DNA of 35,441 nt from an uncultured Clostridia bacterium. GTDB taxonomy: Bacteria > Bacillota > Clostridia > TANB77 > CAG-508. The notes under the pieces are model-generated. The model searched no databases and was not told the origin of the DNA. It worked only from the letters and a program-made list of their open reading frames with translations. Positions 1 to 35,441 of this stretch are shown piece after piece (within the stretch, counting starts at the first letter, position 1; every line of letters begins with the position of its first letter). The stretch covers positions 1 to 35,441 of the forward strand of contig CALXYR010000003.1 in NCBI GenBank assembly GCA_944393025.1. The letters run 5' to 3'. A program made the translations under genes and the position numbers.

Positions 1-127
1 TAGAATTCATTATAATTCCTGTTACTACAATATGATACTCTCCTTCTTTGAATTGATATACATCTCTTTCAGCAGTTTTTCCTATTTTCCTTTTATTTAT
101 ATCATATATATCCCATAATTCTTTCAT
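1..127 (-). CDS. Nudix hydrolase, N-terminal fragment (cut by window edge)
   Basis: The visible 42 codons read MKELWDIYDINKRKIGKTAE and continue with an R-D-V-x-Q-F-K-x-G-E-Y-H-I-V-V-T stretch. The E-L-W-D-I-Y-D opening, the K-x-G-K-T-x-E-R segment and the G-E-Y-H start of the first core strand are typical of Nudix hydrolases of the isopentenyl-diphosphate-isomerase-like type, which hydrolyse nucleoside diphosphates linked to another moiety. The Nudix box itself would lie beyond base 1, so catalytic residues cannot be checked. The start is the ATG at 125-127, preceded by an AGAGGT ribosome binding site. It is separated from the next gene upstream by a 284-base AT-rich gap. The family call is from N-terminal similarity only; the substrate is unknown. 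Confidence 0.7.
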   Translation of the reverse strand, partial: MKELWDIYDINKRKIGKTAERDVYQFKEGEYHIVVTGIIMNS

Positions 128-293
128 TTTATAGTACCTCTTACTTTCTGATTTTATACATTTTTTTAAATTATAACATTTATATTATTAAAAAAATAAA
201 TAATTTATGCTTATGTATCTCTTATTTTAAAATTTTTATTTATATACTTCATATTTACTTGATTATAATTTTAATATATATCAGCTTATAATT

Positions 294-319
294 TGGAAAG
301 ACCGCCTATTTTGACGGTC
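294..319 (-). terminator. Probable terminator downstream of the DUF4190 gene
   Basis: On the - strand GACCGTC, a 6-base loop and GGCGGTC form a 7-bp stem with one G-U pair, followed by TTTCC. The stem is strikingly G+C-rich for this region, but the U tract is short. On the + strand the same stem has an A-C mismatch, which favours the - strand. The rest of the 128-411 gap is AT-rich and shows nothing else convincing. Confidence 0.5.
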
Positions 320-411
320 ATTCTATTTTTCTATTAAATAAATAGTATTAAGTTACTTATGTTTTGAATATTTTCAAAATATAATACTATAATTTGCTTT
401 TTACATTATCT

Positions 412-669
412 TCATATATTCGATAATATAATCATTAATGCTAAACTTATATATATAAATGCAAATATTGCAAAACCTATTATTCCTAATATAAATCCTG
501 CTTTTCCTAATCCGCTTCCCACTTTTTTTATTGATTTTGATCCAAACACTATTGCTAATATTGAACTTGGTATATTTATGTACCAAAATAATGCACTACA
601 TATTGATATTATTCCTAAAACTAATGATGCTATCCCTAAAGATGATTTTTGCTTACTCTCCATTTCCAT
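412..669 (-). CDS. DUF4190-type small membrane protein
   Basis: A protein of 85 residues with two hydrophobic helices flanking an F-G-x-K-S-I-K loop and two repeats of the form G-x-A-S-L-V-L-G-I-I / G-x-A-G-F-I-L-G-I-I. This is the usual pattern of DUF4190 membrane proteins; their function is not known. An ATG at 676-678 is in frame but sits directly on the AAAGGGGG ribosome binding site, leaving no spacer. The ATG at 667-669 has a 9-base spacer and is one base past the stop of the upstream gene, so I chose it. It is probably translationally coupled to the beta-propeller protein, suggesting that both act at the same membrane. Confidence 0.75.
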   Translation of the reverse strand: MEMESKQKSSLGIASLVLGIISICSALFWYINIPSSILAIVFGSKSIKKVGSGLGKAGFILGIIGFAIFAFIYISLALMIILSNI

Positions 670-670
670 A

Positions 671-2665
671 TTATTCATCCCCCTTTATATTTAATTCACT
701 TAATAATTTTAATGTATCTAAATCATTTACTTTTATTTTATCTTCTGAAACAGTATATAAATTATTATCAATATATACACCTCTTAATAATTTGCTAAAA
801 CTTTTTGTTGAATAATAATATGCTGGATAATTTTCATTTTCGTGTGTAATTACACCTTTTTTATTAAATCCATCTTCTAAATTAATATTAAATACAATAT
901 ACCCTTCTGAAACATAATTTTTTTGCCTTGCAGTATATGAACTTATAAGAGATGAATATGTAGTAAAATTGTCAGTTATTTCAAAATCTTGTGCTAAATT
1001 ATTTACTGGAATTGCAATTAATTCTTTTTCTTTTGAAAATAACAAAGCTTTTGGATTTGTTAATATTGCTGATGTTGTCCTAGAATCTCCTATTACTGTA
1101 CTTGATAATTGAATAGGATTATTTACATTTGATACATCAAATAGAGCCATTTTCATACCCACTATTTTAGAAGTTGTTGAAATAACCCTTCCATTTATAT
1201 CTCTATATACTTGTTCTTTAGTTTCCATTCCTATACCTATAATATGATTTTCATCATAAGGATGAAGATATGTGCTATAACCTGGTATTTTTAATTCTCC
1301 TAATACTTGTGGCTTAGAAGGATCTGATAAATCTATAACAAATAACGGATCTATAGTTTTGTATGTTACTAAATAAGCCTTATTACCAATAAATCTAGAT
1401 GAATACATTGTTTCTCCTTTAGCTAGATTTGAAGTTTTTCCTATTTCATTTAATTTTTCATCAAAAACCACTACTCTAGAACCGTCACTATCATAAACAG
1501 CTAACCTTAATGTATTATTATATTCATCAACGGAATATTGATTTATGGTTTTTCCTTTAACTTTATTTTTACAACTATATTCTATTGTTCCATTATCTTT
1601 AAAATCAAATTTATATATTTGTGTGTAATAACCACTTTCTTCTTCATCTTCATATATAAATGGACCTATTGCACCAGCTAATCCAAATAATGATTTTATT
1701 GGTGGCACTCCATAACTTCCTTCATATTTTTGGTTTAATAAATATATACTATTTTCTGAAACATATGCATTTGATACATCTATTAAATATGAGTTTACAT
1801 TTGCATCATTTTCTATATTATTTAAATCTACCATAGCAATTATTGTTTGCGTGTTTGTTTCTATTTCTTTAAATCGTTTTATATTGTCTAATCCAATTTC
1901 TTTTTGGTTCCAATTTTCTTCATATGTAGTAATAATGTCATCGTCTTCTTCCCTTAATTTTCCATTAGAAATTATGTATAACTTATTATCTATACATCTT
2001 GATGTATAATAACCTTCATAAAGTTTAATTTTCTTTACTTGTACTGGTTGTTCTTTATTTGTAGTATCATATATATTTATAATCGTATTATTTTTGTTAT
2101 AAATATAAAGAATTCCTCCTGTTTTAACTTCCTCTGATATTATTATTAATTTATTATCATAAATTAATAAATCTTCTGGTATTCCACCATCATCTAATTC
2201 TATTGTAGAACTAATTTTAATTTCATTTGGATTTACTACATTTGTTATTACCACTTTAGTTCCAGATATTGAATAAATATAGTTTCCATCTGTTTTTATT
2301 ATATCTGCTTCATCTACATTTTCTACTTGTATGTTTGTAGTAGAATAATCTTTTGAACCTGATGTAGTTGATTCACTTGCAGATATTAAACCATCAACTG
2401 TATCGAAACTATTAGTAATTTTACTTGCATCCATAATACTATTATAAGTATTATTTGCAAAAAAGCTAAAAGGCATTGTTAAAACATTAATAAAAATATT
2501 TTTTGTTCCATCAATTTTACCTTCATAAATATTTTTTAATTCCTTTTCCGACTTAATAGATACAAGTTCTGATTTACTATTATTTAAATAATAAATCACG
2601 CCAGTAATAATAGCTAGTATTATAAGTAAACAAATAATAATTTTTGCTAATTTACTTTTTTTCAT
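671..2665 (-). CDS. Exported beta-propeller domain protein
   Basis: A 664-residue protein with one N-terminal membrane helix (about residues 8-27: AKIIICLLIILAIITGVIYY) and no other membrane segment, so the bulk is outside the cell. Residues 113-140 carry Q-V-E-N-V-D-E-A-D-I-I-K-T-D-G-N-Y-I-Y, the hallmark of the family of secreted proteins with a C-terminal beta-propeller (Beta_propel). Later blades show F-V-I-D-L-S-D-P-S-K-P-Q and L-H-P-Y-D-E-N-H-I-I-G-I-G-M-E, also typical. No catalytic function is established for the family; a role in binding or envelope maintenance is inference. It has a good promoter (2688-2716) and an AGGAGGGGAG ribosome binding site. It forms a two-gene unit with the DUF4190 protein downstream. 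Confidence 0.85.
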   Translation of the reverse strand: MKKSKLAKIIICLLIILAIITGVIYYLNNSKSELVSIKSEKELKNIYEGKIDGTKNIFINVLTMPFSFFANNTYNSIMDASKITNSFDTVDGLISASESTTSGSKDYSTTNIQVENVDEADIIKTDGNYIYSISGTKVVITNVVNPNEIKISSTIELDDGGIPEDLLIYDNKLIIISEEVKTGGILYIYNKNNTIINIYDTTNKEQPVQVKKIKLYEGYYTSRCIDNKLYIISNGKLREEDDDIITTYEENWNQKEIGLDNIKRFKEIETNTQTIIAMVDLNNIENDANVNSYLIDVSNAYVSENSIYLLNQKYEGSYGVPPIKSLFGLAGAIGPFIYEDEEESGYYTQIYKFDFKDNGTIEYSCKNKVKGKTINQYSVDEYNNTLRLAVYDSDGSRVVVFDEKLNEIGKTSNLAKGETMYSSRFIGNKAYLVTYKTIDPLFVIDLSDPSKPQVLGELKIPGYSTYLHPYDENHIIGIGMETKEQVYRDINGRVISTTSKIVGMKMALFDVSNVNNPIQLSSTVIGDSRTTSAILTNPKALLFSKEKELIAIPVNNLAQDFEITDNFTTYSSLISSYTARQKNYVSEGYIVFNINLEDGFNKKGVITHENENYPAYYYSTKSFSKLLRGVYIDNNLYTVSEDKIKVNDLDTLKLLSELNIKGDE

Positions 2666-2687
2666 TTAACTCCCCTCCTATAATTTG

Positions 2688-2716
2688 AATATAGCATATA
2701 ACTGAAAAAAAGTAAA
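2688..2716 (-). promoter_or_regulatory. Sigma-A-type promoter for the beta-propeller gene
   Basis: On the - strand TTTACT (2711-2716) and TATATT (2688-2693) are separated by 17 bases, with TG one base before the -10 hexamer (extended -10). It lies 23 bases upstream of the start codon and directly downstream of the HNH-gene terminator. Confidence 0.65.
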
Positions 2717-2730
2717 TAATAAAACAGCTT

Positions 2731-2766
2731 AAATAAAAAGAAACAATATTTTCAAATATTGCTTCT
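2731..2766 (-). terminator. Terminator of the restriction-modification operon
   Basis: On the - strand AGAAGCAATATT, loop TGAA, then AATATTGTTTCT form a 12-bp stem with one G-U pair, followed at once by TTTTATTT. It lies 46 bases after the stop codon of the HNH gene. Confidence 0.8.
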
Positions 2767-2812
2767 AAATTTGTTTTAAAATAAAAATATATCTTCTATT
2801 TTTTTAATTAAT

Positions 2813-4015
2813 TTATTTACTAAATCTAGTTGTATGTTTCAATAAATATTGTTGCATGTTTGAATTAAAATCAAAATCATTAATTTTAAACCCTAAAAAA
2901 TTTTCACCTTTTGGTATTTTTTCATCATTAAAAAAGTATCCTTGTGTAATTGAATTTTTTATGTATTCAATTTGATTTTTATTTAATGTATCTGAAGCAT
3001 ATAAATATCTTTCTTTAAAATAAATTAATAAATAATCAAATAATAAGTGGTGATTTGCACATAACCAAATTCCATTGTCTGCATCAACAATCTGATTTGT
3101 CTTTTCTTCTTCACTAACTGAAGAATGTAATATATCTGTTGAGCTATAAATATGTGCTCCTTGTATAACTTTTTCAATATCACATCCACATAAATAACAT
3201 TTCTTTTCCTTATATTTTTGCAATAAATTATAATGAAACAACCTTGTATTTCTTTTAGCAATAACTCTTTCATCATTACTTTCAAAATCCATTCTGTCAT
3301 CATTTAGTTCAACACCAATATTTTCTAAAATATATCTGTTTGCAGGATCAATATCTGCTAAATGATTTTTATCTGTTTCATTAACATTATATAACTTTAT
3401 ATTTTTAGCTGGTACTAATCTAGATAACGCTAGGCAAATTGCTGTAGTTTCTCTTCCATTTGCTCCATAACTTTTACCATATACAGAAATTTCATCATCA
3501 TTTTCTTCAAATGTTGTTGAATTATTACTCGAATTTCGTTTGCTTAAACTTAGTCTATATGTACGCATTTGTTTATAATCGTTAAAAGGAGTAGTATAGT
3601 CAAATAATATAGCTTTTTCTGAAACTTTTACCTTATCTAAATTTAAAATTTTTATTCCTCCTGTTAGTAATAATTTATATGAAAAAATAGCAAATGGAGG
3701 ATGTGAAGTAGAAAAATCTCTAATGTAATATTCAAATGTTTTTTTAGGATTTTTCTCTTCTAAATAATGCTGATATGCTGAAGGAAAGTTTTGAAGAATA
3801 AAAGCATTTCTACTTTCACTTGCAATTTTTCTACTTAGGCAAATATATTTTATTGTATCAGCTATCTTTAGTTTTATGTATTGTCCTGAATTATGCCCTC
3901 TAAAATCCTCTTTAACTATAAAATCCACATTTCCTATTGATCTATTTACTATATCTTTATATTCATCTTTAGATATGTCTCCTAATAAATGTGTAGGAAC
4001 AAATAGTTCGACCAT
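2813..4015 (-). CDS. HNH endonuclease, likely restriction enzyme
   Basis: A 400-residue protein with a C-terminal HNH nuclease domain (about residues 268-335): C273-x2-C276 zinc knuckle, Q-G-A-H288, D-N314-G-I-W-L-C319-x-N-H322-H323-x-L-F-D. This spacing matches the HNH_2 group, in which the second Cys pair or His holds the fold and the His/Asn/His set binds the metal. The first 250 residues are not recognised and may read the target sequence. The start codon lies one base after the stop of the methyltransferase gene (AGGTG ribosome binding site 6 bases upstream), so the two form one operon. A methyltransferase and an HNH nuclease in this tight order are typical of a type II restriction-modification system; the cleavage role is inferred. 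Confidence 0.82.
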   Translation of the reverse strand: MVELFVPTHLLGDISKDEYKDIVNRSIGNVDFIVKEDFRGHNSGQYIKLKIADTIKYICLSRKIASESRNAFILQNFPSAYQHYLEEKNPKKTFEYYIRDFSTSHPPFAIFSYKLLLTGGIKILNLDKVKVSEKAILFDYTTPFNDYKQMRTYRLSLSKRNSSNNSTTFEENDDEISVYGKSYGANGRETTAICLALSRLVPAKNIKLYNVNETDKNHLADIDPANRYILENIGVELNDDRMDFESNDERVIAKRNTRLFHYNLLQKYKEKKCYLCGCDIEKVIQGAHIYSSTDILHSSVSEEEKTNQIVDADNGIWLCANHHLLFDYLLIYFKERYLYASDTLNKNQIEYIKNSITQGYFFNDEKIPKGENFLGFKINDFDFNSNMQQYLLKHTTRFSK

Positions 4016-4016
4016 T

Positions 4017-5873
4017 TTATTTCACCTCATAATTAATAACTATTATCTCATTTCTATTTTTTCTTGCTTTTCCTTGGTATTCTATAATTTTATATTTGTT
4101 TTCTTGTATCCATTTTTTCAAAATATTATTACTTTTTCCTTTAAACTCTAAAATATTAGACAACATAAATTTTACAGATTTATCATCAAGTTTCTTTAAA
4201 AAATTAAGTAACCTAATTTCATCACTTTCGTTCCAACCATTAAATCCTCTTTTACCATCATTATAACTACCTAATGTAATTAAATATGGTGGATCGCAAT
4301 ATACAAATGTATCTTTATTTATGTATTCTTCTACTTTTTCAAAATCTTTTGAAAGAAAAATAACATTTTTTTCTTTTAATCTTCTACAAAAAGAAATTAT
4401 TTTTTCTAAAATACAATCATTATACCCTGCCTGACCAACTGGATTATTATATCCATATGAGGAATTAAATCTAATTTGTTGTTGATAACCAAATAATATT
4501 AGTAAATATAATAATTTTGGATCTCGATTATCTATTGGCATATTATTATACAATTCTCTTATTTTTAAATATTGTTCTTTAGCTCCTTTTTCAAGCTTAT
4601 ATTTCTTTATCATTTTTTCAATATATTTATATAGTTCAATGGTGTCAATATCTCTAAACATTTCTAAAAGTTCTCTAACCTTAAAGTTACAATCATTGTA
4701 TACAGTTTGTTCAGCATTAAAATTTATACCTACATTAAAACCTCCGCCAAATAAATCAATCATTCTCTTATAATTTTTTGGTGAATTATCTTTTAAGAAC
4801 TGAACCATATCTGCTTTTCCTCCAATAAAATTTAATGGAGATGCATAATTAATATACTGTTTTTCTTTTTTTTCTACATAAAATAAATATTCATAATGTT
4901 CTCCTTCTTTTTCTGCTTTTGAATTTAAATATTTTCTATATTTAATTTTAATAAATTTTAATGTTTCTGGTTTTCCATGTCTTTTAAGAACACTTTCAAT
5001 ATATTCTTTAGACATAATTCCATCAGAACTATAACTTAATATAATATGCTTAAAATCAGCTCTTGCTATAATTTTTTCAAATTCAATTTCAGCATTTCCT
5101 TTTTTAGAAAAATCTGAAGTTTTATTTGACATATCTCTAGCACCAGTAACTCCTTTTATCTCAGGATTATCATACAATGCAATTGTTTCTAATAAATGAT
5201 ATTGAACTGAATATTGATTTTTGGTATATGGCGGATCAATATATAATATATCTCCACTTATATCATTTATTAACTTTTCAGCTTCTTTATTATAAACTTC
5301 ATTTTCGAATTTACTGCTTTCTTTTTCCATTTCAATAGGAATAAATTTCATGGGTTTTACTGCTCTTGGATCCCATTTTTTTAAATATGCTCCATAAACA
5401 CCGGCGACATTTGCAACTTTTGAAACAGATTCTAATAATGAAGCTATAAGATAATAATATTCATCATCATTTATCTTATCTTCTAAATGCCATTTTTCAA
5501 TTTTATTTCTTATAAAATCAATTCTCTGTGCATTTTCTTCGCTGAAATACATCCTTTCGCTATTTCCAGTTGAATAGTTTTCATATATAAAACCCTTTAA
5601 TAAATTTGTTTTATCATTAAATATTTCAAAAGGATCTTTCTCTAATTTTTCAAATTTTAAATTTGGAGTACAGAGTTTTGCTCTTGAAATAACATATGAC
5701 ATATATAAATTATCATTTGATATTATTCTGTATTTATCTTTAAAATAATTTCCAACTGTTGCTGTTCCACTAAATAAATCACAGAATGTATAGTTTTCAT
5801 TATTTAATCTTAAAGATTCTATTAAATTTTCAATTTCGTTTAGTATCTTTTGTTTATTACCAATATATCTCAT
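4017..5873 (-). CDS. Double-domain DNA adenine methyltransferase (D12 class, fused)
   Basis: A 618-residue protein made of two Dam/D12-class N6-adenine methyltransferases in a row. First domain: M-R-Y-I-G-N-K at the N-terminus, S-adenosylmethionine-binding D32-L-F-S-G-T, catalytic D213-P-P-Y. Second domain: L-N-F-I-G-G-K at about 347, D373-L-F-G-G-G, catalytic D527-P-P-Y. A single D12 enzyme is about 270-300 residues, so this is a true tandem fusion. M.FokI has the same layout, with each half methylating one strand of an asymmetric site; by analogy this system probably recognises a non-palindromic sequence. The start ATG has an AAGGTG ribosome binding site. It protects the host from the HNH nuclease encoded next. 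Confidence 0.88.
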   Translation of the reverse strand: MRYIGNKQKILNEIENLIESLRLNNENYTFCDLFSGTATVGNYFKDKYRIISNDNLYMSYVISRAKLCTPNLKFEKLEKDPFEIFNDKTNLLKGFIYENYSTGNSERMYFSEENAQRIDFIRNKIEKWHLEDKINDDEYYYLIASLLESVSKVANVAGVYGAYLKKWDPRAVKPMKFIPIEMEKESSKFENEVYNKEAEKLINDISGDILYIDPPYTKNQYSVQYHLLETIALYDNPEIKGVTGARDMSNKTSDFSKKGNAEIEFEKIIARADFKHIILSYSSDGIMSKEYIESVLKRHGKPETLKFIKIKYRKYLNSKAEKEGEHYEYLFYVEKKEKQYINYASPLNFIGGKADMVQFLKDNSPKNYKRMIDLFGGGFNVGINFNAEQTVYNDCNFKVRELLEMFRDIDTIELYKYIEKMIKKYKLEKGAKEQYLKIRELYNNMPIDNRDPKLLYLLILFGYQQQIRFNSSYGYNNPVGQAGYNDCILEKIISFCRRLKEKNVIFLSKDFEKVEEYINKDTFVYCDPPYLITLGSYNDGKRGFNGWNESDEIRLLNFLKKLDDKSVKFMLSNILEFKGKSNNILKKWIQENKYKIIEYQGKARKNRNEIIVINYEVK

Positions 5874-5919
5874 TTATTACACCTTTTCTTAAAATTCATT
5901 ATAATATATTTCTGTATTT

Positions 5920-5948
5920 GTTATATCATATATTACATTTTTTCTCAA
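5920..5948 (-). promoter_or_regulatory. Promoter of the restriction-modification operon
   Basis: On the - strand TTGAGA (5943-5948) and TATAAC (5920-5925) are spaced by 17 bases, about 47 bases upstream of the methyltransferase start. Confidence 0.6.
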
Positions 5949-5950
5949 CT

Positions 5951-5981
5951 AAAACAGCCTAAATATTACTTAAGCTGTTTT
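5951..5981. terminator. Hairpin terminator after the choloylglycine-hydrolase gene
   Basis: AAAACAGC and GCTGTTTT form an 8-bp stem extended inward by TAA/TTA past one mismatch. The A and T runs at the ends let it work in either direction. It lies 8 bases after the stop of the - strand hydrolase gene and just before the methyltransferase promoter. Confidence 0.65.
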
Positions 5982-5988
5982 ACACTTT

Positions 5989-6963
5989 TTAATTTAAATT
6001 ATTTATACTTTGTTGCACTGGTAATTCATATATTTCTAATTCATCTGAATTCATATTTTTTTCATTAAATGATACTGCATTTATTTGGTTATTATAATAT
6101 GTTTTAAAATAATATATTCCCTTAGTTGAATTAATGCATGAAGAATATGTTGTCATATCTAATTTATTTTCTTTTGTAACTACTGTTCCTTTTATCATTG
6201 ATACTGAATCTAGAATATGAAAAAACTGTGATATTGTTTCTTCTTCACTAACACATTCTACTGAATTTAGCTTATTAAATACTGCTCTTACAAATCTGGA
6301 TGGTGGAGTTACATCTCCAGGTAGTCCTACCATACTTATTCCTTGTCCATATACATTTAATTTAATTTTATCTGAAAATCTATTTGCAGGGAAATCTGAT
6401 GAAATATTCATATAATTACTAACATTAAGTTCATGATAGTAAAATGGTGGGTTGTTTGTTAACACTCCATATGGGTTATCATATATTTTTAATCCTTCTT
6501 CCATTTGCTCTAATACAATACAATCATTTTTATCACTAATCATCCAATGTAATTGTGCTGATGGCATTTTTTCATTAAATTTTTCGTCAGTTATATTTAG
6601 TTTATTTAACTCTTTTTTTAGTTCCGAAACTTTTGAAAAGTTACCTAAAATCCATGGTATTAATTCAAATGATGCTATATTGGTATAGTTTTCTTTTTCT
6701 TTTTTATATACTGCATTATCTGGAAAATATAATCCTGCTATACATAATCCTTTTTCATTTGTAGCATCTGCATATAATGGGTAATTATCTACCACTGTTG
6801 CCATTCCAATAATAGCATATTTTAAATTAAAAATTGTATTGTTTTTTAATTTAAATGCATAATTTCTTGGAGCTATTACTACTTTTTCTCCAAAATTATA
6901 TTCCAAATCTAAATTTCTTCCAAAATAAAAATCTTTACTTTTAAATTCAATACAAGTGCACAT
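5989..6963 (-). CDS. Choloylglycine hydrolase family protein (bile-salt hydrolase / penicillin V acylase-like)
   Basis: A 324-residue N-terminal-nucleophile amide hydrolase, the usual length for the family. The catalytic Cys2 follows the initiator Met directly (M-C-T-C), and the family set is visible: R16 and D19 in G-R-N-L-D-L-E, D66-A-T-N-E-K-G-L, N170 in L-T-N-N-P, and R223 in P-P-S-R-F-V-R-A. There is no signal peptide, so it should act in the cytoplasm. In bile-salt hydrolases the position after A-G-L is usually Asn (N-F-P-G); here it is Y79 (A-G-L-Y-F-P), the residue found in penicillin V acylases. Substrate preference is therefore open: conjugated bile salts, penicillin V or another N-acyl amide. 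It has an AAGGAG ribosome binding site and lies 49 bases after exoA. Confidence 0.88.
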   Translation of the reverse strand: MCTCIEFKSKDFYFGRNLDLEYNFGEKVVIAPRNYAFKLKNNTIFNLKYAIIGMATVVDNYPLYADATNEKGLCIAGLYFPDNAVYKKEKENYTNIASFELIPWILGNFSKVSELKKELNKLNITDEKFNEKMPSAQLHWMISDKNDCIVLEQMEEGLKIYDNPYGVLTNNPPFYYHELNVSNYMNISSDFPANRFSDKIKLNVYGQGISMVGLPGDVTPPSRFVRAVFNKLNSVECVSEEETISQFFHILDSVSMIKGTVVTKENKLDMTTYSSCINSTKGIYYFKTYYNNQINAVSFNEKNMNSDELEIYELPVQQSINNLN

Positions 6964-7012
6964 ATTTTTATTCTCCTTTATTATTTATATTTTTATAAGC
7001 TATACCATAAAC

Positions 7013-7780
7013 TTATATATCTATATCTAAACCAACTGGACAGTGGTCACTTCCCATAATTTCTGAAAAAATATAACTTTCTTTTATTTTGTCTTTTATA
7101 TTATCAGATACTATAAAATAATCTATTCTCCACCCTGCATTTTTCTCTCTTGCTTTAAACATATATGACCACCAAGTATATTTATCTGTTTTATCTGGAT
7201 ATAAATATCTAAAACTATCAACAAAACCTGAATTTAATAATTCTGTCATTTTTTCTCTTTCCTCATCTGTAAAACCTGCATTTCTTCTATTTGTTTTAGG
7301 ATTTTTTAAATCTATTTCTTTGTGTGCTACATTTAAATCTCCGCAAAGAATTACTGGTTTTTTCTTATTTAATTCTAAAAGATAATTTCTAAAATCCTCT
7401 TCCCAAATCATTCTATAATCTAATCTCTCTAACTCTCTTTTAGAGTTTGGCGTATAACAATTTACCATATAAAACTTCTCAAACTCTAATGTTATAACTC
7501 TTCCTTCTTTATCATGTTCTTCTATTCCTATTCCATATTTAATATTTATTGGTTCTTTTTTTGAGAAAATTGCTGTTCCAGAATAGCCTTTTTTTTCTGC
7601 ACTATTCCAATACATTTTGTAACCATCAAAAATAGTATTTATTTTTTCTTCTAGTTGTTCTTCTTGCATCTTAGTTTCTTGAATACAAAAAATATCCGCA
7701 TTTATTCCTTTAAAAAATTCTTCAAAACCTTTATTTATTATTGCTCTTAGTCCATTTACATTCCATGATATTAATTTCAT
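7013..7780 (-). CDS. xth: Exodeoxyribonuclease III / AP endonuclease
   Basis: A 255-residue ExoIII-family enzyme of normal length that cuts DNA at abasic sites and removes 3' blocking groups in base-excision repair. Visible motifs: S-W-N7-V-N-G-L-R-A, Q-E35-T-K, G-Y-S-G-T-A-I-F, C-G-D-L-N-V-A-H-K-E-I-D, the family R-R-N-A-G-F-T-D-E-E-R block, W-R-I-D-Y-F, and the closing S-D-H-C-P-V with the catalytic Asp-His. The start is the ATG at 7778-7780 with a GGAGGGAAAG ribosome binding site that follows the terminator of the gene upstream. No clear promoter lies in the short gap, so it may depend on read-through or on a promoter inside the preceding gene. Also called exoA in Bacillus. Confidence 0.95.
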   Translation of the reverse strand: MKLISWNVNGLRAIINKGFEEFFKGINADIFCIQETKMQEEQLEEKINTIFDGYKMYWNSAEKKGYSGTAIFSKKEPINIKYGIGIEEHDKEGRVITLEFEKFYMVNCYTPNSKRELERLDYRMIWEEDFRNYLLELNKKKPVILCGDLNVAHKEIDLKNPKTNRRNAGFTDEEREKMTELLNSGFVDSFRYLYPDKTDKYTWWSYMFKAREKNAGWRIDYFIVSDNIKDKIKESYIFSEIMGSDHCPVGLDIDI

Positions 7781-7790
7781 CTTTCCCTCC

Positions 7791-7822
7791 TAAAACAAAA
7801 AGGAGATAGTTTCCCATCTCCT
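7791..7822 (-). terminator. Terminator of the SleB-type hydrolase gene
   Basis: On the - strand AGGAGAT, an 8-base loop and ATCTCCT form a 7-bp stem followed by TTTTTGTTTT. It ends just before the exonuclease III ribosome binding site. Confidence 0.85.
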
Positions 7823-7855
7823 CCATTTTATTTTGCTTTTATATTATTTTTTATC

Positions 7856-8857
7856 TTATAATGAGTTGAAGTATACATTTCCACCTATCATTTCTCCTGA
7901 AGCATAACCTGCTGCTCTAAATGATAAATATGTGTGATTTCTTTTTCCATTTAAAGCATCTAAAACTGCTTGTTTTACATATGATGGATAGTTTCCATTT
8001 AATCTTCTTTGCCAATAATTATCTATAGAATAACAGAATTGACTTGGTGCCATATATTGGCTTAATGGATCTGACCCATAACTTTTCCAACTACTACTTA
8101 CAGTTCTATTACAAGCTGTTGTAATAACTGCTAAAGCTCCTGTATAACTTGAACTACATTCTTGTGCTGTTATAGCACATAATAAATCTAATTCACTTTC
8201 TGAATATGTCCATTTACCACCATTATAAGTAGTTCTTGAACCACCTCTAGTAGTAATTTGTCTTGTTCTGATTTCTACAATTTTATCAACTGGTTCTTTA
8301 ATAACTTTTGATGAAATTTTAGTTTTTTCTATTTCTTTTTTATTTTGATATTTTACTTTATATGTTACTTCTCTTATTCCATTTTCGCCTTCTTGAATAA
8401 CACTGTCTTGTTTTGTTCCACTTCCTGTTGTAACATCTTTAGTTATTGTTTCATAAGGAATTTTTTCCTTTTCTACTACTATTTTTTCTACAATTTTAGA
8501 ATAATTATCTAAGATATCTTCTGTAGATACATCAGATGATTTTTCTACTTTTTCAAAAACCTCAATTTCTTCTGTTTCTTTTGATATTGTTATTGTGTTA
8601 TTATCAGATAATTCTTCACTTGTATCTGGTAATACTTTCTCATCTTCTAATAATATAATATGATTTTCATTTAAAATATCTTTGACACTTGTCTTAGTTG
8701 TTAAAACATCCATCTCGTAACCACTAGATAAAATTATTTTAACATTTCTTACTTTGACATTACCTGCCATTACGCCAACACTTAATAGAAAAATAAGTAT
8801 TATACTAATACATACTATTTTTTTAAGCGATATTGACGCTTTACTATCATTTTTCAT
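7856..8857 (-). CDS. Secreted DUF348-G5-SleB cell-wall hydrolase
   Basis: A 333-residue exported protein. An N-terminal membrane helix or signal (about residues 13-30) is followed by a DUF348 ubiquitin-like module (about 36-92), a G5 domain (about 120-198, with E-K-I-P-Y-E-T and G-E-N-G-I-R-E-V-T-Y), a short R-G-G-S-R-T linker, and a C-terminal SleB/CwlJ-type hydrolase domain (about 219-333). The A-I-T-A-Q-E233-C start and the Y-M-A-P-S-Q-F-C-Y and G-G-N-V-Y-F-N segments are typical; E233 is the likely catalytic Glu of this lytic-transglycosylase-like fold. The layout is like Bacillus YabE but with a SleB domain in place of the 3D domain. It probably cleaves peptidoglycan in growth, sporulation or germination. 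It has an AAAGGAGGGAAC ribosome binding site and a consensus promoter. Confidence 0.88.
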   Translation of the reverse strand: MKNDSKASISLKKIVCISIILIFLLSVGVMAGNVKVRNVKIILSSGYEMDVLTTKTSVKDILNENHIILLEDEKVLPDTSEELSDNNTITISKETEEIEVFEKVEKSSDVSTEDILDNYSKIVEKIVVEKEKIPYETITKDVTTGSGTKQDSVIQEGENGIREVTYKVKYQNKKEIEKTKISSKVIKEPVDKIVEIRTRQITTRGGSRTTYNGGKWTYSESELDLLCAITAQECSSSYTGALAVITTACNRTVSSSWKSYGSDPLSQYMAPSQFCYSIDNYWQRRLNGNYPSYVKQAVLDALNGKRNHTYLSFRAAGYASGEMIGGNVYFNSL

Positions 8858-8893
8858 ATGATATTTGTTCCCTCCTTTAAAAGCAACACATAT

Positions 8894-8922
8894 ATTATAG
8901 CATGATTATTACAATATGTCAA
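8894..8922 (-). promoter_or_regulatory. Consensus sigma-A promoter for the SleB-type hydrolase
   Basis: On the - strand a perfect TTGACA (8917-8922), a 17-base spacer ending in TGC, and a perfect TATAAT (8894-8899). This is the best promoter in the window and implies strong vegetative expression rather than a purely sporulation-sigma gene. Confidence 0.85.
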
Positions 8923-9033
8923 ATTTTAAGCTAAGTGAGATAATATGCTTATATTACCATTATATGAGGCTTGTACCAAAAATATTACTATTTTATTAAA
9001 AAATTAATAACTCCTTTAATATAAAATATATAT

Positions 9034-9051
9034 GTTACACTGAACAGTAAG
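9034..9051 (+). repeat. Copy 1 of an 18-bp repeated upstream element
   Basis: GTTACACTGAACAGTAAG lies 100 bases upstream of lemA. It matches the 15051-15068 element in 17 of 18 positions when both are read towards their downstream gene. GTTAC and GTAA(G) form a partial inverted repeat. The rest of the 8858-9150 gap is AT-rich, with several TATAAT-like strings near 9085-9105 but no clear -35 hexamer for lemA. Confidence 0.5.
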
Positions 9052-9150
9052 AAAAATTCACAATATTTTCACATATATTTCTTATAATAGTTGTATAATA
9101 TGTATTATTATGTTATTATATCAATATATTGTTAATAAGGAGGAAATTTT

Positions 9151-9705
9151 ATGTGGTGGATTTTACTTATAATAATAGTTGCAATTATAATTGCAATTAT
9201 TGCAATTTATAATAGTCTAGTAACATTAAGACAAAGAGTAAAAAATGCTTGGAGCCAAATTGATGTACAACTTCAAAGAAGATTTGATTTAATTCCAAAC
9301 TTGGTTGAAACAGTAAAAGGCTATATGGAACATGAATCTGATGTTTTAACTAAGGTTACAGAATTGCGTTCATCTTGGGCAAATGCAAAAACAGTTGATG
9401 AAAAAGCAAAACTTGATAACCAATTATCAGAATCTTTAAAAACAATTATGGCTGTAGCAGAAGGTTATCCTGATTTAAAAGCAAATCAAAACTTTAGTGA
9501 ATTACAAACAGAATTAACAAATACTGAAAATAAAATATCTTATTCAAGACAATTTTATAATGATACAGTAACCAGATATAACACTAAACTAGAGCTTTTT
9601 CCTTCAAATATAATTGCATCAATATTTAATTTTAAAGTAGAAGATTTATTTGAAGTAGATAACCAAGATGCTAGAAAAAATGTAAAAGTTGATTTTAGCA
9701 AATAA
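9151..9705 (+). CDS. lemA: LemA family membrane protein
   Basis: A 184-residue protein of normal LemA length. It has one N-terminal membrane helix (residues 2-20) followed directly by the family signature [20 protein letters not shown] and [19 protein letters not shown]. The F-x-E-L-Q-x-E-L-T-x-T-E-N-K-I and R-Q-F-Y-N-D-T-V segments and a C-terminal F-P-S-N-I-I-A / F-x-V-E-D-L-F-E-V block complete the four-helix fold. The start ATG has an AAGGAGG ribosome binding site. LemA and the M48 protease HtpX are adjacent in many Firmicutes and are thought to work together in envelope protein quality control; the biochemical role of LemA is not established. Confidence 0.95.
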
Positions 9706-9717
9706 TTTATTGTCAAT

Positions 9718-9763
9718 TAGCCACAATATTATTGAGTAATTTTATTTCAATAATATGTGGCTA
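9718..9763 (+). other. Intercistronic stem-loop between lemA and htpX
   Basis: TAGCCACAATATTATTGA (9718-9735) pairs with TCAATAATATGTGGCTA (9747-9763) around an 11-base loop: 17 pairs with one bulged A. No U tract follows, so it is not a standard terminator. It is more likely an mRNA processing or stability element, or a partial attenuator, that sets the lemA:htpX ratio. Confidence 0.65.
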
Positions 9764-9789
9764 CATAATTTTATAAAGGAATGGTAAAT

Positions 9790-10692
9790 ATGTACAGTGA
9801 TATAAAAAGTAATAAAATAAAAACTGGATTTATAGTATCTTTATTTATAATAGTAATAGCTTTAATTGTATATTATGTATCCATGGCATTTGATTTAGGA
9901 TATATGTCAATTGTTATAGCAATGATATTTTCAATAGGTTCTGCTTGGGCTTCATATTATTATAGTGATAAAATTGTTCTGTCTATAAATAGAGCCAGAC
10001 CAGCAACTCAAGAACAATATCAAAAATTAAATAATATTTTAGATGGATTAATGATATCTTCTGGTTTAAAAAATAGACCCAGATTATATGTTGTTGATGA
10101 CCCTCAACCCAATGCTTTTGCTACTGGTAGAAATCCTCAAAATTCTGTTATTTGTGTTACAACCGGATTATTAGAAAAATTAGACTATTATGAACTTGAG
10201 GGAGTTGTAGCTCATGAGTTATCACACATTAAAAATTATGATATAAGACTTTCAGCTGTAGTTAGTGTAATGGTGGGTTTTATGGTAATACTAACAGATT
10301 GGGTTAGTCGTGCTTTATTCTGGGGAAGAGGAAGAGATAATGATGATAATAATAGTGGTAATCCAATATTAATGATTATTGGATTAATATGCTTATTATT
10401 AGCACCTATATTTGGTCAATTAATGCAACTTGCACTTTCAAGGCGTAGAGAATATTTAGCTGATGCAAGTGCTGTTGAACTTACTAGAAATCCAGATGGA
10501 ATGATTTCAGCACTTCAAAAGCTTGATTCTGACCCTAATGAACTAAAAACAGCTAACAATTCTACAGCCCATATGTATATTGTAAGTCCTTTTAAATCAA
10601 ATCTTAAAAATGGTGGAAAGAAAAAAACTAGTTTATTTTCTACTCATCCATCAATAGATGATAGAATTGAAGCAATTAGAAATTTGAAATAG
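9790..10692 (+). CDS. htpX: HtpX-family M48 membrane metalloprotease
   Basis: A 300-residue membrane protease. Two N-terminal helices (about residues 13-34 and 37-57) precede the zinc site H142-E-L-S-H in V-V-A-H-E-L-S-H-I-K-N-Y-D; a second helix pair follows (about 157-175 and 192-213), then the third-ligand segment R-R-R-E-Y-L-A-D-A, and a C-terminal S-T-H-P-S-I-D-D-R-I-E-A-I motif. All are family hallmarks. HtpX degrades misfolded membrane proteins. An in-frame ATG at 9781 touches the AAAGGA ribosome binding site. The ATG at 9790 has the right spacing and gives the canonical M-Y-S-D-I-x-S-N-K-x-K-T opening, so I chose it. It is likely co-transcribed with lemA. Confidence 0.93.
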   Translation: MYSDIKSNKIKTGFIVSLFIIVIALIVYYVSMAFDLGYMSIVIAMIFSIGSAWASYYYSDKIVLSINRARPATQEQYQKLNNILDGLMISSGLKNRPRLYVVDDPQPNAFATGRNPQNSVICVTTGLLEKLDYYELEGVVAHELSHIKNYDIRLSAVVSVMVGFMVILTDWVSRALFWGRGRDNDDNNSGNPILMIIGLICLLLAPIFGQLMQLALSRRREYLADASAVELTRNPDGMISALQKLDSDPNELKTANNSTAHMYIVSPFKSNLKNGGKKKTSLFSTHPSIDDRIEAIRNLK

Positions 10693-10734
10693 AAATAACA
10701 TTTTTATCTTACTTTTATTATGAATATTATTCTA

Positions 10735-10792
10735 TATATTAGTAAAATAAAAGTTAAATTATATGTAAATTTAATTTTATTTTACTAATATA
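10735..10792. repeat. Long AT-rich inverted repeat after htpX
   Basis: An arm of about 26 bases starting TATATTAGTAAAATAAAA pairs with an arm ending TTTTATTTTACTAATATA, with one bulged G and a loop of about 7 bases. The flanking ATAACA and TGTTAT further out can extend it. It lies between the htpX stop and the proper terminator and may protect the 3' end of the mRNA. Confidence 0.55.
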
Positions 10793-10817
10793 ATTGTTAT
10801 TTTTATTATATAATATG

Positions 10818-10865
10818 AAAAACTTGGTAGAGCTTTAAATATTTTTAAGTTCTATCAAGTTTTTT
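10818..10865. terminator. Bidirectional terminator between htpX and tatD
   Basis: AAAACTTGGTAGAGCTT pairs with AAGTTCTATCAAGTTTT using two wobble positions. It is bounded by an A run on the left and a T run on the right, so it can end both the + strand htpX and the - strand tatD transcripts, which converge here. Confidence 0.85.
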
Positions 10866-10890
10866 AACATAAAACTAAGTTTTAAATAAA

Positions 10891-11685
10891 CTATATAATA
10901 TTAAAAATTTTACAAGTATTTTCATAAGTTATTTTTGCAATTTCTTCTAATGATTTTTTTCTTATATCTGCTATTTTTTGTGCCATATATATAACATTTC
11001 TAGAATCATTTCTTTTTCCTCTGTTAGGCTCTGGAGATAAGTAAGGACTATCTGTTTCAATAAGCATTCTATCTAACGGTACTAAATTTATTACATCTTC
11101 TGCATTTTTAGAATTTTTAAATGTAATTGGACCTGCAAATGAAATATAATAACCTAATTTAAGAGCTTCTTTTATTAATTCTATATTTAATGGGCAACAG
11201 TGAAATACACCTTTTTTTATAACTTCATTATTTTTTAATATTTCTAATGTATCCATAACTGCTTCTCTTGTATGTATTACAATTGGTAAATTAAAATTAT
11301 TAGCTATTTCTATTTGTTTTATAAAAGCTATTTTTTGTAATTTTCTTTTATTAATATCTTTTTCCCAATAATAATCTAATCCAATTTCACCTATTGCTAA
11401 TATTTTTTTACTATGTTTTTCTTCATTTATAAAATCTTCTAATTGTTTTAATTCTTTAATCAATTCTTTTTCATTATTACTTATATCGTTTGGAGATATA
11501 CCTGATATTGTATACATCCATTCATATTCTTTGGCTATTTCTAAGGCATATTTAGAAGATTCTAAACTATACCCTGCATTAATTATTTTACTCACTCCTG
11601 ATTTATATATTTGCTTTATTATTTCTTCTCTATCATCATTAAATTTTTCATCATTATAATGAGCATGTGAATCAAATAATTCCAT
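10891..11685 (-). CDS. tatD: TatD-family metal-dependent DNase/hydrolase
   Basis: A 264-residue TIM-barrel hydrolase of normal TatD length. The metal ligands are seen in order: D-S-H7-A-H9 near the N-terminus, G-E-I-G-L-D-Y-Y-W, V-I-H-T-R-E-A, G-V-F-H-C-C, and E-T-D-S-P-Y-L-S-P-E-P-N-R-G-K-R-N near the C-terminus. Family members have 3'-5' exonuclease or DNase activity linked to DNA repair; the exact substrate here is not shown. The start ATG has a GGAGGAAAA ribosome binding site. It lies 40 bases after acpS on the same strand and is probably co-transcribed with it. Confidence 0.93.
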   Translation of the reverse strand: MELFDSHAHYNDEKFNDDREEIIKQIYKSGVSKIINAGYSLESSKYALEIAKEYEWMYTISGISPNDISNNEKELIKELKQLEDFINEEKHSKKILAIGEIGLDYYWEKDINKRKLQKIAFIKQIEIANNFNLPIVIHTREAVMDTLEILKNNEVIKKGVFHCCPLNIELIKEALKLGYYISFAGPITFKNSKNAEDVINLVPLDRMLIETDSPYLSPEPNRGKRNDSRNVIYMAQKIADIRKKSLEEIAKITYENTCKIFNII

Positions 11686-11725
11686 TTTTCCTCCATTTTA
11701 ACAAATATTAATCCATTTAAATTAA

Positions 11726-12124
11726 TTACTCAAATACTGCAACTGCACTTGCTACAGCATAGTCTTTAATATGAGAAATACTAATATCTATGTCTTTAAG
11801 TTGTAACACATTTGCAGTTTTCCTTATATTTTCTTTTAACTTTTCCACATTTATTACAGGTTTTCCACTTTCTATATTTATAACCTCTATATCTTTCCAT
11901 AGTGCATCTTCTCTTCCTGTTATAAATTGTGAAATTGCTTTAAATACAGCTTCTTTTACAGCAAACCTTGCTGCAAAATGTTGATATTTTATAGCTCCAG
12001 ATTTATTGCAATATTCGATTTCATTTTCTGTATAAATCCTATTTAAAAAATCATTTCCTAATTCTTCAATTGATTTTTGTATTCTGTTTACTTCTATTAT
12101 ATCTATTCCTGTTGTAACTTTCAT
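11726..12124 (-). CDS. acpS: Holo-[acyl-carrier-protein] synthase
   Basis: A 132-residue phosphopantetheinyl transferase that moves the 4'-phosphopantetheine arm of CoA to a Ser of apo-ACP, needed for fatty-acid synthesis. Family motifs: G-I-D8-I-I-E-V-N-R-I at the N-terminus (metal-binding Asp), Y-T-E-N-E-I-E-Y-C, and F-A-A-R-F-A-V-K-E-A-V-F-K-A with the second acidic ligand. The C-terminal I-S-I-S-H-I-K-D-Y-A-V-A block completes the set. The start ATG has a TAGGAGA ribosome binding site. It begins just after the hairpin that ends the upstream gene, so it must rely on read-through or an internal upstream promoter. Confidence 0.95.
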   Translation of the reverse strand: MKVTTGIDIIEVNRIQKSIEELGNDFLNRIYTENEIEYCNKSGAIKYQHFAARFAVKEAVFKAISQFITGREDALWKDIEVINIESGKPVINVEKLKENIRKTANVLQLKDIDISISHIKDYAVASAVAVFE

Positions 12125-12143
12125 AATATCTCCTACTATTTAT

Positions 12144-12163
12144 AAAACCCCATATGGGGTTTT
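12144..12163 (-). terminator. Perfect palindromic hairpin terminator
   Basis: AAAACCCCATATGGGGTTTT is a perfect 20-base palindrome two bases after the stop codon at 12166. The G+C core with an A/T skirt is terminator-like, but the tail (ATAAATAG on the - strand) is short of U, so read-through into acpS is plausible. Confidence 0.6.
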
Positions 12164-12165
12164 AC

Positions 12166-13401
12166 TTATTTCAGACTTGCATATATTATTGTAAGAATAT
12201 TTATTATTAGTATAGTAATTACAACTACTCTTGTTATTTTATTATTTTTATTTAATTCTTCAACATTATGTTTTTTATATGCAATGTCATATTGATTTTT
12301 TATTTTGCTAAATACTAAATTAATATCTAAATTATTAATCCAATATTCTTCTAATCTTTTTCCAAATTCATCATTTGTTATATCTTGTATCCATAAATTT
12401 TTTGAAAAATTTATTAATCCATCTTCTGCTTTTTTTAAGTTATTTTTAAATTCATAATTTAATTTATTTAAAAATATTTTTTTATATAAAGTTAATATGT
12501 ATGTATAAAAATACTCACTCTCATATTTTTGTGGTACAATTGTAAAATTAGCCGTATTTATATTTGATGTAAGCAATACTGTACTAGTTGATGTGAATCC
12601 ATATTTTATATACTGATTTTTATACATATTTTTATTATTATTTTGAGTGTATTTATCATTTATTATTTGTGAACTTTGTGGTAATATTGAACTATATTTT
12701 TCAAATATTGTATCTAATTCATCTTCACTTGTATTTTCATTCCAATCTTTTTGATCTAGACAAACATATGAATAAACAAAGAATTTGTCATTTCCAATAT
12801 TGTCCCTTTTTGTTATATCTGTATTACCAGCTATTTCTTTAATAAGTTCTGTTATATCTTTTACATTTTTAAAAGAACTCGATTGAATTTTTATATTTTC
12901 ATATTCCTTTAAACTATATGCTATTGAGTTTATTTCTCTAAATTTATAATTAAAATTTAGTACATCAGAAAAATTTTTTGTATTTTCTAAATTAGTTTTA
13001 AATACTAAAAAACATACTCCTGTTTTATAACAAATTATTTTTATTTCTGATATTTCAAAAAATATACCACTATCAACATCTACTTTCCCCTGTAAATTTT
13101 CTTTAATTTCATAATTAAAAATATTACAATCATGTTCTGCAAGTAGTGTTGACTTTACTGTTGAATCTAATTTATTAAAATTCTTTAAACCTATATTACT
13201 AGTCTCAAAAGACCAAAACATATAATCTCTAATATTCGGTAAAAAGTATGTATATAAATGTATATCTTTTTGCTTATCAAAAATTCTTAATTTACATTTT
13301 TTATTTCTTAATAAGTCTTGCAAATATTTTTTATATTGTTTTTCATCTATTATATATGGATATATAAAATATGTATATTGATATTTTGTCATAAGTTCCA
13401 T
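12166..13401 (-). CDS. Unrecognised tail-anchored membrane protein
   Basis: A 411-residue protein with no signal peptide and one hydrophobic segment at the very C-terminus (about residues 389-410, V-V-V-I-T-I-L-I-I-N-I-L-T-I-I-Y-A-S-L-K). It should therefore be a large cytoplasmic domain hung on the membrane by its tail. I do not recognise a family. Aromatic-rich stretches (Y-T-Y-F-I-Y-P-Y-I near residue 10, Y-F-L-P-N-I-R-D-Y-M-F-W-S-F near 52) and a W-I-Q-D-I/E-Y-W-I-N-N-L helical part before the anchor are visible. The start is the ATG with an AGGAGGAATAA ribosome binding site. It is 18 bases after the WG-repeat gene, so the two form an operon and may share a membrane task. Confidence 0.75.
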   Translation of the reverse strand: MELMTKYQYTYFIYPYIIDEKQYKKYLQDLLRNKKCKLRIFDKQKDIHLYTYFLPNIRDYMFWSFETSNIGLKNFNKLDSTVKSTLLAEHDCNIFNYEIKENLQGKVDVDSGIFFEISEIKIICYKTGVCFLVFKTNLENTKNFSDVLNFNYKFREINSIAYSLKEYENIKIQSSSFKNVKDITELIKEIAGNTDITKRDNIGNDKFFVYSYVCLDQKDWNENTSEDELDTIFEKYSSILPQSSQIINDKYTQNNNKNMYKNQYIKYGFTSTSTVLLTSNINTANFTIVPQKYESEYFYTYILTLYKKIFLNKLNYEFKNNLKKAEDGLINFSKNLWIQDITNDEFGKRLEEYWINNLDINLVFSKIKNQYDIAYKKHNVEELNKNNKITRVVVITILIINILTIIYASLK

Positions 13402-13419
13402 TATTTATTCCTCCTCTTA

Positions 13420-14946
13420 CTATTTATCAGTAAAATAGTATAAGTTTAAATCTTCTCCTAAGTGCCATTTTCCAATAAATTCTACTAAAATATTATTATT
13501 TAAATTATATGAAGGTGATACTGCTATTTGTCCTCTTGAATCTACTGCTCCCCATAATCCATCTTTTTTTATACTAGCATATCCATAATCATTTTGTTCT
13601 CTTACTTCATCATATATATAATTTACTACAACATTTCCATTTTTATCAACAAATCCATATTTTCCTTCTTCATTTTTGCTTGCAAAAATGGTATTTCCTG
13701 TTAAAATTTCAGTAGTTTTCTTTTCTTCAAATTTAAAATTATAGTATTTATATTCTTCATTCTCTCTTACTTTAATATACCCACCTTGTTCATTTACTTC
13801 AGATACTATAACATTTGATAATTTTAAGTTTAAATCTGAATCAAATAAATCAGATGTATAATTTTTATTAATTCCTTCGTAAAAATTAGCTGTGTTTCTA
13901 TATACAATATTTGAATATTTAAGTTCTACTACAGTATTTCCATTTGTATTTATTATTCCATATTTAGAATTATTTTTAACTATATAATTATTACCCAAAC
14001 TATATTCTAAACTGTCATATTTTATATCTATCAAAGTTTTATTATCTGCTACTGAAACCACTCCATACTTGTCATTCTTTTCTACAACTGCATTTTCAGA
14101 ATTTACTGATATAATATTATCATAATTTTCTAAATACTTCTTTCCTGTAGTATCAATTACTTTCCATTTATTACTTTCTTTTACAATATAGTATTTTCCA
14201 CCACAATATGTGTTTTTTATATCTTGATATTTTTCTTCAACAGCTACTGTTTTAGTATAATTAATTACTCCATATTTTCCATCTTCATTTTTTACTATAT
14301 AGCCTTCTTCATATTTATTTGAAATTGGTTTTATTTCTTTGTATTTATTTTCTATAATAACAGAACCTATATTATCAATTATTCCATATTTTCCATTTTC
14401 TTTTGTTAATAAACTATTTTCTACACCTTTTAAAGCTGTAATTGAATCATATTTACAATCAGAAATTTTGTTTCCGTTTATGTCAATTATTCCATATTTG
14501 TTATCTTTTGAAACTTTTAATAAATTATTTTCATACCATAAATTATTACTACTATCATAATTTTCTATTGCTTCTACTAAATCATATTCTGTAAATATTT
14601 CTTCATTTTTTTCATTTAAAACTTTAGTATCATAAGTATCTTTACTATAATTAACATCTGTAGTACATATAAAAACAGGTTTTGAGTTATCTGGTATTAC
14701 AATATATTCTTCATATATTGGTTCAATTATTACATTTCCTTTAGAATCTATAACTCCCCATTTTTGATTTGTATATACTGGAAAATATTTTAATGCAACT
14801 GCTTTTTGTGGAATACTACCTTCTTTATCAAATAACTTTTGTATTCCTAATACAAACATTATTATTACTAAAATTGCAATTAAAACAGCAAAAACTTTTT
14901 TTATATTTAGTTTTTGTTCTCCATCATATCTTTTTCCTCTACTCAT
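13420..14946 (-). CDS. WG-repeat membrane-anchored protein
   Basis: A 508-residue protein with one N-terminal membrane helix (about residues 17-38, V-F-A-V-L-I-A-I-L-V-I-I-M-F-V-L-G) and an exterior part built of about nine WG repeats. Each repeat reads roughly (K)-W/Y-G-(I/V)-(I/V)-D-x-x-G-N-x-x-(I/V)-x-x-x-Y-(D/E), for example K-W-G-V-I-D-S-K-G-N-V-I-I, K-Y-G-I-I-D-I-N-G-N, K-Y-G-F-V-D-K-N-G-N and L-W-G-A-V-D-S-R-G-Q. WG repeats are thought to form beta-propeller-like or solenoid folds, with no enzymatic role known. A longer reading from TTG at 14958 is possible, but that codon overlaps the GGAGGT ribosome binding site; the ATG at 14946 is correctly spaced from it. Confidence 0.88.
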   Translation of the reverse strand: MSRGKRYDGEQKLNIKKVFAVLIAILVIIMFVLGIQKLFDKEGSIPQKAVALKYFPVYTNQKWGVIDSKGNVIIEPIYEEYIVIPDNSKPVFICTTDVNYSKDTYDTKVLNEKNEEIFTEYDLVEAIENYDSSNNLWYENNLLKVSKDNKYGIIDINGNKISDCKYDSITALKGVENSLLTKENGKYGIIDNIGSVIIENKYKEIKPISNKYEEGYIVKNEDGKYGVINYTKTVAVEEKYQDIKNTYCGGKYYIVKESNKWKVIDTTGKKYLENYDNIISVNSENAVVEKNDKYGVVSVADNKTLIDIKYDSLEYSLGNNYIVKNNSKYGIINTNGNTVVELKYSNIVYRNTANFYEGINKNYTSDLFDSDLNLKLSNVIVSEVNEQGGYIKVRENEEYKYYNFKFEEKKTTEILTGNTIFASKNEEGKYGFVDKNGNVVVNYIYDEVREQNDYGYASIKKDGLWGAVDSRGQIAVSPSYNLNNNILVEFIGKWHLGEDLNLYYFTDK

Positions 14947-14982
14947 AATGACCTCCAAAAACAGATATTTTTTTACATATAT

Positions 14983-15012
14983 ACTATATCATATTTAATA
15001 GGCTAATTACAA
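14983..15012 (-). promoter_or_regulatory. Candidate promoter of the WG-repeat operon
   Basis: On the - strand TTGTAA (15007-15012) and TATAGT (14983-14988) are 18 bases apart, about 36 bases upstream of the ATG at 14946. A second TATAAT lies further upstream near 15020 without a good -35. Confidence 0.45.
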
Positions 15013-15047
15013 CATTATTATACATTTTTTGCAAAAAGATAAAACAC

Positions 15048-15071
15048 GCTGTTACTGTTCAGTGTAACAGC
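15048..15071 (-). repeat. Copy 2 of the 18-bp element, within an 8-bp-stem hairpin
   Basis: Read towards the WG gene this copy is GTTACACTGAACAGTAAC (15068-15051). Its ends extend to GCTGTTAC/GTAACAGC, an 8-bp stem with an 8-base loop. It lies about 40 bases upstream of the candidate -35 and 20 bases from the spoIIE terminator. Either an operator or activator site, or a second weak terminator (GTGTTTTATCTTTTT follows on the - strand). Confidence 0.55.
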
Positions 15072-15090
15072 ACTTTTAACTTTGCTGTAT

Positions 15091-15131
15091 AGAAAAAAGA
15101 ATTTTGAAATATTAAAAATATTTCAAAATTC
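15091..15131 (-). terminator. spoIIE terminator
   Basis: A perfect 15-bp stem (GAATTTTGAAATATT with its complement, 3-base loop) is followed on the - strand by TTTTTTCT. It starts 30 bases after the spoIIE stop codon. Confidence 0.9.
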
Positions 15132-15160
15132 TCTTTATCATTAAACTATACATTTTTAAT

Positions 15161-16858
15161 TTATTTTTTACTTATTTTAGCTACTATAACGCTCATGTCA
15201 TCTTTTTGTTTTCCAAAATCATTATCTATTGCTTCTTTAATTATAATATCTGCAATTTTCTGTGCATCATCAGTTTCTAAGTCTTCTAATAAATATCTAA
15301 GCCATAATTGTTTATTCAAATATTCTTTATTAGAATCTATTACTCCATCAGTACACATTACAAGTATGTCCCCATCTTGTAAATCATAATCATATACTAC
15401 TAAATCTAATTCATTTAATATTCCAGTTGGAAGTGAAACTGATTTTAATAATTGTACATTTCTTCCTCTTTTTATATATGTTGGACAAGCACCATTTTTT
15501 ATAAATTCCATGTTTCCATTATATAAATCTAAAATTTCAATATCTAATGTTGCATACATATCATCTTTGCTATTTGCAGATAATGTTGAGTTTATTAATT
15601 TTAAAGATACATCTTTTTCAAAACCTGCAGTTAATAATCTTTCTAGCATCTTTGTTGCAATTTTACTACTTTTCATAGCTTCAGGTCCTGAACCCATTCC
15701 ATCACTTAATGCTAGTAAATATTTTCCATCTTGTAATTTTATTTGTAAACTACTATCTCCTGAAACTGGCGAACCACATTTAGTAGATTTTGCAGTTCCT
15801 ATTTGTATGTAATATTTATCATCAGAAATATATGTAAATTTGCATATATCTCTTTCTAATCTCAATCCACACTCTTGGTTTTGTATAGTCAAGTCTTGTT
15901 TTAATACTTTATTTATTATTTTATTTATTTTCTTTATATCACATTCTGTACCATCTGTATTATTACAAGTATCAGTATAAACATCTACTAAATATCTACC
16001 AGAACTTTTTTTCTTTATTTCTATATTTTTTACTTCTATTTCTTTTTGTTCTAATAATTTAAATATTTCTTTTTTCTCCGTAGCAAATTCATCTTCTTCT
16101 TTGCTTATATCTTCCGCCATTTTAGAAATAACTTCTGATACTCCTTTTAACTGTTCAGATATATTTTTTTTGCTCTCATCAAATTTCTTTTTCCATATAA
16201 AGTTTATTTTGCTTACTCTATATGAATAGTTTATAGCTTTAACAATTTTATTTATATCTTCATTTGCTTTACTTTTTGTATTTTCAAATCCTACAATATA
16301 ATTATTATTTTTTTCTAATATTTTAATTAATTCTTTTTCTGTTATTACATCATTTTTTAATAAATGTTCAAATATATCTGTTATTATTTCTTCTGTAGGA
16401 TAATATAGCTCATCATATAACATATTTTCTTCTAATTGTTCTATATTTTTTTGTAATTCTTCTAAAAATATATCTATATTATTTTTTTCTTGTTCTTTTA
16501 GTTCTTTTTCATCTAAAATAGTTGCTGCTGCCTCACTATAACTTTCTGCCATATCAAATATAGTATCTGAAATACTATTTAACTTATATATTGTATCTTT
16601 GTTTTCTTCTAAATTTCTTTGGGTTGTTTCTGGTAACATTTTAGTATTACCCATTAAATCTTCTATATTTATTTCTATATTTTTAGGAATTGCTAATAAT
16701 CCTAATGAAGCAATTAATATTTCTTGAAAAATTATAATTTCTGATGTATTTCCATTTGTTACATAAGCTAAAATTACATTTCCTAATATAAAGCCTACTA
16801 TAACTCCTATTCTTCCTAATTTATTTAACAAACCTGCTATTAATCCGTGAAATTGCAT
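15161..16858 (-). CDS. spoIIE: SpoIIE C-terminal part (PP2C phosphatase), frame-shifted from its N-terminus
   Basis: A 565-residue frame holding the last membrane helices (G-L-I-A-G-L-L-N-K-L-G-R-I-G-V-I-V-G-F-I-L-G-N), a long helical linker (about 80-290) and the PP2C phosphatase domain (about 365-560). Metal-binding acidic motifs are intact: A-L-S-D386-G-M-G-S-G, C-T-D504-G-V-I-D and K-D-D-M-S. SpoIIE dephosphorylates SpoIIAA in the forespore and so releases sigma-F; it also acts at the polar septum. The apparent start ATG (16856-16858) has no ribosome binding site and falls inside the preceding frame, so this is not a separate gene. Dropping one base (16847) joins A-Y-A-I-S to G-L-I-A-G, giving about 835 residues, the normal SpoIIE length. 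The stop is followed by a strong terminator. Confidence 0.9.
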   Translation of the reverse strand: MQFHGLIAGLLNKLGRIGVIVGFILGNVILAYVTNGNTSEIIIFQEILIASLGLLAIPKNIEINIEDLMGNTKMLPETTQRNLEENKDTIYKLNSISDTIFDMAESYSEAAATILDEKELKEQEKNNIDIFLEELQKNIEQLEENMLYDELYYPTEEIITDIFEHLLKNDVITEKELIKILEKNNNYIVGFENTKSKANEDINKIVKAINYSYRVSKINFIWKKKFDESKKNISEQLKGVSEVISKMAEDISKEEDEFATEKKEIFKLLEQKEIEVKNIEIKKKSSGRYLVDVYTDTCNNTDGTECDIKKINKIINKVLKQDLTIQNQECGLRLERDICKFTYISDDKYYIQIGTAKSTKCGSPVSGDSSLQIKLQDGKYLLALSDGMGSGPEAMKSSKIATKMLERLLTAGFEKDVSLKLINSTLSANSKDDMYATLDIEILDLYNGNMEFIKNGACPTYIKRGRNVQLLKSVSLPTGILNELDLVVYDYDLQDGDILVMCTDGVIDSNKEYLNKQLWLRYLLEDLETDDAQKIADIIIKEAIDNDFGKQKDDMSVIVAKISKK

Positions 16859-17648
16859 ATGCTGTAATCATTATTGGTTCTGTACCAGTTATAACTCCAA
16901 GTACTACTCCTATTGTTATTCCTCCAGTTGCTCCTACTAACATTCCATTTTTCCATCCTAATATTAGTACAATCAAAATACTTAAAATGTTTTTAATTGA
17001 AAAAGAAAAAATATTAAAACTATCAAATACTGTTACTGTTATTGCAAGTAAAAGACTTGTCCCTATTACTTCTTCAATAGTAAATGCTCTTTTTGTTCTA
17101 AAATCTATAATCATTGTTATAGAATTAGTAAAAATTTTATAGAAAATATATGTAGTCATGCTAAGCATTATACTAGTTAGCAAATCAAAAACATAAAATG
17201 TTTTAAAAAACATTGGAACTAATTGTACCAATAATGTAGCAAAAAATAAGTGCAACCCTATTTTCATTTTTTCATTTATATTTTCTTGAATTACAGGTCT
17301 TATAACTAAAATTAATGAAAAGAATACTAATGAAGTTATAAAATATATTAATAAATTATTTAATCCAAATTTAATAAATGTTCCTACTAGTGTTAAAACA
17401 TATATTATTCCTATTGGCCTATTATTACTTAGTGCACTAGCCACAATTGCTAATGCAAATGGTGTTATTGAAAACATAAAATTGTTTTTATCAAAACTAA
17501 CCATCGATATTAAAAATGATACTATATATAAAATTATATTTTCTTTTGCAAATAATTTTTTTAACACATCCTTTGTATTAACTTTTTTATTTTCTTCAAC
17601 ATATTCATTTTGATTTTTTAATGATTCCCCACTTATATTTTGGAACAT
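16821..17648 (-). CDS. spoIIE: SpoIIE N-terminal membrane part, frame-shifted
   Basis: About 275 residues: a short polar N-terminus (about 40 residues) followed by several hydrophobic helices, ending in the SpoIIE-typical G-G-I-T-I-G-V-V-L-G-V-I-T-G-T-E-P-I-M-I-T-A-Y-A-I-S. The frame then runs into the unrelated tail R-I-N-S-R-F-V-K and stops at 16821, overlapping the C-terminal frame by 38 bases. This part would place the phosphatase in the septal membrane. The start is the ATG at 17646-17648 with an AGAGGTGG ribosome binding site; a GTG at 17657 lies inside that site and is unlikely. Without the phosphatase part this fragment cannot activate sigma-F, so either the strain is asporogenous, the frameshift is bypassed, or the base is an assembly error. 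Confidence 0.85.
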   Translation of the reverse strand: MFQNISGESLKNQNEYVEENKKVNTKDVLKKLFAKENIILYIVSFLISMVSFDKNNFMFSITPFALAIVASALSNNRPIGIIYVLTLVGTFIKFGLNNLLIYFITSLVFFSLILVIRPVIQENINEKMKIGLHLFFATLLVQLVPMFFKTFYVFDLLTSIMLSMTTYIFYKIFTNSITMIIDFRTKRAFTIEEVIGTSLLLAITVTVFDSFNIFSFSIKNILSILIVLILGWKNGMLVGATGGITIGVVLGVITGTEPIMITAYAISRINSRFVK

Positions 17649-17710
17649 AGTAACCACCTCTACTTTTTTATTTATGCATTAATGTTTTATTTTAAGTCTT
17701 CTTTTGTATT

Positions 17711-17732
17711 AATAGCATTTCTTAATGCTATT
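17711..17732 (-). other. Hairpin in the spoIIE leader
   Basis: AATAGCATT and AATGCTATT form a perfect 9-bp stem with a 4-base loop, just downstream of the candidate -10 and about 60 bases before the spoIIE start. No U tract follows. Confidence 0.45.
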
Positions 17733-17734
17733 TT

Positions 17735-17767
17735 ATTATAGCTTTTAAAAAAATATTTTTTTGTCAC
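17735..17767 (-). promoter_or_regulatory. spoIIE: Candidate spoIIE promoter with 21-bp spacing
   Basis: On the - strand GTGACA (17762-17767) and TATAAT (17735-17740) are separated by 21 bases. Bacillus spoIIE and spoIIG promoters have near-consensus hexamers with 21-22 bp spacing and need Spo0A bound over the -35 region. TTTGTCACA on the + strand here is a partial match to the TGTCGAA 0A box, and TTTTGTAAAAAA (17786-17797 on the - strand) is another. The rest of the 17649-17995 gap is AT-rich with repeated TTTCAATATTTTA strings and copy 3 of the 18-bp element. Confidence 0.4.
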
Positions 17768-17910
17768 ATTTAATCCATAATATAAAAAAGTTTTTTACAA
17801 AATGTGATGTGCTTTCCATATTTTCAATATTTTATGCCTATTATTTTATATCAAAATAACTTTTTTTTCAATATTTTATTGAATTATAGTAAAAAATAGC
17901 AAAAATTAGT

Positions 17911-17928
17911 GTTACTGTTAAGTGTATT
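17911..17928 (-). repeat. Copy 3 of the 18-bp repeated upstream element
   Basis: Read towards spoIIE this is AATACACTTAACAGTAAC, which matches the 15051-15068 copy at 15 of 18 positions. It lies about 265 bases upstream of the spoIIE start and 22 bases past the terminator of the preceding operon. It is the weakest of the three copies. Confidence 0.4.
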
Positions 17929-17949
17929 AAATATCTGGAATATCTATTC

Positions 17950-17989
17950 AAAAATAGGAAGCAACTAAATTAGCTACTTCCTATTTTTT
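17950..17989 (-). terminator. Terminator of the A2-B2 adhesin operon
   Basis: AAAAATAGGAAG (17950-17961) pairs with CTTCCTATTTTT (17978-17989) around a loop; the T run on the - strand lies at the end of the stem. It begins 6 bases after the B2 stop codon. Confidence 0.85.
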
Positions 17990-17995
17990 TAAATA

Positions 17996-20900
17996 TTATT
18001 TTTTAGTTTTTAATACTTTTGTTTTTATTATTATTATTCCTGCTATAAGTACAATTAGAACAATTATTGCTGAAATAATATAAATAATTGTATTATCACC
18101 AAATGGAGTAAGTATTATAATTCTTTCTGCTCTAGAACTATCAACTTCTGCTGGTTCTTTTGTTGGATCTTGATTTCCTACTATTGAGAATGCCATTCTT
18201 CTTCCTACTGTATTACTTGTTTTAACTATTTCTACTATATTTTTATAAGTTAATTCATCTTCTGAATTATCTCTTGTAATTACTTCACTTAAAGTTAATT
18301 TTTGTGAATCTGTTTCTTCCCCTGGAGTTAATGCCTTTCCTAATTTATTAGTTGTAATTATATAATTAAATTTATTTACACTTTCTGTTAAATTTGTGTT
18401 TACTAAGTTTCCTAATAAAGATGTTTTATCTATATTGTCCCAGTCTGTATTGTCTGCATTATTTTTATCAAATTTAAAGTTATTTGATATATAATCTATT
18501 ACTTGATCTGCACTTGTTGTTACTATATCAGTTCCTTTTGTTCCTATATAATAGAAATTTTTGTTATTATAGTCTTTTTCTCCAACATTTTTAACTTTAA
18601 CTTCATAAGTTGTTTCTATTGTTGCACCATGCATTAATTCTTCATCCATTGTTAATTGTATTAGTCCATGGTCATTATTGTTTACAATATTATCTACTTC
18701 TTCTCTATATGAATACCTATTTTTATTTTCTTCTCCATAATAGTCTTCATATTTTTTAGTTTCTTCTAATTTTTTATAACCTAAAAGTGGTTTCTCTGCT
18801 TTTTCATCTAAGTTATATTGTTCATGTTTTCTCCATAAAACATTATTTGCTTTATCTTCTACATCAAATAATATTGTTCCATTTGCTAAAGTTACTTTAA
18901 TATGTGTTACTTTTTTGTCTATTTCTAATTGTGCTTTTGGTCTTTCCTCTAGACCTAAATCTATTCCATCTAAACTATATGCAGGATTTCCACTACCTAC
19001 TGTAGTTTGTGTATTTTTTTCTACTTCTACAACAATAACACCTGTTTCTGCTACCATATATGTATTTTCAGCAAGTTCTTGTTGTAAATCTTTATTTCCA
19101 GTATATGGTGATGCTAATATTTCTGCTTTATTGTTAGTTACTCCTTCTTTACTGTAATTAATTACCTCTTCTCTTCTATCCCATATATCTTTTGCATCTG
19201 ATACATTTTTTCCTTCTGAAGTAGCTATATCATACCCATAACTTTTTGATTCATTTTGATTTTCTATGTCTGTATAACCGTTATAGTTTCCATCAATGTC
19301 TGTATGTTCTTTTTGTTCTATTCCTGCTTGATATGTAGTAGATTTAAAATCTTGTCCATTATATATGTCTCCTGCATTATTTCCATAGGTAAATCTTACT
19401 ATATAATCTCCTGGTATATAACCACTAAATTCATAATTTCCATTATTTTTTGTTACTTGTTCTTCTTGCCATTTAATGTAGTTTCCTTTAGCAGTTTTTA
19501 TTAATAGTTCAACTGTAATTCCTCCTACACCTTTTTCATCTTCTTCTCTTAATCCATTACCTATAATTGCACCATCTAAATCCTCTGTTTTAGTTCTTTC
19601 ATCTTCCCAAACATTTCCATTTATTTTTCTTGATTCTTGTAATGAATTAACATTTAAAGCTGGTGCTTTATCTTCATCATCTTCTTGTGGTCCTTGTTCT
19701 TTATTATAATTGCTTGGTATAGAATCCTTATCTACTCTTCCTGCTATTACATCATTTGATGTTATCTCATAATTATTTTCTCCATAATGTGGTAATATTG
19801 TTCCTGCTTTATAATATGTTTTAAATGCTCCTATTTCTACTGCATTTTCTTTTTCTCCTAATTTTAATTTTCCATCATTATTAGAATTTAGCTTAAATGT
19901 TAAATATAAATATACTGTTTCTCCTGAAGCTTGTTTTTTACCAACATCAATTTCTAATTTATTATCTTTATTACTTAATACATTAATCTTTTCTAAGTTT
20001 TCATCTAAAAGTTTACCCTGTGCCATAGCATCTTGTAATTTATTTAATGTTTCTTCATCTGTTTTATAGTTTGTATTACTTTGCCATGATAAACCTTCTT
20101 CAAATGTAAATGTATTATCATAATAGTCATATAGTTTTGTTACATGTCCTAACATAGATTGTGATTGATTTCTTACTGCTATTTTATATGTAACATATAC
20201 TTCTAGTAATTGGTTACTTACTTCTTCTTTATTATAATTTTGCCCTGTGTAGTTATAGTCTGATGGATCTAGTCCTCTTTCATAACCTCCTACAATATTA
20301 ATGTTCCAAGTATCTCCTGTTTCTCCATCATTGTTTCCTATATTTCTTTGATCATAACCATATACTTGTGTTTTTCCATTTATTTTAACTGTTGCTATAT
20401 ATAAGTCTTTCTTTAATGCCATATCAAATTCTATTCTTCTTGTAATACCAAAGTCTATTTCTTTTTGACTATCTCCTTCTTTATATATAGCATGATATGT
20501 TACTCCATTAAATTCAACATCTTCTTCTCCTATAACAAATGTATCATATTTTGGATATGTTTGTAATCCATTTAATCCATCTGAACCAGTATATGCTGAT
20601 ATTCCGAATAATTCGTTTGGCATATATCTTTGTTCTGATTCCCAATTTAAATCTTCTAAAGTATATCCTTCATCACCATCTATTTCTTCGAATTTTTTGT
20701 TAAATTCATCCCTATCCTTCATGGATTCTGTTGCATTTGAATATCCACCTGCTAAATTGTTATTATATATTGTATTTTGATATTGTTGACCATTATATTC
20801 AAATTGTACATAATATTTGTCTAAAACATATAAATCAGTAAATTTATATTCTCCTGAAGCATCTGTTGTTGTTTGTGCAACTACTGTTCCATCTTCTTTA

Positions 20901-22174
20901 TATAATGTAACAGGTATTCCTACTACAGGTGGCTCTCCTTCATCTTGCATACCATTAAGTTCATTCTCCTTACCTGCTCTTACATCTTCCCAAACATTTC
21001 CACCTAGTTCCATTATAATTTCTGTTGGTCCAAATTCTATTTCTTCTTCATATATTGTTCTTACAGCATCCATACATCTAACTGGTTGTGGGCTTCCTAC
21101 TTGTTCTAAATCGAAGTCTACTCTACATCTATGTAAACTTCCTGAACTACAGCAAGAATATTCATCATTATTATAATCATCATATTCAGATATTGAAACT
21201 ACATATTGATGACCAACAAAATCTGCATATACTCCTGATGCTAGCATATATTTAAATTTAACTTTTATTGATACAGATTTTATTTCTGAATCTTCTGGAA
21301 CAGTAAATACAACTTGAAATTCTTCTCCTGGTTCTGGATATGTTTGTTCTTCTCTATCTACTTTATTACCATCTGGTGTAAAATAGTGAATATTACTTAC
21401 TAATTTATCTCCTATTATTAATCCTGAAATAGGTATTTCTGTTCCATTATCTGCAACAACTAATATTTCTGATATTCCTCCAAAAGTTATATCTCCATAA
21501 TTTCCATTATCATAATTTACTGAATATGGTCCTAATATAATTTGTTTTGAAGAACTATTTACTTTTGCTACAGCATCTCCACTACCAGATGGATTTAGTC
21601 CATCTTTTGCTTGTGAGGCATAGGCTGCATATTTTTCTGCTTCTGCAATTAGTGCTTTACCTGCATCTCCCATTCCATCATGGTCATGTGCTCCTGCACC
21701 TCCCCATATAGCATGTTGTTTAACTTCTGACCATCCACTACCATCATGAGAAACAATGTATGCATCTTTATCTGAAAGAGTTCCTTCTCCTGATTTTTTG
21801 TATAGTGGATTTGTTAACTTTCCATTTAAACTCTTATCAAATGGAACTGATGCATGAGCATGATCACCATAATATGTACCAACATACTTTGCAGCTTCAT
21901 AATATGATATATCTCCCATTTTGGTATCTACCCCAGCTCCTACACAGAAGAATGGATAACCTCCATATAATGGTATATGGTGCTCGCTTTCTATTCCTGT
22001 TGGTTCAAATTCTGAGCCTGTGAAAATATTATATTTTATACCATCACCAGCGTTTAATTTTTTAGATGGAACTATTGAGTTTATTGATTCTTGTTTAAGA
22101 TTAAGTATTACAAATATGGTACTAATTGCTAATAAAATTAATACAAGTATAATACTTAAGTATTTTTTCTTCAT
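17996..22174 (-). CDS. B2: giant surface adhesin with thioester-type tip and two SdrD_B domains
   Basis: A 1392-residue surface protein. Order: N-terminal membrane/signal helix (about 5-24); a tip domain (about 40-380) with Y-P-F-F-C77-V and V-K-Q153-H-A-I-W157, the Cys and Q-x-A-I-W pattern of thioester (TQXA/TED) adhesin domains; a Cys-rich stretch (C341, C342, C350, C367); a first SdrD_B domain (about 388-470, G-G-N-V-W-E-D-V-R); a DUF11-like stalk (about 580-800) with F-D-M-A-L-K-K-D-L; a second SdrD_B domain (about 849-935, I-N-G-N-V-W-E-D-E-R); more stalk; and a C-terminal helix (about 1363-1385) with a K-T-K-K tail. There is no LPxTG motif. Such thioesters bind host proteins covalently. 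It is a paralogue of B1 with a near-identical stalk but different tip, and follows A2 with an AGGAGG ribosome binding site. Confidence 0.82.
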   Translation of the reverse strand: MKKKYLSIILVLILLAISTIFVILNLKQESINSIVPSKKLNAGDGIKYNIFTGSEFEPTGIESEHHIPLYGGYPFFCVGAGVDTKMGDISYYEAAKYVGTYYGDHAHASVPFDKSLNGKLTNPLYKKSGEGTLSDKDAYIVSHDGSGWSEVKQHAIWGGAGAHDHDGMGDAGKALIAEAEKYAAYASQAKDGLNPSGSGDAVAKVNSSSKQIILGPYSVNYDNGNYGDITFGGISEILVVADNGTEIPISGLIIGDKLVSNIHYFTPDGNKVDREEQTYPEPGEEFQVVFTVPEDSEIKSVSIKVKFKYMLASGVYADFVGHQYVVSISEYDDYNNDEYSCCSSGSLHRCRVDFDLEQVGSPQPVRCMDAVRTIYEEEIEFGPTEIIMELGGNVWEDVRAGKENELNGMQDEGEPPVVGIPVTLYKEDGTVVAQTTTDASGEYKFTDLYVLDKYYVQFEYNGQQYQNTIYNNNLAGGYSNATESMKDRDEFNKKFEEIDGDEGYTLEDLNWESEQRYMPNELFGISAYTGSDGLNGLQTYPKYDTFVIGEEDVEFNGVTYHAIYKEGDSQKEIDFGITRRIEFDMALKKDLYIATVKINGKTQVYGYDQRNIGNNDGETGDTWNINIVGGYERGLDPSDYNYTGQNYNKEEVSNQLLEVYVTYKIAVRNQSQSMLGHVTKLYDYYDNTFTFEEGLSWQSNTNYKTDEETLNKLQDAMAQGKLLDENLEKINVLSNKDNKLEIDVGKKQASGETVYLYLTFKLNSNNDGKLKLGEKENAVEIGAFKTYYKAGTILPHYGENNYEITSNDVIAGRVDKDSIPSNYNKEQGPQEDDEDKAPALNVNSLQESRKINGNVWEDERTKTEDLDGAIIGNGLREEDEKGVGGITVELLIKTAKGNYIKWQEEQVTKNNGNYEFSGYIPGDYIVRFTYGNNAGDIYNGQDFKSTTYQAGIEQKEHTDIDGNYNGYTDIENQNESKSYGYDIATSEGKNVSDAKDIWDRREEVINYSKEGVTNNKAEILASPYTGNKDLQQELAENTYMVAETGVIVVEVEKNTQTTVGSGNPAYSLDGIDLGLEERPKAQLEIDKKVTHIKVTLANGTILFDVEDKANNVLWRKHEQYNLDEKAEKPLLGYKKLEETKKYEDYYGEENKNRYSYREEVDNIVNNNDHGLIQLTMDEELMHGATIETTYEVKVKNVGEKDYNNKNFYYIGTKGTDIVTTSADQVIDYISNNFKFDKNNADNTDWDNIDKTSLLGNLVNTNLTESVNKFNYIITTNKLGKALTPGEETDSQKLTLSEVITRDNSEDELTYKNIVEIVKTSNTVGRRMAFSIVGNQDPTKEPAEVDSSRAERIIILTPFGDNTIIYIISAIIVLIVLIAGIIIIKTKVLKTKK
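20358..20438. repeat. 81-bp identical block shared by B2 and B1 (copy in B2)
   Basis: The 81 bases here are identical, by eye, to 29475-29555 in B1. A second identical block of about 65 bases links 20128-20192 with 29260-29324. They code for the stalk after the first SdrD_B domain (M-A-L-K-K-D-L-Y-I-A-T-V-K-I-N-G). Confidence 0.85.
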
Positions 22175-22186
22175 AACTCATCCTCC

Positions 22187-22294
22187 TTATATTTTTCCTC
22201 TTCTAATTAAACTATTACTTTTTGTTAATATTTTTTTCTTTATTCCATATATACCTAATCCTATTATAGTAGCAATACCAATAATTATTGTTAT
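22187..22294 (-). pseudogene. Orphaned membrane-anchor coding frame of A2
   Basis: After the A2 TAA stop (22295-22297) the same frame stays open for 35 codons and stops with TAA at 22187-22189. It reads ITIIIGIATIIGLGIYGIKK and then K-I-L-T-K-S-N-S-L-I-R-R-G-K-I: a membrane helix plus basic tail. It aligns with the A1 C-terminus (Y-I-T-I-T-L-G-I-L-T-I-L-A-F-G-I-Y-G-I-K-K). The old stop would leave 12 bases before the B2 start, matching the 11-base A1-B1 gap. Confidence 0.85.
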
Positions 22295-25200
22295 TTAAAA
22301 TATTGGTCCACCTGTTACAATTCCTACTAAAATTTCTGCTTTTGATATATCATCTTCTGTTTCTTTTTTATTTCCTGGAGTTGAATCTATATCATCCACT
22401 CCAATAGGATTATATGCCTCATATATTTCTGCATTATTTTCTAAAATTCCTAAAGTATCTTCTGTTATTTTCATGCTAACAATTAAACTTACTTCTTTTT
22501 CTTCTCCTGGATTAATAATTTCATTTTCTAAACTTGTATTATATATTTCTCCTGTATTAGATAAATACCAATCTGTATTTAAATCTGTTGAAAATTTTAC
22601 ATCTTCTGGTAAATAATCCACTATTTTTTTAGCATATCCACTAATTTCTCCTTCGTTTTTTATAACAATTCTGTATTCAATTACAATGTCACTATTTCCA
22701 ACATTTCTTTCTAATACATCTATTTTAGTTAATTGTTCTTTATTATATGAATATGTTTTAGTACCTATTGTTGGAGTTGTTAATGTGATTTTATTTATAT
22801 ATTTTGATAGTGATAAATCAAACTTTTGTGATAAATATAATCCAATATCTATATCTCTAACATTAGAATTTATTATTTTTATTTCATCTGATATAGCAAC
22901 TAATCTTCTTTCTCCTGTAATTTCAGAATTCATAACAATTACATCTGAATTTAAAGAATCGCTAACACCTTTTGCTTTATAATCTGTTACTGAGTATTTA
23001 GATGAATCATATAAAAATACTACTATGTATTCTCCTTTTTCAAGATTTTGGAACTCATATTTACCTTCATTATTAGTAGTTGTTCTTTTTTCTTCGTTTG
23101 TTTCCTTATCTTTAACTATTTCATTATTACTATTTAATAATATTACTGAAATATTTGATAATAATTCTTCTCCATCTTCTCTTTTACCATTTTTATTTTC
23201 ATCAACCCAAGCTGTACCAGATATTTTAAATCTTTGGTCAGGATTTATTGGATTTTCTGGATCTGGATTTTCTGGATCTGGATTTTCTTCTCCTCCATCT
23301 CCTGTAGTTTGATGTTTGTCTGGATCATACTCAACTATATTTGTAACTACATTACTTTTAATTTCGGAAATATTTTCTGCATAAATACTTACATCATTTT
23401 TTATTTCTTTATCATCTTTACTATTTAATAAATTAGCTTTTACTATAATTGTAACTTCTGAAGATTCTTCATATTCTAAGTATGGTATTAATATATTTAT
23501 TTTTCCTTCTGATAAATTTGTAATTAATACTTCTGTATTGTTTTTTCCATATGTATATATAGCTTTTTCAAATTCTAATCCTTCTGGTACTTGGCTTACT
23601 ATATTTACATTTTGTGCTGTAGCTAAACCTTTATTTTTTATATTAATTTTATAAGTTATTAATTCTCCTTCTTTTACATATTTAGGAGTTGATGTTAATT
23701 CAGAAACTTCTAATTCTGCTTTTGCTACTTTGTGTTCTGATATGTTTGAATATGTAATTTCATTTCCATTTATGTTTGCATCTGCAATAATAGAAATTTC
23801 ATCCATATCTTCATTAATTTTTGTATTTACTGTTATATATTTAAACTTATCTATTTTATCTATTTGTATTAAAACATTATTTGTGTTTTCATCATATACT
23901 ATGCCTTCGGTTGTTTCTTCTCCTGTTCTTCCATCTTCAATAGTTGCACTTTCACAAATTAGACCTTTAGGTAATGGGAGATTTACATTTACTGAATCTA
24001 TACTTGGATTTTCAGAAATATTTTTTAATATGATTTTATATTGTATAGTATCATTTTTAGTTAAAATATTTGTTTCTGGAACATTTGATATTAATTTAAG
24101 TGCTATATTTCCCTCATTAATTTGTGTATCAAATGTGCTTGTTATTTCTGTATTATCTAATTCATCAGATTTTAATTTTGTCTCTATTTTTGCATTTACT
24201 GGATATTTATCACTTGAAAGCATTCCGTATTGTACATAAAACTCAATTTTTTTTGTTTCATTTAAATCTAATTTTCCTACTTCTAATGTTTTAGAATTTG
24301 TATTTTCATCATAAAATCCATTTCCTGGTGCATATTCTGTAAAAGTTGCTCCTTCTGGTAAATTTATAGTTATATTAGTATTATTTGAAATAACACTACC
24401 TATATTTTTTATTATTGCATTATATTTTACAATTTGTCCTTCTCTTACTTCATTTACAGTTGGTTTAAGTTCAACCGATAAATCTGGTCCAACACCTGTT
24501 GTTAATTTTAATAATGCTGATTCTTTTTCTTCTACTTTATTTCCAACTATTGATTCATTAATATAATAAGTTTTAAACATTTGCGACGTATTTTGTGAAT
24601 ATTTTAAGTTGTTTGGTATTTCAATTTTATAAGTGAAATCTATGTTTTCACCTTGTTTTAATGTATAATCATTAAATATAACTAAATATGCTTTTGTATT
24701 GTCTGTTATATTTTCAGTCCATTTATTATTTGCGTCTGTTAAATCTTTTGTTGCTAATGAATTTTCTGTATAATATACTTTATAATTTTTTTCATCTATA
24801 TTATTTAATTTTATTCCTTCAACAACTTTAGCTGTAAATGTTGCTTCTAATTTTTCGCTACTATCTATTTCATTATTATTAGTCGTTGGGAATTTACCTA
24901 ATACTGAAATATTACTAATATCATTAGAATAATTATTTATAATTTTCCCTTTTACTGTTGCTGTTCTACTATTTGAATATGCTTCAATTTCTATTTCTTT
25001 ATTTTCTCCAGATAATGCTAATACTTCATTTTTATTTTCCATATAATTTGAAATACTATTTGCAAGTATTATTCCACTAGGAGATACTATTTTTACATCT
25101 GTGCTAACTTTACCTGTGTTATTTTGTGCTAGAGCATTTTTATTTGTGTATTCTAATGTAATTTTGTCTGTCATACTAGGTGCTAAATTATATACTGTAA

Positions 25201-26707
25201 TATCTGTATTTAGTATAATTGTTGTTCCTTTATATTGATTATTTATTGTATAATCTTTTTGTATTCCTTCTAATGTAATATATATATTGTTATTTTCTTC
25301 TTCTTTTTTTACTTCTGCTTTTTTAATTTTTAGACCATTGTCCATTAATATATTTGTATTTTTTATACTTAAATCTGATATACTTTCTGGTAATTGTATT
25401 TTTAAAGTAGGGTTATCAAATAATGCATTATTTGTAGTAGATGTATCTAATATTACTCTAATTTCCACATTTTCATTTTTTATTACAGAAGATAAATTTT
25501 TTCTATCTATTTCTATACTTGCAACTGTTTCTTGTTCTTTTAATAAAATATTCTTTGTTAAACTTAGTTCATCTTGTGTTTTTATTTTTGAATTAATTTG
25601 TAATTGTTTTATTTGTTTAATTTCATTTAAAGATATATTTGAATTATTTTTTAATTCTTTTTCTATTTCTATTTGATAATTACCAATATTTTGTATTTTA
25701 CTTGTTTCAATTTTTATATTTTTACCAAATGAACTAATGTCTAATACATAATTGTTGTTATCATCTTTATTAGTGTTTTTATCTATTCTAGCTAATTCTT
25801 CATCTTCTTTATTTTTTATTAAAATTATTCCATCTTCTCCTAGCATTTTTTCAAAATCACTAGATAGTATTTTTAAATTTTTATTAGATAATAAATTATT
25901 TAGTTTAATTTCTTCATTATTTTCATCTAAAAATTTCTCATCTTCTTCAATTATTTCTAGTTTATTCATTATGTCTTTGTCAATAATATTTATTGAATAC
26001 TTTGCTGAAAAATTAGTACTAAAATCTTTTTGTTGTAATATATTAGCATATAAGTTTCCTTTTGAAATCTCGTTTTCCACATTTAATTGTGCATCTGTTA
26101 ATATATTTACGAATTCACTAATTTCTATAGTATTTTCAATATTTTTTTCTATAATTTGATTATTATTTTCAAGTTCATTTGCAATTATTTTAGAATTAAT
26201 ATTTGAATTAATTTCATTTATAGAATAAATTTCTTCTCCTTCATAAAAGAAATTTAAAACATATTCACTTTTTAAAGTGTTTTCTTCTGAATTCTTTTCT
26301 CCTATTAACTTTAATTCAATAGTATCTTGCTCTGTACTATATAAATTATTATTTTCTTGCTCTAAACTATTTTTTTCAAAAACAGTTAAATAATTAGGAC
26401 TAATTTCACCTAATTTTGGAACTTTAATATTTAGTTTAATATTATCATCAAAATTACTTATATTATTTATATCTATTAAAATATTAGTTTGTAAAACAAT
26501 ACCATATTTTTCTGCAATATGATATTTTATAGCTTTTGATGATCCATAACTTATATTTATATCATCTTCATAAGCTTTTTTTACTTCTTCTATTTCATTA
26601 TCTATTGCATAAGATATTGTAAAATTACCCATTAATGTTATTAAATTAATTCCTATTATACATAATATTAATAAGATTGAAATTATTTTATTAGATTTAT
26701 TTGACAT
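22295..26707 (-). CDS. A2: giant DUF11/SdrD_B stalk protein, membrane anchor cut off by a stop codon
   Basis: A 1470-residue exported protein. A signal/membrane helix (about 7-30) is followed by a long beta-rich region with several DUF11-like repeats. Examples are G-P-D-L-S-V-E-L-K-P-T-V, A-K-A-E-L-E-V-S-E-L-T-S-T-P, and K-Y-N-A-I-I-K-N-I-G and Y-K-I-N-I-K-N-K-G strands with L-P-E-G turns. Then come a Pro/Asp/Glu linker (about 1128-1158), one SdrD_B domain (about 1159-1290, I-S-G-T-A-W-V-D-E-N-K-N-G-K-R-E-D-G) and a final DUF11 domain. It ends at V-T-G-G-P-I-F, exactly before the expected membrane helix, which is still encoded after the stop (see 22187-22294). As written, the protein would be released or held by partners only. 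It has a consensus promoter and an AGGAGG ribosome binding site, is a paralogue of A1, and forms the first gene of an operon with B2. Confidence 0.83.
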   Translation of the reverse strand: MSNKSNKIISILLILCIIGINLITLMGNFTISYAIDNEIEEVKKAYEDDINISYGSSKAIKYHIAEKYGIVLQTNILIDINNISNFDDNIKLNIKVPKLGEISPNYLTVFEKNSLEQENNNLYSTEQDTIELKLIGEKNSEENTLKSEYVLNFFYEGEEIYSINEINSNINSKIIANELENNNQIIEKNIENTIEISEFVNILTDAQLNVENEISKGNLYANILQQKDFSTNFSAKYSINIIDKDIMNKLEIIEEDEKFLDENNEEIKLNNLLSNKNLKILSSDFEKMLGEDGIILIKNKEDEELARIDKNTNKDDNNNYVLDISSFGKNIKIETSKIQNIGNYQIEIEKELKNNSNISLNEIKQIKQLQINSKIKTQDELSLTKNILLKEQETVASIEIDRKNLSSVIKNENVEIRVILDTSTTNNALFDNPTLKIQLPESISDLSIKNTNILMDNGLKIKKAEVKKEEENNNIYITLEGIQKDYTINNQYKGTTIILNTDITVYNLAPSMTDKITLEYTNKNALAQNNTGKVSTDVKIVSPSGIILANSISNYMENKNEVLALSGENKEIEIEAYSNSRTATVKGKIINNYSNDISNISVLGKFPTTNNNEIDSSEKLEATFTAKVVEGIKLNNIDEKNYKVYYTENSLATKDLTDANNKWTENITDNTKAYLVIFNDYTLKQGENIDFTYKIEIPNNLKYSQNTSQMFKTYYINESIVGNKVEEKESALLKLTTGVGPDLSVELKPTVNEVREGQIVKYNAIIKNIGSVISNNTNITINLPEGATFTEYAPGNGFYDENTNSKTLEVGKLDLNETKKIEFYVQYGMLSSDKYPVNAKIETKLKSDELDNTEITSTFDTQINEGNIALKLISNVPETNILTKNDTIQYKIILKNISENPSIDSVNVNLPLPKGLICESATIEDGRTGEETTEGIVYDENTNNVLIQIDKIDKFKYITVNTKINEDMDEISIIADANINGNEITYSNISEHKVAKAELEVSELTSTPKYVKEGELITYKINIKNKGLATAQNVNIVSQVPEGLEFEKAIYTYGKNNTEVLITNLSEGKINILIPYLEYEESSEVTIIVKANLLNSKDDKEIKNDVSIYAENISEIKSNVVTNIVEYDPDKHQTTGDGGEENPDPENPDPENPINPDQRFKISGTAWVDENKNGKREDGEELLSNISVILLNSNNEIVKDKETNEEKRTTTNNEGKYEFQNLEKGEYIVVFLYDSSKYSVTDYKAKGVSDSLNSDVIVMNSEITGERRLVAISDEIKIINSNVRDIDIGLYLSQKFDLSLSKYINKITLTTPTIGTKTYSYNKEQLTKIDVLERNVGNSDIVIEYRIVIKNEGEISGYAKKIVDYLPEDVKFSTDLNTDWYLSNTGEIYNTSLENEIINPGEEKEVSLIVSMKITEDTLGILENNAEIYEAYNPIGVDDIDSTPGNKKETEDDISKAEILVGIVTGGPIF
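23250..23290. repeat. 15-bp in-frame tandem repeat in the A2 linker
   Basis: The unit GGATTTTCTGGATCT is present twice (23250-23264, 23265-23279) with a partial third copy. On the - strand it encodes repeats of N-P-D-P-E. Gain or loss of units would change linker length in steps of five residues without a frameshift. Confidence 0.8.
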
Positions 26708-26739
26708 AATTTTCCTCCTAAAAAGAACTTTACTATTAT

Positions 26740-26768
26740 ATTATACGATATTTTTCCAGTATTTTCAA
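26740..26768 (-). promoter_or_regulatory. Promoter of the A2-B2 operon
   Basis: On the - strand TTGAAA (26763-26768) and TATAAT (26740-26745) have an ideal 17-base spacer, 33 bases upstream of the A2 start with its AGGAGG site. The second cassette is thus independently transcribed. Confidence 0.75.
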
Positions 26769-26822
26769 GACTTTTTGGAATTATTGTCAATAATTGATAA
26801 TTTTTGATGTAAATTAAATTTT

Positions 26823-26998
26823 AAAGCTATATAATGTATATTTTTTTAGTAATTTTGCAGTCCGCGTAGCGACCAAACGAGCGGGTTTTCGCGAGTGCGA
26901 TTGGAGAAAACTATCAAAATAAAATTTATTTTATTTTGATTATATGGTTTCGACAACAAGGCCAAAAAATTACTAAAAAATATACATTATATAGCTTT
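26823..26998. mobile_element. MITE-like or structured-RNA inverted-repeat element with G+C-rich core
   Basis: A 34-base left arm (26823-26856, starting AAAGCTATATAATGTATA) is matched by a 33-base right arm (26966-26998), differing only by one T in a run. The 109-base core begins GCAGTCCGCGTAGCGACC and is strongly G+C-rich for its first 55 bases (many CG dinucleotides), unlike the flanks. The core holds nested hairpins: GCG-GGTTTT-CGC within CCAA/TTGG (26872-26903), and a 12-bp ATCAAAATAAAA hairpin (26912-26940). No open reading frame of note. It could be a non-autonomous transposable element or a structured RNA; no clear target duplication was seen. It fills the 26708-27079 gap between the A2 promoter and the B1 terminator. 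Confidence 0.55.
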
Positions 26999-27032
26999 AT
27001 AGATTTTAAAATATTGTTAATGAAATCAATGC

Positions 27033-27063
27033 AATAAAGGATGACTTTACGCCATCCTTTATT
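27033..27063 (-). terminator. Terminator of the A1-B1 operon
   Basis: AATAAAGGATG pairs with CATCCTTTATT (11 bp, 9-base loop), 16 bases after the B1 stop codon. On the - strand the stem ends in TTTATT; there is little further U. Confidence 0.75.
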
Positions 27064-27079
27064 CTATGTAATGCTTAAA

Positions 27080-30000
27080 TTATTTTTCTTCTTTTTTAAT
27101 CATTACTTTTTTTATAATTAATGCTATACCTATTACTAATGTTAATCCAATAACAATTGCTAATCCATAATAGAATTTAACTTTACCAAATGGAGTAAGT
27201 ATTATAATTCTTTCTGCTCTAGCACTATCAACTTCTGTTGGTTCTCTTGTTGGATCTTGGTTTCCTACTATTGAAAATGCCATTCTTCTTCCTACGGTAT
27301 TGCTTATTTTAACTATTTCCACAATATTTCTATAAGTTAAATCATCTTCTGAATTATCTCCTGTAATTAACTGAGTTAATACTAATTCTTTTGGAGATGT
27401 TTCGTCTCCTGGTTTTAAGTCTTGTTTTAAAGCTTCTGTTTGAATTATATAATTATATTTGTCTACAGATTCTTTTAGTTTGTAATTTACAAGTGTATCT
27501 TGTGGACTAGCTTCATTTATTAATTGATTCTTTTCAATTAAGTCCCATCCTTCATTTTTTGTTTTACTAAATTTAAAGTTATTTGCCACATAATCTACAA
27601 TCATATCTGCACTTGTTGTTACAACAGTCTCTTCATTTCCAGAGTTTCCTAAATAGTAGAATCCTTTATTATTATAATCATATTCTCCAGCATTTTTTAC
27701 TTTAACTTCATAAGTTGCTTCTATTGTTGCACCATGCATTAACTCTTCATCCATTGTTATTTGTATTAGTCCATGATCATTACTTTTAACAATTTTATCT
27801 ATTTCGTTTCTATATGAATTATGTTTTTCATATAATCCATTTCCATCTTTTTCATCAGCTATATTGTATTCTTTATGTTTTATCCACATAACATTATTAG
27901 CTTTATCTTTTACATCAACTAATATTGTTCCATTTGCTAATGTTACTTTAACATTAGTTACTTTTTTGTCTATTTCTAATTGTGCTTTTGGCCTTTCTTC
28001 TAATCCGAAATCTATTCCTTCTAATGTATATGATGGAGTTCCATTACCTTCTGTAGATTGAGTATTTTTTTCAACTTCTGCAACAATAACACCTGTTTCT
28101 GCTACCATATTTGTATTATCATTAAAGGTCTTATATAATTCATTAATTTCATCTTGTGTATATGGTTCATTATATTCAGTTATATAGTATGGTGACGCTA
28201 ATATTTCTGCTTTATTGTTAGTTACTCCTTTATTACTGTAATTAATTACATCTGCTCTTCTACTCCATATATCTTTTGCATCTGATACATTTTTTCCTTC
28301 TGAAGCAGCTATATCGTATCCATAAGTTGCAGTCTCGTTTTGATTTTCTGTATCTGTATATGGTTTATATTTATTATCTAAATCTGTAAAACCGCTTTCT
28401 CCAATTCCTTTAGTTTCTACTCCTACTTGATATGTAGTAGATTTAAAGTCTTGTCCATTGTATGAGGTTTTATTTTTATCTGTTTTTGTAACATTATTTC
28501 CATAAATGAATCTTACTATATAATCTCCTGGTATATAACCATCAAAATTATAATTTCCATTAGTATCTGTTTGTGTTGTTTTCCATGTATAGTATTCTCC
28601 CCCTACAGTTTTTTCCACAAGTTCAACTGTAATTCCTTCTATACCTTTTTCGGAATCTTCTCTTTCTCCATTACCAACCATAGCTTCATTTACTTTGTTA
28701 GTTCTTACATCTTCCCATACATTTCCATTTATTTTTCTTACATCATCTGTTAATTTAACATTTAATATTGGTGCCTCATCTTCATCATCTTCTTGTGGTC
28801 CTTGTTCTTTACTATAATTACTTGGTATAGAATCTTTGTCTATTCTTCCTGCTATTACTGTATCATTTCCTATTTTGCAATTATTTACTCCATAATGTGG
28901 TAATATTGTTCCTTCTTTATAATATGTTTTAAATGCTCCTATTTCTACTGCATTTTCTTTTTCACCTAACTCTAATTTTCCTTCACTGTTAGAATTTAAT
29001 TTAAATGTTAAATATAAATATACTGTTTCTCCTGATGCTTGTTTTTTACCAACATCAATTTCTAATTTATTGTCTGAACTATTTGAACCAGATGTACTAC
29101 TATCATTTGATACTTTAGCGTTTACTCTTTCTCCATCTTCAATTTTTCCAGTTGCAAATTTATTTTGCAACTCATCTAAAGTAGTCTTTGATTTTGTATA
29201 ATTTATACCACTCTTCCAAGATAAATCTTCTATATATTCAAATGTTTCATCATAATAATCATATAGTTTTGTTACATGTCCTAACATAGATTGTGATTGA
29301 TTTCTTACTGCTATTTTATATGTAGCATATACTTCTAATACCTGATTATTTCCGTTCTCTCCATTGAAATTATAATCTGATTTATCTAATCCTCTTTCAT
29401 AGCCACCTACTGCATTAATCGTCCATGTATCTCCTGTTTCTCCATCATTATTTCCTATATTTTTCTCATCATATCCATATACTTGTGTTTTTCCATTTAT
29501 TTTAACTGTTGCTATATATAAGTCTTTCTTTAATGCCATATCAAATTCTATTCTTTCTGTTATACCAAAATCTATTTGTAATAAGTTTTCTGCATTATCT
29601 TCTTCACCATATATTCTATCATATTTAGTATCACCAATATATGTTTTATCTGTTTCTATAGGATTTCCATCTTCATCTGTTGGATGGTAATCTTCATTCT
29701 CAACTACAGTTATTGTAAACTTTTCGTCACTTGGATATAATCTTTTTTGATTTAATCCATCTGGGCCTGTATATGCAGATATTTTAAATTTGTCATTTAT
29801 AGGAATATATGTATCTTGATTTTCTAGATATGATTTGTCATATCCGTCATCTATTCCATCTATTTCTTCAAATCTTAGATTAAATTCATCTCTATCATTT
29901 GTTGATTCTGTTGCATTTGAATAACCTCCTGACAAATTATCTTCATATATAGTGTTTTCATAATGTTGTCCATTATATTGAAATTCCACATAATATTGAA

Positions 30001-31555
30001 GCATTGGATTTAATTTTTCAAACAAATAATTTCCTTCAGCATCTGTTGTTGTTATTGTTTGTTTGTCATATTTATCTTGTGCAATATTTCCATTTGCTTC
30101 ATGAAGTATAACAGTTATTCCTTCAACTGGTAATTCTTTTTCATCAAACTTACCATTTACAACATTTTCTTTTCCTGATTTTAAATCTTCCCAAACATTT
30201 CCACCTATTTCTATAGTTGGATCATACCCTTTTTCTTCTTCTACAGGAATTCTTATTTGATATTGTGCTACTCTATGTATTACAAATGGATTTATTCCTA
30301 TTAAAGGTTGTTCTGCAATCTCTTGCATAGCATCTGCTCCTGGTTTTACATATTGATAGCAATCCTCAATATGTGTCTTTGTTCCATCTATATATTTATA
30401 ATGAGATTCATCTTTACAATTACTAGGATTTTTACAATTTTCTTCTACATGTACTTTATTAGTTATACTTTCTTCCCATATATGACGATGATTGCTTCCT
30501 TTATCCACATATAATCTTTGTGAATAACTTACTCCATCATAATGAAATACTTGTGCATAATATTCATCCCATTCATATGTTACAGTTATTGTTATATAAT
30601 CACTTTTAAAAGCATCTCCTGCTCCAGAGAATGAAAGATTAAATTCAGAACCAGTTTTTGGATATTCACTAAAACTATGTGATACATTTCCTCCACCTAT
30701 ATCATAAGATATATCTGTTACTTGTCCAAATCCACCTGTAGATGGATAATCAATACTAAGTGGTCCTACTGAATAACTTTGTGAGTTTCTGTCAACTTTA
30801 GTAGTACCTCCATAAGAAATGTTAACTGCTGGATTTCCTTCTGCGTCTTTATTTAAACTATTATAAAAATCACTATAAGAATTTGCTTCATTTACTTTTT
30901 CTTGAAAACCTTTAGCATATTCTTCTCTTGGATCTCCTGCTGCTGCATAATCCCCTGCACTTTGTGCTGGATTTCCTTCATTTACAATTCCATCTACTGC
31001 ATTATTCCAAATAGCTTCTTGAACATACCCAGAAAATTCAGAACCTGCTTGATTAAATAAATATGCTGCTGAACCTTCCACTATTTCTTGTCCAGACAAA
31101 GAATAATATGCTTTAGTATTAAGTCCTCCTCCTTCTGCTCCTCCTGTTATTCCATTTAACTTACTTTCAAGTGCACTAACATCAGAACCTGATACATATG
31201 TACTAGTATTTGGAACATGTGTTTTGCCGCCTGTAGCTAACCAACTACTAGCTTTACTTTGCAATTCTTCTTTTGTTATTCCTTCTACTTTTGGTGCAGT
31301 TCCTCTAGATACACAATATAATGTCATTCCATCTGTTTTTGGTACTTGATATCCGCTACCAGCATATTCTGTAGATACATTTAAATCAGTTGGTGGTTGT
31401 GTAAGATAATCGTTTACATAATCTGGTACAAAATATGTTTTAGCTTTTAATATAATTTCATTAATATCTTTTTTATCAATTTTTAAATATACAATAATCA
31501 TCATACAAATACTTAATACTACTGTAAATATTATTAAACTCTTTTTTCTATTCAT
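27080..31555 (-). CDS. B1: giant surface adhesin with thioester-type tip and two SdrD_B domains
   Basis: A 1491-residue paralogue of B2. Order: N-terminal membrane/signal helix (about 6-24); tip domain (about 55-440) with M-T-L-Y-C81-V and Y-V-Q179-E-A-I-W183, a clear thioester-domain (TQXA/TED) pattern; a His/Cys-rich stretch (H356-R-H358, C374, C380, H395, C399); a first SdrD_B domain (about 449-530, G-G-N-V-W-E-D-L-K); a DUF11-like stalk with F-D-M-A-L-K-K-D-L-Y-I-A-T-V; a second SdrD_B domain (I-N-G-N-V-W-E-D-V-R); further stalk; and a C-terminal helix after L-T-P-F-G, with a K-K-E-E-K tail. No LPxTG motif. Covalent host attachment is inferred from the thioester motif. The start has a GGAGGTGAGAG ribosome binding site 11 bases after A1, so A1-B1 is an operon. 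Confidence 0.83.
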   Translation of the reverse strand: MNRKKSLIIFTVVLSICMMIIVYLKIDKKDINEIILKAKTYFVPDYVNDYLTQPPTDLNVSTEYAGSGYQVPKTDGMTLYCVSRGTAPKVEGITKEELQSKASSWLATGGKTHVPNTSTYVSGSDVSALESKLNGITGGAEGGGLNTKAYYSLSGQEIVEGSAAYLFNQAGSEFSGYVQEAIWNNAVDGIVNEGNPAQSAGDYAAAGDPREEYAKGFQEKVNEANSYSDFYNSLNKDAEGNPAVNISYGGTTKVDRNSQSYSVGPLSIDYPSTGGFGQVTDISYDIGGGNVSHSFSEYPKTGSEFNLSFSGAGDAFKSDYITITVTYEWDEYYAQVFHYDGVSYSQRLYVDKGSNHRHIWEESITNKVHVEENCKNPSNCKDESHYKYIDGTKTHIEDCYQYVKPGADAMQEIAEQPLIGINPFVIHRVAQYQIRIPVEEEKGYDPTIEIGGNVWEDLKSGKENVVNGKFDEKELPVEGITVILHEANGNIAQDKYDKQTITTTDAEGNYLFEKLNPMLQYYVEFQYNGQHYENTIYEDNLSGGYSNATESTNDRDEFNLRFEEIDGIDDGYDKSYLENQDTYIPINDKFKISAYTGPDGLNQKRLYPSDEKFTITVVENEDYHPTDEDGNPIETDKTYIGDTKYDRIYGEEDNAENLLQIDFGITERIEFDMALKKDLYIATVKINGKTQVYGYDEKNIGNNDGETGDTWTINAVGGYERGLDKSDYNFNGENGNNQVLEVYATYKIAVRNQSQSMLGHVTKLYDYYDETFEYIEDLSWKSGINYTKSKTTLDELQNKFATGKIEDGERVNAKVSNDSSTSGSNSSDNKLEIDVGKKQASGETVYLYLTFKLNSNSEGKLELGEKENAVEIGAFKTYYKEGTILPHYGVNNCKIGNDTVIAGRIDKDSIPSNYSKEQGPQEDDEDEAPILNVKLTDDVRKINGNVWEDVRTNKVNEAMVGNGEREDSEKGIEGITVELVEKTVGGEYYTWKTTQTDTNGNYNFDGYIPGDYIVRFIYGNNVTKTDKNKTSYNGQDFKSTTYQVGVETKGIGESGFTDLDNKYKPYTDTENQNETATYGYDIAASEGKNVSDAKDIWSRRADVINYSNKGVTNNKAEILASPYYITEYNEPYTQDEINELYKTFNDNTNMVAETGVIVAEVEKNTQSTEGNGTPSYTLEGIDFGLEERPKAQLEIDKKVTNVKVTLANGTILVDVKDKANNVMWIKHKEYNIADEKDGNGLYEKHNSYRNEIDKIVKSNDHGLIQITMDEELMHGATIEATYEVKVKNAGEYDYNNKGFYYLGNSGNEETVVTTSADMIVDYVANNFKFSKTKNEGWDLIEKNQLINEASPQDTLVNYKLKESVDKYNYIIQTEALKQDLKPGDETSPKELVLTQLITGDNSEDDLTYRNIVEIVKISNTVGRRMAFSIVGNQDPTREPTEVDSARAERIIILTPFGKVKFYYGLAIVIGLTLVIGIALIIKKVMIKKEEK
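29475..29555. repeat. 81-bp identical block shared by B1 and B2 (copy in B1)
   Basis: Identical, by eye, to 20358-20438 in B2, in the stalk-coding part; a second pair is 29260-29324 with 20128-20192. This is far closer than the tips of the two proteins and suggests recent duplication or gene conversion. Confidence 0.85.
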
Positions 31556-31566
31556 TCTCTCACCTC

Positions 31567-35441: not shown

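Follow-up and report, generated by a model that had tools for sequence, protein, structure and literature searches.

A divergent thioester-domain-like head on a stalked surface protein family of a gut Clostridia lineage

Introduction

Does a stalked surface protein of a gut Clostridia bacterium carry a domain able to bind its target covalently, and if so, through which residues? Thioester domains (TEDs) let bacteria attach covalently, and most of those characterised so far are from pathogens. The question is raised by the B1 gene, which lies in a stretch of 35,441 nucleotides, the window, analysed here as a whole. A first-pass annotation had read B1 as a covalent adhesin with a thioester between C81 and Q179, followed by a SdrD_B/DUF11 stalk and a membrane anchor.

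Results

Layout of B1 and its neighbours

The motifs behind this reading are present in B1: YCVSRG, with C81, and VQEAIWNN, with Q179 and W183, the Cys and the Gln being 98 residues apart (Table 1). The protein consists of an N-terminal hydrophobic segment, a TED-like head, a SdrD_B stalk, and a C-terminal tail made of LTPFG, a hydrophobic segment, and basic residues. The SdrD_B half of the stalk description also stands (PF17210, 5.5e-18, in two stretches), whereas Pfam places DUF11 in the neighbouring genes and not in B1. Pfam found no Cna or ester domains in B1, which thus departs from the isopeptide- or ester-domain stalk of TIE-type adhesins. A clear signal-peptidase site is absent from B1 and from its paralogue B4; if their N-terminal segments were uncleaved, the heads would lie near the membrane and not at the tip. 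The reading of B1 as a stalked surface protein with a thioester-domain-like N-terminal domain is supported.

The stalk of B4 is 67% identical to that of B1, and its head is divergent, with C77, the helix Gln Q153, and a predicted bond Gln, Q363. Partner gene A1 is located 11 bp upstream of B1; its frame continues past the window end, so position 34977 is not its true start. The second partner, A2, is cut by an in-frame TAA just ahead of the membrane segment. The C-termini show two kinds of sorting-signal-like segments, S[VLI]xTG and LPP[FYT]G. At the place matching that of LTPFG in B1, relatives have [LI]PP[FYT]G, mostly as LPPFG and in three cases as LPPTG or IPPTG; sortase-anchored adhesins of the TIE type carry an LPXTG-type signal there. 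The genome encodes eight sortases, none of them inside the window.

Table 1. Coordinates of the features discussed in the text (window positions)
Feature	Position	Strand	Remarks
B1 gene	27080..31555	minus	1491 aa ORF, presence confirmed
TED-like head domain, B1 residues ~45-446	30218..31423	minus	Family alignment, jackknife profile, AlphaFold model, PDB matches
Codon of C81, predicted thioester Cys	31313..31315	minus	Cys conservation and motif fit
Codon of Q179, helix Gln of TQxxPhiW-type motif (VQEAIW)	31019..31021	minus	
Codon of W183, Trp of helix motif	31007..31009	minus	
Codon of Q416 (AEQPLIG)	30308..30310	minus	Best candidate for bond-forming Gln in B1
Codon of Q401	30353-30355	minus	Alternative candidate
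Codon of Q411	30323-30325	minus	Alternative candidate
Cys/His-rich loop, tip of predicted P-Q hairpin, B1 residues ~356-405	30341..30490	minus	
B1 C-terminal sorting-signal-like segment	27112..27199	minus	LTPFG, hydrophobic stretch, basic tail
B4, paralogue of B1	17996..22174	minus	1392 aa
A1, partner gene	31567..35441	minus	DUF11, SdrD_B, C-terminal ALVTG-hydrophobic-basic tail
A2, partner gene	22295..26707	minus	DUF11, SdrD_B

A family of divergent heads

Profile searches of the whole of B1, of the isolated head, and of 20 members of the family against Pfam and NCBIfam produced no usable TED match. The Pfam TED model PF08341 had no match in B1 up to E 10, short of its curated cut-off, and matched one of 20 family members, at E 0.088. 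A PDB sequence search with the family profile gave spurious proteasome matches at E 0.05 and no significant chain match. Since direct protein searches in relatives gave matches only at E ~1e-4, the family had to be assembled stepwise. It comprises 36 distinct heads, with only ~20-28% identity to B1, and occurs in 87 of 195 sampled genomes of one family-level Clostridia clade (E <= 0.001); none was found beyond this clade in the samples taken from the order and the class.

Three lines of evidence tie these heads to each other and to known TEDs. First, B1 scores 52.3 bits with a profile of 19 relatives from which it was left out (6.8 bits for the best of 1000 shuffled versions), and in that alignment C81, Q179, and W183 fall in the family columns. 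Second, the motif residues are conserved: all 35 distinct heads whose N-terminus is intact have the Cys, 35 of the 36 heads have the helix Gln and as many have the Trp, and the three residues are invariant across five relatives at 23-28% identity, counts to be read knowing that the relatives were selected partly by homology to profiles containing these same columns. The YCVS of B1 matches the published motif [YFL]C-Phi-zeta, and its VQEAIW corresponds to the helical TQxxPhiW with V replacing T. Third, a profile-profile comparison links the family to the TED family that Pfam recognises in the same genomes, with scores of 54.0 with B1 and 48.5 without it, where 40 column shuffles reach at most 20.3. 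The Gln of QPV[AV]I in that recognised family aligns with the late Gln of shorter class I-like TEDs; the direct profile link between B1's family and the class I-like TEDs of related genomes was unconvincing (3.9% probability). We conclude that the family is a divergent, previously uncatalogued version of the thioester domain.

Predicted fold

The AlphaFold model of the paralogue head (pLDDT 86.6) has helices, seven strands, and, after these, a pair of very long strands (260-293 and 309-345) resembling the class II hairpin. Foldseek places chains of 6FWY at the top for this model (E 3.5e-6, prob 0.99). For B1, model confidence is low (mean pLDDT 64.8, below 50 in the Cys/His loop), and there is no Foldseek match at E <= 0.001. 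The first two PDB matches of the B1 model are 6FWV, with Z 8.2 across 212 residues, and 6FWY, with Z 7.8 across 216; its Z scores are near the usual background, and the rmsd of the TED matches is high (7-11 A). These two matches span the whole B1 domain, whereas lower-ranked ones cover ~100 residues. The predicted hairpin tip is rich in Cys and His: across 30 relatives, Cys makes up 6.0% of the loop and 1.0% of the remaining domain, and His 6.2% and 1.9%, enrichments of about sixfold and threefold.

The glutamine that would form the bond

In characterised TEDs, the TQxxPhiW Gln belongs to helix a2 and makes a hydrogen bond to the Cys backbone; it is unnecessary for the thioester bond, which is made by a Gln in a later strand (PMC4450167, PMC6194298). 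By homology, Q179 is probably not the bond-forming Gln, and the C81-Q179 pair proposed at first gives way to another. Relatives have a second conserved Gln ~280-370 residues past the Cys, just ahead of the stalk, which is clear in 30 of 36 heads. One of these is Q363 of the paralogue (model residue 323), placed in the expected hairpin strand within a block of pLDDT 92. In B1, the profile alignment of the tail against the family tail stopped short of this Gln, so the case for Q416 rests on its spacing to the stalk (35, for a family median of 34), on the long confident strand predicted directly after it (B1 model 379-398), and on where it lies relative to the end of the alignment with 6FWV. The B1 tail being divergent, the choice among Q416, Q401, and Q411 is ambiguous. 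Q416, 335 residues away, is the best candidate for the predicted bond partner of C81.

This also changes how the distances are to be read. The suggestion of a new subclass with a short Cys-Gln distance had set a Cys-to-helix-Gln distance against Cys-to-bond-Gln distances; because the TQxxPhiW Gln is not the bonded one in published TEDs, the 98 residues of B1 do not amount to a short Cys-Gln distance. Cys-to-helix-Gln distances are 54-179 in B1's family and ~55-105 in the Pfam-recognised TEDs of related genomes. If the predicted bond Gln is right, the genuine oddity of B1 is the opposite, an unusually long spacing.

Discussion

We consider it likely that the B1 head is a divergent class II-like TED on a stalked surface protein, in which C81 and a Gln of the hairpin, probably Q416, form a thioester for covalent attachment. 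Such a head would combine a strand bearing the Cys, a bundle of helices that includes the Q..IW motif, and a beta-sandwich inserted after the third helix, with a long P-Q hairpin returning to the Cys. The internal thioester would be made by condensation of C81 with a Gln of the hairpin's second strand, for which Q416, and not Q179, is the likeliest residue; Q179 and W183 would position the Cys backbone as in known TEDs. A Lys amine of the target protein could then attack the thioester, leaving the cell covalently attached. The SdrD_B-type domains would act as the stalk, and the C-terminus would anchor B1 to the membrane or, via the sortase-like signal, to the wall.

Covalent adhesion by B1 would not by itself designate the host, since the target may be another microbe. 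A working TED directed at another bacterium, in mating or co-aggregation, is compatible with the thioester reading, from which it differs in the target only, and has a precedent in a class II TED protein encoded by plasmid pLS20, whose TED Cys is required for efficient conjugation (PMC8092201). We regard it as possible but doubtful: no conjugation genes were recognised in the window, searches of a phage collection with the B1 head and of a plasmid collection with the paralogue head gave no match, and the chromosomal position beside spoIIE is conserved in 13 of 23 loci. It is unlikely that the fold has no thioester and that binding is non-covalent, perhaps involving a metal bound at the hairpin tip. 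The Cys and His enrichment of the tip and the ambiguity of the bond Gln in B1 agree with this, whereas the retention of the Cys in every head with an intact N-terminus, despite divergence elsewhere, fits a bonding role, and the second Gln is clear in most heads. It seems improbable that the helix Gln itself bonds C81, which would be a new arrangement. This Gln is nearly invariant and aligns in B1 more easily than the second one; however, it is dispensable and does not form the bond in solved TEDs, two heads (L015 and L039) have Asn there, L015 keeping both the Cys and the second Gln (KQPVMC), and the second Gln occupies the expected strand in the confident paralogue model. Finally, a chance motif in a surface protein with no TED at all, to which the lack of a Pfam or NCBIfam TED match in B1 could point, is scarcely credible given the jackknife profile, the conservation, and the structure matches.

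If the heads are indeed thioester domains, their spread across a gut Clostridia lineage would imply that commensals may commonly use covalent attachment in colonisation, and the divergent heads would be a ready set for testing what determines target choice. More speculatively, and with small odds in our view, they could represent a further structural class of TED, in which the thioester is covered or gated by the tip of an extended P-Q hairpin, a tip that is rich in Cys and His and may bind metal. The head would then be borne by one subunit of a two-gene surface system (a DUF11 partner A and a head-bearing B). Both sorting-like signals, S[VLI]xTG and LPP[FYT]G, would belong to this system, in which the heads would diverge from one tandem copy to the next and the stalks would remain similar.

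Comparison with known systems

The closest known relatives are the class II TEDs (BaTIE 6FWV, EfmTIE86 6FWY, SaTIE, and TIEpLS20), the best PDB matches of the B1 and paralogue models among those covering the full-length domain. They have in common with B1's family the YC-Phi-zeta Cys and helical Q..IW motifs and an N-terminal place on a stalked Gram-positive surface protein, as well as beta-strands after the third helix and a long P-Q hairpin bearing the Gln, both of which are predicted in B1's family. They differ in the spacing from the Cys to the predicted bond Gln (335 residues in B1 and 286 in the paralogue against 171-204 in solved class II domains), in the Cys/His-rich tip of the predicted hairpin in B1's family, and in the stalk, which is made of SdrD_B domains in B1's family and of CnaB isopeptide or ester domains in class II proteins. 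The Pfam-recognised L002 family of the same genome (IYCLKGGPG..QQLAVW..DQPVAIV) has the same motif order as B1's family, including [IV][IV]GPF[KR]I and a late Q-P-[VL], a distance of ~300 residues from the Cys to the late Gln, and a profile-profile score far over shuffles. Unlike B1's family, it passes the Pfam cut-off, and it has a DUF11-type stalk, a longer helical region, and the Cys context CLKGGPGFG. Class I TEDs (SfbI, FbaB, Cpa, CpTIE, PnTIE) resemble B1's family in the Cys motif, the helix Gln-Trp motif, the late Gln, and an adhesive role, presumed in the case of B1, and differ from it by the lack of the inserted beta-sandwich predicted there and by a Cys-Gln spacing of ~129-153.

Conservation and distribution of the head family

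The B1 gene encodes a surface protein with an N-terminal hydrophobic segment, a head, two SdrD_B stretches in the stalk (Pfam), and a C-terminus that runs from LTPFG through a hydrophobic stretch into a basic tail. The first-pass annotation had placed C81 and Q179 correctly: in the translated gene they lie within YCVSRG and VQEAIWNN, with W183 also present, and the C-terminus fits the putative membrane anchor described there. The stalk was described as SdrD_B/DUF11; the first domain is there, and Pfam places DUF11 in the neighbouring genes and not in B1 itself.

Features of the locus and related cassettes
Feature	Coordinates	Strand	Remarks
B1	27080..31555	-	1491 residues encoded
Paralogue (B4)	17996-22174	-	Second B-type gene
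A1	31567-35441	-	DUF11/SdrD_B gene; extends past the window end
A2	22295-26707	-	Partner of the paralogue
SpoIIE, first frame	15161-16858	-	Profile positions 18-250
SpoIIE, second frame	16821-17657	-	Profile positions 263-603
spoIIE-adjacent A-B cassette	15161-22174		Also at related loci L070, L072, L078-L081, L083, L084, L088-L092
Choloylglycine hydrolase family gene	5989-6963	-	Bile salt hydrolase type, E 2e-104

A real family was first indicated by the paralogue, which keeps the Cys and Q..IW motifs (FFC77V and KQ153HAIW) in a diverged head: its stalk is 67% identical to that of B1 (mostly 64-76% along the tandem pair), but its first 400 residues only about 25-34%. Such diverged heads on similar stalks would be expected if there were diversifying selection or head exchange. 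Three relatives from the genus share these features, and all five sequences have identical residues at C81, Q179 and W183. A search of 195 genomes from their family-level clade with a profile of these five gives matches in 87; an order-wide search matches 55 of 191 genomes, every one inside that clade, and the family was not found outside it in a 291-genome sample of the class. The named records are metagenome-assembled genomes of uncultured Clostridia, several of gut origin judging by record names. The bile-salt-hydrolase-family gene in the window fits a gut organism.

Of the 36 distinct heads compared, 35 have a complete N-terminus and every one of these carries the Cys; the helix Gln is present in 35 of 36, as is the Trp. 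The helix Gln is naturally replaced by Asn in two loci (L015 and L039), the first of which retains the Cys and the late Gln. Against a family profile built without it, B1 scores 52.3 bits (best of 1000 shuffles, 6.8), and C81, Q179 and W183 align to the family columns.

Relationship to thioester domains

Comparison of B1 with thioester-domain (TED) models, proposed in the first-pass annotation, gave no match in the Pfam and NCBIfam scans. Pfam-recognised TED proteins occur elsewhere in the same genome; one of them, L002, has about 20 relatives with the motif order IYCLKGGPG, QQLAVW, YIIGPF[KR]I, DQPVAIV. The B1 family aligns to this family with a profile score of 54.0, or 48.5 without B1 (best of 40 column shuffles, 20.3). 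The L002 family in turn matches shorter class I-like TEDs with 95.7% probability, its DQPV Gln aligning with their late Gln; the direct profile link from the B1 family to that set is not convincing. A class I-like TED protein in many clade genomes (L001 and L003, on contigs C52 and C69 of the B1 genome, and L051-L069) has the helix motif ATKMAVYD, with Lys replacing the usual Gln.

The paralogue model (mean pLDDT 86.6, pTM 0.82) consists of helices, seven strands, and two very long strands linked by a loop, a layout like the class II fold as outlined in Miller et al. (PMC6194298). In Foldseek its two best PDB matches, both chains of the Enterococcus faecium TIE86 class II TED (E 3.5e-6 and 4.1e-6), are alone in reaching E <= 0.001. 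VIA-align gives Z 7.0 with 6FWY and 6.8 with 6FWV, at high rmsd and not above the Ig-like background. For B1 the model is less confident (mean pLDDT 64.8) and has no significant PDB match by Foldseek alone; in a second structure comparison the class II TEDs 6FWV and 6FWY take ranks 1 and 2, spanning the whole domain, with Z 8.2 and 7.8, by themselves near background.

Our analysis establishes the family, its conserved residues, its homology links and its predicted fold; B1 is best read as a stalked protein with a predicted class II-like thioester head. Such a head would be able to bond covalently with an amine on its target, and PMC8092201 provides a precedent for a TED protein with a bacterial rather than a host target.

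The glutamine predicted to bond the cysteine

The first-pass observation was sound and its interpretation correct in part: it assigned the thioester bond to the helix Gln. According to Walden et al. (PMC4450167) and Miller et al. (PMC6194298), the TQxxPhiW motif sits on a helix, and its Gln and Trp make hydrogen bonds to the Cys backbone and are non-essential for the thioester, whose Gln comes from a strand further along the chain; the pairs listed there are C109-Q261, C94-Q247 and C138-Q267 in class I, and C71-Q266, C296-Q467 and C88-Q292 in class II. We therefore reject Q179, a helix-motif Gln that does not form the bond in the known TEDs described there, as the partner of C81. Because Q179 is the helix Gln, the 98 residues once thought unusually short are a Cys-to-helix-Gln distance, ordinary for that measure (54-179 in the B1 family and, in related genomes, about 55-105 in TEDs that Pfam recognises).

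A second Gln is common to the relatives, about 280-370 residues downstream of the Cys and shortly ahead of the first stalk domain (e.g., KQPVMSVDAIRSIYEQEL, VQDHIAVLKTERKLFETEL, QQWLMAADAIRSLYEQEI). By our own reading of the alignments, 30 of 36 heads have it clearly and four others plausibly, among them B1, whose tail has diverged. Q401 and Q411 are possible candidates. On indirect grounds we favour Q416 (AEQPLIG) as the candidate bond Gln, since it lies 35 residues ahead of the stalk (family median 34), is directly followed by a confidently predicted strand (418-437), and is within one or two residues of the position that the offset from the end of the 6FWV alignment indicates; applied to the paralogue, this offset points to Q363 or its neighbour. 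The family yields a testable prediction: Q416, not Q179, pairs with C81.

Genetic organisation and sorting signals

A1 ends 11 bp ahead of B1, A2 and the paralogue repeat the pairing, and the A-B order recurs in related loci. The A proteins mostly end in S[VLITM]xTG and the B proteins in [LI]PP[FYT]G (three with PPTG), in both cases with a hydrophobic stretch and then a basic tail behind the motif; from their sequence, these motifs look like putative sorting signals. The genome encodes eight sortases, none inside the window. A2 carries an in-frame TAA immediately upstream of its membrane segment (VTGGPIF*ITIIIGIATIIGLG), at a position that encodes Tyr in A1; if real and not an artefact of assembly, this stop would release the protein. 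Of 23 related loci, 13 have SpoIIE-related genes adjoining the cassette. So does the window, where the overlapping SpoIIE frames suggest a frameshift or faulty assembly; split frames occur at L078 and L084 as well.

Comparison with known thioester adhesins

The predicted Cys-to-bond-Gln distance is 286-335 residues in the window proteins, compared with 171-204 in solved class II TEDs. The tip loop of the long hairpin is enriched, across 30 relatives, in Cys (6.0% vs 1.0%) and His (6.2% vs 1.9%), a composition that suggests a metal site or disulfides and that we did not find in the parts of the published TED descriptions considered. The stalk of B1 is of SdrD_B type and not built from isopeptide or ester domains. 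Thioester chemistry is already known; what is new is an uncatalogued, lineage-wide family with an unusual hairpin, which together with the testable Gln prediction makes the B1 heads worth pursuing.
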